Source: Sulfobacillus acidophilus DSM 10332 (GTDB taxonomy: Bacteria; Bacillota; Sulfobacillia; Sulfobacillales; Sulfobacillaceae). Taken from it: DNA of 64,000 nt. Position 1 is the first letter of the stretch. Each line of letters begins with the position of its first letter. The notes beneath the pieces are model-generated. The model was not told where the DNA came from and did not search any database. It was given only the letters and a program-made list of their open reading frames with translations. The position numbers and the translations under genes are program-made. The stretch covers positions 992,001-1,056,000 of the forward strand of contig CP003179.1 of assembly GCA_000237975.1 (NCBI GenBank), read 5' to 3'. This document shows positions 1 through 64,000 of this stretch, piece after piece.

Positions 1-161
1 GCATCATTTTCTCCGAGCATGACCAAGATACCGGGACCGGATAAAAACCAGAGCAGAAGCCACCATTTGCGGTGGTGTCGGGCCTTCAAAACAGACAGCC
101 GGTCGCGCGAACGGCGTTTTTCTTCTTCATTTAATGTTTCTAAGGAATCGGAGAAAGCCAT
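1..161 (-). CDS. Nramp-related divalent metal transporter, N-terminal fragment
   Basis: Minus-strand reading frame starting with ATG at 161 and running off the left edge, 53 codons visible. A charged N-terminal tail (about 30 residues rich in E, R and K) is followed by a hydrophobic segment that ends in GPGILVMLGENDA. That resembles the first membrane helix of Nramp-related metal transporters, where a GPG...ND or DPG motif binds the metal. Family membership is inferred from this short piece only, so another polytopic transporter is possible. A GGGAAGG run lies about 10 bases before the ATG. Confidence 0.5.
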   Translation of the reverse strand, partial: MAFSDSLETLNEEEKRRSRDRLSVLKARHHRKWWLLLWFLSGPGILVMLGEND

Positions 162-314
162 GGTAGAGTCCCTTCCCTCGAGCTAGCTCAAGCTGGTTTT
201 GTTAGTCCCGGGCAATATCACGATATCCGGCTAACCTAGGGGAGGTGCTTGGCCGATGCAAGAAAAATGGACGCCAGGATATAATGGAATCACCATGAAA
301 AGGAGGACGACCGG

Positions 315-755
315 ATGAATAACCCGGATCAACCGTTGAAGCAGCGGTTAACCCCTCTGCAGTTTGCCGTGACGCAAGAAGGGGCCACGGAACCGCCCTT
401 TCATAATGCCTACTGGGATCATCATGAGGAGGGCATCTATGTCGACGTGGTGTCGGGTAAGCCGCTCTTTTCTTCCCGGGATAAATTTGACAGCGGCTGC
501 GGATGGCCGAGCTTTGCTCGACCGTTGGAACCGGAGGAACTGCAATACCGCAAGGATTTCAGCCACGGCATGGTTCGGGTGGAAGTCCGCAGTCAAACGG
601 CAGATTCCCATCTAGGTCATGTATTTGATGACGGGCCGCCCGAACTGGGCGGGATTCGTTACTGTATCAATTCGGCGGCCCTGCGGTTTATTCCCAATGA
701 CCGCTTGGAAGCCGAAGGTTATGGGGCTTATCGCCGGCTTTTTGAAGAGGATTAG
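315..755 (+). CDS. msrB: Peptide methionine-(R)-S-oxide reductase MsrB
   Basis: Reduces the R epimer of methionine sulfoxide in oxidised proteins, using thioredoxin. The 146 residues are a complete SelR domain. CGWPSF (about residue 62) carries the recycling cysteine and [14 protein letters not shown] (about residue 113) the catalytic cysteine. The two CXXC zinc pairs of the zinc-binding MsrB type are absent: the first position reads [13 protein letters not shown], as in Bacillus-type MsrB. AAAGGAGG at 299-306 sets the start. A TATAAT at 280-285 may be the -10 element. The gene is convergent with the S9 peptidase and overlaps its stop by four bases. Confidence 0.95.
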
Positions 756-2743
756 GCGTTTCCTAAGTAGTGGGCGAAAAAGGCCCAGATGTCGGACTCT
801 TCGTCGAGCCAAACGTTGAGGCTTTTGCCTGCGCCATGGCCGGTTTTGGGCGCCAGGCGAAGAAAGACCGGCTGGTCCGATGCGGTGGCTTCGATTAAGC
901 GGGCGGCCATTTTGAAGGCATGTACGGGATCGACCCGACCGTCTTCTTCCGAGGTGAACAGGAGGACCGCGGGATAGGGCGTGTGATCTTGTACGCGATG
1001 ATAGGGCGAATAGGCGTAGAGCCATTGAAACTCCTCGGGGATATCCGGTGAACCGTATTCGGTGGTCCAGAGCCCTCCAATCAAAAACCGGGGAAAATGG
1101 ATCATATCCAATAAAGGCACGCCCATCACTACGGCTCGGGCGGTGTCGGGATGTTGGGTCAGGAAAGCACCGGCCAAGAGCCCGCCGTTACTGCGGCCCA
1201 GGACGCCTAATTGGCGGGCGGTGGTGAATCGGGCCTGAATCAGGTGATTGGCGGCGTGATAGAAGTCGTCGAAGCCCTTTTGTTTATGCGACCGCATGCC
1301 GTCACGATGCCACGCGTCCCCAAATTCGCCTCCGCCTCGGATCACGGCCAGCGCATAGAGTCCTCCTTTTTCCACCCACGCCTCAATGGTCGGGGAATAA
1401 GAGGGCAAATGCGCCACGTTAAATCCGCCGTATCCGTTCAGCACGAGCGGTCGGGGGCCCGAACCGGGTTGCCAGTCGGCCGGGTGGGCCACAATGACAG
1501 GAATCGACGTCCCGTCGGACGAGGTGGCTTCCGTCCGGGTCACTTTCATTGAGGCGATTGGGCTACGGGGGGCGTGCCAGAGGGTTGCCTGACGATCGCT
1601 GTCGTGCCACCGTTCAATGCGGGGCGGCAAGAAAAATCCGGTCACTTCATAATACAGAGTGGAGCCGACGGCTTCCATTCCACGGATATGGGTACCTTCC
1701 GCCATCATCGTCGCATCCAACAAACGGCCGGTTTCGGGGTCTCGTCGTTCCAACTGCGACCGCGCGTCGACAAGACGGTGAAGGTACAGCCACTGTCGTG
1801 TGACCACTGCATGCAAGATGGGCTGGCGGGCTATCTCTTCGATGACGGGGGTCCATCGGTGACCATCATAGCGTAGGACGGATCCGCTACCGGCCTCGTC
1901 GGTAGTCAGTGCCCAAAGCCTGCCGTCCGGCCCCCAAAACGGCTGACAGCGGGATTCTCCCCGGTCCCATAGGCATTCCCAGCGGGCGTCGGGTTGTCCC
2001 TCACTCCGCATCCACACCACATCTCGCGTCCAGCCATAAGCGATCTGAATCACCAGCCTCCGACCGTCCGGGGACAACAAGACGCGGGGAGATGCCAACG
2101 GGTTATCCGGCTGAAAAATGATCAGATCGTCTTCTGCCGCCGTGCCCCAGCGATGCCAATAGACGGTTTTGCCGTGCACGGAATGCGGTGGATAAGCCGT
2201 GTAGTAAAAACCGTTGCCGCCGGGGGGCGCTCCGACTGAAGCAAAGCGTGCCCGGGGAATGGTCTCCGCCTGTACCGTGCGGATCTTGGTATCATAAGCG
2301 TAGAGCGTCGACCATTCGTCTCCGTGGCGAGACATGCCGTAAAAAATCCACCGGCCATCGGCGGATACCGTGGCCCAATCAATGTGGTGGGGGTCATCCG
2401 GGCCAAACCGGTTGGGATCTTCGATCAGAGTCAAGGCGGACTGGATCCGGGCCATTAAGCGGGCTTGCTGATCGGCGGGGGTTCGTTCGGTGAATAGCCA
2501 CACCGCATCGATTCCCACCGGCAAAGTCCGTTCGGACATCTCCCGTAAAGCGGCTAGCCGCCGACGAAAAGGCTCTCGCTCGTCTAGGGCTGCCAATGAG
2601 GCATGCGACCAAGCCGTCATGGCAGAAATCCAGGCCTGGCTTTGGGGGTTCGTTTTATCTTCCAGCCAGCGAAAAGGATCCGGCACCAAAACGCCGTGCC
2701 AGATTTCGACGGTGTTTTCCCGAGGGGCGGCCGGCGGCTTCAT
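752..2743 (-). CDS. Prolyl oligopeptidase family serine peptidase (S9A)
   Basis: 663 residues. The N-terminal part has DPFRWLED near residue 22, the hallmark of prolyl oligopeptidases, followed by a beta-propeller-like region and a C-terminal alpha/beta-hydrolase domain. The catalytic triad is visible: Ser in GRSNGG (about residue 515), Asp in SEEDGRVDP and His in KTGHG. It would cleave short proline-containing peptides in the cytoplasm; no signal peptide is seen. The ATG overlaps the coxS stop by four bases, so it is translationally coupled to the molybdenum hydroxylase genes. That link is unexpected, and its physiological meaning is not clear from sequence. Confidence 0.9.
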
Positions 2744-3216
2744 GGACGATCCGGCCGGTCCGCCCGGCTGGCCCGTTCAACCGCGTTGACAATGGGTTGA
2801 TAACCGGTACAGCGACAAAGATTACCGGATAACGCCTCTCGAATGTCATCGCGCGAAGGGTGGGTATGGTGATCCAAAAAGTGGACCGCCGTGATGAGAA
2901 ATCCCGGGGTACAGAAGCCGCATTGGAGCGCATGTTCCTCATGAAAGGCTTCTTGTACGGGATGCAGACGGCCGTCGGCGGCCAACCCTTCCACGGTGGT
3001 GATGTCATGGCCGTCGGCCATGACGGCGAACATGAGGCAACTGCGTACCGGCTCGCCGTCAAACAACACGGTACAAGCGCCACACACCCCCTGCTCGCAT
3101 CCCACGTGGGTGCCGGTCAGGTGCAGCGTATCGCGCAGAAAATCGGCAAGCAGCAATCGGGGCTCGACGGTCACCGTATAAGGCGTGTGGTTAACGGACA
3201 CGGTGATGGTTGGCAA
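2740..3216 (-). CDS. coxS: [2Fe-2S] subunit of CO-dehydrogenase/xanthine-dehydrogenase-type hydroxylase
   Basis: Small iron-sulfur subunit that passes electrons from the molybdenum site to FAD. Length 158 is typical. The N-terminal plant-ferredoxin-type cluster is GCEQGVCGACTVLFDGE plus RSC. The C-terminal cluster uses QCGFCTPG and NLCRCTGYQPI. The gene sits two bases after coxM and overlaps the following peptidase start by four bases. Together with coxL and coxM it forms the L-M-S order on the minus strand. Symbol by family; the substrate may not be CO. Confidence 0.93.
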   Translation of the reverse strand: MPTITVSVNHTPYTVTVEPRLLLADFLRDTLHLTGTHVGCEQGVCGACTVLFDGEPVRSCLMFAVMADGHDITTVEGLAADGRLHPVQEAFHEEHALQCGFCTPGFLITAVHFLDHHTHPSRDDIREALSGNLCRCTGYQPIVNAVERASRADRPDRP

Positions 3217-3218
3217 GA

Positions 3219-4103
3219 TTAAGCATCTCCTTCGGATGGGGTCGTAATCCGCCGGTAGGCGTCATAAAGGGCCCGTTCGGTCAACGTCATGGCCAGATGG
3301 GTGCGGTAGGCGGCACTGGCGTGGATATCGTCAGGCGGCTCAATCCAAGCGCTAATGGCTTGACAAGCCTCCCGAATGGTCGCCGGATGCCAAGGTTGGC
3401 CCGCTAATTGGCGTTCCCACTCGGTTAGCCGCAGGGGAACATCGGCCACGCCGCCCAGAGCCAGCCGTACGGCTTGGATGTGCCGGTTTTCGTCCAGTTT
3501 CAGGGTTACGGCCGCGAGAGCCAATCCAAAATCACCCTGCCGGGGAGAAAACTCCTGAAAACCGTATCCCTCGCCGGGCTGCAACACCGGCAAGCGGACG
3601 GTCGTCAAAAGATCGGTGGGGCCTAGTGCCGTCATAAAAAAGGTCATAAAGAAGTCCGCCGCCTCTACCGTGCGAGGCCCGTCCGGCGACATCACTTCGG
3701 CTCGACCGTCCAACAAGCGAAAGACGAGCGGTAATTCGGCAGCCGGATCGGCATGGCTTAAGCTACCCCCAATCGTGCCTCGTGTGCGAATCGCGCCGTG
3801 GGCAACATGGGCCTCGGCCACCGCCACCAGAGGGCAATATTGCCGGATGAGCGGGTTGGTCTCCAATGCGCGGTGGCGGGTTAGGGCACCGATGGACAGT
3901 TCGTTTCCCTCCAACGCGATCCCGTCGAGACTTTGGATAGGGTTAATGTCTATGAGGGCCTCGGGGTGGGCGAGCCGCATATTCATCATCGGAATCAGAC
4001 TTTGACCGCCGGCAAGAATTTTCGCATCGGGATTTTGGGTCAGCGCGGCCACCGCATCCTCGACCGTAAAGGCGGGAATATAGGTAAATGGCGCGGGCTT
4101 CAT
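3219..4103 (-). CDS. coxM: FAD-binding subunit of CO-dehydrogenase-type hydroxylase
   Basis: 294 residues, normal for the medium flavoprotein subunit. FAD-binding signatures are AGGQSLIPMMNMRLA (about residues 32-46) and TRGTIGGSLSHADPAAELP (about residues 107-125). The C-terminal CO_deh_flav_C region is present. It moves electrons from the iron-sulfur subunit to an acceptor. Its ATG overlaps the coxL stop (ATGA-type overlap), pointing to coupled translation and a fixed subunit ratio. Confidence 0.93.
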   Translation of the reverse strand: MKPAPFTYIPAFTVEDAVAALTQNPDAKILAGGQSLIPMMNMRLAHPEALIDINPIQSLDGIALEGNELSIGALTRHRALETNPLIRQYCPLVAVAEAHVAHGAIRTRGTIGGSLSHADPAAELPLVFRLLDGRAEVMSPDGPRTVEAADFFMTFFMTALGPTDLLTTVRLPVLQPGEGYGFQEFSPRQGDFGLALAAVTLKLDENRHIQAVRLALGGVADVPLRLTEWERQLAGQPWHPATIREACQAISAWIEPPDDIHASAAYRTHLAMTLTERALYDAYRRITTPSEGDA

Positions 4104-6370
4104 GACATCACCTCCTGGGCACGGGAAACGGCTTCGAATAAACGACGGGGCGTGACCGGCGCCCGATTTAACGCAAGTCCCAGGTCCCGAAAGGCGTCTT
4201 CCACGGCCGACAGCACCAGGGTTTGGGACGGAATAATCCCGGCTTCTCCCACCCCTTTGAACCCTAAAGGATTCGAGGGAGCGGGGTAATTCTCATGTAA
4301 AATGGTGATATCGGGGGACTCCACGGCACCGGGCAAATGATAGTCCAAAAAAGTCGTCGTCAAGGGTTGGCCGTCGTCGCCGTAAATCATTTCTTCCCAT
4401 AAAGCGCTGCCGAGCCCTTGCACGGCCGCGCCGATAACCTGGCCGTCGGCCAATAAGGGATTGATGATGACCCCCCCGTCATGCAAGATGACATATTGCC
4501 GGATCGATACCTGATACGTGGCCGGATCAACCTGGACGACCAGCGCATGGGCCCCATAGCCAAAAGTGGGGGTATTGGACGAAAAATAATGTTCCGCTTC
4601 CGGCAGCGGTTTCTGGCGCGAAACGAGCCAAGTGGCCAATTCGGTCCATGAAACGGTCAGTCCCGGGACCCCTCCGACAAAAAACCCTTGAGGGCCGAGA
4701 TGAATGTCTGCCGCATGCGCTTCGAGCTTCTCGGCGACGGCTTTTTTGGCTTGTTGGATGAAGTCGTCAGTCGCGATTCGGGTGGCGTTGCCGGCGAAAA
4801 TCATGGTGCGGCTGCCGAAAGTTCCGATCCCCTTGGCAATCTCGCCGGTATCGCCTTCGATGACGCGGATCGATTCTAGCGGCACCTGCAGCCGATCGGC
4901 GGCAATTTGGGCCAATGCGGTACGGTGCCCTTGACCTTGGGTCGCCGCCCCGGTCAGGATTTCAATGCGACCGGCCGTGGTTAGCCGTATACGAGCGCCT
5001 TCAAAGGCAAAGCCCCCGGAGATTTCCACATAATTGGCCAAGCCGATCCCGATGCGTTGACCGTCTGCCGCCGTTTCCCGTAAGGCGGGATAGTTGAGGA
5101 ATGCCAAGAGTTTCTCAAAACCGCCGCGGTAATCGCCGGAATCGTAGACCACTTGCGGGAGTCCGGTGTCATAGGGTAAATCCGCCGGCGTTAATAGATT
5201 TCTCAGGCGTATTTCCGCCCGGTCGATTCCCAGCTTGTCGGCCGCCCGATCCAGCATGCGTTCAATCACGTAATGGCCTTGAGGCCGACCGGCTCCTCGG
5301 TAGGGCGCTTGGGGGACTTTGTTGGTCAATACGGTATGCCCGTCAATGGCGAAATGGGGAATACGATAGGGGCCGATCAGGTTACGGGCGGTGGTATTGG
5401 TGACCAACGGTCCGCCGGCCGGGTACGCCCCGTTGTCTTGGTAAAACGTATCAACCAAGGCGACGATTTCCCCTGTGTGGGTTACGCCCAACTGGACATC
5501 GTGGATCTGTTCCCGCTCTTGATAGGTACTTAAAAACTCTTCAAATCGATCGCCAATCCAGCGAATCGGTCGCTGAAGCAGATACGCCAAATAAGACACG
5601 ACGGCTTCTTCCGGATACGCGCCGTTTTTGACCCCAAACCCGCCGCCGACATCCGGAGCGATGACCCGAACTTGATGGAGGGGGAGGCCGACAAATTGCG
5701 CGATCCGTTCTTGGGCGCGATGGACGGATTGGGTCGAATGGTAGACGGTCAGGGTTTGTTGGTTGGCATCCCAGTGGGCGACAACCCCCCGGGGTTCCAT
5801 GGGTTGCGCGCTGACCCGGCCGATTTCCAGTCGTTCTTCAATCACCACGTCCGCTTGTTGCAAAGCTCGGGATCCGTCGCCTTTTTCATAATGAATCGGG
5901 TCATACAGGTTTTGGGCTACCGTGGGATGGAGTACCGTCGGGCCATTGACGGCGTCGTCAATATGGGCGACAACCGGGAGCGGCTCATACCCCACATGGA
6001 CAGCTTCCGCGGCGTCCTCACCGGTATAACGGCTATCGGCGAGGATGACGGCCAGCGGTTCTCCGACGTAAAACACTTCGTCAGGGGTGAGGCCGCGCGG
6101 GGAAATCCGGTGGCCGTCCGGCAATTCACGCGCAAGGGCCGGCAAACTTCGTCCGGTATAAATAGCCTGAACGCCGGGCATGGTTTTTGCCCGGGACAGG
6201 TCGACGTTCCGGATTCTGGCGTGGGCGTGGGTGGATCGCACAAACACCGCGGTCAATTCCCCATCAAAATGGATATCGCTGACATAGCGGCCTTGTCCGG
6301 TAATAAGGGGACGATCCTCTAGCCGGGGTACCCGAGTGCCCACCCAAGACGTGGAACGTTCCGTCGGCAT
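4100..6370 (-). CDS. coxL: Molybdopterin-binding large subunit, form II CoxL-like
   Basis: Catalytic subunit, 756 residues from ATG 6370. An ATG 18 bases upstream is also open, but GAAGG seven bases before 6370 favours the shorter form. Ald_Xan_dh domains 1 and 2 are complete. The active-site loop reads APYRGAGR (about residue 356), the form II / general hydroxylase type, not the AYRCSFR of true form I CO dehydrogenases. The Mo-Cys-Cu site for CO is therefore missing, and the likely reaction is hydroxylation of an aldehyde, purine or N-heterocycle. C-terminal GVGEAGI with the active-site Glu is present. It follows gntR by about 50 bases. Confidence 0.9.
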   Translation of the reverse strand: MPTERSTSWVGTRVPRLEDRPLITGQGRYVSDIHFDGELTAVFVRSTHAHARIRNVDLSRAKTMPGVQAIYTGRSLPALARELPDGHRISPRGLTPDEVFYVGEPLAVILADSRYTGEDAAEAVHVGYEPLPVVAHIDDAVNGPTVLHPTVAQNLYDPIHYEKGDGSRALQQADVVIEERLEIGRVSAQPMEPRGVVAHWDANQQTLTVYHSTQSVHRAQERIAQFVGLPLHQVRVIAPDVGGGFGVKNGAYPEEAVVSYLAYLLQRPIRWIGDRFEEFLSTYQEREQIHDVQLGVTHTGEIVALVDTFYQDNGAYPAGGPLVTNTTARNLIGPYRIPHFAIDGHTVLTNKVPQAPYRGAGRPQGHYVIERMLDRAADKLGIDRAEIRLRNLLTPADLPYDTGLPQVVYDSGDYRGGFEKLLAFLNYPALRETAADGQRIGIGLANYVEISGGFAFEGARIRLTTAGRIEILTGAATQGQGHRTALAQIAADRLQVPLESIRVIEGDTGEIAKGIGTFGSRTMIFAGNATRIATDDFIQQAKKAVAEKLEAHAADIHLGPQGFFVGGVPGLTVSWTELATWLVSRQKPLPEAEHYFSSNTPTFGYGAHALVVQVDPATYQVSIRQYVILHDGGVIINPLLADGQVIGAAVQGLGSALWEEMIYGDDGQPLTTTFLDYHLPGAVESPDITILHENYPAPSNPLGFKGVGEAGIIPSQTLVLSAVEDAFRDLGLALNRAPVTPRRLFEAVSRAQEVMS

Positions 6371-6423
6371 AGCGTACCTTCTTTCCATCGACTTTTAATT
6401 GTCAGTATAGACCATTGATTGAT

Positions 6424-7098
6424 TTACGGCTGGTCTCCCCGTTCGATTCGGCGCACCTGTTCCAAAATGCGGATCATCGAGCGATCTTTATGGGCAATGG
6501 TCAATTCGGCGGCCCGCGTGGCGTCTCCCGCCTTTAACGCGGCCAAAATTTCTTGGTGTTCACGCACGGATTGGTAGGTGGCGTCGTTTCGTCCGGTTAA
6601 GGGTGCCGGATAGCGGCCTGCATGATTCCATAACTCTTCAATCATGTGAATGAGGCGATGATTCTCCGAAACTTGATAGATGCGCATATGAAATGCCCGA
6701 TTGAGCCGGTTTAACGTGTCGGGTTCGGCTCCGGCATCCACGGCGTCTTTCAATGCGTGGTTTAACCGTTCCAACTCGTCAAAGTCGGCCGAGGAGAGGC
6801 GAGGGGCGGCTAATTTGGTGGCGAGACTTTCCAGCGCCGTGCGAATTTGAAAGATCTCTTCCAGATCATGCGACGAAATGGGACTGGCCATGGCCCCGAC
6901 ATGGGGAATGATGGTCACAAGTCCGGTCGACGCCAATTGGTTAATGGCTTCACGGACGGGAATTTCACTGGTTCCGAATTCTTCGGCGAGTTGACGGGTC
7001 TTTAGGCGATGGCCCGGAGCATATTCGCCGGCCAGGATTTTTTCGCGCAACTTGCGGGCGATGAAATCCTTCTTGGTTTCAAATGACGGCAAATCCAT
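6424..7098 (-). CDS. GntR/FadR-type transcriptional regulator (FCD domain)
   Basis: 224 residues with a winged helix N-terminus (RQLAEEFGTSEIPVREAINQ, about residues 34-53) and an all-helical FCD ligand domain. FCD members sense carboxylic acids through a metal site. First gene of the minus-strand unit leading into coxLMS, and divergent from the acyl-CoA ligase at 7313. The long palindrome at 7165-7194, about 67 bases upstream of its start, is the obvious binding site, so autoregulation and control of the divergent genes are inferred. Confidence 0.9.
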   Translation of the reverse strand: MDLPSFETKKDFIARKLREKILAGEYAPGHRLKTRQLAEEFGTSEIPVREAINQLASTGLVTIIPHVGAMASPISSHDLEEIFQIRTALESLATKLAAPRLSSADFDELERLNHALKDAVDAGAEPDTLNRLNRAFHMRIYQVSENHRLIHMIEELWNHAGRYPAPLTGRNDATYQSVREHQEILAALKAGDATRAAELTIAHKDRSMIRILEQVRRIERGDQP

Positions 7099-7164
7099 CG
7101 TGTTGAGGGCCTCCTCCTAAAAAATTTTTGACGAGAACTTGAAAGACAATTCAGAGATGCGGTA

Positions 7165-7194
7165 AACTCCCATATAATATATTATATAGGAGTT
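7165..7194. promoter_or_regulatory. 30-bp palindromic operator between gntR and acyl-CoA ligase gene
   Basis: The two 15-base arms are reverse complements except at one position (left arm AACTCCCATATAATA). The core is pure A/T and contains TATAAT-like hexamers on both strands, so a bound repressor would cover the -10 regions of divergent promoters. GntR/FadR proteins bind such symmetric sites as dimers. Assignment to the neighbouring GntR protein is inference from position. Confidence 0.7.
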
Positions 7195-7214
7195 GATGCG
7201 ACAGGCCAAAATAC

Positions 7215-7231
7215 GACCGACAATATCGGTC
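7215..7231 (+). repeat. Short inverted repeat in the leader of the acyl-CoA ligase gene
   Basis: GACCGA and TCGGTC arms separated by five bases, about 80 bases before the GTG start at 7313. It would form a small hairpin in the leader RNA or act as a second operator half. No T-run follows, so it is not a terminator. Confidence 0.35.
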
Positions 7232-7312
7232 TTAGCGATATCTTGCCAGATTATTGAGGCCCCGTCTTCCTAACCCTATAAAACACAGAATAGTGAGACA
7301 AAAGGAGGGAGC

Positions 7313-8842
7313 GTGTTGGTCACCGCTCGAGATTACCATCCGTGGCTGGCGTCTATTCCGCGCGGCGCTCCCGTGGAGCCGTTGTCGGCTTGGATCGATC
7401 GGGTGCCGGGGGAACGGCCTGCGGCTATCTTGCCTGGAGAAGAGGTCAAATCGTATGCCGACTTGAGACGCGACCGGGATCGGTTGGCCGAGTGGCTAGG
7501 TGCTCACGGCGTGGGGGCTGGCGACGTGGTGGGCGTTCAATTGCCCAACGGCTGGGATTTTCTGGTCGTTCATGCCGCTTTGGCCTCCGTGGGGGCCGTG
7601 ATGGCTACACTCCATCGACCGTATTCGGCCACGGAATGTCGGCAATTACTGGAGACGGTGGACGCGGTGGGGTGGATTACCGAGGAGGACACCCAGGGAT
7701 GGCACTGGACACGGCTCACCAATCGGGATAACCCCTCCCGACAAGCGTCGGGCCAGGATAGTTTAGCCCCTTTAGCGTTGTATTTTACGTCGGGGACCCA
7801 TTCCCTAACGGCCAAGGCGTGTATCCATACGCACCAATCCCTGTTGGGAAATGCGTTAACGGTGGTTTCGGATGCGGGCATGACCGCAGACGACGTTTTC
7901 ATTTCGGCCAGCCCGTTTACTCATTTGTTTGGGGTGCTGTCCTGTCATGCGGCCTGGGTGGCGGGAGCCCCGCAAGCGGTGGTGGACCGTTTCGATCCCG
8001 CCGGCTTTTTGCAATTGGCCCACAAGGCGCAAGCCACGGTGGCTTTCTTGGTGCCGACCCATGTACGCGACATCGTCCGGTATCTTCAAGACCACCCCGA
8101 TCGGCCGAGACCTCCTTTACGGGAGGTGCGGGTGGCCGGGGCCGCGTTGCCCGCCGACTTGGTCGGCGAGGTGCAAGACCGGTTGGGAGCACGAGTGGTG
8201 AACCACTGGGGAATGTCCGAGTTAGGGGCCGGCACCTACACCCATTGGCATGACGATCCGGCGGTTCCGGCGTCTAGTATCGGTCATCCGGCGACGGGGG
8301 CTCGGGTGCGGCTGGTCGACGCCGACGGTCGCCCGATCACGGGCGCCGGTGAGACCGGAGAACTCTGGTTTACCGGTCCGTCGCTTTTTTACGGGTATTA
8401 TGGCAGCCCTCAGTTGACGGAAGCGGCCCTATTCAGAGAGGGAGAGACGGTGTGGCTGAAAACGGGGGATCAAGCGGCATGGCACGCGGACGGACGCCTA
8501 CAATATCGCGGTCGACTGAAAGATATTGTGAACCGGGGCGGAATGAAGATCAGCGCCTTGGAAGTGGAAAATGCGCTGGCGGATTTTCCCGGTATTCGGC
8601 AAGCCGCCATTGTGCCGATACCGGATGAGCGATTAGGGGAGCGCGCCCTTCTGATGGTGTCTTTAGGGGAGGCGCGTTCGTTGACGCTGGACGACATTCG
8701 CCGCCATCTGGAGCAAAAAGGGGTGGCTCGGTATAAATGGCCGGAATTTTTGGAGATCCGGGAAGCATTACCGACGACCCCGACAGGAAAAATTTCCAAA
8801 GCCCGCCTACAGGAAGAGTTAGCCGTGCGCGTGCGTGATTAA
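7313..8842 (+). CDS. AMP-forming acyl-CoA synthetase/ligase
   Basis: 509 residues, GTG start with AAAGGAGGG four bases upstream. Activates a carboxylic acid as acyl-AMP and then acyl-CoA. The phosphate-binding loop is unusual: FTSGTHSLTAKACIHTH in place of TSGTTGxPKG, keeping the Ser/Thr/Gly start and the Lys. Later motifs are standard: NHWGMSELG, GELWFTGPS, KTGDQAAWHADGRL, RGRLKDIVNRGGMKIS and the C-terminal TPTGKISK with the catalytic Lys. Substrate unknown; the genes around it (Mo-hydroxylase, MFS, isochorismatase-like hydrolase, thioesterase) suggest catabolism of an aromatic or heterocyclic acid. Confidence 0.88.
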   Translation: MLVTARDYHPWLASIPRGAPVEPLSAWIDRVPGERPAAILPGEEVKSYADLRRDRDRLAEWLGAHGVGAGDVVGVQLPNGWDFLVVHAALASVGAVMATLHRPYSATECRQLLETVDAVGWITEEDTQGWHWTRLTNRDNPSRQASGQDSLAPLALYFTSGTHSLTAKACIHTHQSLLGNALTVVSDAGMTADDVFISASPFTHLFGVLSCHAAWVAGAPQAVVDRFDPAGFLQLAHKAQATVAFLVPTHVRDIVRYLQDHPDRPRPPLREVRVAGAALPADLVGEVQDRLGARVVNHWGMSELGAGTYTHWHDDPAVPASSIGHPATGARVRLVDADGRPITGAGETGELWFTGPSLFYGYYGSPQLTEAALFREGETVWLKTGDQAAWHADGRLQYRGRLKDIVNRGGMKISALEVENALADFPGIRQAAIVPIPDERLGERALLMVSLGEARSLTLDDIRRHLEQKGVARYKWPEFLEIREALPTTPTGKISKARLQEELAVRVRD

Positions 8843-8899
8843 CCTGCCGGGACAAGCCTAAGGGATAAGCCATGATTATTAAGGGAGGAAAGAAGTCTT

Positions 8900-10330
8900 A
8901 TGAGCGCGCGTATTGCGCCTAAGCGCCCGGAAACCATTTTGGCCCGTTTAGATCGTATTTCGGTTTGGTCGTTGCCCTATCTCTTTATTGGGGTCATCGG
9001 CGTCGGATTCTTATTTACCTTTTATGACATTTTCAATATTAATGTGTCGTTTATCGAAACCTGTGGGGCGATCGTTCCCCATTGTACGCCGGTCAGCGCG
9101 ACCAATTATCTGGGGTTACCCGTGCTCTTGAACCTGGTCGGCTATGTGGTGGGTTCACTGTCGTTGAGCCCATTGGCGGACCGGTTTGGCCGTCGCGACA
9201 TGTTATTGGTGACCATGCTTATTACCGGTTTGGGGTCTTTGTGGACGGCAACGACCCACTCGTATGCCATGTTTACGTTGGCGCGGGCGGTCACCGGCAT
9301 CGGGATTGGGGCGGATTTGGCTATCGTCAACACCTATATTAACGAAGTGGCTCCCCGGGAAGGCCGGGCACGGTATACCGCTCTCATCTTTATCATGTCC
9401 GCCCTAGGGGCATTCTTAGGCATCTGGCTCGGGTTGTTGCTGACCACGCCGCCTACTCCGTTTCCGTTAGGTTTGCCGTTTGCTGTTGCGGGTCCTCATT
9501 TTGCCGACGGATGGCGTGATATGTACTACCTGGGCGCTATATTGGCCTTGGTCGGGGTGGTGTTTCGGGTGCAAATGCCGGAATCCCCGCGTTGGTTGAT
9601 TTCTCGTGGGCGAATCGACGAGGCGGATGCCATCGTCCGCACCATGGAAGAACGGGCCGAGCGCCATGGTCCGTTGGGGCCTATCGGGCCCGAGCCGACC
9701 TTGGTGAAAAACGAGGCGCCGATTCCCTATAAAGCGATCTTTGCCGATCCGCTCTATCGGAATCGCACGTTCTTTTTGTTGGCGATGTGGCTTTTGGGTT
9801 ATGTGACGGTCTACGGCTACGGTAACGGTTTTACCACCTTTTTGGTCTCCATGCACTATGCTCCTCCGGAAGCCGGCTTAATTGCCGCCTTTGGGACCAT
9901 CGGGTTTATTTTGTCGGCCGTGATGGCCTTTCTCTGGGGCGAAAAAATGGAACGGAAGTACTGGTTAATTGCATCGGTGGCGGTTCTTTTGGTCGGTTCG
10001 GTGCTGATTGCGGAAGCCGGCAATCATTTGGGATTAAGCGTCGTCGGTGCGATGTTGATTTTCTTCGGGTTTAATCTCTGGGTGCCGATTGCCTACGCCT
10101 GGTCCACCGAACACTATCCGACACGGGCTCGTGCGACCGGGTTTGCCTTGGTCGACGGTATCGGCCACATCGGCGGCGGGCTAGGGGTAATGTTTTTACT
10201 GCCGGTGGTGACTCAATTACCGGTGTTGCCGGCCTTCCTCATCATCAGCGGGTTTTTGTTGGCGGGCGCGATTATTGCCCAATTTGGGCTTCATACGCGA
10301 GGCGCATCGCTGGACCACATTTCGCCCTAA
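8900..10330 (+). CDS. MFS transporter, metabolite:H+ symporter type
   Basis: 476 residues with about 12 membrane helices. Loop 2-3 motif ADRFGRRDML and loop 4 motif PREGRARY place it in the sugar/metabolite:H+ symporter branch. A long first extracytoplasmic loop contains two cysteines (FIETCGAIVPHC). GGGAGGAAAG precedes the ATG. It lies 57 bases after the acyl-CoA ligase on the same strand and is closed by a hairpin terminator, so the pair probably imports and activates the same organic acid (inference). Confidence 0.9.
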   Translation: MSARIAPKRPETILARLDRISVWSLPYLFIGVIGVGFLFTFYDIFNINVSFIETCGAIVPHCTPVSATNYLGLPVLLNLVGYVVGSLSLSPLADRFGRRDMLLVTMLITGLGSLWTATTHSYAMFTLARAVTGIGIGADLAIVNTYINEVAPREGRARYTALIFIMSALGAFLGIWLGLLLTTPPTPFPLGLPFAVAGPHFADGWRDMYYLGAILALVGVVFRVQMPESPRWLISRGRIDEADAIVRTMEERAERHGPLGPIGPEPTLVKNEAPIPYKAIFADPLYRNRTFFLLAMWLLGYVTVYGYGNGFTTFLVSMHYAPPEAGLIAAFGTIGFILSAVMAFLWGEKMERKYWLIASVAVLLVGSVLIAEAGNHLGLSVVGAMLIFFGFNLWVPIAYAWSTEHYPTRARATGFALVDGIGHIGGGLGVMFLLPVVTQLPVLPAFLIISGFLLAGAIIAQFGLHTRGASLDHISP

Positions 10331-10348
10331 AGACGGCAGTTTTTTATT

Positions 10349-10378
10349 AGCCCGGCCGAGTGCCGGGCTTTTGTCTTT
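10349..10378 (+). terminator. Rho-independent terminator after MFS gene
   Basis: Stem AGCCCGGC / GCCGGGCT with a five-base loop, followed by a T-rich run (TTTTGTCTTTT), 18 bases after the MFS stop. Confidence 0.85.
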
Positions 10379-10426
10379 TGAGTCGTTCGCGCTATGATGG
10401 TGCTACGACGATGAAGGAGGGCACCG

Positions 10427-10969
10427 GTGACTAAACAAGCCCTGATTTTGATTGATTTGCAACAGGATTATTTTGAGGGGGGTGCCTATCCCTTAGTGCA
10501 TCCCGAACCGGCTTTATCGGAGGCGCGGAAAGTTCTCGACGCCTTTCGCAGCCGAAAGCTGCCCGTCATGCATATTCGCCATGAGTCGATTCGACCGGGC
10601 GCGACCTTTTTTCTTCCGGGCACGTCCGGCGCCGCGATTCATCCCTTAGTGGCTCCGGAAGGAAACGAACCCGTCCTGACAAAACATTATCCCAATGCGT
10701 TTCGCGGTACGGCTCTTTCTGAATGGCTCGCCGAAGGGGCTATTCGGCATTTGGTGATTGTCGGGATGATGACCCACATGTGCGTGGATTCGACGGTCCG
10801 GGCAGCCTTTGACGAAGGATACCGAGTGACCGTGCTGGGAGATGCGACCGCGACCCGGCCGATTGATCCGGTACCGGCGGAATGGGTACAACAAGCGTTC
10901 TTGGGCTCTTGGAAAGGCACTTTTGCCGACGTGGTCACGACCGAGCGGTTTCTTGCGACACTCCACTAA
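10427..10969 (+). CDS. Isochorismatase-family cysteine hydrolase
   Basis: 180 residues, GTG start behind GAAGGAGGG. The triad of the family is visible: Asp in LIDLQQDYF (about residue 9), Lys in LTKHYPNAF (about residue 85) and Cys in GMMTHMCVDSTVR (about residue 117), with the preceding cis-peptide region. Members hydrolyse amides (nicotinamide, maleamate, biuret) or isochorismate. In this neighbourhood an amidase of a heterocycle pathway is plausible, but the substrate cannot be read from sequence. Its stop overlaps the stop of the convergent thioesterase. Confidence 0.9.
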   Translation: MTKQALILIDLQQDYFEGGAYPLVHPEPALSEARKVLDAFRSRKLPVMHIRHESIRPGATFFLPGTSGAAIHPLVAPEGNEPVLTKHYPNAFRGTALSEWLAEGAIRHLVIVGMMTHMCVDSTVRAAFDEGYRVTVLGDATATRPIDPVPAEWVQQAFLGSWKGTFADVVTTERFLATLH

Positions 10970-11343
10970 TGGGATTCCGGCTGAATTCGGTAGACTGTAC
11001 CGCGGAACAAGGCGACTAATTCGCCGGGTTCCGTGGTCACCGTGACGGTATAGACGGCGACCCGACGACGGAGTGCCGCTTCCTCGCATTGTGCCACAAT
11101 CGTCTCGCCGGCACGGGCAGCGCGGACAAAGGTCATGGAGGTGTCCAATGCAACCGCCGGAATGCCGTGAATATTGCTGGCGCGGGCGAATACGGCATCG
11201 GCAAGGGAAAAAATGACGCCGCCATGGGCGGTCTGATGTTCGTTTTGGTGGCGCTCGGTGAGCGTTAAATGGGCTTTGACAAATCCCGGACGGGCTTCAT
11301 CTATCACAATACCTAACGCATCGCTGAAGATATCACGGGCCAT
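10966..11343 (-). CDS. PaaI-family hot-dog thioesterase
   Basis: 125 residues from ATG 11343, which has GGGAGAG 11 bases upstream. The reading frame stays open further upstream but enters a different degraded gene. Signature HQTAHGGVIFSLADAVFA contains the HGG...D active-site pattern of PaaI-type acyl-CoA thioesterases. It would release CoA from a hydroxyphenylacetyl-like or other acyl-CoA. The position next to the acyl-CoA ligase cluster is consistent with recycling dead-end CoA esters. Confidence 0.88.
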   Translation of the reverse strand: MARDIFSDALGIVIDEARPGFVKAHLTLTERHQNEHQTAHGGVIFSLADAVFARASNIHGIPAVALDTSMTFVRAARAGETIVAQCEEAALRRRVAVYTVTVTTEPGELVALFRGTVYRIQPESH

Positions 11344-11512
11344 CGTGGCGAGTTCTCTCCCTATGCTGAGAATAAAGTCATTTTCTCTATACTCGGGATT
11401 TCCGGTGTGATTGTCAACGAAGGCCGTGACGTGATCACGGGCCTTCGGGGACGTTCTCTCGTGATGCGAGCGTCTTAAATGAGACCTTGACGGTGAGCCA
11501 TAACCGCGGCCG

Positions 11513-11581
11513 CACACGATTTTTGGCCCCGAGCCGCTCCATAATATGATTGACGTGCAGCTTCACCGTTTGAAATGGCGA
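11513..11581 (-). pseudogene. Remnant of a LuxR/NarL-type DNA-binding domain
   Basis: On the minus strand this stretch reads SPFQTVKLHVNHIMERLGAK followed by NRV, which is the recognition helix region of a LuxR-type response regulator. The preceding codon is a TGA stop, the expected upstream helices are not found in frame, and the following residues lose similarity. Only this 23-codon piece survives, so a regulator gene once stood between the thioesterase and the YHS gene. Confidence 0.55.
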
Positions 11582-11811
11582 TCAAGCCCGAAGACCTTCA
11601 CCACCATGGGGCAATTGACACGCTCCGACTGCTGATTAACGTGTTATGGTCTAGTTGCCAGCAAAGGCGAGGGGCGATGCTGAAAGAATTATGGAACGTT
11701 GTTCCGAGCCCGGAAGGCCGGCCTTCCTCACCAGCCAGAAAAGGAATCAAACCCTCCTGAGTTTTTACACTGACTTTTTAATGGAAATGGGAAATACGGC
11801 AATCGTCCCGA
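11582..11811. other. Non-coding stretch with no recognisable gene
   Basis: About 230 bases between the LuxR remnant and the YHS gene. Short open frames exist on both strands, but none has a ribosome binding site or family similarity I can recognise. It is probably decayed sequence from the lost regulator. Confidence 0.4.
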
Positions 11812-12012
11812 TTGCCGAAACCCGGATTCGCCTTCCGATGCGGTCCTCGCGGGATTCAAGATCCCGTTTGTCATACGCATGCAGACCCGAATCAAACCCC
11901 CTACCGGTGGGAATGGCAAGGTACTACCTGGGGATTTTTTACCCGCGGCTGTCTACAAGCATTTAAAGCCAAGTCGGAAGCGTATGCTTTGGTCGAAGGA
12001 GGGTTTGCATGA
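11812..12012 (+). CDS. Small YHS-domain protein coupled to coxG
   Basis: 66 residues. The segment DPVCHTHADPNQTPYRWEWQ, then GTTWGFFTRGCLQAF and PSxxY-like KSEAYA, matches the YHS domain (DPVCGM...YYFCSxxC...F...Y), a metal-associated module. The first and last cysteines are kept, but the FC of YYFC has become FF. The TTG at 11812 is the only plausible start and has no good ribosome binding site, so the true N-terminus is uncertain. Its TGA overlaps the ATG of coxG (ATGA), arguing for co-translation. Confidence 0.55.
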   Translation: MPKPGFAFRCGPRGIQDPVCHTHADPNQTPYRWEWQGTTWGFFTRGCLQAFKAKSEAYALVEGGFA

Positions 12013-12464
12013 AACAATACCAGGGCGAACTAATTCTCGAGGCGCCGATGGTCAACGTTCGCCGACTCATTTTGGATCCTGAGCGGGTAGCCCAGTGTAT
12101 TCCCGATGTGTTGGAATCTCGCGTCGAGGATAGTCGGCGAATTACGGCGAAAATCAAAGTCGGGATTGGCCCCTTACGGGCGATTATGGAGGTTACCGGG
12201 GTGATTGAGGACGGTGGCGTCGACCATGCGCGGCTCACCATTACCGGCGGCGGCATGGGCAGTCGCGTAGATATGGTTAATCACATGACCTTGTCAGCCG
12301 GCGAGCGGACGAATACGACGGTCTTGCGATGGTCGAGTGCCGTTTCGGTGAATGGCCCGATTGCTTCTCTGGGAGGCCGGCTCTTGGATGCCTATGTGCA
12401 AAAGACCACCCAAGCGGTATTTGCCCGTATCCAGGAACTGGCCCAAACGGAGGCGGTGGGCTAG
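12009..12464 (+). CDS. coxG: CoxG-like SRPBCC protein
   Basis: 151 residues, the length of CO dehydrogenase subunit G / CoxG proteins. Opening MKQYQGELILEAP and DPERVAQCIPDV are typical, and the fold is a START/SRPBCC hydrophobic cavity. CoxG proteins are thought to anchor the hydroxylase at the membrane or carry a quinone. AAGGAGG lies six bases upstream. It is followed directly by the coxD/coxE remnant, the standard cox accessory order, although coxLMS lies 5.6 kb away on the other strand. Confidence 0.88.
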   Translation: MKQYQGELILEAPMVNVRRLILDPERVAQCIPDVLESRVEDSRRITAKIKVGIGPLRAIMEVTGVIEDGGVDHARLTITGGGMGSRVDMVNHMTLSAGERTNTTVLRWSSAVSVNGPIASLGGRLLDAYVQKTTQAVFARIQELAQTEAVG

Positions 12465-12484
12465 TAGAGACGGTATCCGACTGG

Positions 12485-13369
12485 ATGACTCGTTTGGCTG
12501 ACACCGGTTACGTGGCGGATCAGAAGGTGGCGGCCATGGTTTATTTGGCGGAGAAGTTGGGCCGTCCATTATTGGTCGAGGGGCCGGCCGGTGTCGGTAA
12601 AACGCGTTGGCGCGGGCGATTACCGACACCTTATCATCCGGACTATGGGAGCTGGACGCAACGCTTGTTCATTCGATGGCAAACGGTAGGATTTTCCCAA
12701 AATCCGCCGACCGGATTTCGCATCGATTGGCCTCGCACCATACGCCTCGGCTTTCGGCATGCAGGGGAGGTAGTGCGGTTTGAACACGCTCATTTACGGC
12801 CTCGGCTGCCCTCCGTCCTCTGGGTGATTGATGTGTCCGGTTCGATGAGAACCTATACCCCGTTTTTTCTCGGGTTGGCTTGGCATTTGGCCCGAGTGGG
12901 TACCCCGGTGCATGCTCTCTTAAGTGCCACCGAGTCGCTTTGGGTGACGCCCCTTCTTCGGCGGTGGCGTCCCGGCCAAGGCCCGTGGGCTCACCCCGGG
13001 GTGCTTGGCGGCGGTACCCGATTAGGGCAGGCATTGGAGCGAGTCGTTAGGGATTTTGGATCCCACATCGACGGCTCCACGATTGTGGTTATCGTCTCCG
13101 ATGGGTTTGACACGGGGAAGCTGGACATCCTTCACCGTCATCTGGCATGGATCCGGCAAAGAGCTCGCATTATCTGGATGAATCCTTTGTTGTCGGTTCC
13201 CGGATATATACCGCAATCCCAGGCCTTGCAAGTCGCTTTGCCGTTGGTGACCGAGCATGTGGGGATTTGGGGGACAATTCGTCGTGGATTCGATATTGTC
13301 AAAGCGAATTTGATTGACGAAGTTCGGTGTCTTTTTATATTCTACTGTCATATAATCATAGGACACTAG
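12485..13369 (+). pseudogene. coxD-coxE deletion fusion (MoxR ATPase start joined to VWA protein end)
   Basis: Residues 1-40 (VADQKVAAMVYLAEKLGRP, then LLVEGPAGVGKT) are the beginning of a CoxD/MoxR AAA+ ATPase up to the Walker A motif. Right after GKT the frame continues into CoxE-type sequence: VLWVIDVSGSM (MIDAS), GGGTRLGQALE, VVIVSDGFDTG and WMNPLLSVPGY. The rest of the ATPase (Walker B, sensor motifs) and the front of CoxE are gone, with the frame kept open. The last 15 residues read into the promoter of the next gene. CoxD and CoxE normally insert the Mo-Cu-type cofactor, so this copy is probably non-functional. Confidence 0.75.
13346..13365 (+). promoter_or_regulatory. Promoter with overlapping inverted repeat before GntR-type gene
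   Basis: TATAAT at 13351-13356 lies inside an imperfect inverted repeat with TGTC and GACA outer arms. A good -35 element is not evident. AGGGAGGTGG follows just before the ATG at 13381. A site overlapping the -10 element would suit autorepression by the encoded GntR-type protein. Confidence 0.5.
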
Positions 13370-13380
13370 GGAGGTGGCTG

Positions 13381-14310
13381 ATGCGGATCGACGAAGATTT
13401 ATTGTGGCCGGTTCACCGGCAGCTGGCCATGCAATTAAAAGCGGCCATTGAAGACGGCACCTATCAACCCGGAGAACGTCTCCCAAGCGTTCGGGAGTGG
13501 GCGACTCTCTTGCGAATCAATCGGAACACGGTGGTCAAGGCGTACCAATGGCTTGAAGCGGCGGGATATGTGACGGGGGAATCCGGGCGCGGGTATTTCG
13601 CTCAACTGCCGGCTCGCCCGTTGTTAACCGAGCGGGATCGTCAATGGATAAAAGAGATTCTCCTTCGCTTACGAGATGGGGAAACCGATCCGGTAGTCTT
13701 TGCCCAGGAGTTGTTGGCCCGGGCGTTAACCGCCTCGGTGCGGATCCCGAAAGTGGCAGTGGTGGAATGTACGGTCTTCCAATCTCGGCTGTTAGCCAAA
13801 GATTTAAGCCAGATATTGGCCATACCCGTCGACGGACTGACGTTGGAAGAACTTGAGCGCCTGGAGACGGGGGCTCTACAGGGGTATACGGTTTTCGTCA
13901 CTACCTTTCAGCATGTTGAGGAGGTTAAAGAACGGGTACCCGGTCGAGCCGGGGATGTCTTGCCCGGTTTGTTAACCGCCCATATGGAAACGTTGAAGAA
14001 GCTGAAGCAAGTATCGAAGCACGAGCGAGTCGGAGTTGCCTGTACCCATTGGGAAGGGACCGCCCGCCTGCGGGAGGTGGTACTGGAGGCGGGATTTGCT
14101 GCCGATACCATTATCGAAGCCGCCGGAGAAGATCCCGCGTCCTTACCCCGATTACTCGAGGATACGGCTTTGGTCATCGCCGCATCGCCGGTTGCCGAGA
14201 TTTTATTGGCGTTTCGGCCGGATGCGCCGGTGGTGGTGGACGATCGGACGTTTGCCGATGCCGTCGTTCACATGATCCGGGACCGATTGGGAATGAAGGA
14301 GACATCATGA
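13381..14310 (+). CDS. GntR-family regulator with sensor-like C-terminal domain
   Basis: 309 residues from ATG 13381 (GGGAGGTGG just upstream). An in-frame start 54 bases earlier lies inside the promoter and is rejected. The N-terminal winged helix is canonical (PVHRQLAMQLKAAIEDGTYQ, then RINRNTVVKAYQWLEAAGYV). The C-terminal part is not an aminotransferase or FCD domain; it looks like an alpha/beta ligand domain (VAVVECTVFQSRLLAKDLSQ). It overlaps the following permease start by four bases, so it probably controls that exporter or importer. Confidence 0.85.
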   Translation: MRIDEDLLWPVHRQLAMQLKAAIEDGTYQPGERLPSVREWATLLRINRNTVVKAYQWLEAAGYVTGESGRGYFAQLPARPLLTERDRQWIKEILLRLRDGETDPVVFAQELLARALTASVRIPKVAVVECTVFQSRLLAKDLSQILAIPVDGLTLEELERLETGALQGYTVFVTTFQHVEEVKERVPGRAGDVLPGLLTAHMETLKKLKQVSKHERVGVACTHWEGTARLREVVLEAGFAADTIIEAAGEDPASLPRLLEDTALVIAASPVAEILLAFRPDAPVVVDDRTFADAVVHMIRDRLGMKETS

Positions 14311-15560
14311 CAACGTTAAAAAAGGTTTTGACCTGGCAAGACGGGGCCGCTTTTGCCGTGACCGCCGTTATGGGGACCGGGATTTTGATTTTGCCCGCCT
14401 TAACCGCCGATATGGCGGGGCCGGCGGCATTGATTGCTTGGGGCCTTATGGGAATTTTGGTGGTCCCGATGGCTTGGACGCTGGGGGATTTGGCGGTTCT
14501 CCATCCCGCCGCGGATGGGATTGCCGGATATGTGCGTCACGCGTTTGGCGACCGTTGGGCACGATTGGTGGGCTACCTCTATTTAGGCACGGTGCCCCTG
14601 GGGGCGCCGGCCGCCGCCTTAATTGGGATGGGCTATGTGACCCGGTTTTTTCATTGGGGGGCTTTTTGGGGGATTCTGGGCGCTCTGATGATGTTGGTCG
14701 TGGCATTAACGGTCAATGCTTTAGGGGTCGAATTATCCGGCCGGACGGCGAACGGGGTGGTCGTAGCCATTATGATTTTAGTGGCCAGTGCGATAGGGTT
14801 CGCGATCCCGCATCGGGCGGCGCATCCTTACACGCCGTTTGCCCCGCACGGCTGGGTGCCTGTAGGCACCGCTTTTGCCCTTTTATATTGGGCCTTTATC
14901 GGCTGGGAAATGGTCGGCCATATGGCGGAGGAATTTCATCATCCCCGGCGTGATCTCCCAAAGGCCCTCTTGGCTTCCTTGGTGGTGATTGACTGCCTCT
15001 ATTTGGGGGTCGCCTGGGTAACGGTTCGGACGCATACCTATGGGCTGATGGCCACCGGGGACGGACTAGCCCGCTTGGTGGGTCTGGGACTTGGTTCGGT
15101 CGGAGCGTTGTGGGCCGTTCTGACCGCCCTTTTTATCACCTACGGAAGCATTCACACCTATGTTGCGGGCTTTTCCCGTTTGGTCTACGCCCAGGCTCGT
15201 GCAGGGGATTTGCCGGCTTATTTCGCGGAACTTCACCCACGTTGGCGTACGCCGGTGCGCGTGTTCATTGCATTGGCCATCCCGTTTCTTGGGGTGCTCG
15301 GTTGGGACGCCCTCCGTCCCTTTTCTCTTAATGCGCTCATTAGCTGGCCTTCGGCTATGTTTATCGCCCTCTATATTTTGGCCATGGCTGCCGGCTGGCG
15401 GCTGGCCTCCCGTCGGACCGCCAAAATACGAGCTGCTAGTGGTTTGTTGTTAAGCCTCGTCGCGTTGGGCTTTTTGGGCTGGGCGGCTCTTTTTCCTCTG
15501 ATCGTGATTGTTGTGGGGTGGCGGGGCCACAAAAACCGCCTAATAGTGGCCGAATCATGA
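14307..15560 (+). CDS. APC-superfamily amino acid permease, YjeH-like
   Basis: 417 residues from ATG 14307, coupled to the preceding regulator by an ATGA overlap and preceded by GAAGGAGA. About 12 membrane helices. The TM1 motif GTGILILPAL and the length match the YjeH-type methionine/branched-chain amino acid efflux branch. FIGWEMVGHMAEEFHHPRRD is the conserved TM6 region. The frame can be extended upstream through the regulator gene, but that extension is a shadow. The stop lies one base from the 3' end of the opposite-strand tRNA. Confidence 0.85.
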   Translation: MTTLKKVLTWQDGAAFAVTAVMGTGILILPALTADMAGPAALIAWGLMGILVVPMAWTLGDLAVLHPAADGIAGYVRHAFGDRWARLVGYLYLGTVPLGAPAAALIGMGYVTRFFHWGAFWGILGALMMLVVALTVNALGVELSGRTANGVVVAIMILVASAIGFAIPHRAAHPYTPFAPHGWVPVGTAFALLYWAFIGWEMVGHMAEEFHHPRRDLPKALLASLVVIDCLYLGVAWVTVRTHTYGLMATGDGLARLVGLGLGSVGALWAVLTALFITYGSIHTYVAGFSRLVYAQARAGDLPAYFAELHPRWRTPVRVFIALAIPFLGVLGWDALRPFSLNALISWPSAMFIALYILAMAAGWRLASRRTAKIRAASGLLLSLVALGFLGWAALFPLIVIVVGWRGHKNRLIVAES

Positions 15561-15561
15561 G

Positions 15562-15656
15562 TGGAGACGGTCCCTGGGAATCGAACCCAGCCTCGTGACC
15601 GATCACGAGACACCCGGTTTGCAGCCGAGGGAGCACGCCAGTGCCCGTTGACCGTC
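15562..15656 (-). tRNA. tRNA-Cys(GCA) with a selenocysteine-tRNA-like body
   Basis: 95 bases including an encoded CCA (minus strand 15656 to 15562). Acceptor GACGGTC pairs with GACCGTC, discriminator U, then CCA. The D-stem has six pairs (GGGCAC/GTGCTC) around a four-base loop TGGC. Anticodon stem CTCGG/CCGGG encloses CTGCAAA, anticodon GCA. A long variable arm has a seven-pair stem (CTCGTGA/TCACGAG). T-arm is CTGGG/CCCAG with loop TTCGATT, plus one extra G between T-stem and acceptor. A long arm with a 6/4 D-arm is the tRNA-Sec plan, yet the anticodon and U73 are cysteine identity elements. Not a serine or leucine tRNA. Confidence 0.85.
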
Positions 15657-15665
15657 ATCGATTGG

Positions 15666-15671
15666 ATTATA
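15666..15671 (-). promoter_or_regulatory. -10 element of the Sec-like tRNA-Cys gene
   Basis: On the minus strand TATAAT lies nine bases before the tRNA 5' end, a fitting distance for initiation just before the mature end. The matching -35 region (TTAATA-like) is weak. Confidence 0.5.
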
Positions 15672-15842
15672 CGAAAAACGTATAATGATATTAATCGATA
15701 TGCAGTTAACGCATGACACATATAATCGAACACGCCATTGATGATCGCACGCCACGGCCTAGCCTCCCAAACTCTCAGGAGGTGGCGAAATCACCGCTGC
15801 AGCAGAATTGAAGGGGCAGCGTGAACAGTCGATAAAATTTTT

Positions 15843-15868
15843 AGCGGCCCCCGGCAAAAGGGGCCGCT
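15843..15868 (-). terminator. Hairpin terminator after formamidase gene
   Basis: Nine-base stem AGCGGCCCC / GGGGCCGCT with an eight-base loop, 15 bases after the formamidase stop on the minus strand. It is followed by AAAAATTTTAT, so the T-run is delayed. It probably ends the NCS1-formamidase transcript. Confidence 0.7.
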
Positions 15869-15883
15869 GGTGATTCTATATGG

Positions 15884-17047
15884 CTAGAGTGGCAGGATCT
15901 TTTTGTCAAATATCTCCAGGGGAATGCCGATTGAAACACAGGCGTTGGGGATGTCCACGATACCACCGATGCGCCCTTCTACCGGGGCTGCACCCAAGAG
16001 AATGTAGGCTTGTTCCGGGGTAAAGCCAAAGTTGGTCAAATACCGAATGGCATTTAAGCTGGCTTGGCGGTAGGCGACCGTAGCATCCAGATAATAATTG
16101 GTCTCCTTCTCAACCGATATACCTTCGAACATAAGGTACTCCGAGTATCGGGGTTCAACCGGCCCCGGCTTAAAGATGGGACTGGTAATGCCGTACTTGG
16201 CCATGCCACCCTTAATTAAATCAACCCCGAGGTCAATCCAACCGGCCATCTCGATGGCACCACAGAACGTAATTTCGCCATCACCCTGGGAAAAGTGTAG
16301 ATCTCCCACGGATAGGAGGGCATCTTGGACATACACCGGGAAAAAGATACGGGTACCGCGCGACAGGTTCTTGATATCGACGTTGCCGCCATGTTCCCGC
16401 GGCGGAATGGTACGAGCCGCTTCTCGCGCGACACGGGACCGGTGTTCGGAACTCAGGGTGCCTAGAACGGCATTCTCTTCGATGGGAGGCAAAGCCAACG
16501 GGGGGACGCGTTCGGGATTGGTAGCTATCAAGGCTTTTTCCCGGGCGTTCCATTTGGCCAAGAGTTCATGGGAAGGGGCACAACCAATCAGTCCGGGATG
16601 GCTTAACCCGGCGAATTTCACGCCCGGGATGTGGCGGGATGTGGCATAGATGCCGTGAAAATCCCAGACGGCCTTATAGGCTTTCGGAAAGTAGTCGGTC
16701 AAAAAGCCGCCGCCGTTTTCTTTGGAAAAAATTCCGGTATAGCCCCAGGACAACAAGGGACCCAGATCGAGGATATCGACCACTAAGAGATCGCCCGGCT
16801 CGGCGCCTTTGATGGCAAACGGGCCACTCAACACGTGGGCTCGGGTGAGATCGACCGTTTCAATATCATGGGCGTCATCGGTATTGAGAATTTGGCCATC
16901 GGTCCATTCTTGACATTCGACCCGAAAGTCCTCGCCGGGGTTAACCCCCACTTCGGCGGGGATGTCCGGATGCCACCGGTTGTGACCGGGCAAATCCCAT
17001 TCGGCCATGGGTTTATCCAACTCAGCTTTAAAGAGTACACGGGGCAT
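15884..17047 (-). CDS. fmdA: Formamidase (FmdA/AmdA family)
   Basis: 387 residues, close to the about 400 of FmdA. Begins MPRVLFKAELDKPM like characterised formamidases. GHNRWHPDIP, NVDIKNLSRG, SVGDLHFSQGDGE and the EMAG region are family hallmarks of the beta-rich acetamidase/formamidase fold. It hydrolyses formamide to formate and ammonia in the cytoplasm. It follows the NCS1 permease by 18 bases with GGAGGAAT before its ATG, so the two form an uptake-and-hydrolysis operon. Confidence 0.93.
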   Translation of the reverse strand: MPRVLFKAELDKPMAEWDLPGHNRWHPDIPAEVGVNPGEDFRVECQEWTDGQILNTDDAHDIETVDLTRAHVLSGPFAIKGAEPGDLLVVDILDLGPLLSWGYTGIFSKENGGGFLTDYFPKAYKAVWDFHGIYATSRHIPGVKFAGLSHPGLIGCAPSHELLAKWNAREKALIATNPERVPPLALPPIEENAVLGTLSSEHRSRVAREAARTIPPREHGGNVDIKNLSRGTRIFFPVYVQDALLSVGDLHFSQGDGEITFCGAIEMAGWIDLGVDLIKGGMAKYGITSPIFKPGPVEPRYSEYLMFEGISVEKETNYYLDATVAYRQASLNAIRYLTNFGFTPEQAYILLGAAPVEGRIGGIVDIPNACVSIGIPLEIFDKKILPL

Positions 17048-17065
17048 GGGGTGATTCCTCCTGTT

Positions 17066-18727
17066 TTAAAGGGTGTGAATGACGGGTCGGGCGTTCATGG
17101 ACGTTTTGCACATTTCGTGGCAGGAACCTTCAAGGCTGCAGCAAAGGGAGCAAACGATACCGCCGTGATGTGGGCAATCCAGCGTGTCGAGCGCTTCGTA
17201 TTCAAAACTGCAGGAGGTGCAGGTCACGAGATGAGTCGCTTTTTCTGAGGCGGTTTGGGGTTCCCGAGCAATGTAATATTTGCCTTGGGTCACCTGAGCA
17301 ATGATGGGGGCCGTGACAAAGGATACGATGAGTGACAGGAAGGCGGAAAATGCCTGCAACAAGGGTCCGAACACCCCAAAAAAGGCGGCGATGGAAATTG
17401 CGGAGGCGATCAGCATGGCGCCAAAACCGACCGGGTTGAAATTATACAGGTGGCCCCGTTTGAATTCGATGTACGAGGGGCTCACCTTCATGAAGGGTTT
17501 AATAATCACCAGGTCGGATACGACGGCTCCAATCCAGGCTACTGCGACATTGGAATAAAATCCGAGAATCGAATTCAAGAAGCCAAAAACGTTCAGTTCC
17601 ATCAGGGTTAGGGCAATCCCGACGTTGAACACGAGCCAGACAACCCTCCCCGGATGCGCATGGAAAATCCGGGAAAAGAAGTTAGACCAGGAAAGCGACC
17701 CGGAATAAGCGTTGGTCACGTTGATTTTAATTTGTGACAAGATGACGAAAAAGGTCGCAATGGCGAGGCCCATGGCAGCATCCGGGATCCAGAGCTTTAA
17801 CGCATGCAGGTACATTTGAATGGGCTCGTCCGCTTTGGCCAATCCGACAATGGGAGCGATGAAAGAAGCGAGGACAGACCCGCCGATTTGTTTGGCGGCT
17901 CCCAGAATGACCCATCCGGGGCCGGCAAATAGAACGGCTAACCACCATTGGAACGACCGTCGGGACGTCTTATCCGGCATAAACCGCAAGTAGTCGACTT
18001 GCTCACCGATTTGGGCGATTAACGACAGCACCACCCCGGCCGCCGATCCAAAGAGAATCGGGCTGAAATGCAAACTGCCGGGCGTACTGCCGGCAAAGTG
18101 TGCCCAAGCCACAAAAGCGTGTGGATCTTTGGTCATCAGCACAATCAAGGGCAACACCAAGAGCGCTAACCAGAGCGGCTGGGTCCAGACTTGCAGTTTG
18201 GAAAGGAAGGTCATACCGTAAATCACCAAGGGAATGATCCCGATGGCGGCGATTAGGTACGCTAGCCATAGAGGCCACCCGAAGGTCAGGTTCAATGCTT
18301 GGCCCATCACCGACCCTTCAAGGGAAAAGTAGATAAAGGTAAACGATGCGTACACAAGCGACGTTAACGTAGAGCCGTAATACCCAAAACCGGCTCCCCG
18401 GGTCAAGAGGTCCATATCAATGTTATATTTCGCGGAATAGTAGGCAATAGGGATGCCGGTGAGGAAAATCACGATGCCGGCCGCGATAATCGCCCAGAGG
18501 GCGTTGGAAAAGCCGTAGGTTAAGGTAATCGAGCCACCAATGGCGAAGTCGGCCAGGTAGGCGATGCCACCGAGGGCGGCCGTAGCCACCGCATATTCAC
18601 TCCAGCGCCTGAACGCTTTTGGGGCATAGCGTAGCGCATAATCTTCCATGACCGGGTTATTCACGAACGTGTTAAACACGCGCCGCTGCGATTTTGACGG
18701 CGGTTTAGCCGTTTCCGTACTCATCAT
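17066..18727 (-). CDS. NCS1-family permease with cysteine-rich C-terminal tail
   Basis: 553 residues from ATG 18727, which has AAAGGAGG six bases upstream; an ATG 21 bases earlier is open but lacks a site. About 12 membrane helices of the purine/cytosine/allantoin (NCS1) family. After the last helix comes a soluble tail with eight cysteines: TCTSC, DCPHH, IVCSLCC, GSCHEMC. Such a pattern suggests bound zinc or an iron-sulfur cluster and is not part of the transport core. Being upstream of fmdA, it likely imports formamide or a related small nitrogen compound (inference). Confidence 0.85.
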   Translation of the reverse strand: MMSTETAKPPSKSQRRVFNTFVNNPVMEDYALRYAPKAFRRWSEYAVATAALGGIAYLADFAIGGSITLTYGFSNALWAIIAAGIVIFLTGIPIAYYSAKYNIDMDLLTRGAGFGYYGSTLTSLVYASFTFIYFSLEGSVMGQALNLTFGWPLWLAYLIAAIGIIPLVIYGMTFLSKLQVWTQPLWLALLVLPLIVLMTKDPHAFVAWAHFAGSTPGSLHFSPILFGSAAGVVLSLIAQIGEQVDYLRFMPDKTSRRSFQWWLAVLFAGPGWVILGAAKQIGGSVLASFIAPIVGLAKADEPIQMYLHALKLWIPDAAMGLAIATFFVILSQIKINVTNAYSGSLSWSNFFSRIFHAHPGRVVWLVFNVGIALTLMELNVFGFLNSILGFYSNVAVAWIGAVVSDLVIIKPFMKVSPSYIEFKRGHLYNFNPVGFGAMLIASAISIAAFFGVFGPLLQAFSAFLSLIVSFVTAPIIAQVTQGKYYIAREPQTASEKATHLVTCTSCSFEYEALDTLDCPHHGGIVCSLCCSLEGSCHEMCKTSMNARPVIHTL

Positions 18728-19137
18728 TAGACCTCCTTTGGCGTTCACGCGGTAATGAGTTAAAAGACTCTCCCGTAGAGGGGGATTCCGGGGGTCGTTC
18801 AGCCGTTTTGTGTGGTCAGGGATGCGCAGTCAATCTATCAAGTCGTGTAATGTATGGCAATAGATCTAACATATATTTGGAGTAAAGGATAAAAAATGAT
18901 TGACAGATAAGTTATTGGATTGTGGTTTGTTGGCAAGTTCCTTGACCACTCAAACTATTGCCGGAGAGCTTGAACGATGGGTTAATGCAGAATACAAAAA
19001 GGGGACCGGGGGATTGTCGGATTACACCATGGTATTTCTCGTTTTGGTCGGGTATCGTAAGACCAACGTCGCAAGGATGTTATGTTTTAAGTTAGAGCTT
19101 ACATCCAAGCGATGCGGGCAAATTGAATAATCTAAAG
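18728..19137. other. Divergent intergenic region before NCS1 and guanidine operons
   Basis: About 410 bases, more A/T-rich than its surroundings. It holds the NCS1 ribosome binding site and must hold promoters for both directions, but I could not find a convincing -35/-10 pair. A 76-codon open frame at 18900-19130 has no ribosome binding site or family resemblance and is not accepted as a gene. Confidence 0.4.
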
Positions 19138-19226
19138 TTTGCTAGGGTTCCGCTAGATACTAGGTCTGGTCCAAGAGCAAACGGCTTTCACAAAGCCACA
19201 CGGAAGGATAAAAGCCTGGGAGATCT
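19138..19226 (+). ncRNA. Guanidine-I riboswitch (ykkC-type) aptamer
   Basis: The three conserved blocks of the class are present in order: CTAGGGTTCCGC (19142-19153), CTGGTCCAAGAGC (19166-19178, consensus CUGGUCCGAGAGC) and CACGGAAGGATAAAAGCC followed by TGGGAGA (19199-19223). A short GGCTTTCACAAAGCC hairpin sits between the second and third. It lies 60 bases before the first gene of a guanidine-degrading operon, and its 3' strand overlaps the 5' arm of a terminator, the usual ON-switch design: guanidine binding should prevent termination. Confidence 0.93.
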
Positions 19227-19265
19227 CACCATGACGTGGTCGTGGTCGTCTCTCGGGCTTTTGTG
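19212..19265 (+). terminator. Riboswitch-controlled terminator
   Basis: Twelve-pair stem AAGCCTGGGAGA / TCTCTCGGGCTT (two G-U type pairs) followed by TTGT. The 5' arm is the last conserved strand of the aptamer, so aptamer and terminator are mutually exclusive. GAAAGGAG of the next gene begins six bases further on. Confidence 0.85.
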
Positions 19266-19285
19266 ATCGAGAAAGGAGCAATTCG

Positions 19286-20020
19286 ATGGACCCATTATGG
19301 CGTTATACGCTGAGACCTGGCGGGAAATGGTCGGGAATTATTCGGCGCGGTATGCAGATGCGTTTCACCGCAATGGGGCCGGGCGCCAATCTCTCGGTAC
19401 TGCTCTATCATGCGAGAAATCGCCAAGAGCGGTACAACATGCCGGATACGCTTAAGGCCCAGCATACGGTTTTTCTCACCCGAGGAAATGTCTTAATGAG
19501 TGATAACGGGCGAGTATTAGCCAGTATCATAGATGACCGGGTGGGGTGGCATGACACCATCAGCGGCTACAGCGACCGACGCCAGATCGACGAACAATAT
19601 GGCCTGACGACTTTTCAATCCCATCGGAACGACTGGTTGCGCAGTGGTCAAGAAAACTTTGCCATGGAATTAGTGCGGCACGGTCTGAGCCTGAGGGATT
19701 TGGTCCCACCCGTCAATCTCTTTGCTAAAGTGACCGTTGATGAAACAGGGCAGATGATCTTTCATCCCCATCATGCCCTTGCGGGTTCCGAGGTGTGGCT
19801 GCGAACGGAAATGGATGTGTTGATGGTGCTGTCGAACACGCCGAATCCTCTCGATCGGCGGACCGTCTATCCTTCCGTGCCCATTGCCTTAGAAGTGAGA
19901 CCGGCATCTCCCGTCACCGAAGAGGACTTTTGTGTGACGTACTGTCCGGAAAACCGACGGGCTTTTGAAAATACCTGGGAGTATTACCGGTTGCAGGAAT
20001 TCGTGGGTGCAAAGGAGTGA
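19286..20020 (+). CDS. DUF1989 protein, subunit of carboxyguanidine deiminase
   Basis: 244 residues, ATG behind GAAAGGAG. DUF1989 family (urea-carboxylase-associated protein). The two DUF1989 proteins of such operons form a heteromeric enzyme that deiminates carboxyguanidine to allophanate and ammonia. Conserved stretches include NLSVLLYHARNRQERYN, a turn DDRVGWHDTISGYSDRR and the NLFAKV region. First gene after the guanidine-I riboswitch; it ends with TGA beside the ribosome binding site of the second DUF1989 gene. Cytoplasmic. Confidence 0.88.
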   Translation: MDPLWRYTLRPGGKWSGIIRRGMQMRFTAMGPGANLSVLLYHARNRQERYNMPDTLKAQHTVFLTRGNVLMSDNGRVLASIIDDRVGWHDTISGYSDRRQIDEQYGLTTFQSHRNDWLRSGQENFAMELVRHGLSLRDLVPPVNLFAKVTVDETGQMIFHPHHALAGSEVWLRTEMDVLMVLSNTPNPLDRRTVYPSVPIALEVRPASPVTEEDFCVTYCPENRRAFENTWEYYRLQEFVGAKE

Positions 20021-20025
20021 GGGAC

Positions 20026-20688
20026 GTGGCATTGGTGGAGAGTCCTCGGGATATACGGCGGGCCGTCTATGATCAGGTTTTACCGTCTGGTGAGGGGTGG
20101 ATGTATACCTTAAATGCCGGACAATACTTCAGAATTGTGGATTTGGAAGGTAATCAAGCGGTAGATACGTTATTTTATGATGCGAACAATCCGGAGGACC
20201 ATTACAGTGCGGTGAAAACCATGGCTGGCCAACAAAATATTTATCTCACGACGGGGTCGGTACTGCGGAGTGAATCGGGCAACCCGTTATTGGAGATTGT
20301 GGCGGACACTTGCGGTCGGCACGATACATTGGGCGGGGCCTGCTCGGCTCAAAGTAATGGCGTGCGATATGATCGGTCACTGGAGTGGATGCACAATTGC
20401 CGGGATACCTTTATGTTGCAACTGTCTCGGCACGAGACGGGCCTAGGGAAGCGGGATTTAGCTCCCAACATCAATTTCTTTATGAATGTGCCGGTGACGC
20501 CAGACGGCGGATTGGAATTTCAAGACGGCATTTCTGCTCCCGGGCGCTATGTTGAGTTAAAGGCATTACGCCCTGTCCTTGTTCTCATCAGCAACTGCCC
20601 ACAGATGAATAATCCTTGCAACGCGTATAATCCGACACCTGTTCGGTTGGTCATCTGGAATCCGGAGGAGGGAGCCGATGTTTCGTAA
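20026..20688 (+). CDS. DUF1989 protein, second subunit of carboxyguanidine deiminase
   Basis: 220 residues from GTG 20026, with AAAGGAG eight bases upstream; an earlier GTG at 20017 sits inside that site. Paralogue of the preceding protein, sharing NQAVDTLFYDANNPEDHYSA, a DTCGRHDTLGGACS stretch and PNINFFMNV. The cysteines and histidine of DTCGRHD are absent from the first paralogue's equivalent VGWHDT except for the His, suggesting that this subunit may hold the metal or catalytic site (inference). It overlaps the carboxylase start by 11 bases. Confidence 0.88.
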   Translation: MALVESPRDIRRAVYDQVLPSGEGWMYTLNAGQYFRIVDLEGNQAVDTLFYDANNPEDHYSAVKTMAGQQNIYLTTGSVLRSESGNPLLEIVADTCGRHDTLGGACSAQSNGVRYDRSLEWMHNCRDTFMLQLSRHETGLGKRDLAPNINFFMNVPVTPDGGLEFQDGISAPGRYVELKALRPVLVLISNCPQMNNPCNAYNPTPVRLVIWNPEEGADVS

Positions 20689-23600
20689 AGTGCTCATTGC
20701 CAACCGCGGAGCGATCGCGGTGCGCATTGAACGAACGCTACGTCGAATGGGAATTCCTTCAGTGGCTCTTTATACCACTGCCGATCAGGATAGTCGACAC
20801 GTGGAGCTCGCCGACGAAGCCGTGTGGATTGGAGATGGACCGGCCCAAGACAGTTACCTGGACGGTGAGCGCATTTTAGACATTGCGGCGGCTTACGGCG
20901 TCGACGCCATTCACCCCGGGTATGGTTTTCTCAGTGAGAATGCGGCCTTTGCACGCCGCTGCCAAGCCCGTCATATTACTTTTATTGGTCCGACACCCGA
21001 ACAAATCGAGCTGTTTGGACAAAAACACCGAGCGCGAGAGGTCGCAATGGCGGTTGGGGCACCGGTGGTGCCGGGTTCGCCGTTAGTGCACTCCGTAGAA
21101 GAGGCCCTCCTGGCGGCCGAGGCGATGGGGTATCCCGTGATGTTAAAAGCCACGGCGGGGGGTGGCGGCATCGGGATGCAAATTTGCGACGACGAAATGG
21201 CCCTCCGGCAGGCATTTGATTCCGTCGGGCGGGTTGCGGAAACTCATTTTCGGGATGCCGGAGTCTTTCTCGAAAAATATATTGCCCGCGGCCGGCATAT
21301 TGAGGTGCAGATTTTTGGCACAGAGACCGGCGAGGTGGTGACATTAGGTGAACGGGACTGCTCGATTCAACGGCGCAACCAAAAAATTCTCGAGGAAAGC
21401 CCTGCACCCTACTTAACCCCTGATCTCCGGAACAAAATGGCGGCGGCGGCAAAGCGATTGGCGGAGGCCGTGCACTACCGGAATGCCGGCACCGTCGAAT
21501 TTATTCTCGACGCAACAACTGGTGAATTCTATTTGTTAGAAGTGAATACTCGGCTGCAGGTAGAGCATGGGGTTACGGAAGAAGTGCTCGGCATTGATTT
21601 GGTCGAGTGGATGATTTTGGAAGCCGCCCATAATCTCTGTCATTTAAGTGATCGCGTACCGAAGCCGGTCGGCCACAGTATCGAGGTGCGCCTTTACGCC
21701 GAAGACGCCGGGCATCAATTTCGTCCTAGTACCGGCACAATCGATGCGGTCCAATGGCCTGAAGACGCGCGAGTCGAAACGTGGATTCAAAACGGGGTGA
21801 CGGTTACGCCGTACTATGACTCCATGTTGGCCAAGATTATCGTGCATGGTCAAGACCGCCCGGATGCGCTGAAAAAAATACGACAGGCTTTGGCCGAGAC
21901 CCGGGTGTACGGTGTGACAACCAACCGAAGTTACGTTTCGGCGTTGTTGGAGGACCCTCATTTTGCCGAGGGGCCTTTATATACCCAATGGTTGCGCACT
22001 TTTGCCCCCGATGAGCGGGCTCTTGAGGTATTGGACGGAGGACTGCAAACGACAGTACAAGACTGGCCTGGTCGGACGGGCTATTGGCAAGTCGGGGTCC
22101 CGCCTAGCGGCCCCATGGACCCCCTATCGTTTCGGCTGGGTAACCAACTGCTGGGCAATCCGGAATCTGCCGCCGGATTAGAGTTGACCCTACGGGGCGG
22201 GACGTTTCAATTTCGCTCCGACATGTGGTTTTGTATTACAGGTGCCGATTTCCAGCCCCGATTGGATGACGAGCCGGTTCCGCTCTTTCAACCGATTCAG
22301 GCACGGCGAGGTCAGGTGCTGAAATTTGGGGAAGCCACCGAGGGCATGAGGAGCTACCTTTTAGTTCAAGGGGGATTCGATGTTCCGCGGACCTTAGGGA
22401 GTGCTTCGACCTTTACGTTAGGCGGATTTGGCGGCCACGGAGGGCGATCTCTGCGTGCGGGCGATGTGCTGGCGGTCAATCCTTCTCCGCCGTCGATTCC
22501 CGAGGGTTCCGTGGTCCAGCCCCCCATATTGTCCCATCAGTGGACGATTGGTGTGCTTCCGGGCCCTCACAGTACCGAAGAATTTCTACAACCCGAATAC
22601 CTTGAACAGCTTACCAATACCACCTGGGAAGTCCACTATAACAGTTCACGTACCGGGGTCCGCCTGGTTGGTCCCGCACCACGGTGGGCACGCACGGACG
22701 GCGGTGACGCCGGATTGCATCCGTCCAATATCCATGACAATGCCTATGCGGTCGGCACGTTAGATTTAACCGGGGATATGCCCATCTTATTGGGGCCGGA
22801 CGGACCCAGTTTGGGTGGCTTTGTTTGCCCGGTGACCACGGTGGCGGCGGAGTTATGGAAAATCGGGCAACTGAGACCCGGCGATACGGTTCAGTTTCGC
22901 CTGTTGACCATTGAAGACGCCGAAACCCGTCGACGTTATCAAGAGACTTATATAGCGGCGCGGGGACACGGCGACTATTTGATAGCGGCTGAGGAACGGG
23001 ACTCTACACCACAGCTGGTGCACCAGCCTGTGTACGCTATCGTGGCGCAGACGGCTCATCATCCCGACTTTCCGATGACCATTCGTTTGGCCGGGGATGA
23101 GAATCTTTTGGTTGAATATGGCCCCATGGAGTGGGACATTCGCCATCGGTTTCGGGTACACGTGTTATTTGACGCCTTGCGTGCGCGGTCGGATTTACCG
23201 ATTGTGGACCTGACGCCGGGGATCCGTTCGTTGTTGGTGCACATCGATCCCGGGCGTATCTCCTTGACCGAGATGCGGGGGATTTTGCTTGAACTCGATC
23301 GGCATTTACCGGATTTGGATTCCATGCAGGTAACCTCTCGCATTGTTCATCTACCGCTCTCTTGGGATGATCCAAAAGCGCAATTGGCTGTCAGTCGTTA
23401 TCAACAAAATGTGCGCCCGGACGCCCCGTGGTGTCCGAGCAATATCGAGTTCATCCGTCGCATTAACGGGCTCGATTCGCTAGAGACCGTCAAGCAGATC
23501 GTCTATGACGCGACCTATCTGGTATTAGGATTAGGCGACGTGTATTTAGGGGCACCGGTGGCCATCCCGCTCGATCCGCGTCACCGCTTAATTACCACCA

Positions 23601-24283
23601 AATATAATCCGGCCAGGACTTGGACTCCGGAAAACGCGGTTGGCATTGGCGGGGCCTATTTATGTGTCTACGGCATGGAAGGACCGGGTGGCTATCAGTT
23701 AGTTGGTCGTACGGTTCAAATGTGGAATAAATGGCGATCGACCCGGAGCTTCCAATCGGGGAAACCGTGGTTATTACGGTTTTTTGACCAAATTCGGTTT
23801 TACCCGGTAACGGCCGAGGAGTTATTGAAGTTACGGGAGGATTTTCTTCGCGGACGCTTTGACGTCACCATCGAGGAAACTCAGTTCAATTTGGGACGGT
23901 ATCTTCAGTACCTTGATGAGATCGCGAATGAAGCAGAGGCATTCCGCAAGCGCCAACGGGAGGCGTTTCAAGCCGAACGAGAACGGTGGAAAGCACTCGG
24001 GTTGGCCGAATATGTGTCCGATTATTCCAGTATGCCGGTATTGGACGAGGAGGGACCAGTAGAAGGCGAACCTATTCGCAGTGGGCTTCCGGGGAGTGTT
24101 TGGAAGGTGCTCAAAAAGGTGGGGGAGACAGTGAACCAAGGAGAAGAGTTAGTAGTACTGGAGAGCATGAAAATGGAATTTCCTCTGACCGCTCCGTTTG
24201 ATGGAGTTGTCGCTTCGATCCTTGTGAAACCCGGGGACCAGGTTCAGCCCGGACAATTGCTGATGGGAATTTACCGACGGTAA
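20678..24283 (+). CDS. Biotin-dependent guanidine (urea) carboxylase
   Basis: 1201 residues. Domain order: biotin carboxylase (about 1-445, with ATP-grasp motif TAGGGGIGM and EVNTRLQVEHGVTE), KipA/AHS2-like carboxyltransferase half (about 455-770, TVQDWPGRTGYWQVGVPPSG), KipI/AHS1-like half (about 780-1010), linker, and C-terminal biotinyl domain with ESMKMEF around residue 1167. It carboxylates guanidine or urea with bicarbonate and ATP. The guanidine-I riboswitch and flanking deiminase subunits point to guanidine as the real substrate. GGAGGAGGGAG precedes the ATG. Confidence 0.93.
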   Translation: MFRKVLIANRGAIAVRIERTLRRMGIPSVALYTTADQDSRHVELADEAVWIGDGPAQDSYLDGERILDIAAAYGVDAIHPGYGFLSENAAFARRCQARHITFIGPTPEQIELFGQKHRAREVAMAVGAPVVPGSPLVHSVEEALLAAEAMGYPVMLKATAGGGGIGMQICDDEMALRQAFDSVGRVAETHFRDAGVFLEKYIARGRHIEVQIFGTETGEVVTLGERDCSIQRRNQKILEESPAPYLTPDLRNKMAAAAKRLAEAVHYRNAGTVEFILDATTGEFYLLEVNTRLQVEHGVTEEVLGIDLVEWMILEAAHNLCHLSDRVPKPVGHSIEVRLYAEDAGHQFRPSTGTIDAVQWPEDARVETWIQNGVTVTPYYDSMLAKIIVHGQDRPDALKKIRQALAETRVYGVTTNRSYVSALLEDPHFAEGPLYTQWLRTFAPDERALEVLDGGLQTTVQDWPGRTGYWQVGVPPSGPMDPLSFRLGNQLLGNPESAAGLELTLRGGTFQFRSDMWFCITGADFQPRLDDEPVPLFQPIQARRGQVLKFGEATEGMRSYLLVQGGFDVPRTLGSASTFTLGGFGGHGGRSLRAGDVLAVNPSPPSIPEGSVVQPPILSHQWTIGVLPGPHSTEEFLQPEYLEQLTNTTWEVHYNSSRTGVRLVGPAPRWARTDGGDAGLHPSNIHDNAYAVGTLDLTGDMPILLGPDGPSLGGFVCPVTTVAAELWKIGQLRPGDTVQFRLLTIEDAETRRRYQETYIAARGHGDYLIAAEERDSTPQLVHQPVYAIVAQTAHHPDFPMTIRLAGDENLLVEYGPMEWDIRHRFRVHVLFDALRARSDLPIVDLTPGIRSLLVHIDPGRISLTEMRGILLELDRHLPDLDSMQVTSRIVHLPLSWDDPKAQLAVSRYQQNVRPDAPWCPSNIEFIRRINGLDSLETVKQIVYDATYLVLGLGDVYLGAPVAIPLDPRHRLITTKYNPARTWTPENAVGIGGAYLCVYGMEGPGGYQLVGRTVQMWNKWRSTRSFQSGKPWLLRFFDQIRFYPVTAEELLKLREDFLRGRFDVTIEETQFNLGRYLQYLDEIANEAEAFRKRQREAFQAERERWKALGLAEYVSDYSSMPVLDEEGPVEGEPIRSGLPGSVWKVLKKVGETVNQGEELVVLESMKMEFPLTAPFDGVVASILVKPGDQVQPGQLLMGIYRR

Positions 24284-24310
24284 ACCACGATAACGGATGA
24301 GGTGATAGGG

Positions 24311-24691
24311 ATGGAAGTCTTCGTAAACGGCGAACTTATGCAGGGGCTCTCGATGCACCATTTTCTCACGGGGGCCCGTTATGTCCGAAGCGCCCGGACG
24401 GCGCCAATCTACCGTCTATTCTCAATTGATGATCATTATCCGGCGATGGTGATGGCAGAGGGATTTGAGCGGGGTTACGCAATCGCGGGCGAAATTTATG
24501 ATGTGCCGGAAAGCCTGTGGCCGGAGATTGTGGCCAACGAACGGCGGTTAGGCCTCTATCGCGGCCCGATTTGGCTTGAAGACGGTCAAGCTATGGGAGG
24601 CATTCTATCCGTCCGCGAATTATGTGAAGGATACCCGGATATTTCTCATTTTGGGGGCTGGCGTGAATATCGCCAAACCCTAACCCGTTAA
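24311..24691 (+). CDS. Stand-alone allophanate hydrolase C-terminal domain
   Basis: 126 residues from ATG 24311 (GAGGTGATAGGG upstream; a GTG nine bases earlier is also open). It matches only the C-terminal, gamma-glutamylcyclotransferase-like domain of allophanate hydrolase: VNGELMQGLSMHHFL, RSARTAPIYRLFS, GGILSV and DISHFGGWREY. The amidase-signature domain with its Ser-Ser-Lys triad is absent here and elsewhere in the window. In yeast urea amidolyase the equivalent domain decarboxylates the product of the amidase. It closes the guanidine operon before a terminator. Confidence 0.85.
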   Translation: MEVFVNGELMQGLSMHHFLTGARYVRSARTAPIYRLFSIDDHYPAMVMAEGFERGYAIAGEIYDVPESLWPEIVANERRLGLYRGPIWLEDGQAMGGILSVRELCEGYPDISHFGGWREYRQTLTR

Positions 24692-24696
24692 GATCA

Positions 24697-24741
24697 GAAA
24701 AAACGCCATCCTTCCCGTTTTGGCGGGGGATGGCGTTTTTT
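24697..24741. terminator. Bidirectional terminator between guanidine operon and desaturase
   Basis: Stem AAAAAACGCCATCC / GGATGGCGTTTTTT, T-run on the plus strand and A-run (T-run on minus) on the other side, so it can end both the plus-strand guanidine operon and the minus-strand desaturase gene. Confidence 0.9.
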
Positions 24742-24751
24742 ACGGCGCTGA

Positions 24752-25798
24752 CTACATGACGGTTAAAAATGAAACACCGACCGCCCCGATGAAACCCTGA
24801 GTGACGTCACCGTAATCTGAGGCTAACACCCGCTGCACGCGATAGCGATGATACCAGCGTAATTGGGCGGATAACGGAAGGATACGAGCTTTCCCGTGCT
24901 GCGAGAGATATTGGGTTTCGTGGTAATGGCGTAACCGGTGCCATGGTAGACCCGGAAGGGCATGATGCACATTATGGTAGACGAAATTGAGGGTCAGTAA
25001 ATTGAGGGCGGGAAACCGATGAGAAAGCAGATTGGAATAGGTGTTCTCTTCCTCGTAAGTATGATCCCGCTGGGGAATCGTCGGTGCGGGCCCGCTGGGG
25101 TAGGCGACAATCGGCTCATAGGTATGCTGAAACGCATCGACAAAGCGCAAGACGGTAATAAAAAGATAACTGGCCAGGACATATCCCAGTGCAGCTGGCC
25201 AATGCCAGGCAAGAATCGCGAGCCAGCCGACCGTGCGGATTGCCAAAACGCCGAATACACGATATCGGTGGGGTGAGTGCTCGCTCCACGGTTGACGAAT
25301 CATGGCACCCCGCATCAGAAGTTCGACGGCTGGAATATAGAGCCATTCCATGAAAATGACCAATCGACAGGCCACCGGATGTTGCGTCAGCCACTGGCGA
25401 AAGTCAAAGGAAATCACGTCGGCTTTTTGAAAATGATGGGCTAAATGTTTCTTTTCCGTTCGTGGCAAATTGGCAAGGCAAGAACCGTTAATCCAGCTGA
25501 TGATGACCATCATGCGTCGATTGACCCGGGATGATCGAAAAATGGTATGGTGAACCAGTTCGTGAAAAAAGTAGGCGGAAATAATCATGCTATGGGCCAC
25601 CAACAGCACCCCGACCATCCAGAGCCATGGGGAACGGGAAAACAGGAAGATCCATCCACCCGCGTAGCCACCGAGGATATACGCCAACGCTAGCAAATTG
25701 GGAATAATCCCGTCATCATATCGAAACACGTTGCGAAGTCCCCGCCTGCGGTGATCGGCTTTGTCCGGGGTTAGTACGGCTGAAGAGGATGAAGCCAC
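24752..25798 (-). CDS. Fatty acid desaturase family protein
   Basis: 348 residues from GTG 25798, with AAAGGAG eight bases upstream; a TTG 24 bases earlier overlaps that site. Membrane-bound di-iron desaturase/hydroxylase: three histidine boxes HELVHH (about 87), HLAHH (about 130) and HNVHH (about 278), with four to five membrane helices between. It introduces a double bond or hydroxyl into acyl chains or carotenoid-like substrates. It is the last gene behind the permease at 25856. Confidence 0.88.
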   Translation of the reverse strand: MASSSSAVLTPDKADHRRRGLRNVFRYDDGIIPNLLALAYILGGYAGGWIFLFSRSPWLWMVGVLLVAHSMIISAYFFHELVHHTIFRSSRVNRRMMVIISWINGSCLANLPRTEKKHLAHHFQKADVISFDFRQWLTQHPVACRLVIFMEWLYIPAVELLMRGAMIRQPWSEHSPHRYRVFGVLAIRTVGWLAILAWHWPAALGYVLASYLFITVLRFVDAFQHTYEPIVAYPSGPAPTIPQRDHTYEEENTYSNLLSHRFPALNLLTLNFVYHNVHHALPGLPWHRLRHYHETQYLSQHGKARILPLSAQLRWYHRYRVQRVLASDYGDVTQGFIGAVGVSFLTVM

Positions 25799-25855
25799 TA
25801 AACACACTCCTTTTTGAAACAATCCGCGTGCCAGGGAGGGGTTCCCCCTGGCCAG

Positions 25856-27334
25856 TTAGGTTCCCTCCATTTCAATCGGCTCGGCCTCGTCGTCATCTTC
25901 TCCTTCATTCTCCTGAGCGAGCGTCGGGTGATCGCTGCTGAATCGAAGCAATACGGAATCGCGCAGGGGGTCACTACGTTGCCCAAGATGACGGCCGTAA
26001 TGGAAATATCCAGCAATTAAAGCCGCGAACATGGTAATGGGGGCAAAAACCGCCGGGACGATAGGGGGGTAAAAGGTAAAGAACACCCCAAATAAGATAA
26101 GTACCAGCGACAGAGCGGGGAGGACCCCGAACAAGAAGACCCGAAACCGCGCGGTACGGTCATAGAATCTCATCAATCCGATGTTACCGAGTGCGTGACC
26201 GAGAAACTCTCCCATCGTGGCTATCAGAATGAGAACCAAAAATGCGTTGGATAGCCCAAAAATGGCTTCCGCCAATAATCCGGCAGCCACGGCAATCGCA
26301 CTAACCGCCAAAATGGCCGTTGTGGGCGTTTGGTATTTCGGATGAATGTGGCCGAGTCCCTTAGGCCACAAATCACTGTGGGAAAACGTGAGCATAATCC
26401 GACTGACAACGATCGTGCTGGCTACGTTCATCCCGATGAGGCTGTTTAAAACGAAGACGACAAACAAGAGTTCAGTTTTGAGGCCCAGGTAGTGATGAAC
26501 AATCAGAAGGCCGGGAATGCTGGACTGGGCAAATTGCGCCATGTGGGTGTAACCCCAGCCGACGGTCAGTGAATAGGACACGATCACAAACATTAAAACC
26601 ACAAGAGCCGACGCAATGTAGAGTGCGAGACGAATGGTTCGATGAGCCGTTTTTGCCTCAGCCCCTAGATATACGGCGGCCGTCGATCCGGACATGCCAA
26701 AAGACGCCACCAAAGAGCCTACGGCCAGACCGCTAATGCCATTGGCAGCCAGTGCCGGGTGATAGACGGCAGTGGTGTTGACTGTGTGCGGAGAAAAAAT
26801 GATGACGCCACTCAACACGAGAAGCATAATCATTTCCACGAAAGCGGTGATTACGCCATAGTTGAGGGAAGACCGAACGCCCAAATAGGTTAAGACGGTC
26901 GATGGCAATACAAACAATACGGTCAGGGGATAGGCCAGAGCCGTCGGCACATTAACCCCTAACTGTTGCGATACCGATTGAATCAACAACGAAAAGAAGA
27001 CAATATTAGTGGCCAATAAGGCCGCATAATAGACAGCGTAGGTAATACCGGCCAGATACCCCCAACGACCGCCTAAACTACGATGAACGAAATACGCGAC
27101 GCCGCCGGCCCCCGCCAGGCGTTTAGAGAATTGATAGGGGGTGTTAATCCATAAGAACACCATTAAGCCCCCAAGAAGGTAAGCCAGTGGCAGTGCCCCG
27201 AGCGCATAACCGGCGGCTGCGGTTAATGCAGCTACCATGGAGGCTAAAGGCCCGTTAGAAATCAATCCTTGGGCCAAAACATGCCAAAAGTTTACCGCAT
27301 TGCGCGGAAGAGATGATGAATGGGCATGAGCCAC
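25856..27334 (-). CDS. APC-family permease with acidic C-terminal tail
   Basis: 492 residues with about 12 membrane helices. TM6-like SFGMSGSTAAVYLGAEAK and PKYQTPTTAIL are APC-family features. The C-terminus ends in a strongly acidic tail (ENEGEDDDEAEPIEMEG), which is unusual. Start ATG with AAAGGAGG. It lies 58 bases upstream of the desaturase and downstream of the MBL gene on the same strand. Substrate not predictable; position between guanidine and urease genes suggests a nitrogen compound (inference). Confidence 0.85.
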   Translation of the reverse strand: MAHAHSSSLPRNAVNFWHVLAQGLISNGPLASMVAALTAAAGYALGALPLAYLLGGLMVFLWINTPYQFSKRLAGAGGVAYFVHRSLGGRWGYLAGITYAVYYAALLATNIVFFSLLIQSVSQQLGVNVPTALAYPLTVLFVLPSTVLTYLGVRSSLNYGVITAFVEMIMLLVLSGVIIFSPHTVNTTAVYHPALAANGISGLAVGSLVASFGMSGSTAAVYLGAEAKTAHRTIRLALYIASALVVLMFVIVSYSLTVGWGYTHMAQFAQSSIPGLLIVHHYLGLKTELLFVVFVLNSLIGMNVASTIVVSRIMLTFSHSDLWPKGLGHIHPKYQTPTTAILAVSAIAVAAGLLAEAIFGLSNAFLVLILIATMGEFLGHALGNIGLMRFYDRTARFRVFLFGVLPALSLVLILFGVFFTFYPPIVPAVFAPITMFAALIAGYFHYGRHLGQRSDPLRDSVLLRFSSDHPTLAQENEGEDDDEAEPIEMEGT

Positions 27335-27398
27335 AGTAAAACCTCCTTTTGGGATTCTTTACGATAGGGATGGGTTGAGCGTTGTACTGATGACCCGA

Positions 27399-28247
27399 CT
27401 AAGGCGTTGTGAGCGGAACGTGCTGATGGTATTCTTTCCACAAAGTTTTCAGGTTCCGGTGATGCGCGGGGAACAAGCCGGGGGCAATCGGCCGACCGTT
27501 AAACGTCATGGTGTCGACCAGTGCCAGGGTTTGTTGCCAGGTGAGTCGTTCGGCCATCGCACGGGTAACTCGATTTTGGAGTTCTTCGATATACGTGAAT
27601 GCTTGGGCAAATCGTCGGGAAATCTCATCCGATCCCCGAGCCGGCGGCCCGTGTTGGGAGACCACGAGATCAATGGCATACTCCGCAATCAGATGCTGCA
27701 TACGAGTCAGGCTATTTAGATAATCGGTCGACGAGCTGTTGATAAAGGGAAATTCCAATACCGACAGATAATCCCCAACAATTAATAGGTTTTGATAGAC
27801 GATGCTGATGCTGTCGCGGGTATGACCGGGTGTATGAAATACCTGCAGAGGACCGTATGACACAGAATCTGCCAGGGCTTGATAGCGGGTTAGGGGCCGC
27901 ATTGGTCCGGGCGACCAAGGGCGATCCAGGTAAAACTCGGTATCAAAGCGTTCCAACGCGCGAAGGGATAGCGCTTCATTGTTTCGATCCCAACGGGACG
28001 ACACCAATAGGTCGTAGGTCGGAAAATATGGCGCTCCTGCCACATGATCAAAATCCGAATGGGTAAGCAACACCGCCCTTAAAGACGTCGGACGTAGGGA
28101 TAATGACCAATCGCGGATAGCCTGGATTTCATCAGGAAAAAAACCCGGATCGATCACGATGAGCTCGCGGGACGTTAGGATGGCTACCGTATTGAGCTGT
28201 TGCATCACGCTCCTGAATAAATAGACGTGATCACGGATTTTCTTCAT
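27399..28247 (-). CDS. MBL-fold metallo-hydrolase
   Basis: 282 residues. Metal motif is THSDFDHVAG, in which the second His of the standard HxHxDH is replaced by Asp. Downstream ligands are GHTRDS (about 143), VGDYLS (Asp, about 158) and SQHGPP (about 199). The altered motif may change metal occupancy. The C-terminal 80 residues carry helices typical of beta-lactamase-like regulators or lactonases. Function unknown; same strand as the permease that follows at 27334. Confidence 0.85.
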   Translation of the reverse strand: MKKIRDHVYLFRSVMQQLNTVAILTSRELIVIDPGFFPDEIQAIRDWSLSLRPTSLRAVLLTHSDFDHVAGAPYFPTYDLLVSSRWDRNNEALSLRALERFDTEFYLDRPWSPGPMRPLTRYQALADSVSYGPLQVFHTPGHTRDSISIVYQNLLIVGDYLSVLEFPFINSSSTDYLNSLTRMQHLIAEYAIDLVVSQHGPPARGSDEISRRFAQAFTYIEELQNRVTRAMAERLTWQQTLALVDTMTFNGRPIAPGLFPAHHRNLKTLWKEYHQHVPLTTP

Positions 28248-28564
28248 AGCAACTCCTCTTCGAAACCACGGAGGTTAACGGGTATTCTCACATGGTATGC
28301 TTTTAAATTTACGGGATAATGTAAGAAAAACAATTAGAGGTGACACAAAAATAAAGACAAGGTTTTCGTTAGGGCCGACAATGCCGACGAGAGCCAGAGT
28401 CAGCGTAGTCGACCCGTCTAGCGAAAGTAACAATCGTAGGAATCAGACTTTGTGCGAGGAGACGATAGAAACCTTCTGCCACCTTCGGTACAGTAGATCA
28501 CGAACAAAACAAATGTCATGTTTTTGGCTAAACCTGACATCCAAACATTAGGGGAGATTGGCTC
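28248..28564 (+). promoter_or_regulatory. Urease operon leader with inverted repeat
   Basis: 317 bases without a credible gene. An inverted repeat ATGTCA (28513-28518) and TGACAT (28535-28540), 16 bases apart, lies 25-50 bases before the ureA ATG. It is the best candidate for an operator of a nitrogen-responsive regulator, although it does not fit the GlnR/TnrA consensus. AGGGGAG is the ureA ribosome binding site. No clear sigma-A promoter was recognised. Confidence 0.4.
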
Positions 28565-28912
28565 ATGTTTTTAAGTCCAAATGAGGAAGAAAAGCTATTC
28601 ATAGCGGTGGCTGCCGACATTGCCCGCAAGCGTCGGGCGCGCGGGCTGAAACTGAACTATCCGGAAGCGGTGGCCGTCATCACCGATGCGTTGTTGGAAG
28701 CCGCCCGGGACGGAAAAAGCGTTGCCGAATGTATGGCTCTAGGACAACAGGTGTTGACGGCAGAAGACGTCCTACCCGAGGTTCCCGAATTGCTCGAGAT
28801 GGTACAGGTTGAAGCGACGTTCAACGATGGCACAAAGTTGGTGTCCTGCCATAATCCGATTCGGCCGCTCAAGGCCTGGACGCCAGAACTCCCCCAGGGG
28901 GGGATATTATGA
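28565..28912 (+). CDS. ureA: Urease gamma subunit
   Basis: 115 residues, slightly longer than the usual 100. [20 protein letters not shown] and [20 protein letters not shown] are signature stretches. Structural subunit of the (alpha-beta-gamma)3 urease that hydrolyses urea to ammonia and carbamate. The extra 15 C-terminal residues follow the normal end at HNPI. It overlaps ureB by four bases. First gene of the ureABCEFGD operon. Confidence 0.96.
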
Positions 28913-29238
28913 TTCCTTTGGGGGGCTACATGACGGAACCGGGTGAAATTGAGTTGTGCCCTGGGCGCCCGCGCAGGGACCTCGTTGTGGTCAATCGGGG
29001 AGATCGTCCGATTCAGGTAGGTTCTCATTTTCATTTCGCGGAAGCCAATCCGGCGCTCGATTTTGATCGGCAAAAAGCCGTGGGGTTTCGGTTGGATATT
29101 CCCTCTGGCACCGCCATTCGATTTGAGCCGGGATTGACAGTCACTGTGACTTTAGTGGCGTTCGGGGGACGCAAAAAGTTACAGGGGTTTCAAACGGCGG
29201 TGCCGGATGAGGAAGGGACGATAGAGCATGAACATTGA
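28909..29238 (+). CDS. ureB: Urease beta subunit
   Basis: 109 residues. Opens with [16 protein letters not shown], and contains [20 protein letters not shown] and [14 protein letters not shown], all diagnostic. Start overlaps the ureA stop (ATGA) and its end overlaps ureC by 11 bases, so the three structural subunits are translationally coupled. Confidence 0.96.
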
Positions 29239-30946
29239 ACGGGCTCGCTATGCCCGGCTATTTGGGCCGACAACCGGCGATCGGTTTCGCCTGGCCGATA
29301 CCGAACTGGTGGTTGAGATTGAACGGGACTTGACGGCTTACGGGGATGAAGTCGTTTTTGGCGGAGGCAAAACCATTCGGGATGGGATGGGTCAACAAGC
29401 TATCGGATCGGCGGAAGGTGCTCTCGATTTGGCGATTACGAACGCCATTATCATGGATCCCCTGTTGGGGATCATTAAAGCCGATATCGGTATTCGGAAT
29501 GGTCGAATTGTTGGGGTGGGTAAAGCCGGTAATCCTGATACCATGGACGGGGTGTCCCCGGAAATGGTCATTGGGGTGGCGACGGAAGTCCTTGCCGGCG
29601 AGCATATGATCGTGACCCCGGGCGGTATCGACGGGCATATCCACTGGATTGATCCGGCGCAGGTTATAGTGGCGCTCTCGAATGGAATCACCACGATGAT
29701 TGGCGGCGGTACCGGCCCGGCCCATGGGACACTAGCCACCACGTGTACTCCCGGCCCCTGGGCGTTGGCGCGTATGATGGAAGCCGCCGATGCATTTCCG
29801 GTGAATGTCGGGTTTTTAGGCAAAGGCAACAGCGCTCGAGCCGAACCGTTAGTTGAGCAGATTCGGGCCGGGGCGGTGGGCTTAAAAATTCACGAAGACT
29901 GGGGAGCGACACCGGCCGTCATCGATCAAGCCCTCCGGGTGGCCGATGCCATGGACATTCAAATTGCGATCCATACGGACACCTTAAATGAAGCGGGATT
30001 CGTCGAAGATACCCGACGCGCCATCAACGGCCGGGTGATTCATACCTTTCATATTGAAGGAGCCGGCGGCGGGCATGCGCCCGACATTATGAAATTGGCG
30101 GGGGAGCCGAATGTGCTGCCGTCGTCGACCAATCCCACCCGGCCATATAGTGTGAACACCATTGACGAACATCTAGACATGTTAATGGTGTGTCATCATC
30201 TCGATCCACATCTCCCGGAAGATTTAGCTTTTGCCGAAAGCCGGATTCGTCCGGAAACGATTGCGGCCGAAGATGTCTTGCATGACCTGGGCGCGATTTC
30301 CATGTACTCCAGTGATTCGCAAGCCATGGGGCGAGTAGGGGAGAATTGGCAACGGCTGTTTCAAACGGCCGACAAGATGAAAAAGATGCGCGGTCGGCTG
30401 GCCGAAGATCAAGCGCGGAATCGCAATGATAATTTTCGTGTTTTACGCTATCTGGCCAAGCTGACCATCAACCCGGCTATTACCAATGGGATTTCCGCCT
30501 ATGTGGGCAGTATCGCGCCGGGCAAACTAGCGGATTTGGTGTTGTGGGACATCCCGTTTTTTGCTGTGCGGCCCCGTTTAGTGATTAAAGGCGGAATGAT
30601 CGCGTGGGCGATTTCGGGCGATGCTGGAGCCTCTATTCCGACGCCGGAATTAAATCGTTATCGTCCCATGTTTGGGGCTTATGGGAGTGCGGTGGCGTCG
30701 ACAAGCGTGATTTTTACCAGTCAGGCGGCCCTGGCGGATGGACTGGCTGCACGCATCCGGGTACGAAAACCGCTTTTGGCGGCGTCTCGCACGCGCCAAC
30801 TCTCCAAACGTGACATGGTCAGAAATGAGGCTACGCCAGTGATTGAAGTGGATCCCGAAACGTATCGGGTTATGGTTGACGGGCACGAAGCGACCGTGGC
30901 ACCGGCCGATGAGGTGCGGTTAGCTCGGCTTTACCGATTTTACTAG
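29228..30946 (+). CDS. ureC: Urease alpha (catalytic) subunit
   Basis: 572 residues, full length. Nickel ligands and the carbamylated lysine are present: GHIHW (two His), [10 protein letters not shown] (Lys to be carbamylated), IHTDTLNE and [15 protein letters not shown]. The mobile flap MVCHHLD with its catalytic His is intact, and [11 protein letters not shown] is canonical. Active enzyme is expected once UreEFGD deliver Ni and CO2. Confidence 0.97.
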
Positions 30947-30959
30947 GGGGGGACGACGA

Positions 30960-31439
30960 ATGACCATCACGGAGGTAATCCGAGGAGAAACACTCGGCGA
31001 AAAGGCTCGTCTCGTGGAGCGCGTTCGCCTAAGTCGACGAGATGCTTTACGCCCCTTCGGGAAAGTAGTGACCGATTACGGACGAACACTGATGTTAGCA
31101 TTGCCGCGCGGGGTGGAATTGGTCGATGGGGATGTCCTCTATCAAGATTCCGACCTGATCATTCTGGTAGAGATTATCCATCCGTCGGTGGTTGCCATTC
31201 GGTTGCCGGACTATGTGACAGGCACAGATCGTCTCATATACGGCATGCAGCTGGGCCATGCCCTAGGCAACCAGCATTTGCCGGTACGGGTGGTGCCACC
31301 CGGGATTTTTCGTGTCCCTGTTGATGAGCCTGAGCGATTACTGCGGTTTCTTCAACGAAGTGCGTTTGCCGACGTGCAGGTTGACATTGTGGCAGGAGAA
31401 GCGGACGATCCCGTGCCGAATGCCGAAGCCCATGTGTAA
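30960..31439 (+). CDS. ureE: Urease accessory protein UreE
   Basis: 159 residues, nickel metallochaperone. N-terminal peptide-binding domain and C-terminal metal-binding domain (LGHALGNQHLPVRV, with the conserved His in GNQH). There is no histidine-rich C-terminal tail, unlike enterobacterial UreE, so it can deliver but probably not store Ni. It starts 13 bases after ureC with a GGGGGG-type purine run upstream. Confidence 0.93.
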   Translation: MTITEVIRGETLGEKARLVERVRLSRRDALRPFGKVVTDYGRTLMLALPRGVELVDGDVLYQDSDLIILVEIIHPSVVAIRLPDYVTGTDRLIYGMQLGHALGNQHLPVRVVPPGIFRVPVDEPERLLRFLQRSAFADVQVDIVAGEADDPVPNAEAHV

Positions 31440-32085
31440 GGGTATCGATGCGCTCTGGGCGCTTCCGTTTTGGATTGATTCCGCTTTGCCGACGGGTGGG
31501 TTCGTCTTATCCCACGGGCTGGAAACCATGGTGCAGGAAGGATGGGTGGCCTCCGTCAGCGACGTCGGCACGGTTCTCCGCTTATTTGGTCGGCAAATTA
31601 GTCACTCCGAGCTGATTGCATTTTGGCATGTAATCAAGAGTTCGGACGGAATCCAGGCTCTAGAACGCTGTCAAGTGCGATTGGATGCTCTCGTGATGCC
31701 GGACGAAACCCGACAAGCCAGCCTTTGGCAAGGACAACGGATTCTTTCGATTGCGGAGGCATGGGGCCTCTCGGTGCCCGTTTCTCGAACGTACAGCGGT
31801 CCCGCGTTCGCTTGGATTACCCGGGTCAGTCAGTTGTCGGCCGAGATGGCGGCTTTGGCCTATTTATATCGGCAATTGTCCGAGATGGCTTCGGCTGCGC
31901 TCCGGTTGATGCGAGTAGATGGTGTGGAGGTATTCCGTGAGTTGTACCGACTTCAACCGGAAATTTCCGGATGGATTGAGACTGCTCGTCGGTCGCACCT
32001 GGCCCAGATGACGACTTCCAGTGTGTGGCTGGAATGGATGGCCTTACGTCACCAGCATCAAGAGATGCGGCTATTTCGCACTTAA
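31432..32085 (+). CDS. ureF: Urease accessory protein UreF
   Basis: 217 residues from ATG 31432. The family motif DSALPTGGFVLSHGLE lies near the start. A second ATG at 31420 is in frame, and neither has a clear ribosome binding site. The chosen one overlaps the UreE stop (ATGTGTAA), suggesting re-initiation. UreF gates GTP hydrolysis by UreG in the UreDFG maturation complex. All-helical fold. Confidence 0.9.
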   Translation: MCKGIDALWALPFWIDSALPTGGFVLSHGLETMVQEGWVASVSDVGTVLRLFGRQISHSELIAFWHVIKSSDGIQALERCQVRLDALVMPDETRQASLWQGQRILSIAEAWGLSVPVSRTYSGPAFAWITRVSQLSAEMAALAYLYRQLSEMASAALRLMRVDGVEVFRELYRLQPEISGWIETARRSHLAQMTTSSVWLEWMALRHQHQEMRLFRT

Positions 32086-32121
32086 GGGGTAAAACGATAT
32101 CCAACCAAGGGAAGGAGAGAC

Positions 32122-32742
32122 ATGATGACTCGGATAGCGCGAGTGGGAATTGGAGGCCCTGTGGGGTCCGGTAAAACCACGCTCATCGAGGAGTTGGTTC
32201 CGCGACTGGTGGCCCGCGGACTTCAATTGATCGTCATTACCAATGATATTGTGACCCGGGAAGACGAAATGCATGTGCGCAAAACATTGGATGGCATATT
32301 GGATTCAGGGAGGATTGCCGGAGTCGAGACTGGAACTTGCCCCCACACGGCCGTCCGGGAAGACCCTTCTTTAAATTTAGCGGTGATCGAGGAGATGGAA
32401 GCTCGCTATCCGGATACGGACTTGGTGCTCTTGGAGTCGGGCGGTGATAATCTCACGTTGACATTTGCGCCGACGGTGGTGGATCGTAGCGTCTTTGTAC
32501 TGGATGTCTCCGGTGGAGATAAAGTACCGCGGAAAAAAGGACCGGGAGTGGTGCAAGCGGATCTGCTGGTCATTAATAAAATTGATTTGGCTCCGTATGT
32601 GGGAGCGGATTTAGGGCGCATGCAGCGAGAGGCGTATGAAGTGCGGCAAGGGCGTCCGGTCATTCTGACTAATTGCCGCACCGGGGAAGGGCTAGAGGAT
32701 GTCATAGCCTATTTGGCGGAGGAATGCCTATGGGTTCGGTGA
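32122..32742 (+). CDS. ureG: Urease accessory GTPase UreG
   Basis: 206 residues. P-loop GGPVGSGKTTLIEEL, metal-binding ETGTCPHTAVREDPS (the CPH motif binds Ni or Zn), ESGGDNLTLTF (Walker B-like) and NKIDLAPYVGADL for base recognition. SIMIBI-class GTPase that drives nickel insertion. GGAAGGAGAG lies upstream of the ATG. It overlaps ureD by 13 bases. Confidence 0.97.
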   Translation: MMTRIARVGIGGPVGSGKTTLIEELVPRLVARGLQLIVITNDIVTREDEMHVRKTLDGILDSGRIAGVETGTCPHTAVREDPSLNLAVIEEMEARYPDTDLVLLESGGDNLTLTFAPTVVDRSVFVLDVSGGDKVPRKKGPGVVQADLLVINKIDLAPYVGADLGRMQREAYEVRQGRPVILTNCRTGEGLEDVIAYLAEECLWVR

Positions 32743-33524
32743 ACCTCTCAACCTACGACGGTCTCTTGCATTTAACGGTGGCGTCGGGAGGATTTTACAC
32801 TCGTGAAAACCGGGGCTCCTGGCGGGTTATGCGTCCGGTTTTTGCGGACTATGGGCATCCGGTGGTGCCTATTCGAATCGTGGGGCAGACGCCCGGATTG
32901 AAAGGCGGGGATACGCAGCGCCTTTCACTGGATGTCCTTCCCTCCACCTGGTGTCATCTCGGGTCCGTGGCCGCCGAACATGTATTGCCTGCACAAGGAC
33001 GATGGGCACGCCAGCGATTGGCGATTCGGATCGGGTATGGTTCTCGGCTATGGATGGCTTCCGAGCCCCTCATTCCTCATGCGGGGGCTCGGCTCAAACG
33101 GCGGATGACGGTCCAGTGTGAGACGGATAGCCTATTAGCCGTGGAGGAATGGATTACCGGTGGACGGATTGGTTGTGGAGAACGGTTTGGGGATTTACGG
33201 GTGGATTCTCGGATGACAGTGATTGATGAGGAAGCCCGGCTGCTCATGCACGACAGGGTACATATAGGGCCTATGAGTACGCTGGCTATGTCCAGCGTAC
33301 CCGTGGAAGCGTATTGGTCCCTTGTATTAGTGGGATGGCGGGCACCGCACATTAAAGAGGTACTGGCCGACCATGGGGCCTTGGCGATGGAGTCGGCGAA
33401 GACCCTCGTTATTCGGTCCTTGGGCACGTTTTCGGAAGTGCGGGCGACTAAAGAGGCGGTAACAAAGATACTGGAACCACTCTTTTTTGCCGAAAAACCG
33501 GTATTGCCGGTGTCGCCGGTATGA
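32730..33524 (+). CDS. ureD: Urease accessory protein UreD (UreH)
   Basis: 264 residues from ATG 32730, with CGGAGGA six bases upstream; an ATG at 32724 is too close to that site. Features of the scaffold include GGDTQRLSLDV-like GGDTQR, EEWITGGRIGCGE (strongly conserved GRxGxGE) and a C-terminal domain. It binds apo-urease and UreFG. Last accessory gene; its stop overlaps the ATG of the next permease. Confidence 0.92.
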   Translation: MGSVNLSTYDGLLHLTVASGGFYTRENRGSWRVMRPVFADYGHPVVPIRIVGQTPGLKGGDTQRLSLDVLPSTWCHLGSVAAEHVLPAQGRWARQRLAIRIGYGSRLWMASEPLIPHAGARLKRRMTVQCETDSLLAVEEWITGGRIGCGERFGDLRVDSRMTVIDEEARLLMHDRVHIGPMSTLAMSSVPVEAYWSLVLVGWRAPHIKEVLADHGALAMESAKTLVIRSLGTFSEVRATKEAVTKILEPLFFAEKPVLPVSPV

Positions 33525-34921
33525 GGTTGGTTCGCGTTTTTCGGCTGGCGGATCTTGTGAGCCTCTCCATTTCCAGTGTGGCGCCCGTTTTTAGCATTGC
33601 CGCGGCGGGTGGCGCGATGATGGGGGCCGCAGGAACGGGAACGTTTTGGGCAATCTTATTGATTGGTTTGCCGTTTTTGTTAAGTAGCGTAGTATTTCGA
33701 CTCCTGAATCAACATTTCCCGCATGCGGGCGCGTCTTACCATTGGTCGCGGAGAATCTTAGGATATCGAATGGCCCGCTTTCAATCGTGGATTTTATTTT
33801 GGGCTTATTTCAGTTCACTTCCGCCTATTATCCTACCTGCGGCGGCTTATTCAGCCGATTTGCTGGGGTTGCCGGTCTTTCGCGCGCAAATGCTCTTGGG
33901 TATTGGGGCGATCTGGGTCGTTGTCGCCGTCGGGGTGCTTTTGGGTGGCAGCCGAGTTGTGGCCGGGATTACTAAAACGTTTATGTTGATCGAATTTGGA
34001 TCTCTCTTGGTTTTTGTCGTCGTGGGAATCATGCACGGGAACTCTTCATTAGGCGTGTTCTTTCGATTTCCGGGGGTCTCTCAGTGGCACGGCGTGTGGA
34101 TAGCGGCGGTTATCGGCGCGACAGCGCTTGATGGATGGGAAATTGATAGCTATGCGGCCGAGGAGTCCCGCCAACCCCGTAAGGACCCGGGATGGGGCGG
34201 CATTGTTGGCGCTATTGGCGCATTAGCCATCTATTTTGTGGTATACCCGATTATGATACAGGATGTAGGCCTGCACCGGTTGGCCAATAGCCTAAACCCT
34301 TGGATGTTGTGGGGGCATAGGCTCTTTCGGCATCACCAAACATTGGCGCTCCTACCTGTTTTAGTGTCGACGGCGGGCTCTCTGTGGCTTACCGCGTATA
34401 TTTTGACCCGGATTATGTTTGCCATGAGCCGGGATCGCGAACTACCCGCTTGGATTAGCCAGGTTAATCGCCGAGGCGTACCGGCCAGGGCTACCATAAT
34501 GATATTGGGATTGGCTCTAGGCGTCGTAAGCTTAGAGGTGATTATGCCATCGGTAGACGGGTTTTTTAACTTAATTCTTTCGTTGGCCGGATTATTCTTG
34601 ACCCTGGAATTTCTGTTGGATAGCCTTACCGCGGCCGTGTTTCTGTTCAAGCTTCATCCGGGATGGTTCCCTGATGCCTGGACACCGCACCGTCATTGGG
34701 GGGCCACTGTGGCAGCGTACCTCTCCGTAGTGCTTTTGTTTTTGTTAGTGGTGGGTTTTTTTCTCTATGCACCACATATCATCGGACCGACGGCCGATGC
34801 CATTGCGCTCGGCATATTATTAGCCGGAATCGGATTTGCTATGCGGGGAAGACGGCCATCCCAACGGTTTTGGGTCTTTCAACCGGAATGGGATGGTCTC
34901 GATTTGGCGGAGGAAGAATGA
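33521..34921 (+). CDS. APC-superfamily permease coupled to the urease operon
   Basis: 466 residues, about 12 membrane helices. ATG overlaps the ureD stop (ATGA), so it belongs to the urease transcript. TM1 motif SVAPVFSIAAAGGAMMG and TM6-like GATALDGWEIDSYAAEESRQ are typical for amino acid/polyamine/organocation carriers. The operon position suggests uptake of urea, a urea precursor (arginine, agmatine) or export of a product. This cannot be decided from sequence; it is not a UrtA-E or Yut-type urea transporter. Confidence 0.85.
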   Translation: MRLVRVFRLADLVSLSISSVAPVFSIAAAGGAMMGAAGTGTFWAILLIGLPFLLSSVVFRLLNQHFPHAGASYHWSRRILGYRMARFQSWILFWAYFSSLPPIILPAAAYSADLLGLPVFRAQMLLGIGAIWVVVAVGVLLGGSRVVAGITKTFMLIEFGSLLVFVVVGIMHGNSSLGVFFRFPGVSQWHGVWIAAVIGATALDGWEIDSYAAEESRQPRKDPGWGGIVGAIGALAIYFVVYPIMIQDVGLHRLANSLNPWMLWGHRLFRHHQTLALLPVLVSTAGSLWLTAYILTRIMFAMSRDRELPAWISQVNRRGVPARATIMILGLALGVVSLEVIMPSVDGFFNLILSLAGLFLTLEFLLDSLTAAVFLFKLHPGWFPDAWTPHRHWGATVAAYLSVVLLFLLVVGFFLYAPHIIGPTADAIALGILLAGIGFAMRGRRPSQRFWVFQPEWDGLDLAEEE

Positions 34922-34945
34922 TTAAGGGATTTTTTACGTGCGCAC

Positions 34946-34974
34946 TTGACGGGGAAATACCCGGATGGTATTAT
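34946..34974 (+). promoter_or_regulatory. Promoter of the tRNA cluster
   Basis: TTGACG (34946-34951) and TATTAT (34969-34974) separated by 17 bases, ending 17 bases before the first tRNA. Well-formed sigma-A-type promoter. Confidence 0.8.
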
Positions 34975-34991
34975 TCTTTTCGTCGGCACAC

Positions 34992-35067
34992 TCCTCGATA
35001 GCTCAATTGGTAGAGCACCCGGCTGTTAACCGGGTGGTTGCAGGTTCGAGTCCTGCTCGAGGAGCCA
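34992..35067 (+). tRNA. tRNA-Asn(GTT)
   Basis: 76 bases with encoded CCA. Acceptor TCCTCGA/TCGAGGA, D-arm AGCTCAATTGGTAGAGC, anticodon loop CTGTTAA (GTT), T-arm GCAGG TTCGAGT CCTGC. Confidence 0.97.
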
Positions 35068-35075
35068 TTTTATTT

Positions 35076-35150
35076 GGGCCCATAGCTCAGCGGTAGAGCT
35101 GCCGGCTCATAACCGGTTGGTCGTAGGTTCGAATCCTGCTGGGCCCACCA
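35076..35150 (+). tRNA. tRNA with CAT anticodon (elongator Met or Ile2)
   Basis: 75 bases with encoded CCA. Acceptor GGGCCCA/TGGGCCC pairs fully from position 1, so it is not an initiator tRNA. Anticodon loop CTCATAA. The body (GGTCGTAGGTTCGAATCCTGC) resembles Bacillus tRNA-Ile2 as well as elongator Met; telling them apart needs a TilS-recognition or covariance check. Confidence 0.92.
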
Positions 35151-35194
35151 CCAACCTTGACAAGTTCGTTGAAAGCCGTTAAGATGTTCGACGC

Positions 35195-35269
35195 GGGCGC
35201 GTAGCTCAGTGGTAGAGCGCTTGACTCACATTCAAGAGGTCGGTAGTTCGATCCTACCCGTGCCCACCA
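35195..35269 (+). tRNA. tRNA-Val(CAC)
   Basis: 75 bases with encoded CCA. Acceptor GGGCGCG/CGTGCCC (one G-U type pair), D-arm AGCTCAGTGGTAGAGC, anticodon stem CTTGA/TCAAG around CTCACAT, T-arm GGTAG TTCGATC CTACC. Confidence 0.95.
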
Positions 35270-35314
35270 TTAAAACTCTCACACCGCCTAAGGAATGGCG
35301 GGTTTTTTGTTTTG
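35263..35314 (+). repeat. Left copy of tRNA-end-plus-terminator repeat
   Basis: From the CCCACCA end of tRNA-Val through the terminator T-run. It aligns with 40026-40075 at roughly 44 of 50 positions by eye, in direct orientation. Confidence 0.75.
35284..35310 (+). terminator. Terminator of the tRNA cluster
   Basis: CCGCC / GGCGG stem with an eight-base loop (TAAGGAAT), followed by GTTTTTTGTTTT. Nearly identical copy at 40046-40075. Confidence 0.85.
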
Positions 35315-35881
35315 CGGTGCTCGTTACTAAGCCGTCGCCAATCACAGACGAGCATAGATTTTGTGGTGCTATGAAGAGGACAAGTAATCGCAAAAGATGT
35401 GACCCGAGAAGGGATTTCAAGATTATGTGGCAGAGGTGGTCAAGTTTGTCCTTACGACGGATCCAAGAGGCGATCGATGATCGGCCGCATCTTCCGGGGG
35501 CTCCGTGCTAAGTCAATTTTGAATGGTCCCTCTGCGAATTAAGTTTCGGTCAACGATGCCCTTTTTAGGGCATACCTACGGTTCTACCAAAGCGTTTGTG
35601 TAAAAAAACCCACTAACAGAAATAGTTTGTTCCATCTCAATTTGTCACCGTTTTGTCATTAGGCGCGCGACAGTGGGGGGCGTTTTCGCATGGATAAAGC
35701 GTTGAATTCTTTGCGTTGCTGAAGGCTAACCATAGCCGTTCATGCCGAAGCAGAAGGTAATAAATCATTTCACGGATTGAGTAGGGGTCACGACACTTCG
35801 GAATGCGACGTCAGTTGGCAGGATTTTGCAAACTCAATCCCGAATGGAATGATCAGGAAATATAAAGGGGAGGAGCCATAA
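35315..35881. other. Gene-poor stretch with one inverted repeat
   Basis: About 570 bases, more A/T-rich than the flanks, with no open frame I can assign. It contains a small hairpin ATGCCC/GGGCAT at 35556-35573 and an inverted repeat GGATTGAGT (35774-35782) / ACTCAATCC (35832-35840) in the leader of the glycosyltransferase gene. It is probably decayed sequence at an island edge. Confidence 0.4.
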
Positions 35882-36673
35882 GTGCTCAACGGACGGCGAA
35901 TCGCGGTTGTCTTGCCAGCCTATCAAGCGGGGCGTACCTTACAACGGACGATTGCCGAAATTGACCGGGCAATTGTCGACGACGTCATCGTTGTTGACGA
36001 TGCCAGCACTGATGAAACATGGGCTATTGCGCAACGCCTGCCGGACATTGTAGCGGTAAGGCATGAGCGGAATCGCGGTTATGGCGGGAATCAGAAAACG
36101 GGGTTTGAGCTTGCCTTGACACGGGGAGCAGATGTTATAATCCTACTTCATCCGGATTATCAGTACACACCGTCGTTGGTCGTCGCCATGGCGGCCATGA
36201 TGGCATACGGAACCTATGATGCGGTCATGGCCTCACGTATCTTAGGACGAGCCCCCTTAAAAGGAGGCATGCCGCGCTATAAATACGTGGCCAATCGCCT
36301 TTTGACGGTAGTAGAAAATCTATGCCTTGGCATGAAGTTATCGGAATATCATTCCGGTTATCGGGGTTATACGCGTCAAGTACTTGAACGCGTCCCATTC
36401 CAGCAAAATGCAGACGACTTTGTGTTTGACAACCAAATTATTGCGCAAATAATATTGGCGGGATTTCGACTGGGAGAACTTGCATGTCCTACGCGCTATG
36501 CCGAAGATTCGTCCTCCATTGGCGGGTGGAAGGCGGTAAAGTATGGCCTGGGCGTGTTGCAAACTGCCGTCGAATACCGATTGGCCCAGTGGCAATGGTA
36601 TACTCCAACCTATTTACAGGGAGTTCTCCCTCAGAACCTTTCGGGCCGGTCGGCAGAGGATGTCTCTTCATGA
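35882..36673 (+). CDS. Family 2 glycosyltransferase
   Basis: 263 residues, GTG start after GGGGAGGAG. GT-A fold: VVLPAYQAGRTL at the start, VVDDASTDETW and LHPDYQYTP (DXD-like metal site), then SEYHSGYRGYTR. Similar to dolichol-phosphate-mannose-synthase-like GT2 enzymes without C-terminal membrane helices. It transfers a sugar from a nucleotide donor to a lipid or polysaccharide acceptor. The methyltransferase downstream suggests a surface polysaccharide function. Confidence 0.9.
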   Translation: MLNGRRIAVVLPAYQAGRTLQRTIAEIDRAIVDDVIVVDDASTDETWAIAQRLPDIVAVRHERNRGYGGNQKTGFELALTRGADVIILLHPDYQYTPSLVVAMAAMMAYGTYDAVMASRILGRAPLKGGMPRYKYVANRLLTVVENLCLGMKLSEYHSGYRGYTRQVLERVPFQQNADDFVFDNQIIAQIILAGFRLGELACPTRYAEDSSSIGGWKAVKYGLGVLQTAVEYRLAQWQWYTPTYLQGVLPQNLSGRSAEDVSS

Positions 36674-36691
36674 GGAGGATTATTGGTCAAA

Positions 36692-36769
36692 ATGCGTGAT
36701 CCCCATCTTATCGTTATAGCCACAGCGATTAATACCGAAATTGACGCCACTGACCCCTGGGTGAACTAG
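36692..36769 (+). CDS. Very short open frame, probable gene remnant
   Basis: 25 codons (MRDPHLIVIATAINTEIDAT then DPWVN and stop) with GAGGAGG 13 bases upstream. The hydrophobic start looks like the first beta strand of a Rossmann-type enzyme cut short by a stop. It could be the beginning of a lost sugar-modifying enzyme between the glycosyltransferase and the methyltransferase. Confidence 0.25.
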   Translation: MRDPHLIVIATAINTEIDATDPWVN

Positions 36770-36831
36770 TGATGTTCGACTAACCGATTGGGTCCAACGG
36801 GATTATACGGCAGTCTTATGGGGGAAGAGAT

Positions 36832-37627
36832 TTGACGCATCAGGGCGTAACGTGTGTTATTTGTGGCGGTCCTGCCACTGTGTTGTATGCGCAACTACCC
36901 GATATGTTTCACCAAATGCCTGGCCGCTGGGATGTTATGCGGTGCCTACAGTGTGATTTGCACTGGGTGCATCCGATGCCTCACCCCGATGTCCTAGCAG
37001 AACTCTATGTAAATTACCATACGCATTTTCAGCGTGCCAGCGTGTTCCAACGGCTTATGGTGGCGACGGCCGTCCAATACCGCCTGTTTTCCTGGCGCCT
37101 TATTCGAGCCATGTTCAAAGGGTGGCTTGGGAAGTCTCGTATAGGGCACTATTTGACGGCAACCTTGGGTACGCCGACGTCACTTGAGACGATCCGTTTA
37201 CTGGACGTGGGGGCCGGGAATGGATGGTTTGTCCGTTTGATGACCGATCTGGGATGGGAGGCATGGGGAGTTGAGCCGGACCCGACAGCGGCTCACGATG
37301 CGGAAACAAGGGCCAAGGTTCCGGTTATATCCGCGTCGTTTGATGCTGCGTTGTTTCCGCCTTCCACATGGGATGTAATTACGTTTCGACATGTGTTCGA
37401 ACATCTCCCGGATCCGGTTTCCACCATCAAGGCCGCCGACACGTTATTGAAACCGGGTGGGCGTCTTGTGATTTTATGTACAAACACGGCTAGTATTGGC
37501 GCTCGACAATTCCAAGATGAATGGCGTGGGTGGGAAGTACCGCGACATGTGTTCATGTACAATCCTTCCAACTTGGCACGTCTGGTGACCACGGCAGGGT
37601 CGTTTACCATTGAAGTGTTGGAGACAG
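36832..37627 (+). pseudogene. SAM-dependent methyltransferase, 5' part, interrupted by IS21-family element
   Basis: TTG start after GGGGGAAGAG. An N-terminal zinc-knuckle-like module (CVICG...RCLQCDLHWVHP) is followed by a class I methyltransferase core: LLDVGAGNGWFVRLM (motif I), GVEPDP, and FRHVFEHLPDP. The frame runs on 23 bases into the IS and stops at 37650. Removing the IS and one copy of the 5-bp target duplication joins this part in frame to 39789-39946 and restores a 317-residue protein, so the gene was intact until a recent insertion. Confidence 0.88.
37623..37627 (+). repeat. Target site duplication, left copy (GACAG)
   Basis: GACAG directly before the left IS end; repeated at 39784-39788 directly after the right end. 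Five bases is within the IS21-family range. Confidence 0.85.
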
Positions 37628-37727
37628 TGTTAACGCCAACATTAAAATGATCCAGATCGCCAGAATGAATTTGACCCACCCCTAACGAAATTTGACACCA
37701 AAACCTGACCAAAGGTGAGGTGTCTCC

Positions 37728-38957
37728 ATGACAAGGAGTGGGCAAATTATGAAGATCCGTGATCTTCACGAACAAGGATATCGTATCCGGGAAATCAGTC
37801 GCAAGACGGGCATGTCCCGCAATACCGTTAAGAAATATTTGCGGACCGATCCGGTCCGCCGACGCCGGGCCTCCAGACCAGCGAAACTCGACCCCTTTAA
37901 GGCGTATTTGAACACACAAGTGGCACACGGGGTCACCAACGGCGTCCGACTGTTTCATGAGATTCGGCAGCAAGGCTATACCGGAGGATATACGCTCGTC
38001 AAGAACTATCTCCAACCGCGCCGGCCGGCGCGGACCCCTCAGGCGGTCAGGCGGTTTGACACCGAGCCGGGCCAGCAGGCGCAAGTGGACTTTGGATTCT
38101 TTGGTTACGACGATGTCGCGGGTCGGCCTCAGAAGCTCTGGCTCTTTGTGATGGTCTTAAGCCATTCGCGCATGACCTATGCGGAGTTCGGGACCACTGC
38201 GGACGGCACGGCGGTTATCCGGGGGCTCGTGCATGCCTTTCAATACTTTGGGGGTCGTCCGCGGGATGTGCTCTTTGACCACAGGAAACCGGTGGTACAA
38301 GGACGCGATGAGAACGGCGACGTCGTCTGGACGCCGCGGTTTCTGGACGCCGCCCTCGCGTTGGGCTTCCACCCCCGCGCCTGTCGCCCGTACCGGGCTC
38401 AGACCAAGGGGCGTGTGGAACGGACGATGGGATATATTCGGCATCACTTTTGGCCGGGCCGCACGTTCACCGATCTGGCCGACCTGAATCGTCAGCTGCT
38501 GCAATGGTTGGACACCGTCGCGAACGTGCGACCGCATGGCACGATCCAGGAGCGACCCCTCGATCGTCTGGCGACCGAACACCTGGAACCACTCCCGGAT
38601 CCGGCCCGATGGGCTCCGTACCTCCTCGAAACCCGGACAGTGAGCCGGGATGGGTTCGTCGCCTATGGCGGGAGTCGATATGGCGTGCCCTGGACGGTTG
38701 CGGGACAACCCATTACGGTGGAAGACTGCGGCGACCGCCTGGTGTTTCGGGTCGATGGCGTGATGGTGGCCGAACATCCCCGGGCACCCGTCCCCGGCAG
38801 CGTGAATCCCCTTCGCGATCAATGGCACAGCCTACCGCAGACGGATCCGGTTCCGACCCGTACGGGTCGGGCGCAACAGATTCCAACCCCGGATGTCGAA
38901 GTTCGCGATCTCGAAGAATACGCCCGGATTGGAGGGACGATTTCATGTTCCCGCTAG
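37728..38957 (+). CDS. istA: IS21-family transposase IstA
   Basis: 409 residues. N-terminal HTH (EISRKTGMSRNTVKKYLRTD) and rve-type catalytic core with Asp in QAQVDFGFFG, Asp in DVLFDHRKPVV and Glu in KGRVERTMGYI, followed by the beta-rich C-terminal domain. An internal ATG at 37749 is an alternative start. It catalyses cut-and-paste of the circular intermediate with IstB. Confidence 0.95.
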   Translation: MTRSGQIMKIRDLHEQGYRIREISRKTGMSRNTVKKYLRTDPVRRRRASRPAKLDPFKAYLNTQVAHGVTNGVRLFHEIRQQGYTGGYTLVKNYLQPRRPARTPQAVRRFDTEPGQQAQVDFGFFGYDDVAGRPQKLWLFVMVLSHSRMTYAEFGTTADGTAVIRGLVHAFQYFGGRPRDVLFDHRKPVVQGRDENGDVVWTPRFLDAALALGFHPRACRPYRAQTKGRVERTMGYIRHHFWPGRTFTDLADLNRQLLQWLDTVANVRPHGTIQERPLDRLATEHLEPLPDPARWAPYLLETRTVSRDGFVAYGGSRYGVPWTVAGQPITVEDCGDRLVFRVDGVMVAEHPRAPVPGSVNPLRDQWHSLPQTDPVPTRTGRAQQIPTPDVEVRDLEEYARIGGTISCSR

Positions 38958-39781
38958 AACAGGTTCATCAACAACGGGAAATGTTGGGGTTGCTGGATGC
39001 CGGAGCCGTCCTCGAGAATCGTTTAGACCAGGCTAGTCACGAGAATCTCTCGTATGTGGAGTTCCTCCATGGCCTCCTGCAGGTGGAACTCCAAGCTCGA
39101 CGGGAACGCTATCTTAAAGCCCGATTACGGCTGGCCCATTTTCCCGCGATCAAACGGTTAGAAGACTTTGATTGGACCTTCCAACCGTCCATTGATATGC
39201 GGCAAATCCAGTCTCTGGCTTCATTGGCCTTCGTGGCGGAAGCCACGAACATTCTCTTCCTCGGACCTCCCGGGGTGGGAAAGTCCCACCTCGCGATATC
39301 CTTGGGCCTCAAGGCCGTCGAAGCCGGATTCGGCGCGTACTTTGTCACCGCCGACCGCCTCTTACAGGATCTGGAGAAGGCGTATCATGAACATCGATTA
39401 GACCGGCGCATGCGGGTTTACCTCGCACCTAAGGTGCTGATCGTCGACGAATTTGGCTACCTGCCCTTATCGCGGGTAGCCGCGACGCTCTTCTTTCAAC
39501 TCGTCTCCGCTCGCTACGAGCGGGGGAGTTTCATTCTGACCTCGAACAAGGGGTTTGCCGATTGGGGCGACGTCTTGGGGGATCCCGTCATCGCCACGGC
39601 CATTTTGGATCGATTGCTGCACCATTCCCATGTGGTGAACATCCGCGGGGACAGCTACCGACTGAAAGACAAGAAACGGGCTGGCGTGTGGACTGCGCCA
39701 GCCATCCCCGCATCCCCGGGAGATTCCGCCGGTGGGTCAAATTCGGTTGGCGCAAGTGGATCAAATTTAGATCGGCGTTGA
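38945..39781 (+). CDS. istB: IS21-family helper ATPase IstB
   Basis: 278 residues from ATG 38945 behind GGAGGGACG; longer in-frame extensions run inside istA and are shadows. DnaC-like AAA+: Walker A LGPPGVGKSHLA (about 103), Walker B VLIVDEFGYLP and sensor TSNKGFADW. It regulates target choice by IstA. The C-terminal tail is low-complexity (SAGGSNSVGASGS), and its stop codon lies inside the right terminal repeat. Confidence 0.95.
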   Translation: MFPLEQVHQQREMLGLLDAGAVLENRLDQASHENLSYVEFLHGLLQVELQARRERYLKARLRLAHFPAIKRLEDFDWTFQPSIDMRQIQSLASLAFVAEATNILFLGPPGVGKSHLAISLGLKAVEAGFGAYFVTADRLLQDLEKAYHEHRLDRRMRVYLAPKVLIVDEFGYLPLSRVAATLFFQLVSARYERGSFILTSNKGFADWGDVLGDPVIATAILDRLLHHSHVVNIRGDSYRLKDKKRAGVWTAPAIPASPGDSAGGSNSVGASGSNLDRR

Positions 39782-39783
39782 CA

Positions 39784-39946
39784 GACAGAGTGGATTAATG
39801 CGGCCTGGTTTTATTTGGCTAGTATTCATCAATTCTCGGTGCGGGATTTTGGAAGGGCTCTGGCATTTACATGGAGGGAAAAGCGAACGCTCGTGCGGGA
39901 CCTATGGGGAGGTGAAGAACTTATGCTGGTAGCTCGCAAAGTATAA
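39784..39946 (+). pseudogene. 3' part of the IS-interrupted methyltransferase gene
   Basis: Starts with the right GACAG duplication. In the frame of the 5' part it reads EWINAAWFYLASIHQFSVRD through GEELMLVARKV and stops with TAA at 39944-39946; GEELxLVARK is a common methyltransferase C-terminus. No start codon or promoter of its own. Little decay is visible, pointing to a recent insertion. Confidence 0.85.
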
Positions 39947-40123
39947 CGGCTAGTGATTTGTTGGTCCGCCCCGGTTCTCTGGGGGAGGGTGTTTTGGAAG
40001 CATATTGAATCGGGACGTCAACTAACCCACCATAAAACCATTACACCGCCTAAGGACTGGCGGGTTTTTGTTTTGTGCAGCAAATCGGGAGCGGGGCACT
40101 GTTGAGAAGGATTTTGCGAATGC
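39947..40123. other. Intergenic stretch after the methyltransferase
   Basis: 177 bases ending at the stop of the minus-strand cyclotransferase-like gene. It contains the second terminator repeat (40026-40075). Nothing resembling a tRNA body precedes its CCCACCA. Confidence 0.5.
40026..40075 (+). repeat. Right copy of tRNA-end-plus-terminator repeat
   Basis: CCCACCA followed by an A-rich stretch, ACACCGCC TAAGGACT GGCGGG and a T-run, a near copy of 35263-35314. It can act as a plus-strand terminator. The two copies bracket the glycosyltransferase/methyltransferase/IS segment. Confidence 0.75.
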
Positions 40124-40540
40124 CTATTTGATTGATGGGCGTGCGCGCCGATAATTCGTGACATAAGCCCAAGCGGTAATCCAAGATTCCGGATCCCATA
40201 AACGGACTCGAATGGGCTCACATCGATAAGGCCCTTGGTCTGGACTTCGAGGGTCATATTCTTCCCAAGCGTCCAATGCCGCCCAAAGCGCGGAACGAGC
40301 TTCCAACTGAGGGGGGAGTCGATAAATTTCGCCCCACACGACGGGTCCGGCAACCTGGCAGCGATTGAGAAACAGGTGACGATATGCGTCAATGATCCGC
40401 GTTTCGCCATAAACCATGCCTACGCCGACAAACTCGATTGAAAACGGACTGAGTAGGTGATGGTGAGAATTGTCACGACGTAGGGTGCCGTAAACAAAAA
40501 GCCACGGAATCGTCGTTAACCGCGAGTCTTCTTCAACCAT
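40124..40540 (-). CDS. Gamma-glutamylcyclotransferase (AIG2-like) family protein
   Basis: 138 residues. VYGTLRRD near the start and LDAWEEYDP, whose Glu is the general acid/base, identify the GGCT/BtrG fold. Members form 5-oxoproline from gamma-glutamyl amines or act on related substrates. It lies 20 bases downstream of the HxlR regulator gene on the same strand and may be controlled with it. Confidence 0.85.
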   Translation of the reverse strand: MVEEDSRLTTIPWLFVYGTLRRDNSHHHLLSPFSIEFVGVGMVYGETRIIDAYRHLFLNRCQVAGPVVWGEIYRLPPQLEARSALWAALDAWEEYDPRSPDQGPYRCEPIRVRLWDPESWITAWAYVTNYRRARPSIK

Positions 40541-40559
40541 CTATTAATTCCCCAAGCGT

Positions 40560-40934
40560 TTAGCGGCTACGCTTAAAAGTTTCATGAGGCGATTCCTCCG
40601 GCGTAGGAGTGTTGTCCGGGACGTAGGGTAACCAGACGTCAGCGAAGGCTTTTAACGCGTCTAATATCGGAAACAAGGCCTGGCCTTTCGGGGTCAACCG
40701 ATATTCTACCCGCGGAGGCACTTCCGCATAGCGCGCCCGTTCCACGATGCGTTCTTGGGCCAGGCGCTGTAGCCGATCGGTCAGGGTGCGCGGGTTGAGT
40801 CCGACATTCACAAAATCATTAAACCGACGCGGACCTCGACGTAATTCCCGCAATATCACAATCGTTGGCACATCGGCGACCAGCGTAGCAGCACGCTGAA
40901 TGGGGCACTGAATGTGCTGATAGTCCTGAATCAT
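40560..40934 (-). CDS. HxlR-family transcriptional regulator
   Basis: 124 residues from ATG 40934 with AGGAGG nine bases upstream. Winged helix HxlR domain: CPIQRAATLVADVPTIVILR, FNDFVNVGLNPRTLTDRLQR and VEYRLTPKGQAL. The N-terminal cysteine (QHIQCPIQ) is at the position used for redox or electrophile sensing in YodB-type members. Divergent from the DsrE-like gene, with a palindrome between them. Confidence 0.92.
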   Translation of the reverse strand: MIQDYQHIQCPIQRAATLVADVPTIVILRELRRGPRRFNDFVNVGLNPRTLTDRLQRLAQERIVERARYAEVPPRVEYRLTPKGQALFPILDALKAFADVWLPYVPDNTPTPEESPHETFKRSR

Positions 40935-41022
40935 CCATCCGCACCTCCTCAAAAACCCCGTGAATTCATGTTTAGTGTACCCGATTTACCTCAAGTTTGG
41001 GCAAGAAACCTTGATCATTCAA

Positions 41023-41041
41023 TACTATACGATCTATAGTA
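41023..41041. promoter_or_regulatory. Palindromic HxlR/YodB-like operator
   Basis: Perfect seven-base arms TACTATA and TATAGTA with five bases between. TACT...AGTA symmetric sites are used by YodB/HxlR-type repressors. It lies 52 bases before the DsrE-like start and 88 before hxlR, so it can serve both directions. Confidence 0.65.
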
Positions 41042-41093
41042 ATGGGGTAGGCGTTGAGATTAAATTTGTTTGATCTTAGGAGGATTATTAAAG

Positions 41094-41432
41094 ATGGCTA
41101 AAATCGCCTTTTGGATTACCGCCGGTCCCGAATTAGAAAGCAAAGCGTTGGCCAATATCGTGTTGGCGGCTCGGTTAAAACAAAATCGGCAGCAAGATAT
41201 TCAAGTCTATTTTTTCGGGCCTGGTGTGCAACTGGCCGGTAATGCGGAGGGCCCTTTAAAAGAGGCGATCCAAGCCTTAAATGCGGCGTCGGTCCCCATG
41301 GCGGCCTGTCCCTTTAATGCAGACCAATATGGCGTCTCTGCACCGATTACGGCTCATGGGGTAGAGATGGAGCCGGCGGGAGAAGCCTTAGTACGACTTG
41401 TGAACGAAGGATATCAAATTATCGGCGTATAG
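41094..41432 (+). CDS. DsrE/DsrF-like small protein
   Basis: 112 residues from ATG 41094 (AGGAGG upstream). Rossmann-like DsrE fold: IAFWITAGPELESKALANIV, IQVYFFGPGVQL and a cysteine in VPMAACPFNADQYG at the position of the sulfur-relay Cys. It could take part in sulfane sulfur or peroxide handling. Divergent from the HxlR gene and followed after 21 bases by an MFS exporter, a layout often seen in stress-responsive units. Confidence 0.82.
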   Translation: MAKIAFWITAGPELESKALANIVLAARLKQNRQQDIQVYFFGPGVQLAGNAEGPLKEAIQALNAASVPMAACPFNADQYGVSAPITAHGVEMEPAGEALVRLVNEGYQIIGV

Positions 41433-41453
41433 TTCGGGAGAGGAGAAGCGCCC

Positions 41454-42677
41454 TTGTCGCAGTCGGGAGGATCGAGGATAGCGCTGGTTTGGCTTACCGT
41501 GGCAGAACTTTTAGCCATGAGCGTGTGGTTTAGTGCGACCGCGGTGTCGGGAGCCATCGGGAAAGCCTGGCATCTCTCCAGTGGGGCTACAACCTGGTTG
41601 ACGGCCACGGTACCCCTAGGGTTCGTAGGTGGGGCGCTTTTTAGTGCCACCATTGGATTGGCTGATCGGGTGCCTCCGCGACGTTTGATCAGTCTCGGAG
41701 CCGCGGGGGCGGCTCTCACCACCGCGTTGGTAGCCGGCTTTCCTCAAGGAGGCATTGTGCCGTATCTCCTGAGAGTGATGACGGGCGCTTTTCTGTCTGT
41801 CGTTTATCCCGTAGCGGTACAGTGGATTGCTGAATGGTTTCCACACCAACGGGGATTAGCGGTAGCGATTCTCATTGGCGGGCTTACTTTGGGATCGGCA
41901 TTTCCGCACGTGTTGACGGGATTGCCGATGATGCGGCAATGGCCAACGGTGCTCATGACCAGCGGCGGGCTTGCGGCATTCGGGGGTCTCATTGTATGGC
42001 AGATGATTCCCCGCTCCCGGACCTGGGTTAAGCCCCCGCCCTTTCGGTGGAACCACCTGCGCCGGGTCATACAAAATCGGCCCGTTATGTGGGCGAATAT
42101 CGGGTATTGGGGCCATATGTGGGAACTTTACGCCATGTGGGCGTGGTTGCCGGCTTTCCTGCTGGCTAGCTGGCGGATCGATTGGTCGGGCGAGCAGTTA
42201 AGGCAAGTCGCCGGTGTGGCCAGTTTTATGGCTATTGGCGTCGCCGGGTTTGGGGGTGCCCTTTTAGGAGGATGGGCAGCCGAACGATGGGGCCGCACGG
42301 TCACGACCATGGTGGCCATGGCGGTTAGCGGGACGATGGCTATGGTCATCGGATTGACCTATCGATCAGATCCGATCGGCACGTTCGTTCTCGCGCTTTG
42401 TTGGGGGGCGAGCGTGATTGCGGACTCGGCACAGTTTTCGGCTGCGGTGACGGAATTGAGTTCGCCCGCCTCGAAGGGAAGTGCGCTTACCCTTCAAATG
42501 GCGGTAGGCTATCTGGTTACCATATTGTCGATTGATTTTGTGGGGTGGGCCGTTCAAAAGGTAGGATGGCATTGGGCGTTTACGGCATTGGCACTCGGCC
42601 CTCTTATAGGAATTTGGGGGATGTTCCGCTTACGACGACGACCGGAATCCTTACTGATGGCTCATGGGCGGCGATGA
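41454..42677 (+). CDS. MFS transporter
   Basis: 407 residues, TTG start behind GAGAGGAGA. Twelve membrane helices. Motif A is LADRVPPRRL and TM1 contains ELLAMSVWFSATAV, typical of the CynX/NimT-like and nitrate/drug MFS branches. Its 3' end overlaps the convergent phosphoribosyltransferase by 27 bases. It is probably co-transcribed with the DsrE-like gene and may export a toxic compound sensed by the HxlR protein (inference). Confidence 0.88.
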   Translation: MSQSGGSRIALVWLTVAELLAMSVWFSATAVSGAIGKAWHLSSGATTWLTATVPLGFVGGALFSATIGLADRVPPRRLISLGAAGAALTTALVAGFPQGGIVPYLLRVMTGAFLSVVYPVAVQWIAEWFPHQRGLAVAILIGGLTLGSAFPHVLTGLPMMRQWPTVLMTSGGLAAFGGLIVWQMIPRSRTWVKPPPFRWNHLRRVIQNRPVMWANIGYWGHMWELYAMWAWLPAFLLASWRIDWSGEQLRQVAGVASFMAIGVAGFGGALLGGWAAERWGRTVTTMVAMAVSGTMAMVIGLTYRSDPIGTFVLALCWGASVIADSAQFSAAVTELSSPASKGSALTLQMAVGYLVTILSIDFVGWAVQKVGWHWAFTALALGPLIGIWGMFRLRRRPESLLMAHGRR

Positions 42678-43307
42678 ATCCGAGAAGATCGGAAAGCCTG
42701 CGGGCGGCGATTCCAAAATCGGCGCCGCGACATGCCCGTGCCGCGTAAATCGGGGAATATGGCCTAATGCGTGGACGTGCCGGGCATCTTCTCCCAAGGT
42801 TTCCACCCACTGATATCCTTCGGTTAAAATGACGCCGATGGCTTTGACCTTTGCATCGGCTTGACGTGCTAAGTTTAGGGTCGCCTTCAGGCTATTACCG
42901 GATGCGGCGACATCATCAACCACTACAATTCGACGACCTGCCATCCAAGGCCGATAGGCTTGATCAAGCAACAGCACTTGTGCACCCTCGGTTGTGGTTG
43001 ATTGGACGGGAGCCGACAGCGCGGACGCCAGATGGATTTTCCGGGATTTTTGAGCAATGACATATCGATCTAAACCGAGCGCCCGGGTAACCTCAATGGC
43101 TACCGGAATCCCTAAGGTGGCGGTACCCATGACGATTTCAGGACGATAGGGGGCGAGACGTTCGGCTAGTAAGCGGCCAATGCGCTCACCAAAGTGTACT
43201 CCCCGGTCAATGACCATCAATAACGCAATCGCCCCTGTTTCCGTGGGGATGATGGGCAATGCTTCAGGCGTTCCCCCAATATTTACGGTGTAATAGGCCG
43301 GTTCCAA
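42651..43307 (-). CDS. Phosphoribosyltransferase-family protein
   Basis: 218 residues. PRPP-binding motif RRIVVVDDVAASGNSLKAT (about 119-137) and an upstream PEIVMGTATLGIPVA loop match type I phosphoribosyltransferases, most like adenine/xanthine PRTs. It would attach ribose-5-phosphate to a purine base, or sense PRPP. Stand-alone gene. Its exact base cannot be assigned. Confidence 0.85.
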   Translation of the reverse strand: MEPAYYTVNIGGTPEALPIIPTETGAIALLMVIDRGVHFGERIGRLLAERLAPYRPEIVMGTATLGIPVAIEVTRALGLDRYVIAQKSRKIHLASALSAPVQSTTTEGAQVLLLDQAYRPWMAGRRIVVVDDVAASGNSLKATLNLARQADAKVKAIGVILTEGYQWVETLGEDARHVHALGHIPRFTRHGHVAAPILESPPAGFPIFSDSSPPMSHQ

Positions 43308-43505
43308 CGGATAATCCTCTCCATCGACGGTCGAGTAGATGATTTATGCTGGAAGGAAATTGCACAGGTGTCAAGGGATATGTCGCCTTTTTGGTGAAAA
43401 CCTCAATCTTGTGGTGATGGTCTTAGGCAGGGCACACGATGTTCTGCCTTTCCAAGCCCGGCTCAACCGATATACTGATTTTAGTACGATAGCCGATAAG
43501 AGTGG

Positions 43506-44264
43506 ATGGTATTGATCAATCGAGGCGTGTTTCTTAAAAACATTTACCTCCAGGAAGGTTCGACCGAGACCTATCCGTATAATATTCCGGCATTTCGTGG
43601 CCTGGCCAAAATTGAGTTGACCACCGCCGTCACATTTTTAGTCGGGGAAAACGGCTCGGGCAAGTCGACTCTTCTCGAGGCGATTGCGTCGGCAGCGGGG
43701 TTTAATCCTGAAGGGGGCAGTCGTGATCATCGTTTTGCGACGGTTGAAAGCCCGACGGGATTAGAAAATGCGATTCGGCTTTCGTGGTTTCCCAAAGCCA
43801 CGTCAGGATTTTTCTTACGGGCCGAAAGCTTTTTCAATTTTTCTTCGTACCTGGATGAAATGGCTAAGGATTTTCCCGATAAAGCCTATCAAGCTTATGG
43901 AGGGAAGTCACTCCATCGTCAATCGCACGGAGAAGCCTTCTTTGCCCTGTTTACCCATCGATTTCGTAACCGGGGAAAGGCGTTATATCTGTTGGATGAG
44001 CCGGAAGCCGCATTGTCCCCCGCGCGCCAACTCGCCTTTCTGCGTTTAATGTGGGACCACGAACAACGAGGGCAGTCCCAATTTCTTATTGCCACCCATT
44101 CGCCTATCTTGCTCGGCTATCCGCATGCCACCATTTTGACATGTGACACCCAACCCCTGTCCGTCATTGCCTATGAGGATACGGAACACTACAGGATTAC
44201 CAAACAATTTCTTTTAAACCGTGAAGGCGTATTGAAAGAGCTGTTCAAGCCGGACCCCGATTAG
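43506..44264 (+). CDS. ABC-type AAA ATPase (COG3910-like)
   Basis: 252 residues. Walker A VGENGSGKSTLLEA (about 48), signature-like HRQSHGEAFFALF (about 138), Walker B ALYLLDEPEAALSP (about 160) and switch His ATHSP. Soluble, without membrane partners. Such ATPases resemble the nucleotide-binding part of SMC/OLD-type proteins and accompany DNA-related or defence genes. The ribosome binding site is weak. A gene of unknown function follows after 93 bases. Confidence 0.85.
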   Translation: MVLINRGVFLKNIYLQEGSTETYPYNIPAFRGLAKIELTTAVTFLVGENGSGKSTLLEAIASAAGFNPEGGSRDHRFATVESPTGLENAIRLSWFPKATSGFFLRAESFFNFSSYLDEMAKDFPDKAYQAYGGKSLHRQSHGEAFFALFTHRFRNRGKALYLLDEPEAALSPARQLAFLRLMWDHEQRGQSQFLIATHSPILLGYPHATILTCDTQPLSVIAYEDTEHYRITKQFLLNREGVLKELFKPDPD

Positions 44265-44357
44265 GTCGACATCGGCCGATCGCCGGAATTAGGGAAAACC
44301 GACAGCAAAGTTGGAGGCTTGGTCAGAGCGGATCCTCTTTTTAGCGAGGGGAGAAAT

Positions 44358-44867
44358 ATGAGGACAAAAGGGCATTCGATTCGGATTAGTGTTCCCGACA
44401 GTTTAAATTTTGCGCTATGGATTCGGCGGCAAAGCTGGATCAATACTCCGGCGGATGAGATGGTATGGGAGCGCTGGTGGAACCATTTACTCAATTTACG
44501 GCGGATGGATCCCCAGGAACGCTTTTATGCGACCGCCTATTGGGTCGCACCCGAAACCGCCTGTCTACCCTATGACGGACGGAGCGGACTTTCTTGGCAT
44601 GATCAGTGGGCCAAGTTTTCAAAGGAACGGAAGGGCATTGAAGAGGCCGTAGATCTTACCGGACTTCGGCGGCTCTTGCGGGAAGACCGCTGGCGATTAG
44701 CCCTACTGGCACGGACCGATTGGGTTTTTGACGCGGTATGGGATCCTCTGTCGATCATTTCACAGGACTTGGTTTGGGAGGGATACGGAGTTCTTCGGTG
44801 GCCGTACCACCAAGATCCGTTGGCGCTCGAACACAGCTTGACCATGGCATTAGGAGCGTGCCCATGA
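44358..44867 (+). CDS. Hypothetical protein downstream of ATPase
   Basis: 169 residues from ATG 44358 with GAGGGGAG eight bases upstream. No family recognised. Rich in Trp and Arg (WERWWNHLLNLRRMDPQERF, PYDGRSGLSWHDQW), no signal peptide or membrane helix. Probably a soluble single-domain protein. Co-orientation with the ATPase suggests a pair, but no function is assigned. Confidence 0.6.
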   Translation: MRTKGHSIRISVPDSLNFALWIRRQSWINTPADEMVWERWWNHLLNLRRMDPQERFYATAYWVAPETACLPYDGRSGLSWHDQWAKFSKERKGIEEAVDLTGLRRLLREDRWRLALLARTDWVFDAVWDPLSIISQDLVWEGYGVLRWPYHQDPLALEHSLTMALGACP

Positions 44868-45016
44868 ATAGAAGTCGGCATGGAAACCGCCTTTTGCAAC
44901 TTACGTTACCGTCCGGGTGTTGTCATGGGTCGTTTATTCGCCCGGCCGGTATCAGGATGGAGGGCCGGACCCAGGTCAAAGGAGAAGTCAGGTTTTTAAA
45001 AAAGCCCCCGCCGTAA
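44864..45016 (+). CDS. Possible small protein
   Basis: 50 codons, ATG overlapping the preceding TGA. Basic, with two neighbouring cysteines (SGCCHGS). No family similarity recognised. Its end lies in the terminator of the convergent SDR gene, so it may not be real. Confidence 0.25.
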   Translation: MNRSRHGNRLLQLTLPSGCCHGSFIRPAGIRMEGRTQVKGEVRFLKKPPP

Positions 45017-45031
45017 CCGAAGCCCGGCGGG
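44996..45031 (-). terminator. Terminator after SDR gene
   Basis: On the minus strand CCCGCCG / CGGCGGG stem with an 11-base loop followed by GGCTTTTTT, about 20 bases after the SDR stop. Confidence 0.85.
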
Positions 45032-45050
45032 AGACGATTAATCCGTTACT

Positions 45051-45797
45051 TTAATTCATCTGATCGGACGGTCGTACCACAATTTCATTGACGGCCACCG
45101 ATTCCGGTTGCTCCAACGCATAGAGAATGGCGTCGGCAATGTGCCGACTGGACAAGGGATTTTTGGAAGCCCGTGCCTTTAACGCCTCAAGCGCATCGGG
45201 ATCGGTAATCGATTGCAATAATTCGGTTTCGACCAGTCCCGGTGATATGAGGGTGGTTCGGATACCATATCGGCCGACCATTTCCATTCGCAGTCCTTCG
45301 GTAATCGCCCGTACCGCAAATTTGGTCCCGCTATAGACGGCGCCCCCCAGTCCGACTTTATGCCCCGCAACCGAGGCGATGTTGACAATGTGTCCGCTAT
45401 TTTGGCGAATCATCACCGGGAGCACGGCGGCGATGCCGTAGAGGACCCCCTTGATGTTGACATCGATCATGCGTTCCCATTCGTCCACATGAAGTTTTTC
45501 CATATACGCTAGCGGCATTACGCCCGCATTGTTGATCCACACATCAATCCGGCCGAATTGCGCTACCGCAAAGTCTTTGACTTCTTCGACAGAAGGGCGC
45601 CGGGTAACGTCGATCGGGTGTATCAGGGCTGTTCCGCCTTGAGCCCGAATATCGGCGGCGATGGATTCAAGGCGCTCGAGTCGTCGGGCGGTTAAGATGA
45701 CACGGGCCCCCTTGGCGGATAACCGACGAGCGGTGGCCTCTCCGATTCCACTACTCGCACCCGTAATGACGACAACTTGGTTGGTTAATGAACTCAT
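45051..45797 (-). CDS. Short-chain dehydrogenase/reductase
   Basis: 248 residues, classical SDR. Cofactor motif TGASSGIGEA (about 12), ARRLER after strand 2 favouring NADP(H), NNAG (about 88), catalytic Ser in NIASVAG and YSGTK (about 156). Similar to YdfG-like hydroxy-acid or retinol-type reductases. Monocistronic with its own terminator. Substrate unknown. Confidence 0.92.
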   Translation of the reverse strand: MSSLTNQVVVITGASSGIGEATARRLSAKGARVILTARRLERLESIAADIRAQGGTALIHPIDVTRRPSVEEVKDFAVAQFGRIDVWINNAGVMPLAYMEKLHVDEWERMIDVNIKGVLYGIAAVLPVMIRQNSGHIVNIASVAGHKVGLGGAVYSGTKFAVRAITEGLRMEMVGRYGIRTTLISPGLVETELLQSITDPDALEALKARASKNPLSSRHIADAILYALEQPESVAVNEIVVRPSDQMN

Positions 45798-45948
45798 GGT
45801 GTCACCCTTCCTCGCTGAGGCTTAGTCGAGTGCAGTCACTCAACCAAGAAGGATGATACTGCGGAACCGACGGGTTGTCGAATACCGCGGTCTTGACGTG
45901 CTCTTCCGTCCCTTCAGCCCCGTTTTGTTGTCGAACTAGCCTGATTGG

Positions 45949-46683
45949 TTAAGCTTGGGCCCAAATTAATATACGCCGTTTGATAAAGTAACCGGCTCGG
46001 AAAAATTCTCGGGGCGCGGTCTTTTCGTTGATATGGGCCAGTGCTTGTCGGCCGTTGGGGCTCATGGGATCAACAGGGGCTAGCCATGCTAGGGGATTAA
46101 TTAATTCTTCGGATAGTTCGATAACGATATCATGAAAATCCGCCTCTATGAGCAAGGTATACCATTCATCCGGCGCCAAGGCACGGCGATGCGAGGGGTC
46201 CCGCAAACTTTCCACCCGATTCAGCCATGGAATTCCCGATTGACTTCCGGTCATATCGGAAATGCCCAGTCGCCCTCCGGTTCGAAGGATTCGATGGGCT
46301 TCGGAGAGGAATTCGGCAATATCGGTGAAGTGATGCGCGGCTCGCCGACAAGTCACCAGGTCGAAGCTTTTATCCGAAAAGGGGAGGGCCTCCGCGGGGG
46401 CCTTCAGGGCGGTCAGGGTGAGATGATGTTCTTGGGCTAGAGTCAGCGCGTCTTCTAACATTTCTTGGGTAATATCGACGATACTCACCTCGGCACCGTG
46501 TTCAGCCAAGCGTAAAGCCGTATGGCCGGCTCCGGTGGCGACGTCGACGGCCCGTTCACCGGGTTTCGGCGCCAACCCGATGACCAGTCGATCAAGATCG
46601 GGGCCGTGGGCGTGGCCAGGGCTCACGACATAGGCTTGATGATGGGCGGCAAAAAAGGTACGGGGATCGCGTTCGTCTGGCAT
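45949..46683 (-). CDS. Class I SAM-dependent methyltransferase (UbiE-like)
   Basis: 244 residues from ATG 46683, which has GAGGAGGG six bases upstream; an earlier in-frame ATG lacks a site. Methyltransf_11 core: AVDVATGAGHTALRLAEHGA, then VSIVDIT, FDLVTCRRAAHHF and GGRLGISDM. Resembles menaquinone/ubiquinone or demethylmenaquinone methyltransferases and arsenite/small-molecule methylases. Acceptor not predictable. Confidence 0.88.
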   Translation of the reverse strand: MPDERDPRTFFAAHHQAYVVSPGHAHGPDLDRLVIGLAPKPGERAVDVATGAGHTALRLAEHGAEVSIVDITQEMLEDALTLAQEHHLTLTALKAPAEALPFSDKSFDLVTCRRAAHHFTDIAEFLSEAHRILRTGGRLGISDMTGSQSGIPWLNRVESLRDPSHRRALAPDEWYTLLIEADFHDIVIELSEELINPLAWLAPVDPMSPNGRQALAHINEKTAPREFFRAGYFIKRRILIWAQA

Positions 46684-46931
46684 GACAAGCCCTCCTCGGG
46701 GAACGGATTCGTATTCAGCATAGCATGGGATTCGTGATAGAGACACCAAGAGTTACCGGCGGAAGACCCCGGGGAATCCTTACGGGCTAATAGGCGTTAG
46801 GGAATGTCCATGACCTAGGATTCAGGAGGTAAGTTGGTGCCGGTAAGTCTCCCCTGATCCGGTTAGCGGTCGTTTTCGATCTTTGAATTAATTGGAGTTT
46901 GGACGCGAACCTGTGGCGATGAGGTGGAAAA

Positions 46932-48053
46932 TTAGTTGTCGCGGGGTGCGGCATGTACCCGCCGGCGTTTGAATTTCGCTAAAACCAGGGCTCCCACCGT
47001 CGTGAAAGTGGTGACGCTGAAGGCTAGCGGATCGATTCCCCGAACCACTAAATGGGTAGCGACCACCGCGGTCGGTAAAAAATGGACAATCAATATCCAG
47101 AGTGCCGCGACAAGTCCTATGAGCCCGAGCCGGTAGGCTTCCGGGAGATGCCAGCCGTCTTGTAGATTGGTGGTCAACACCCATAAGTGAACGGCTAAAT
47201 AGAGGACTAACGCAATAATCCAAGTGACCATGATTAACAACCCGGGCCGGCTAATGAATGCGGTTTGTACGGTCAGGTTAGAAAAAATATAAATTAGGGG
47301 CCATTCCAGTGTGACTGCGGCATTCGGCCCAAGCGTGCCAACAACCAGACCATAAATGATGACGATGATCATGGCTTGAAATGCGATGGCGGCCAAAGCC
47401 CATCGGCGGATGGTGCTCCATGACGTTTGGCGAACATGCCCGCCAACGGTTACAATCAATTCACCCTGGATCCAGAGATACCAGGTGGCGAGAAACCCAC
47501 GGCCGATGGGCATCAACTGAATATCGCCGGAGGGCAACATGGCAGTGGGATTGCGAAAGTTTCCCAGTGACAGGATAGCTAATAGAAGAAAAGAGCCGAT
47601 GACCAAGGGAAACCAGAACTGTACGGTACGGGCCAAATGGGTCAAGGGCTTGCTGGCAAACCAAGCGCTTAGCAGGATGAGGCTGAGACTAAAGACCAGC
47701 CGTGGCGTGCGCGGATAAAACACGATGGACAGGAGCTGGGTAAAGAGTGCTAACAAGGCGCCGTCCAAAATCACGTAAAGTACTATCGTGGCTAAGAACA
47801 CCGGCCATCTGACGACACCCCATAAATCTTCCATTCGGCCAAGTTCGGTGGCTCCCGTGGTATGAGGCGGCCACAAGGTTTGTACCCATACCAGTCCCAT
47901 GGCGATACTGATAGACAGGGGAATGGCCCAGCCGGCATCGCGTCCTGATTCACTAATGACGGTTTGAGGCCAAATATAGACCCCGCCGGCTACCACGGAT
48001 ACGGCGGTCATTAAAAAAAACTGCCCTCGACTGATAGGCTCAATCGGTCCCAT
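46932..48053 (-). CDS. Spore germination permease, GerB/GerAB type
   Basis: 373 residues, about ten membrane helices of the spore permease (APC-related) family. The N-terminal SRGQFFLMTAVSVVAGGVYI is typical. It forms the germinant-binding subunit of the GerA-type receptor in the spore inner membrane. Last gene of the A-C-B ordered operon; its ATG overlaps the gerC stop. Confidence 0.9.
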   Translation of the reverse strand: MGPIEPISRGQFFLMTAVSVVAGGVYIWPQTVISESGRDAGWAIPLSISIAMGLVWVQTLWPPHTTGATELGRMEDLWGVVRWPVFLATIVLYVILDGALLALFTQLLSIVFYPRTPRLVFSLSLILLSAWFASKPLTHLARTVQFWFPLVIGSFLLLAILSLGNFRNPTAMLPSGDIQLMPIGRGFLATWYLWIQGELIVTVGGHVRQTSWSTIRRWALAAIAFQAMIIVIIYGLVVGTLGPNAAVTLEWPLIYIFSNLTVQTAFISRPGLLIMVTWIIALVLYLAVHLWVLTTNLQDGWHLPEAYRLGLIGLVAALWILIVHFLPTAVVATHLVVRGIDPLAFSVTTFTTVGALVLAKFKRRRVHAAPRDN

Positions 48054-49153
48054 TATCGTGACACGCCCTCTCCTAATGTTTGGAATGTGACCGTGATGTC
48101 GGCATGAATCGGCAACCGAGATAACGCGGTGAAAGAAAAATGGCTAGCGGCAATGGGGTGTGCCCAAGCCGCGGTTTTGGCAAAGCCAAAGGGATCGGTA
48201 TGGGTTTGATTCGCCCATTGGACGGCCTCTGAAGCCATGGATTGAATGGCTTGGGCTACCTGTCGGCTGACAGTCGTTTCGATCGCGTGGCTTACGATGA
48301 GGTGTGGTGGAGTTGACATAATCAGTCCACGGGCATGAATCGTGACCCGTACGGTTACGGCGTTAGAGCTTAACCTGGCGCCGGTATGAACCGTTTCCGT
48401 GATCTTGCCGACGGCAAACGGGTGGGTGCCGACATTTACCGTTATCACGTCATGGAGAACTCGTCCGGTTAAAAAGGCGAATCCGGTGGTCGCTTGAGTG
48501 GGCATCAAGTCGGGGCTTCCTGTCGGTGGGTATACCAACACTTGCCGTACGGCCATTCCGCCTGGGGTCGGGCTGGCTACCGGAATGAAGGGAGAGACTC
48601 CAGGTGTTTCCGACTGGTCCCACCATTGCCATTCCCGTTGGCCTAAATTTAACGCGTGGCAGGCGGTGCAATCAAAGTAGGTAGACAAATAGTAATAGGG
48701 CACAATGGTTTGCGGTGAACTACGGGTTAATAGGGGAGCCGGATTATTGGGGGTGGCGATGAGCCAAAACGTTGCCGGAATGGCGCCCATAGCGTTTAAC
48801 GAATCGATAATTTGCGCGACTTGGTTGGCGGCGAGTCGCCGATCGACGGCGAGCACCTGCAGTTCGCCAAAAGAGACATTGCGGTCGGTGGCGGTCTGTA
48901 CTTCTTGGATGGCTTGCGGCCAGGATGTGGCTGTTACGGTTTCGGCATAAAATTGCTGACTGGGCGGTAAGCTGGCCAGGCTGCCTATGCTCACGGCGAC
49001 ATTAGGGAATACCAGGGTCCATTGATGGTGACGGTTGATTCCCATGGCGATGACGACCGCCTGTTGTTCAATCGGTCGCTGATCCCAGCAACCGGTTATA
49101 AGCGCCGGCAGCCACAAAAACCATATCCAGCGGATCCAAAAACGTCGAGCCAT
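48053..49153 (-). CDS. Ger(x)C-family spore germination lipoprotein
   Basis: 366 residues. Signal peptide with lipobox LITGC (Cys about 22) directly followed by WDQRPIEQQAVVIAMGIN, the family signature (CWDxxEI...). Lipid-anchored to the spore inner membrane, third subunit of the germination receptor. A single base separates it from gerA and it overlaps gerB by one base. Confidence 0.93.
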   Translation of the reverse strand: MARRFWIRWIWFLWLPALITGCWDQRPIEQQAVVIAMGINRHHQWTLVFPNVAVSIGSLASLPPSQQFYAETVTATSWPQAIQEVQTATDRNVSFGELQVLAVDRRLAANQVAQIIDSLNAMGAIPATFWLIATPNNPAPLLTRSSPQTIVPYYYLSTYFDCTACHALNLGQREWQWWDQSETPGVSPFIPVASPTPGGMAVRQVLVYPPTGSPDLMPTQATTGFAFLTGRVLHDVITVNVGTHPFAVGKITETVHTGARLSSNAVTVRVTIHARGLIMSTPPHLIVSHAIETTVSRQVAQAIQSMASEAVQWANQTHTDPFGFAKTAAWAHPIAASHFSFTALSRLPIHADITVTFQTLGEGVSR

Positions 49154-50737
49154 TCAATTTCGCCCCTTCTTGAGGTGTGCTGGCGGCACGGTTTGGGGAG
49201 AGCCCATAGGGCGCGAACTTCGGGGACGTGCGGTTGTCAACCGACGGCGCAGTCCATTCCATGGTTGGCGAATGAACAGATCGCGCCAGTCGTTGGCGCG
49301 AAAGGGGGCAAATGGCACGAAATAAGGAACGCCAAACGACGACAGCTCCGTTAATAAGCCCACCACAACCATGGTCACCCAAATAATGCCATATAAGCCG
49401 AGAAGAGCCCCGGCCAACAACATCACCGCGTTGACGATGCGCCAGGTTCCCGTGAGTTCATAGACAGGGACCGAATAAAAGCTGAGCGCGGTTAATGTAA
49501 TCACCACAATCATTTGCGGACTGACCAACCCGGCTTTGACCACGGCGGTTCCGACCACGATGGCACCGACCGTGCCGATGGTGGTCGATAAAGCCTTCGG
49601 CAGTCTTAAAGCGGCTTCCCGCAAAACTTCAATGACTAACACCATCAATAAGGCCTCGACCAATGGCGGAAAAGGTAAGCCGGCATGGTCGCCCGCGGTC
49701 AAAATCAATAGAGCCGGTGGCAATAGGTTGGTGTTCACTTCGGTTAAAGAAATATATAGAGCCGGCAGGTAGATCCCCATGACCCATCCTAAAAGCCGGA
49801 TCAGACGCACAAAAGAGATGTCGTACCAGGCGCCCGCATAATCCATCGCCGTTCGATAGAAATCCGCTAAGGGGGCGGGTGCTATCAGCACAAACGGATC
49901 GCCGTCGACTAAAACGACCACCTTACCTTCCAAAAGCGACTGGGTGGCTAGGTCAACCCGTTCGGTGGACCGTAAGGTCGGAAATATCGATCGCGGATGA
50001 TCACGAATTAGTCCGGCGATGACAGTCGCGTTCGCGCGCCCATCAATGGTGACGGCTTTCAGCCGTTGAATCATTTGGTCGACCAAAGCCGGATTGGTGA
50101 GCCCCCTGAGAAAGGCAACGACTACTTGGGTTCGCTGATAGCGTCCCAATGTAATCGGATGGAAGGTGAGCGCGGCGTCATGAAAGCGTTGCCGTAACTG
50201 GCCCATCTGGGTTGTCAACAATTCCGTGAACGCGTCGTCCGGTCCTCGCACGGCGAGTTCGGTTTGGGGACGTCCGACGTTACGGGACGGGTACTTTGTG
50301 GTATCTATGCCCCAAGCCCAATCAATCCCGGGGGCAAACAGAACTGTCCAGCCTTCTGCCAGATGGTCCAGAACGGCATGCCACGTGGGTAGACGTTTAA
50401 CCGGAGCGCGCGTGATGGGGGATCGATCCCATTGGTCAGGCGTGGTCGTTGTGCCCATTAACGGCGCCAAAACATCTTGGTCAACCAGTTGGGGGTCTAC
50501 AATGGTTGCGAGGTACGCCACCTGAACCGTGTTCGGAGACAGGCCGGGCGGTTCCAAAATGCGCACGACCAAATCGGGACTTGGCTGGAACGTGGCCGCC
50601 AATAAGGTTGGGACCGCCTCCAATGGCGGAATGCGGTGGTCGGTGGTGATTTGTTGGAGGATTTGGTCGATGGTTAAGAGCACGTCTTTCGTTAAGTTGG
50701 ACCAGTCGTCATAGATATCGGGCCGCTCGATTTCCAT
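49154..50737 (-). CDS. Spore germination protein GerA/SpoVAF type
   Basis: 527 residues. A large hydrophilic N-terminal half (residues 1-270, including EGKVVVLVDGDPFVLIAPAP) and about five membrane helices in the C-terminal half (DISFVRLIRLLGWVMGIYLP). Subunit A of a GerA-type receptor that starts germination when a nutrient binds. First gene of the operon. Presence of the complete A-C-B set shows that the host makes endospores. Confidence 0.93.
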   Translation of the reverse strand: MEIERPDIYDDWSNLTKDVLLTIDQILQQITTDHRIPPLEAVPTLLAATFQPSPDLVVRILEPPGLSPNTVQVAYLATIVDPQLVDQDVLAPLMGTTTTPDQWDRSPITRAPVKRLPTWHAVLDHLAEGWTVLFAPGIDWAWGIDTTKYPSRNVGRPQTELAVRGPDDAFTELLTTQMGQLRQRFHDAALTFHPITLGRYQRTQVVVAFLRGLTNPALVDQMIQRLKAVTIDGRANATVIAGLIRDHPRSIFPTLRSTERVDLATQSLLEGKVVVLVDGDPFVLIAPAPLADFYRTAMDYAGAWYDISFVRLIRLLGWVMGIYLPALYISLTEVNTNLLPPALLILTAGDHAGLPFPPLVEALLMVLVIEVLREAALRLPKALSTTIGTVGAIVVGTAVVKAGLVSPQMIVVITLTALSFYSVPVYELTGTWRIVNAVMLLAGALLGLYGIIWVTMVVVGLLTELSSFGVPYFVPFAPFRANDWRDLFIRQPWNGLRRRLTTARPRSSRPMGSPQTVPPAHLKKGRN

Positions 50738-50817
50738 AGCTTTACCATGTCTCGGGTAGGGCTGCTTTATACCTGAGAAAAGAAGCCCCAGCCGCCGAAG
50801 CGGTTGAGGCTTACGAA

Positions 50818-51918
50818 TTAGAGGGTGAGAGGATGATAGGCTCGATCAAGCGCCTTGGCGACGGCGGCATGGGTGATCCGGCCATCGGCAATATTGATTC
50901 CGGAACGAAGCTCGGGACGCTCTTGAAGAGCACCGGTCAATCCACGACTTAACGCGATCACATACGGTAATGTGACATTGGTGAGGGCTTGGGTGGCCGT
51001 ACGGGCCACCGAACCGGGAATATTCGCCACGGCATAGTGGGTTACCCCGAAGCGGGTATAAGTCGGATTCTCATGGGTCGTCGCCCGGTCGATGGTTTCC
51101 ACACAGCCTCCCTGGTCAATGGCCACGTCGACAATCACTGATCCGGCGGTCATCTGTTGCACCATCTCGGTGGTGACAACCTTAGGCGCTCGATCGCCCG
51201 GAACAAGCACAGCCCCGATGACGATATCTGCTGACCTTACTGCATCTCCGAGCGCGGCGGGATGGGCCCACAACGTTTGAATACGGCTTCCGAAGACGTC
51301 GTCCAGCCAGGCTAAGCGGTTCGGGTTGATATCCAGGATGCTTACGCGGGCCCCCATTCCGACCGCCATCTTAGCGGCCGCCGTGCCGACGGTGCCTCCA
51401 CCCACAATCACCACATGCGCTGCGGGCACCCCTGGTACACCGCTAATAAGAATTCCGAGACCTCCTTGATGATTCTCCAGATATTGGGCGCCAAGTTGCG
51501 GGGCCAATCGACCGGCAATTTCACTCATCGGCGCTAACAAGGGCAGTCGGCCTTCAGCATCTTGCACCGTTTCATAACCGATAGCGGTAACCCCTTCTGC
51601 CATTAATGCATCGGCCAAGTCCGGAGCGGCGGCCAGGTGCAAATACGTAAAGAGCATCAAGTTGGGACGGAAATAGCCATATTCGACGGGTTGTGGCTCC
51701 TTGACTTTGACCACGAGGTCAGCCGACCAGGCTTCGGCCGCGGTTGTCATCTGGGCTCCTGCCCGGCGATATTGTTCGTCCGGATAGCCGCAGGCCGACC
51801 CGGCCGACGTTTCCACCAGGACCTGATGACCGGCTTGAGTTAGTGCGGCTACGCCCGACGGCGTTAGTGCGACCCGGTTCTCGTACGTTTTAATCTCTTT
51901 AGGAACACCAATTTTCAT
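50818..51918 (-). CDS. ald: Alanine dehydrogenase
   Basis: 366 residues from ATG 51918 (MKIGVPKEIK), with AAGGAGG nine bases upstream; an upstream in-frame start lies inside the dipeptidase gene. Catalytic residues Lys in VKVKEPQ (about 74), His in YLHLAA (about 95) and Asp in DVAIDQGG; nucleotide fold VIVGGGTVGTAAA. Interconverts L-alanine and pyruvate with NAD+. It starts five bases after the dipeptidase stop, so alanine released from peptides is oxidised by the same operon. Confidence 0.95.
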   Translation of the reverse strand: MKIGVPKEIKTYENRVALTPSGVAALTQAGHQVLVETSAGSACGYPDEQYRRAGAQMTTAAEAWSADLVVKVKEPQPVEYGYFRPNLMLFTYLHLAAAPDLADALMAEGVTAIGYETVQDAEGRLPLLAPMSEIAGRLAPQLGAQYLENHQGGLGILISGVPGVPAAHVVIVGGGTVGTAAAKMAVGMGARVSILDINPNRLAWLDDVFGSRIQTLWAHPAALGDAVRSADIVIGAVLVPGDRAPKVVTTEMVQQMTAGSVIVDVAIDQGGCVETIDRATTHENPTYTRFGVTHYAVANIPGSVARTATQALTNVTLPYVIALSRGLTGALQERPELRSGINIADGRITHAAVAKALDRAYHPLTL

Positions 51919-51923
51919 CGGAA

Positions 51924-52961
51924 TCATCCTCCTTGCATCGATTGTTGTTGCCGATCCCATACGCGTTGGATATTGCCGAAACTGACGGCTCTGATCTCGT
52001 CATCCGAGAACCCTCGCTGAGATAGGCGGTCGAGAAATTGGGGGACATCTTCGACACGGGAAAGCCCCTCGGTCGGACGAGAAGCGTGGTAGATGGTCGG
52101 CAAATAGTCCGTAAAATCAAACCCGAAGGCGACATGCCGAATCCCAATAAGATTGGCGATATATATCAGATGGTCAATCAGGCGATCCATCGTCGGGTGA
52201 TCCTTGTCCACATACGGTCCATAGCTATTCAGTCCAATGATCCCGTGACGGTCGCCAATGGTCTTAATGAGGAAGTCCGGTAGATTGCGCGGGTGATCGG
52301 AGAGCGCCCGGGCATTTGAATGCGATGCGATCAAAAGGCCGGAGTGGCTATCGCACACGTCGGCGGCCGAAGTGTCATCGAGATGGCTGATATCTAATAG
52401 GATACCGGCGCCGGCTAGATGACGGACAATGTCTCGACCTAGAGGGGTGAGTCCGGGTGGCCGATGAGCGCTGTGCGATTTGGGAAACACGTCCGGACCA
52501 CTGGCCAGGGCATTGGTTTCCGCCCAAGCCAGCATGGCATGCCGGACGCCCAGACGCCGAAGTACGGTGAAACTTTCCTGATACCCTTCCCAAAGAGAGA
52601 CCGGGTGGTCGTTGCGGTCGAGTAGCCATTGCTCGACAAAAGTCATACCCTCGAGACCCAAGACCACTTGAAACCGGGGATCGGTCGGATTGAGCGGTTC
52701 ATCGTCGGTCACAATCCGAATCAGCTCCGGGCTTTCTTGGATATCGGCCCATAACGCCGACGCCAGCTGTAGAACCCGGTGGGCGCTGTTTTGACGATAG
52801 GGGGGCTCTACCCATAATGCGAACAGGCTTCCGACAACACCCGCTTGGGACAAGCGGGACCAATAATGACGGGCAAAGACCCGGCGTTCGCCCTCTGCGC
52901 GACGGCGGGCGATATCGGCCGGAATGTCGGAATGGCAATCGAATACCGGTATCGGAAACAA
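51924..52961 (-). CDS. Membrane dipeptidase-type metallopeptidase (M19)
   Basis: 345 residues. Zinc ligands: FDCHSDIP (His-x-Asp), LGLEGM (bridging Glu), ISHLDD and ASHSNARAL (His pair), with GFDFTDY near the C-terminus. Renal-dipeptidase family; hydrolyses dipeptides including D-amino acid ones. No signal peptide, so cytoplasmic. Directly upstream of ald and divergent from an APC permease: import, cleavage and alanine oxidation may form one function (inference). Confidence 0.92.
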   Translation of the reverse strand: MFPIPVFDCHSDIPADIARRRAEGERRVFARHYWSRLSQAGVVGSLFALWVEPPYRQNSAHRVLQLASALWADIQESPELIRIVTDDEPLNPTDPRFQVVLGLEGMTFVEQWLLDRNDHPVSLWEGYQESFTVLRRLGVRHAMLAWAETNALASGPDVFPKSHSAHRPPGLTPLGRDIVRHLAGAGILLDISHLDDTSAADVCDSHSGLLIASHSNARALSDHPRNLPDFLIKTIGDRHGIIGLNSYGPYVDKDHPTMDRLIDHLIYIANLIGIRHVAFGFDFTDYLPTIYHASRPTEGLSRVEDVPQFLDRLSQRGFSDDEIRAVSFGNIQRVWDRQQQSMQGG

Positions 52962-53055
52962 ATGCTGTCACATCCTTTACGACCAGAACGGATGTTAATA
53001 TATCATAAAAATCCGGGAATGTTTTTATCTTATTGATATTTTTTCTAGCGGCGCC

Positions 53056-53084
53056 TTGACAGACATCGGATGTCAATATATTGT
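53056..53084 (+). promoter_or_regulatory. Promoter with embedded operator before APC permease
   Basis: TTGACA (53056-53061), 17-base spacer, TATTGT (53079-53084). The spacer starts with a perfect palindrome GACATC-G-GATGTC (53062-53074), so a repressor there would block RNA polymerase. The box CGGATGTCAATATATTGT (53067-53084) has a close copy, CGGATGTTAATATATCAT, at 52989-53006 near the divergent dipeptidase start. Both may bind the XRE-cupin regulator at 54602. Confidence 0.75.
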
Positions 53085-53144
53085 CGATATATGACTATTG
53101 GTTTAATTTACTGAAGATTACTATTTGGTGGAAGGGGTTTTTCC

Positions 53145-54494
53145 ATGACCATAAAGGATGTCGAACCCACCCGGGGATTGCGGCCGGTCCTCCGTTGGGG
53201 ACAAGTGCTAGCCATTGCGGTAGCGGCTATTTCGCCCACCACCTCCGTATTTTTGGTTTACGGGGCTGGTCTGAGTACGGCGGGGACAGGCATTGTCTGG
53301 GCGTTTTTGATCGGGGCGGTGATTGCCCTGTCTCTGGGTTTTTCGTATGCCGAACTTGGCGGACTCCATCCGGGAGCCGGGGGCGCCTATCGTATTATCC
53401 GAAATGTGCTCGGTGAGCCCTGGGGGTTAATTGCGGTCTGGCTCTTTTTGGTCCTGGGGATGGTGATTACGGCCAGTATTCTGGTGGCGGCCGCGACATA
53501 CCTGAACTCGCTGGTGCCCGGTATTCCCGTCAATTGGGCGGCCGTCGCCATGATGGCCCTGGTCACCGTCTTTTCTCTCGAGCGGATCGGCACCGCCAGT
53601 TGGGTAGCCACCGTCATGTTAATTATTGAGCTGACGGTGATCGGGGTCTTTATTGCCATGGGGTTTTTCGGGGCCCGCCATGGCGTGGGGTTCTTGGTGC
53701 ATCCCCAGCTCGTCTCGGCTTCCGGTCATCGCATGACGGTGATGTTTGCCGGATTAATGGCGGCCGTGGTTCCGGCGTTGTTTGCGTTTAATGGGTACGA
53801 CTGGCCCCTTTATTTTGCGGAAGAAACGTATGAACCGCGCAAAACGCTCCCCCGGGCGGTCATGTTGGCGGTGGCCATTTCCATCGGAGTGGAAGTGCTG
53901 GCGGTGATTGCGGCGACGGTGGCCATTCCGGATTTATCGGTTGCGCTGAAATCCTCGGCACCGTTGTCCTATGTGGCCCAATCGGTGGCCGGCCCGGTGG
54001 GGGCGACCATTTTGATTATCGGGGTCATTATCGCCATGTTTGACACCGGGCTTAGCGGAAACCTCGCCTACGCGCGCATTTATTATGATTCGGCCCAGTC
54101 CCGTAGCTGGCCGGAACCGGTTAACCGCTTTTTTGGCCGACTTAACCGCCATAATGTGCCTCTATGGGGGTTTCTTTTGCTCGGGGTAGGGAACGCCATA
54201 TTGTGCTATTTCACCTCGCTGAATAATTTAATCACGTTTACCGGAGTCGTTTTAGTCGCCATTTATCTCTTGATTGCGACAGCGGCCATCGTCAGCCGGG
54301 TGCGCCAGTCAACCGCCGACCGCCCCTTTCGTATGCCGTTATGGCCGATTCCACCCGTTATCGCGATTGTCGGCGCCATCTTGGCCTTAACCCAACAATC
54401 GCGGGCCGACATGATTCAAACGGCGGTTATCGTGTTAGTGGCCGTAATTTATTGGGCGGCCTACGCACGCCGGCATGCTGCCGCGAGCAAATAG
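53145..54494 (+). CDS. APC-superfamily permease
   Basis: 449 residues, 12 membrane helices. TM1 AAISPTTSVFLVYGAG; TM6 FNGYDWPLYFAEETYEPRK matches the conserved stretch of amino acid/polyamine carriers such as YbeC/YfnA-like members. GGAAGGGG lies upstream of the ATG. Faces the dipeptidase-ald operon across a shared control region and is followed by the XRE-cupin regulator, so an amino acid or peptide-derived substrate is likely (inference). Confidence 0.88.
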   Translation: MTIKDVEPTRGLRPVLRWGQVLAIAVAAISPTTSVFLVYGAGLSTAGTGIVWAFLIGAVIALSLGFSYAELGGLHPGAGGAYRIIRNVLGEPWGLIAVWLFLVLGMVITASILVAAATYLNSLVPGIPVNWAAVAMMALVTVFSLERIGTASWVATVMLIIELTVIGVFIAMGFFGARHGVGFLVHPQLVSASGHRMTVMFAGLMAAVVPALFAFNGYDWPLYFAEETYEPRKTLPRAVMLAVAISIGVEVLAVIAATVAIPDLSVALKSSAPLSYVAQSVAGPVGATILIIGVIIAMFDTGLSGNLAYARIYYDSAQSRSWPEPVNRFFGRLNRHNVPLWGFLLLGVGNAILCYFTSLNNLITFTGVVLVAIYLLIATAAIVSRVRQSTADRPFRMPLWPIPPVIAIVGAILALTQQSRADMIQTAVIVLVAVIYWAAYARRHAAASK

Positions 54495-54540
54495 CCGGGC
54501 AGGGAGGGATCTGGCATAATAGAGGTACCAGGTGCGGGGG

Positions 54541-54563
54541 GTACGCCACGGCCCGTGGCGTAC
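54541..54563 (+). terminator. Hairpin between permease and XRE-cupin gene
   Basis: Perfect ten-base arms GTACGCCACG / CGTGGCGTAC with a three-base loop, then TTCTTG. The T-run is poor, so it may be a weak terminator or an attenuator partly separating the two genes. A CATAAT at 54516-54521 could be a -10 element for the regulator. Confidence 0.5.
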
Positions 54564-54601
54564 TTCTTGATCCCGCCCGATCGGCAAAAAGGGGTGGTGC
54601 C

Positions 54602-55147
54602 ATGGAGTTCGATTACGCCAAACTGCGGACCGTGCGTCAAGAACGGCGTTTGACGATTCAAGAATTGGCGGAGCAGGCTCAGGTCAGTGCCAGCCTGATT
54701 TCCCAAATCGAGCGAGGCAAAGTCGTGCCTACCCTCACCGTGTTTTGGCGCATATGCAAAGCATTGGATATTCCCATGCATATTTTTTTTGAAACCGATT
54801 CCGCCGAGCAATATGTGGTTCGTCGAGAGAACCGGAAGATGTTGCAATTTCCCGATTCTCAGGTGCGCTATTTCTTATTAAGTCCGCAAGTCAAGGGATC
54901 CATCGAATTTTTGCTGGTGGAAATTGAACCGGGCGAAACCCACGATCCTGAAGGGGTTGTTACCCACGCCGGCGAAGAATATGGGTATATTTTACGCGGT
55001 GAAATGATTGTTCGGCTAGGGACCGAAGACATTCATTTGCGGGAAGGAGACAGTATCGCGTTTCCCTCCTCGATACCCCATCGGTATCGAAATCCCGGTA
55101 CGACCGTCTGCCAGTCCATTTGGGCGATGACCCCGCCTTCTTTTTAG
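54602..55147 (+). CDS. XRE-family regulator with C-terminal cupin domain
   Basis: 181 residues from ATG 54602 (GGGGTGGTG upstream). HTH_3 domain, residues about 6-62 (LTIQELAEQAQVSASLISQI), linker, then cupin_2 with HAGEEYGYILRGEM and PSSIPHRYRNPG holding possible metal ligands. PuuR/SutR-like architecture senses small amines or amino acids. Its position after the permease suggests local control of transport. Confidence 0.9.
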   Translation: MEFDYAKLRTVRQERRLTIQELAEQAQVSASLISQIERGKVVPTLTVFWRICKALDIPMHIFFETDSAEQYVVRRENRKMLQFPDSQVRYFLLSPQVKGSIEFLLVEIEPGETHDPEGVVTHAGEEYGYILRGEMIVRLGTEDIHLREGDSIAFPSSIPHRYRNPGTTVCQSIWAMTPPSF

Positions 55148-55188
55148 GGTGCGGCTCATACCGTCGGGGTGAGGGAATCGGCGTCTTG

Positions 55189-56916
55189 ATGATACGTTTT
55201 GATTTTCATGATGACGGGGTTTTGATTTTTGATCAGCCCGTGGCGACCTTTGTGGCCACCACGCCCGATGAGGTGGGACCGGTCTTACGGCAGGCCGAGG
55301 ATGCCCGCCGAAAGGGGTATTGGCTCGCGGGTTTATTAAGTTATGAGGCGAGTGCGGGAATCGATCCGGTACTCGTGACCCATCCCTCGGCCGGGTTTCC
55401 TTTGGTATGGCTCGGGGCCTATCCGGTCCCCAAGTCTTTGAAAGACGTTACGTTAGACGGAGGCTATCAGGTCGGGGTTTGGGAGCCTCGGGTCGGACTG
55501 GAGGAGTACGCTCGGCAGATTCACCAGATCCGGGAGGCGATTCGGGCCGGACTAACCTATCAAGTCAACTACACCATGCGTTGGGACGCTTCATTCAGCG
55601 GTGAACCCTACCGCTGGTATCATGATCTTCGAAGAACCCATCAGGGGGCGTATTCCGCCTATCTTGAGGTGGGGCGACATGTCGTGTTATCGGCTTCGCC
55701 GGAGCTCTTTTTCCGGATAACGGGGTCTCGGATTTGGACCCGGCCGATGAAGGGGACGGCTCCTCGCGGCGCGTTTTCCTCTTTGGATATGGACCACTAT
55801 CTCCGGTTGCGGCAGTCCGAAAAAGAGCGTGCGGAAAATATCATGATTGTGGATTTGATGCGAAATGATCTGGGCCGGATTGCCCGGTGGGGTTCGGTCG
55901 AGGTGGCGTCCGCCTGGAGCATTGAGCGATATCCTACCGTCTGGCAAATGACGTCTACGGTCAGTGCGGAACTCAGGCCGGAAATGACTTGGGTCGACGC
56001 GTTGCACGCCCTTTTTCCGGCGGGCTCAATCACGGGCGCTCCGAAGGCGCGTACCATGGAAATGATTCAAGCGGTCGAACCCGATCCCCGCGGCATCTAC
56101 TGTGGCACCATCGGCTACGTTAAGCCGAATGGCGATGCCGTATTTAACGTGGCGATTCGCACCGTGAGCGTTGACCGGAACGAGGGACGCGCCCAGTTTG
56201 GGGTGGGGGGCGGAATTACCTGGGATTCGCAGGTTGACGCGGAATATCGGGAATTATCTGCGAAAGCGGCGTTTCTCGAGGTGGCGTCCCAGGCGTTTGC
56301 CTTGGTGGAGACGGTGCGGGTGGTAGATGGCTGTATCACGCTGAAGGATTATCATACCGACCGACTCCGTCAATCGGTCGAGTATTTTGGCTGGACCTGG
56401 CATTCTCAGGCGGTGGATGAAGCGTGGGACCGTCTGGAAACCACCGGTGCCGGCCGTTTTCGAGGGCGGCTTCTCTACTATGCGGACGGTCGCGTGGCAA
56501 CCGAAATCACGCCTTTGGCAGCCGGAGCAGGGGGAATGCAATCGGTGGCTTACGCGGTGAAGCCGATGCCTCCGACGGATGTCTGGACGTGGCATAAAAC
56601 GACCCGACGGGATCGCTACATGGAACGACATCCTGCCGAGAGCCCGGTATTTGATCATTTGCTGTTTAACAACCGGGGCGAGGTTACCGAATTTACCCGT
56701 GGAAATCTTGTGGTGAAAATGCCGGACGGGTTATGGACTCCGCCGATCTCGAGCGGCTTGTTGCCGGGAACATTTCGGCAGTATCTACTGGATCGAAAGG
56801 CCGTTCGCGAGCGGATCATCACCTTTCATGACGTGGAAACAGCCGAACAATTATGGTTTATCAATAGCGTACGCGGATGGGTTCCGGTGCGCCTCGTGAA
56901 TTTGGCGCCCGATTGA
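55189..56916 (+). CDS. pabB: Fused aminodeoxychorismate synthase component I and lyase (PabB-PabC)
   Basis: 575 residues from ATG 55189 (GGTGAGGG 13 bases upstream, weak); the frame is open further left inside the regulator gene. Residues 1-360 form the chorismate-binding domain (PMKGTAPRG, ENIMIVDLMRNDLGR, PAGSITGAPKARTMEMI). Residues 375-575 form a class IV aminotransferase-like lyase (FDHLLFNNRGEVTEFTRGNL, SGLLPGTFRQYLL). It makes p-aminobenzoate for folate. The glutaminase partner PabA is not in the window. Confidence 0.92.
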   Translation: MIRFDFHDDGVLIFDQPVATFVATTPDEVGPVLRQAEDARRKGYWLAGLLSYEASAGIDPVLVTHPSAGFPLVWLGAYPVPKSLKDVTLDGGYQVGVWEPRVGLEEYARQIHQIREAIRAGLTYQVNYTMRWDASFSGEPYRWYHDLRRTHQGAYSAYLEVGRHVVLSASPELFFRITGSRIWTRPMKGTAPRGAFSSLDMDHYLRLRQSEKERAENIMIVDLMRNDLGRIARWGSVEVASAWSIERYPTVWQMTSTVSAELRPEMTWVDALHALFPAGSITGAPKARTMEMIQAVEPDPRGIYCGTIGYVKPNGDAVFNVAIRTVSVDRNEGRAQFGVGGGITWDSQVDAEYRELSAKAAFLEVASQAFALVETVRVVDGCITLKDYHTDRLRQSVEYFGWTWHSQAVDEAWDRLETTGAGRFRGRLLYYADGRVATEITPLAAGAGGMQSVAYAVKPMPPTDVWTWHKTTRRDRYMERHPAESPVFDHLLFNNRGEVTEFTRGNLVVKMPDGLWTPPISSGLLPGTFRQYLLDRKAVRERIITFHDVETAEQLWFINSVRGWVPVRLVNLAPD

Positions 56917-56946
56917 CCACGAGATTCCAGACCAGCAGATAAGGGC

Positions 56947-57342
56947 CTACTGGCCGACAATTTGAATCCAAAGTCGGCGTTGGCGGGGACCGTCGAATTC
57001 GCAGGCAAAAATGCCTTGCCAAGTACCCAGCATCACCTGACCCTGGTGGATAATCAGCGAGAGGGAGGGACCAACCAGGCTCACTTTAATATGACTATCC
57101 GAGTTCCGTTCCTGATGTTGAAAGGGAGCGTCCGGCGGTACCAGCGTACGGAGATGGCCCAGCAGATCGCGGACGACTGCCGGATCGGCATTTTCGTTGG
57201 CGGTCAAACCGAGGGTGGTATGGGGCGACTGAATGACCAAGATGCCGTTTTGGATACCGGAGGTGGTGACTATTCGGGCAATACGCTCGGTGATATTGAC
57301 CAATTCTTCCCTTCTATGGGTCTCAATCCGTAACTCGACCAT
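56947..57342 (-). CDS. YjbQ-family protein
   Basis: 131 residues, the length of the UPF0047/YjbQ family. TPHTTLGLTANENAD-like SPHTTLGLTANENADP, HHxD-type HQERNSDSHIKVSLVG and LGTWQGIFACEFDGPR are diagnostic; the three conserved His/Asp residues form a pocket. Reported to have weak thiamine phosphate synthase activity. Single gene, convergent with pabBC. Confidence 0.92.
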   Translation of the reverse strand: MVELRIETHRREELVNITERIARIVTTSGIQNGILVIQSPHTTLGLTANENADPAVVRDLLGHLRTLVPPDAPFQHQERNSDSHIKVSLVGPSLSLIIHQGQVMLGTWQGIFACEFDGPRQRRLWIQIVGQ

Positions 57343-57400
57343 TGAGGTTCCTTCCTTTATACACTCGGAGTCTTATCCGTCACGATCAGATTGTACCGAT

Positions 57401-58267
57401 CTAACGCAAAGATTTCAGCCGAGTAATAAAAGAGAGAGTGCCTACCATCATCATTAACAATAGACCCGCCATATAGGCTAATGCGTTGGCGGTGGGATAC
57501 GGTTGTTGAATGAAGGTCCAGACCACGTAGGTCAAGTAGGCTACCGGATGATGCGTAAGGTGCCACGAGGGAACGGTTTCGGACCAATCGGCCGTGTAAA
57601 GTAGAGGGGCGGTTTCCCCCATAGCCACCGATAAGGCCAAAATGGCCCCGTTGGCGATACCGGCGCGAGAAGCGGGCCAGAGAATCGACCAGATCACCCG
57701 ATAGCGCGGAAAACCGAGAGCGAGTGCCGATTCCCAGTATTCCGGAGGTACTTTCTCTAACGCTTGCAATGTACTGCGAATCCCATAAGGGAGCGCCAGC
57801 ATGGTGAGCGTCAGGGCGGCCGCCAAGGCGGAAAATCCCCAACCTAACGCTACAACGAACGCCAGATAGCCGACATAGCCGAAAACAATCGAAGGGATGC
57901 CGGACAATAGATCGCTTAAAAAGAGAAGGGCGTTCCGCATAAACGGCGAACCGTAAACGAACGCATAGGTGGCCACGGCAATGCCGATGGCGCTGACCAG
58001 TACTAAGGTCAGACCGCCGAGCCAGAGCGTTCCCGTGATGGCGTTGGCTAGCCCCCCGGTCAACCCTTCGGTGGGCGTGGTGAAGACTGTCCAGTGCCAC
58101 GCCGGTTGCGCCCCTTTGATAACGGTCATTAATATCAGGCTTAACACGCCGATCATCAACCCGGTAGCGCCGTAGGCCCCCAAGCGCCAGAGGCCGCCGC
58201 GTATACGGCGAGACCGGCTTGGTCGTGCATCAGGGGATATGCTAGGCTTCTTAAGCCTTATCATCAC
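57401..58267 (-). CDS. pstA: Phosphate ABC transporter permease PstA
   Basis: 288 residues with six membrane helices. The binding-protein-dependent transport motif EYWESALALGFPRYRVIWSI (EAA loop) contacts PstB. Start overlaps the pstC stop. Last gene of a pstB-S-C-A transcript, ordered differently from the usual S-C-A-B. Confidence 0.94.
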   Translation of the reverse strand: MMIRLKKPSISPDARPSRSRRIRGGLWRLGAYGATGLMIGVLSLILMTVIKGAQPAWHWTVFTTPTEGLTGGLANAITGTLWLGGLTLVLVSAIGIAVATYAFVYGSPFMRNALLFLSDLLSGIPSIVFGYVGYLAFVVALGWGFSALAAALTLTMLALPYGIRSTLQALEKVPPEYWESALALGFPRYRVIWSILWPASRAGIANGAILALSVAMGETAPLLYTADWSETVPSWHLTHHPVAYLTYVVWTFIQQPYPTANALAYMAGLLLMMMVGTLSFITRLKSLR

Positions 58268-59277
58268 AGCAAAACGTCCTCCTCGTTCCAGGCGTTAATG
58301 CGTAAGGCGGCTCGCCTGACAATTCCGCGGGCCAACACGTTGACGATGACGGTGATGAGAAAGAGCACAAAGCCCAATGCGCCCAGCGCGTGGACGCCCA
58401 TTTGGGTCGGATCGGTCAATGCCGAATCGAGTTGTCCGGCGATGGTGGCGGCCATGGTCGAAATCGCGCTGTAGAGGTTGTGCGGCAAGATGTTCAAGGC
58501 ATCGCCGCTGACCATAAGGACTGCCATGGTCTCCCCGAGTGCCCGGCCCAACCCTAAAATACTGCCGCCGATCACCGCCGGCCGGGCAAAGGGCCATACC
58601 ACGTGCCAGAAGGTTTCGCCTTCCGTCCAGCCAAGCGCCAAGCCACTCGCGATAAGTTCCGGCGGAATTTGCTCCATGACGGTCCGCATGGTTGCGGCCA
58701 TGATGGGGACGATCATGAGAGTGATAACAATGACCGCGACGAATAAATTGGTTTGGCTGGCAATCGGTCCGGACACGAACGGCAGGGGAGACAACAGTCG
58801 ATTTAAGATCGGGCCCAGTCGATGACTGACAAAGGGAGCAACCTCGGTCAATCCCCAAAGTCCGTAGAGGACACTCGGAATACCGGCCATCATTTCCACT
58901 AACCCGGCGGCCCAGGGGCGGATCCGTCCGTGAATGAAAAAGGCGCTGCCGGCAGCCACCCCTAAGGCGACCGGCACGGCAATGATGAGTGCTAAACCGG
59001 CCGTCAGGACCGTGCCGACCATGAACACCAGGGCACCAAAAGAGGCTCCCGGCATCACCTGCACGCCATGGACGGTGACCGGGTGAGCCGCATATAAGTT
59101 CCCGAGGCTCCAGAGCGGATCGGTAAAAAAGTGCCATCCCATGTAGCGGAATACCGGCCAGGCCGACCAGCTCAAATAGCCTGCGAGCACGCACACGATG
59201 AGAAGCGGGGCTAGGGACACGATCCCCAGCCCGCCTCGGACTACGTTGTCAAAAACCCGCGCCTTAGTGGATTTCAT
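58264..59277 (-). CDS. pstC: Phosphate ABC transporter permease PstC
   Basis: 337 residues with six membrane helices. MMAGIPSVLYGLWGL and the EAA loop LIASGLALGWTEGETFWHVV are family features. It overlaps pstS by 14 bases and pstA by four, so translation is coupled. With PstA it forms the channel for high-affinity phosphate uptake. Confidence 0.94.
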   Translation of the reverse strand: MKSTKARVFDNVVRGGLGIVSLAPLLIVCVLAGYLSWSAWPVFRYMGWHFFTDPLWSLGNLYAAHPVTVHGVQVMPGASFGALVFMVGTVLTAGLALIIAVPVALGVAAGSAFFIHGRIRPWAAGLVEMMAGIPSVLYGLWGLTEVAPFVSHRLGPILNRLLSPLPFVSGPIASQTNLFVAVIVITLMIVPIMAATMRTVMEQIPPELIASGLALGWTEGETFWHVVWPFARPAVIGGSILGLGRALGETMAVLMVSGDALNILPHNLYSAISTMAATIAGQLDSALTDPTQMGVHALGALGFVLFLITVIVNVLARGIVRRAALRINAWNEEDVLL

Positions 59278-60370
59278 TGATTTGTTTCTGGTTCAACCGA
59301 ACGACTGACGGCGGTAAGGGCAAAAAGTGTACCGCGTTCAAAAACTGGCTTTGATTGCCGCCGTTCGGAGAAATCGCCCAACTGAGAAACGCCTTAAGAG
59401 CGTTGGCCGTCGTCACACTCGGTTGGTTTTCCTGGAGAATGGCATACTCGTAGTTGATAATCGGATACGCGGTCGCGCCGGGTGCATCGATGAGGGAAAT
59501 GCGCTCGTCGGCAGGGGTTTGAGGAACCATAGCCGACGCGGCCGAGACGATATCTTGCGATGTCGGTAGCACGTAATGTCCGCTGGGATTTTCCAAGGCG
59601 CCATAACCCAATCCGTCGGATTCCATTTGATTCAGGTAGGAGATGCCGACATAGGCGATGGCGTACGGATTCGCATGTAAAAATTGCACCATGCCGCCAT
59701 TGCCGACTGCACTGGCTTCCGAGGAAACCGCGGGCCAAGCCGGGGCCGTCGCGTAACCGACGGTCCAACTACTGGGCGCGCTTTTGGTGAGATATTGCGT
59801 GAACAAGAAACTATCGCCGGACGAGTCGCTCCGCCGCACCGGGATAATCGGGTGATTCGGCAACGGCACGCCGGGATTCGCGGCTTGAATCTGCGGCGCA
59901 TCCCAATTGGTGATCTTGCCGGTATAAATTCCGGCTAAAATGGGCCCGGACAAATTCAGGTGCCGACCGTTCAGACCCGGCAGGTTGTAGCCAATCACTT
60001 GGGCGGAAATCGCCAACGGGATGTTTAAAATGCCCGGCTTCATTTCGGCCGAGGACATGTAGGCGTCCGACGCACCAATTTGGACGGTACCGGCTAACGC
60101 CTGAGCGATACCGGTGCCGCTACCGGTGCCAGCCGGGGTAATCGTGATATTTTTATGAGACGCCTCCCAGACGGGAACCCATTTTTGGAACAACGGATAG
60201 AGTAGGGTGGACCCGGTTTCCAACAGGGTGACCGGTGTTGAAGCTTCTGCGACTGCGGTTGGGGATTTTGTGGCCGGTGCTTGGCTGGTCGGGGCGGTGG
60301 TGCCGCACCCGGCTAACAGCGCGCCGCCAAGCGCTAAACCTGACCACCATTTTATGGCATGCATCGACAT
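59264..60370 (-). CDS. pstS: Phosphate-binding lipoprotein PstS
   Basis: 368 residues. Signal peptide with lipobox LLAGC (Cys about 22), then a Thr/Ala/Pro-rich linker. Phosphate-binding loops are recognisable: TGSTLLYPLFQKW, GTGSGTGIAQAL and RRSDSSGDSFLFTQYL. It captures phosphate outside the membrane. GAGAGGAG upstream of the ATG. Lies 33 bases after pstB. Confidence 0.94.
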   Translation of the reverse strand: MSMHAIKWWSGLALGGALLAGCGTTAPTSQAPATKSPTAVAEASTPVTLLETGSTLLYPLFQKWVPVWEASHKNITITPAGTGSGTGIAQALAGTVQIGASDAYMSSAEMKPGILNIPLAISAQVIGYNLPGLNGRHLNLSGPILAGIYTGKITNWDAPQIQAANPGVPLPNHPIIPVRRSDSSGDSFLFTQYLTKSAPSSWTVGYATAPAWPAVSSEASAVGNGGMVQFLHANPYAIAYVGISYLNQMESDGLGYGALENPSGHYVLPTSQDIVSAASAMVPQTPADERISLIDAPGATAYPIINYEYAILQENQPSVTTANALKAFLSWAISPNGGNQSQFLNAVHFLPLPPSVVRLNQKQINEIH

Positions 60371-60403
60371 AATGTCATGACTCCTCTCATGGGTAAACGC
60401 AGA

Positions 60404-61192
60404 TTATTGGGCATGGTGCAAGTATTGGGCCACGGGCGGATGCGTGGACCGAAATATCTCGTCGGGAACCCCCAAAGCCTCCAGTCGTCCGTTAATCAAC
60501 ACGCCGATATGGGTTGCGACCTCCCGGGCTTGTTCGAGATGATGCGTGACCAATATGACAGTGGTGTGGCCCCGAAGAGTTTGGATGAGTTCATCGATCG
60601 TGTGCCGCGATTTGGGATCCAAGGCCGATGCGGGCTCGTCCAACAATAAGACGGCGGGTTTGAGAGCGAGTGCCCGCGCAATGGAGAGGCGTTGTTGCTG
60701 GCCGCCGGAAAGGGTCAAGGCCGACGCGTGTAATCGGCCGGAAACATCTTGCCATAGCCCTACCTGTGTCAGCGCGGCTTCGACACGTTCCGGAATTTGG
60801 GCCCGGGGTGTTCCATGAATGGCCAATGGCAAGGCGATATTCTGGTAAATCGATTTAGGAAATGGTGTCGGCCGTTGAAATACCATTCCGATATGGGTGC
60901 GCAGTGCGGTAACATCCACCCGTCGGTCATAGACATTCGTCGAACCAAACCACACGGTGCCGGTTACGCGCACGCCGGGGGTCAGATCCCATAAGCGGTT
61001 AATGAGTTTTAACACGCTCGATTTGCCGCTCCCGCTAGGGCCGACAATGGCCAAAACGGCGCCCGACGGGACTTCGAATGAGAGATCGGTTAAGATAGGA
61101 CGCTTGGCGATAGCCAACGAGACCTGATCAAAACGAATGGCGGCGGGGGTGGTAACAGGCGCACCGTGAACTGACGGATATGGTGACGGCAT
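60404..61192 (-). CDS. pstB: Phosphate ABC transporter ATPase PstB
   Basis: 262 residues from ATG 61192 (AAAGGG seven bases upstream; a TTG two codons earlier is also open). Walker A VGPSGSGKSSVL, Q-loop VFQRPTPFPKSI (the Pro-rich form typical of PstB), signature LSGGQQQRLSIARAL, Walker B VLLLDEPASALDP and VTHHLEQA. First gene of the operon, an uncommon position for pstB. PhoU is absent from the window. Confidence 0.95.
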   Translation of the reverse strand: MPSPYPSVHGAPVTTPAAIRFDQVSLAIAKRPILTDLSFEVPSGAVLAIVGPSGSGKSSVLKLINRLWDLTPGVRVTGTVWFGSTNVYDRRVDVTALRTHIGMVFQRPTPFPKSIYQNIALPLAIHGTPRAQIPERVEAALTQVGLWQDVSGRLHASALTLSGGQQQRLSIARALALKPAVLLLDEPASALDPKSRHTIDELIQTLRGHTTVILVTHHLEQAREVATHIGVLINGRLEALGVPDEIFRSTHPPVAQYLHHAQ

Positions 61193-61248
61193 TCCCAAAC
61201 CCTTTCTGTGTCAGATAATTTAGGCCTTCGATCTCATCCTACGGGACA

Positions 61249-61289
61249 ATTATGGCGGTCGTGTGATCCGGGGATTAAGCTTAGGTTAA
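61249..61289 (-). promoter_or_regulatory. pst promoter with PhoP-like box
   Basis: On the minus strand TTAACC (61289-61284), five bases, TTAATC (61278-61273): two TTAACA-like hexamers with an 11-base period, as in PhoP boxes. After an 18-base gap comes CATAAT (61254-61249) as -10. The second hexamer occupies the -35 position, the usual set-up for PhoP activation. About 57 bases before the pstB start. Confidence 0.6.
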
Positions 61290-61378
61290 GGGTGTGTGAC
61301 GAACGTCGGGATTTTCCGGGCATGATAACAGGAAATTACTCACCCGGTGTCGAAGGATGGGGTAGAGGGGGCCAAGGG

Positions 61379-61954
61379 ATGGCAGGATACATCACCGTTT
61401 TTACCGGGGAAATGTTTTCAGGGAAATCGGAAGCGCTGGAAGCGCAGGTGAGAACGGCGGTGAACCGGGGCGCCGTAACCCAGGTTTTTTATCCCGAACA
61501 GGCCGCGAGGGCTAGCCAACGGGATATTGCCCATCGATTGCGGGAACCGCACCCTAACTTGAAACTGACGCCGGTGCCGCAGGCGGACGCCGAATGGCTC
61601 TTACGCCATGTGGTTCCGGATGCGGATGTGGTGGCGATTGACGAGGCGCAGTTTTTTACGCCTGCCATCGTATCGGTGCTCCAGCAATTACGGATGCGCG
61701 GGCTGGTCATCTATGTCGCCGGGCTGGATCAAGATTATCGAGGAAATCCCTTCGGGCCAATGGGCCAGATTTTATGTATTGCGAATCAAATTCACAAGTT
61801 GCATGCCCGTTGTGCTCGCTGTGGCGCGTCCGAGGCGCTTTTTTCGCAAAGGGTGGTGGCCTTGTCCGACCAAATCGTCATCGGGGATACCATCTATCAA
61901 CCCGTGTGCGAAGACTGTTATCATTTAGCGGGGGCGGTTTCATTAGCCGATTAG
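61379..61954 (+). CDS. tdk: Thymidine kinase
   Basis: 191 residues from ATG 61379, after GAGGGGG; a longer in-frame version would run into the pst control region. Type II thymidine kinase: P-loop TGEMFSGKSEAL, AIDEAQFF (Walker B), lasso-like GLDQDYRGNPFG and two CxxC zinc pairs (CARC, CEDC). Salvages thymidine. Overlaps trmK. Confidence 0.94.
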   Translation: MAGYITVFTGEMFSGKSEALEAQVRTAVNRGAVTQVFYPEQAARASQRDIAHRLREPHPNLKLTPVPQADAEWLLRHVVPDADVVAIDEAQFFTPAIVSVLQQLRMRGLVIYVAGLDQDYRGNPFGPMGQILCIANQIHKLHARCARCGASEALFSQRVVALSDQIVIGDTIYQPVCEDCYHLAGAVSLAD

Positions 61955-62568
61955 AGCCTCGTCTCCAAGCCATCGTCGAATGGTGTCAATCCTATCGCCG
62001 AATTGCCGACATCGGCGCTCACGCCGGACATCTGGCCATGGCCCTGGCCCGACAGGGGCATGAGGTGTATGCGACCGAAGTAACGCCCCGTGGGTACCAA
62101 GTGCTGGCCGGGTCGGTTGCGGGTACCGGCGTGGTGCCTTGTTTAGGGGATGGACTGGATGCCTTAAACCAAGCGCCGGTTGACGGAATCGTCATCGCCG
62201 GCATGGGTTACGGCACGATTCTTCACATTTTAGACTATGCGCCTTTGCCGTATCGCCCGTTGCCCTATATCGTCCAACCGATGCAAGGGGCATTGAGACT
62301 GCGACAGGCGCTTCAAGCCCGTGGGTTCGGCTGGCGTCGGGCCAATGTGGTGGAAGATCGCCACCGTTACTACCCTCTTTGGGAAATTGTCCGAGGTCAA
62401 GGCCATATGTGGGAAGGTGAGATACCGGAAGAGTTGGCCGTGTCACCCCTTTATCCGGCCTATTTACGCCAGGAGTTGGCCCGGATTCCCGACGTGCCGG
62501 CTTTACCCGCCTCACAACGAAACCTCCGACAACAATTATGGGAGGCGATTTCACGCTATGACGGCTGA
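61906..62568 (+). CDS. trmK: tRNA (adenine-22-N1)-methyltransferase TrmK (YqfN)
   Basis: 220 residues if read from GTG 61906; the family core begins at ISRLEPRLQAIVEW (about residue 13), and a rare ATT start at 61942 after GCGGGGGCGG is also possible. Motif I is RIADIGAHAGHLAMAL, motif II ATEVTPRGYQ, and IAGMGYGTILHIL corresponds to the GMGG active-site loop (here GMGY). Methylates A22 in the tRNA D-arm. Next to a YqfO-like gene, the same neighbour as in Bacillus. Confidence 0.85.
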   Translation: MRRLLSFSGGGFISRLEPRLQAIVEWCQSYRRIADIGAHAGHLAMALARQGHEVYATEVTPRGYQVLAGSVAGTGVVPCLGDGLDALNQAPVDGIVIAGMGYGTILHILDYAPLPYRPLPYIVQPMQGALRLRQALQARGFGWRRANVVEDRHRYYPLWEIVRGQGHMWEGEIPEELAVSPLYPAYLRQELARIPDVPALPASQRNLRQQLWEAISRYDG

Positions 62569-63331
62569 AGAGTTGCAAGATTGGCTGGGTCCCGACCTGG
62601 AGGGTCTAGGGGACGCCGTGGAGCTTGGCTCTCTTCGGTTGACGGTATTTTCCGAGGGGCCGGATACGGTGGCCGTTTGGCCGGATCAGGGGACACTCGG
62701 ACTGGGCCGGTTTGGGCGGCTTCGGGCGCTCCAACGTCTTTTCTTGGGAAGCCCGTTACCGGTCCGCTATGCGATTACTCCCTATGTGAAATTGGTGACC
62801 TATGTGCCCGAGGGACATCAGGACCGGGTGCGAGACCACGTGACCGCCGCGGGCGCCGGACACATTGGCGACTATTCGGATTGTACCTACATGACTAGCG
62901 GTGAGGGAACGTTTCGTCCAGGCGACCACACTCGGCCTTTTATCGGACAAAAAGGTCAATTAGAACGCGTCCGGGAATGGCGGCTTGAAACCATTGTTCC
63001 CCGTTGGCGGCTCGATTATGTGTTAAATGCGTTACTTTCGGTTCATCCGTATGAAGAAGTGGCGTATGATGTGATTCCCTTAGCCAATGCGTTGCGCTTG
63101 CCTTACGGCTATCAAAAGGATGATACCTGGATCGTTCCTGAAATGGTGGCCGATGTGGTAGTATGGGCGGTACGTGCCCGACCGCGGCAAATTCGCGTCG
63201 AAAAAATTTCTTGGGTTCAACGAAAAAAGTTATATGCGGCGGGCATACGAGTCGTGATTGAAGAACCCGGGGCCATATTATGGCCGGGTGTCGAAAAACT
63301 TTGGCATGAAAAGAGGCCGCCTTGGGCATGA
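62558..63331 (+). CDS. YqfO-like (Nif3/CutA-like domain) protein, reduced form
   Basis: 257 residues from ATG 62558 (GGGAGGCG upstream), against about 370 for Bacillus YqfO. The middle CutA-like domain of YqfO is clear: VKLVTYVPEGHQDRVRDHVT, AGAGHIGDYSDCTYMTSGEG and LSVHPYEEVAYDVIPL. The flanking Nif3 halves with the HHP and other metal ligands are missing or unrecognisable. The location after trmK fits yqfO. Stop overlaps the rnhA start by four bases. Biochemical role unknown. Confidence 0.75.
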   Translation: MTAEELQDWLGPDLEGLGDAVELGSLRLTVFSEGPDTVAVWPDQGTLGLGRFGRLRALQRLFLGSPLPVRYAITPYVKLVTYVPEGHQDRVRDHVTAAGAGHIGDYSDCTYMTSGEGTFRPGDHTRPFIGQKGQLERVREWRLETIVPRWRLDYVLNALLSVHPYEEVAYDVIPLANALRLPYGYQKDDTWIVPEMVADVVVWAVRARPRQIRVEKISWVQRKKLYAAGIRVVIEEPGAILWPGVEKLWHEKRPPWA

Positions 63332-63783
63332 CGTATCATGTATATACGGACGGAGCCTGTCGCAATAACCAGGCGCCCGGCGGACAACCGGGCGGGTGGG
63401 CCTGCGTTTTTGTTGATGGACCGGAATATTCCGGGTTTGATCCCCGGACCACCAATAATCGCATGGAACTGACGGCCGTTATCGAGGCGCTCAAACATAC
63501 CGAAAAAGGTGCCGAGGTGGTCGTGCACAGCGATTCGGCATATGTGATTAACGCGTTTTTGCAAAATTGGTTTCAAGGCTGGGAGCGTCGGGGCTGGAAA
63601 AATGCCAAGGGTGATCCGGTCGAAAATCAAGATTTATGGAAAACGCTCCGGCAATTGGTTGAGGAGCGCCGGGTGACATGGATTAAAGTCAAGGGCCATG
63701 CCGGCGATCGTTTTAATGAACGGGCGGATCAACTGGCGGTAGAGGCCATTCGGCAAGGATTAGGCGGGAAAGATACCCATTGA
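63328..63783 (+). CDS. rnhA: Ribonuclease HI
   Basis: 151 residues from ATG 63328, overlapping the preceding stop (ATGA). Active-site carboxylates: Asp in YTDGACRNN, Glu in NRMELTAVIEAL, Asp in SDSAYV and Asp in NERADQLA. Contains the basic handle (WFQGWERRGWKN) of the E. coli type. Removes RNA from RNA-DNA hybrids. Confidence 0.95.
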   Translation: MTYHVYTDGACRNNQAPGGQPGGWACVFVDGPEYSGFDPRTTNNRMELTAVIEALKHTEKGAEVVVHSDSAYVINAFLQNWFQGWERRGWKNAKGDPVENQDLWKTLRQLVEERRVTWIKVKGHAGDRFNERADQLAVEAIRQGLGGKDTH

Positions 63784-63807
63784 CCGTGGATTATTCCGTG
63801 TTATAAT
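63780..63807 (+). promoter_or_regulatory. rnpB promoter
   Basis: TTGACC (63780-63785), 16-base spacer, TATAAT (63802-63807), immediately after rnhA and about six bases before the start of the RNase P RNA. Confidence 0.85.
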
Positions 63808-63812
63808 GAGCG

Positions 63813-64000
63813 TCTGGGATCGAGTGAGCACGACGATCGCGGGCAACAGTCCGAAAGGCGTTGTCTGAGGAAAGTCCGAGCTGCATAGAGCAGGGTGCTG
63901 GATAACGTCCAGTGGGGGCGACCCTAAGGAAAGTGCCACAGAAAACAAACCGCCTCGCTGAGCGAGGTAAGGATGAAACGGTGCGGTAAGAGCGCACCAG
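63813..64000 (+). ncRNA. rnpB: RNase P RNA (class A), 3' end cut by window edge
   Basis: Conserved blocks in order: GAGGAAAGTCCGAGCT (P4/CR-I, 63868-63883), GCAGGGTGCTGGATAACG, GGCGACCC, GGAAAGTGCCACAGAAAAC, AAACCGCC and AAGGATGAAACGGTGCGGTA followed by AGAGCGCACCAG at the window end. These are the universal bacterial type A core. It matures tRNA 5' ends with RnpA. The 5' end is placed from the promoter; the 3' half including the second P4 strand lies outside. Confidence 0.96.

Follow-up and report, generated by a model that had tools for sequence, protein, structure and literature searches.

The locus examined here raises the question of whether a gene that has the body of a selenocysteine tRNA (tRNA-Sec) can be a cysteine tRNA (tRNA-Cys) and, if it is, what such a tRNA would do in its host. 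The gene lies in a 64,000-nucleotide stretch of DNA from Sulfobacillus acidophilus DSM 10332, which was analysed as a whole and is referred to as the window.

A cysteine tRNA on a tRNA-Sec body

The initial annotation described the gene as a cysteine tRNA built on a tRNA-Sec body. This description was borne out by an ARAGORN call of tRNA-Cys(gca) at 15562-15656 on the minus strand, by the Rfam score for tRNA-Sec and by the U at position 73. The gene and its anticodon are placed as follows.

15562-15656, minus strand: selC*-type tRNA-Cys(GCA), 95 nt (ARAGORN, Rfam, alignment and folding)
15620-15622, minus strand: anticodon GCA, reading TGC on the plus strand (tRNA position 35 in the ARAGORN output)

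The Rfam tRNA-Sec model (RF01852) passed its cut-off in the covariance check, scoring 56.2 bits against a gathering score of 47, and was the best family retained at this position. A structural read-out of the 95-nt body recovered the arms that had been claimed for it, namely a six-pair D-stem closed by a four-base loop (GGGCAC-UGGC-GUGCUC) and a seven-pair variable stem (CUCGUGA-UCGG-UCACGAG). The acceptor consists of 7 bp (GACGGUC/GACCGUC) and the T-stem of 5 bp (CUGGG/CCCAG) without a bulge. The anticodon loop CUGCAAA is, as had been noticed, one base removed from the CUUCAAA loop of the tRNA-Sec encoded in the same genome, and the reported cysteine features (GCA, U73 and a genome-encoded CCA) are all present. 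The predicted fold is a cloverleaf with a minimum free energy of -44.4 kcal/mol (z -2.5 versus shuffled sequences). The gene is intact and its fold is non-random. An ordinary Ser/Leu type II tRNA was ruled out by U73, the GCA anticodon, the 6-bp D-stem and the choice of tRNA-Sec by Rfam.

The gene in its host genome

A search of the genome (3,557,831 bases, including one contig of 3,472,898 bases) recovered each of the genes that had been suggested for this purpose: a normal tRNA-Cys as well as selA, selB and selD. The ordinary tRNA-Cys(gca) has 75 nt, the tRNA-Sec (anticodon tca in the gene, UCA in the RNA) scores 73 bits, and selA, selB, selD and cysS are each present in one copy. Because the ordinary tRNA-Cys, the tRNA-Sec(UCA), selA, selB, selD and a single cysS share the genome with it, the window gene is an extra, second tRNA-Cys. 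That it might be the only tRNA-Cys was ruled out by the ordinary gene; likewise, exactly one canonical tRNA-Cys was found in 15 of the 15 carriers of the class. Dedicated selB* and cysS* genes of the delta-proteobacterial kind were also rejected, as the genome has a single selB and a single cysS.

Two comparisons within the genome describe the mixed character of the tRNA. Position 73 is G in the five tRNA-Ser and in tRNA-Sec and U in both the window tRNA and the normal tRNA-Cys. Over the whole molecule, the window tRNA is identical to the genome's tRNA-Sec in 64 of 99 aligned columns versus 51 of 100 for tRNA-Cys. As a separate observation, selD (L122; G000:C1:1401608-1402540) contains one in-frame TGA, and SelD of the host is therefore probably itself a selenoprotein.

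Relatives and conservation

Orthologues of the gene were found in 14 other genomes of the class Sulfobacillia. Relatives outside the class were sought with a DNA pattern run on one genome per species, which returned similar GCA tRNAs with a long variable arm from Ammonifex, Clostridia, Solincola and Geothermincola (Actinobacteriota), Nitrospirota and one Proteobacterium. Because the pattern preset the anticodon and a Y at position 59, neither of these is independent evidence for its matches. Position 73 was left free, and all 22 aligned members that have the extended branch carry U73. When 151 genomes of the class were searched with a covariance model built on these 22 members, 15 carriers scored 82-98 bits; the next best matches reached at most 71.8 bits, and those that the Rfam model also found were tRNA-Sec.

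Compensatory change was strong among the 10 Sulfobacillia copies that were aligned over 97 columns. The proportion of cells able to pair was 93.3% versus 83.1% in shuffled alignments, and 13 pairs had changed on both sides versus 6.8 after shuffling; none of 500 shuffles reached either value.

Several other unusual tRNAs were observed alongside these relatives. A related long-arm tRNA-Cys(GCA) with a 7/5 branch, also matched by the DNA pattern, occurs in Acidobacteriota, Planctomycetota and Poribacteria (L129, L149, L151, L159, L160, L163 and L164) and combines a tRNA-Sec-like D-arm with the lack of an encoded CCA. A tRNA-Sec-like match at L110:2997-3097 (G042), for which ARAGORN made no call, has the loop CCGCAAA (C33 for U33) and U73 and is possibly another odd Cys-type tRNA. 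Long-arm tRNAs with a GCA anticodon were also present on three virus-associated IMG/VR contigs (L245, L246 and L249). These contigs were rejected as members of the class since the tRNAs that ARAGORN calls there have Leu/Ser-type bodies unrelated to selC*.

Acceptor branch and tertiary core

The initial annotation noted one unpaired G on the 3' side between the T-stem and the acceptor, giving 13 bases on one strand against 12 on the other, and compared the gene with minor cysteine tRNAs that have bulged 8/4-like branches. The unpaired G is real, and it faces A8 within a 13-layer helix rather than bulging from it. This A8-G mismatch forms the eighth layer, between the 7 acceptor pairs and the 5-bp T-stem. 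The same arrangement of 7 standard acceptor pairs, an A8-G layer and a 5-bp T-stem characterizes the Sulfobacillus clade, in which one genome (G035) has U opposite C. The eighth layer is Watson-Crick (A-U or G-C) in S. thermotolerans, Solincola, Geothermincola, Ammonifex, Clostridia and the Proteobacterium, completing an eight-layer acceptor; the members from Ammonifex and Clostridia contain T-stem mismatches. The branch is better described as the 8/5 geometry of tRNA-Sec, with 13 layers of which the eighth is mismatched, than as 12 bases opposing 13; where the window tRNA has the unpaired G, orthologues pair A8 with U. Most native tRNA-Sec of the compared genomes also have a non-Watson-Crick eighth layer, with G opposite A.

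A contact between D-loop position 16 and T-loop position 59 is special to tRNA-Sec, being C-C in E. coli and U-U in eukaryotes, according to the excerpted text of a review (PMC7609411). Among the 22 aligned members, U-U was found in 18 and C-C in three, with no mismatch in the 21 that could be scored; one member has an unusual D-loop and could not be scored, and the equation of alignment column 17 with position 16 is our own assignment. The three C-C members come from different lineages. This covariation supports a predicted tRNA-Sec-type tertiary core, beyond a look-alike cloverleaf.

Comparison with known tRNAs

The statement in the initial annotation that selC-like minor cysteine tRNAs had been described was correct. 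The kind has been known since 2017 as the selC* tRNA-Cys (Mukai et al. 2017, Nucleic Acids Res.), which, in the excerpted review text (PMC7609411), has a tRNA-Sec-like body, U73 and a GCA (or UCA) anticodon and ranges over Firmicutes, Nitrospirae, Proteobacteria and Thermodesulfobacteria. The same text gives its fold as 8/4, in which A51a is left unpaired in a T-stem of 4 bp, and names no known role for it beyond the delta-proteobacterial forms that are accompanied by selB*/cysS*. The window tRNA shares with this class, as so described, the tRNA-Sec-like body, GCA, U73 and coexistence with a normal tRNA-Cys. It differs in lacking the 8/4 branch and the A51a bulge, having instead a 5-bp T-stem and an eighth acceptor layer, which its 8/5 relatives (S. 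thermotolerans, Solincola and others) close with a Watson-Crick pair; its genome, unlike the delta-proteobacterial carriers, has neither selB* nor cysS*. Measured against that description, the window tRNA is a variant of the selC* class that lies outside the 8/4 fold. The 8/5 geometry, the 16-59 covariation and a selenium-related gene neighbourhood were not found in the excerpted text of the review.

Comparison with three further groups places the variant more closely. With bacterial tRNA-Sec (RF01852) it shares the 8/5 branch of 13 layers, the 6-bp D-stem, the long variable arm and the 16-59 contact; tRNA-Sec, however, carries UCA (rarely others) and G73 where the window tRNA carries GCA and U73, and the genome owns a separate tRNA-Sec. 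The GCA anticodon, CUGCAAA loop, U73 and CCA are common to the window tRNA and canonical tRNA-Cys, whereas the 75-nt length, ordinary D-arm, short variable loop and 7/5 branch of the latter are not. Allo-tRNAs resemble it in their tRNA-Sec-like extended branch and arms but have a 12-bp branch (8/4 or 9/3) and serine identity, in contrast to the 8/5 branch and U73 found here.

Upstream elements

Three elements precede the gene.

15666-15694, minus strand: sigma-70-like promoter TTAATA-17-TATAAT (10 of 12 matches)
15699-15715, minus strand: palindrome CATGC-N7-GCATA, candidate regulator site (from locus comparison)
15666-15686, either strand: 21-bp perfect palindrome ATTATACG-AAAAA-CGTATAAT overlapping the -10 element

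The TATAAT element ends 9 nt ahead of the 5' end of the mature tRNA. Seven genomes of the A8-G clade carry a CATGC-N7-GCATG palindrome or a variant of it at a distance of 58-61 nt ahead of the tRNA, and two of them have a mutation in one half. The spacing is kept while the flanks differ; the palindrome is missing from the loci of the S. thermotolerans group. The T-N11-A geometry of the site is of a kind that a LysR-type protein could recognize, which we offer as a lead. A wider CATGC-N7-GCATR regulon was considered and rejected: among the sites listed from five genomes, almost all fall within predicted open reading frames and no target is common to them, and two recurring sites upstream of tRNA-Sec fall within a coding gene. 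The site looks specific to the tRNA gene on this comparison. The second palindrome, ATTATACG-N5-CGTATAAT, has an expected count of 0.19 in the window when up to 3 mismatches are allowed, and it was absent from those loci of the relatives that were fetched.

Association with selenium metabolism

SelB scored over the cut-off in 25 of 30 carriers when all forms of the tRNA are counted. Among carriers of the extended branch, only one incomplete 1.7-Mb metagenome-assembled genome was without it; SelB was likewise not over the cut-off in G076 and G078 (7/5 form) and in G080, all of them draft assemblies. About a quarter of bacteria use selenocysteine (Sec) (PMC9312934). Within the class, every one of the 15 carriers uses Sec, as judged in G004 from selB alone. 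This association has a Fisher p of about 0.001, uncorrected for descent; within the family p is 0.02. The co-occurrence with SelB could merely mirror descent from a duplicated selC.

Outside Sulfobacillia, the gene often adjoins selenium-related genes. yedE lies beside it at four loci (L134, L137, L152 and L162) and yedF at three (L152, L158 and L164), with a partial yedF at L162. At L158 the tRNA gene stands between a LysR_Sec_metab regulator and yedF, and at L164 it is near a cysteine desulfurase/SclA-like gene and a Se/S-carrier protein. Comparative genomics has linked these families to the use of selenium (PMC5322559). Such neighbours occur at 6 of 17 loci in five phyla, the families having been noticed post hoc and not predicted. 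No selenium gene adjoins the window's own copy, whose flanking genes encode an amino acid permease, a formamidase and a protein that resembles membrane transporters but matches no Pfam family; neighbours vary between the genera of Sulfobacillia, and no LysR_Sec_metab regulator scored over the cut-off in the Sulfobacillia genomes tested. The selenium link, comprising selB in nearly every 8/5 carrier and frequent adjacency to yedE, yedF and the LysR regulator outside Sulfobacillia, is possibly new.

Two further RNA features were observed in the window. A guanidine-I riboswitch (87 bits) is located at 19131-19224, upstream of DUF1989 and urea-carboxylase-like genes, and the 5' part of a class A RNase P RNA occupies 63821-64000, where the window end cuts the gene.

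Proposed function

We consider it probable that the window gene specifies a functional second cysteine tRNA, a CysRS-charged isoacceptor tied to selenium metabolism. By its identity elements, U73 and GCA, it would be charged with cysteine by the single CysRS, and it would then decode UGC and UGU. Both the co-occurrence with SelB and the adjacency to yedE, yedF and the LysR gene in other phyla suggest that it may serve selenium-using cells, and its expression may follow selenium status. Its 13-layer acceptor/T branch would most likely make the Cys-tRNA acceptable to SelB or to another factor that binds tRNA-Sec. Delivery by SelB itself is the least certain step, a tentative one that we hold to be doubtful rather than likely. 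GCA cannot read UGA; therefore, SelB delivery would have no obvious use unless SECIS-bearing UGC or UGU sites exist.

Another explanation is that of a plain minor isoacceptor that CysRS charges and EF-Tu carries to UGC and UGU codons, its tRNA-Sec body being a relic of a selC duplicate. U73, GCA and the reading of the same codons by the ordinary tRNA-Cys fit it well, as do the greater overall identity to tRNA-Sec and the broken eighth layer of one clade, which looks as though it were dispensable. The maintenance of a tRNA-Sec-specific core by compensatory change across phyla argues against a relic, and the link to SelB and yedE/yedF would be unexpected, so that this explanation seems to us somewhat unlikely. 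Rather unlikely, too, is the most specific form of the selenium-linked reading, in which the tRNA belongs to a selenium regulon and SelB, depending on how much selenium is available, inserts cysteine at chosen UGC or UGU codons, such as those in Cys-containing versions of selenoproteins.

The initial annotation had also allowed for a regulatory RNA. A tRNA-like regulator or decoy that binds SelB, SelA or CysRS outside decoding would accord with a tRNA-Sec likeness sufficient for the Rfam cut-off and with the candidate regulated promoter; it is nevertheless improbable, given that the conserved anticodon loop, U73 discriminator and CCA are kept together with the fold, as in a decoding tRNA. The insertion of Sec at UGY codons, with SerRS and SelA making Sec-tRNA and SelB inserting it at SECIS-bearing UGC or UGU, could draw on the long variable arm (SerRS), the 6-bp D-stem (SelA), the 8/5 branch (SelB) and the presence of selA, selB and selD, but is very improbable beside a normal tRNA-Sec(UCA) and with U73 fixed in the 8/5 carriers against G73 in every tRNA-Ser and tRNA-Sec of the genome. 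Because U73 is fixed, charging with Ser or Sec is unlikely.

A practical consequence concerns annotation, in that a match to the tRNA-Sec covariance model can be a cysteine tRNA. Selection has maintained the 8/5 GCA form as an additional tRNA-Cys in Sec users from several phyla. A first clue to its role that can be tested comes from this distribution and from the adjacent genes in other phyla, which suggest the transport, trafficking and regulation of selenium. If SelB does deliver it, these organisms would possess a second, SelB-dependent route for cysteine.
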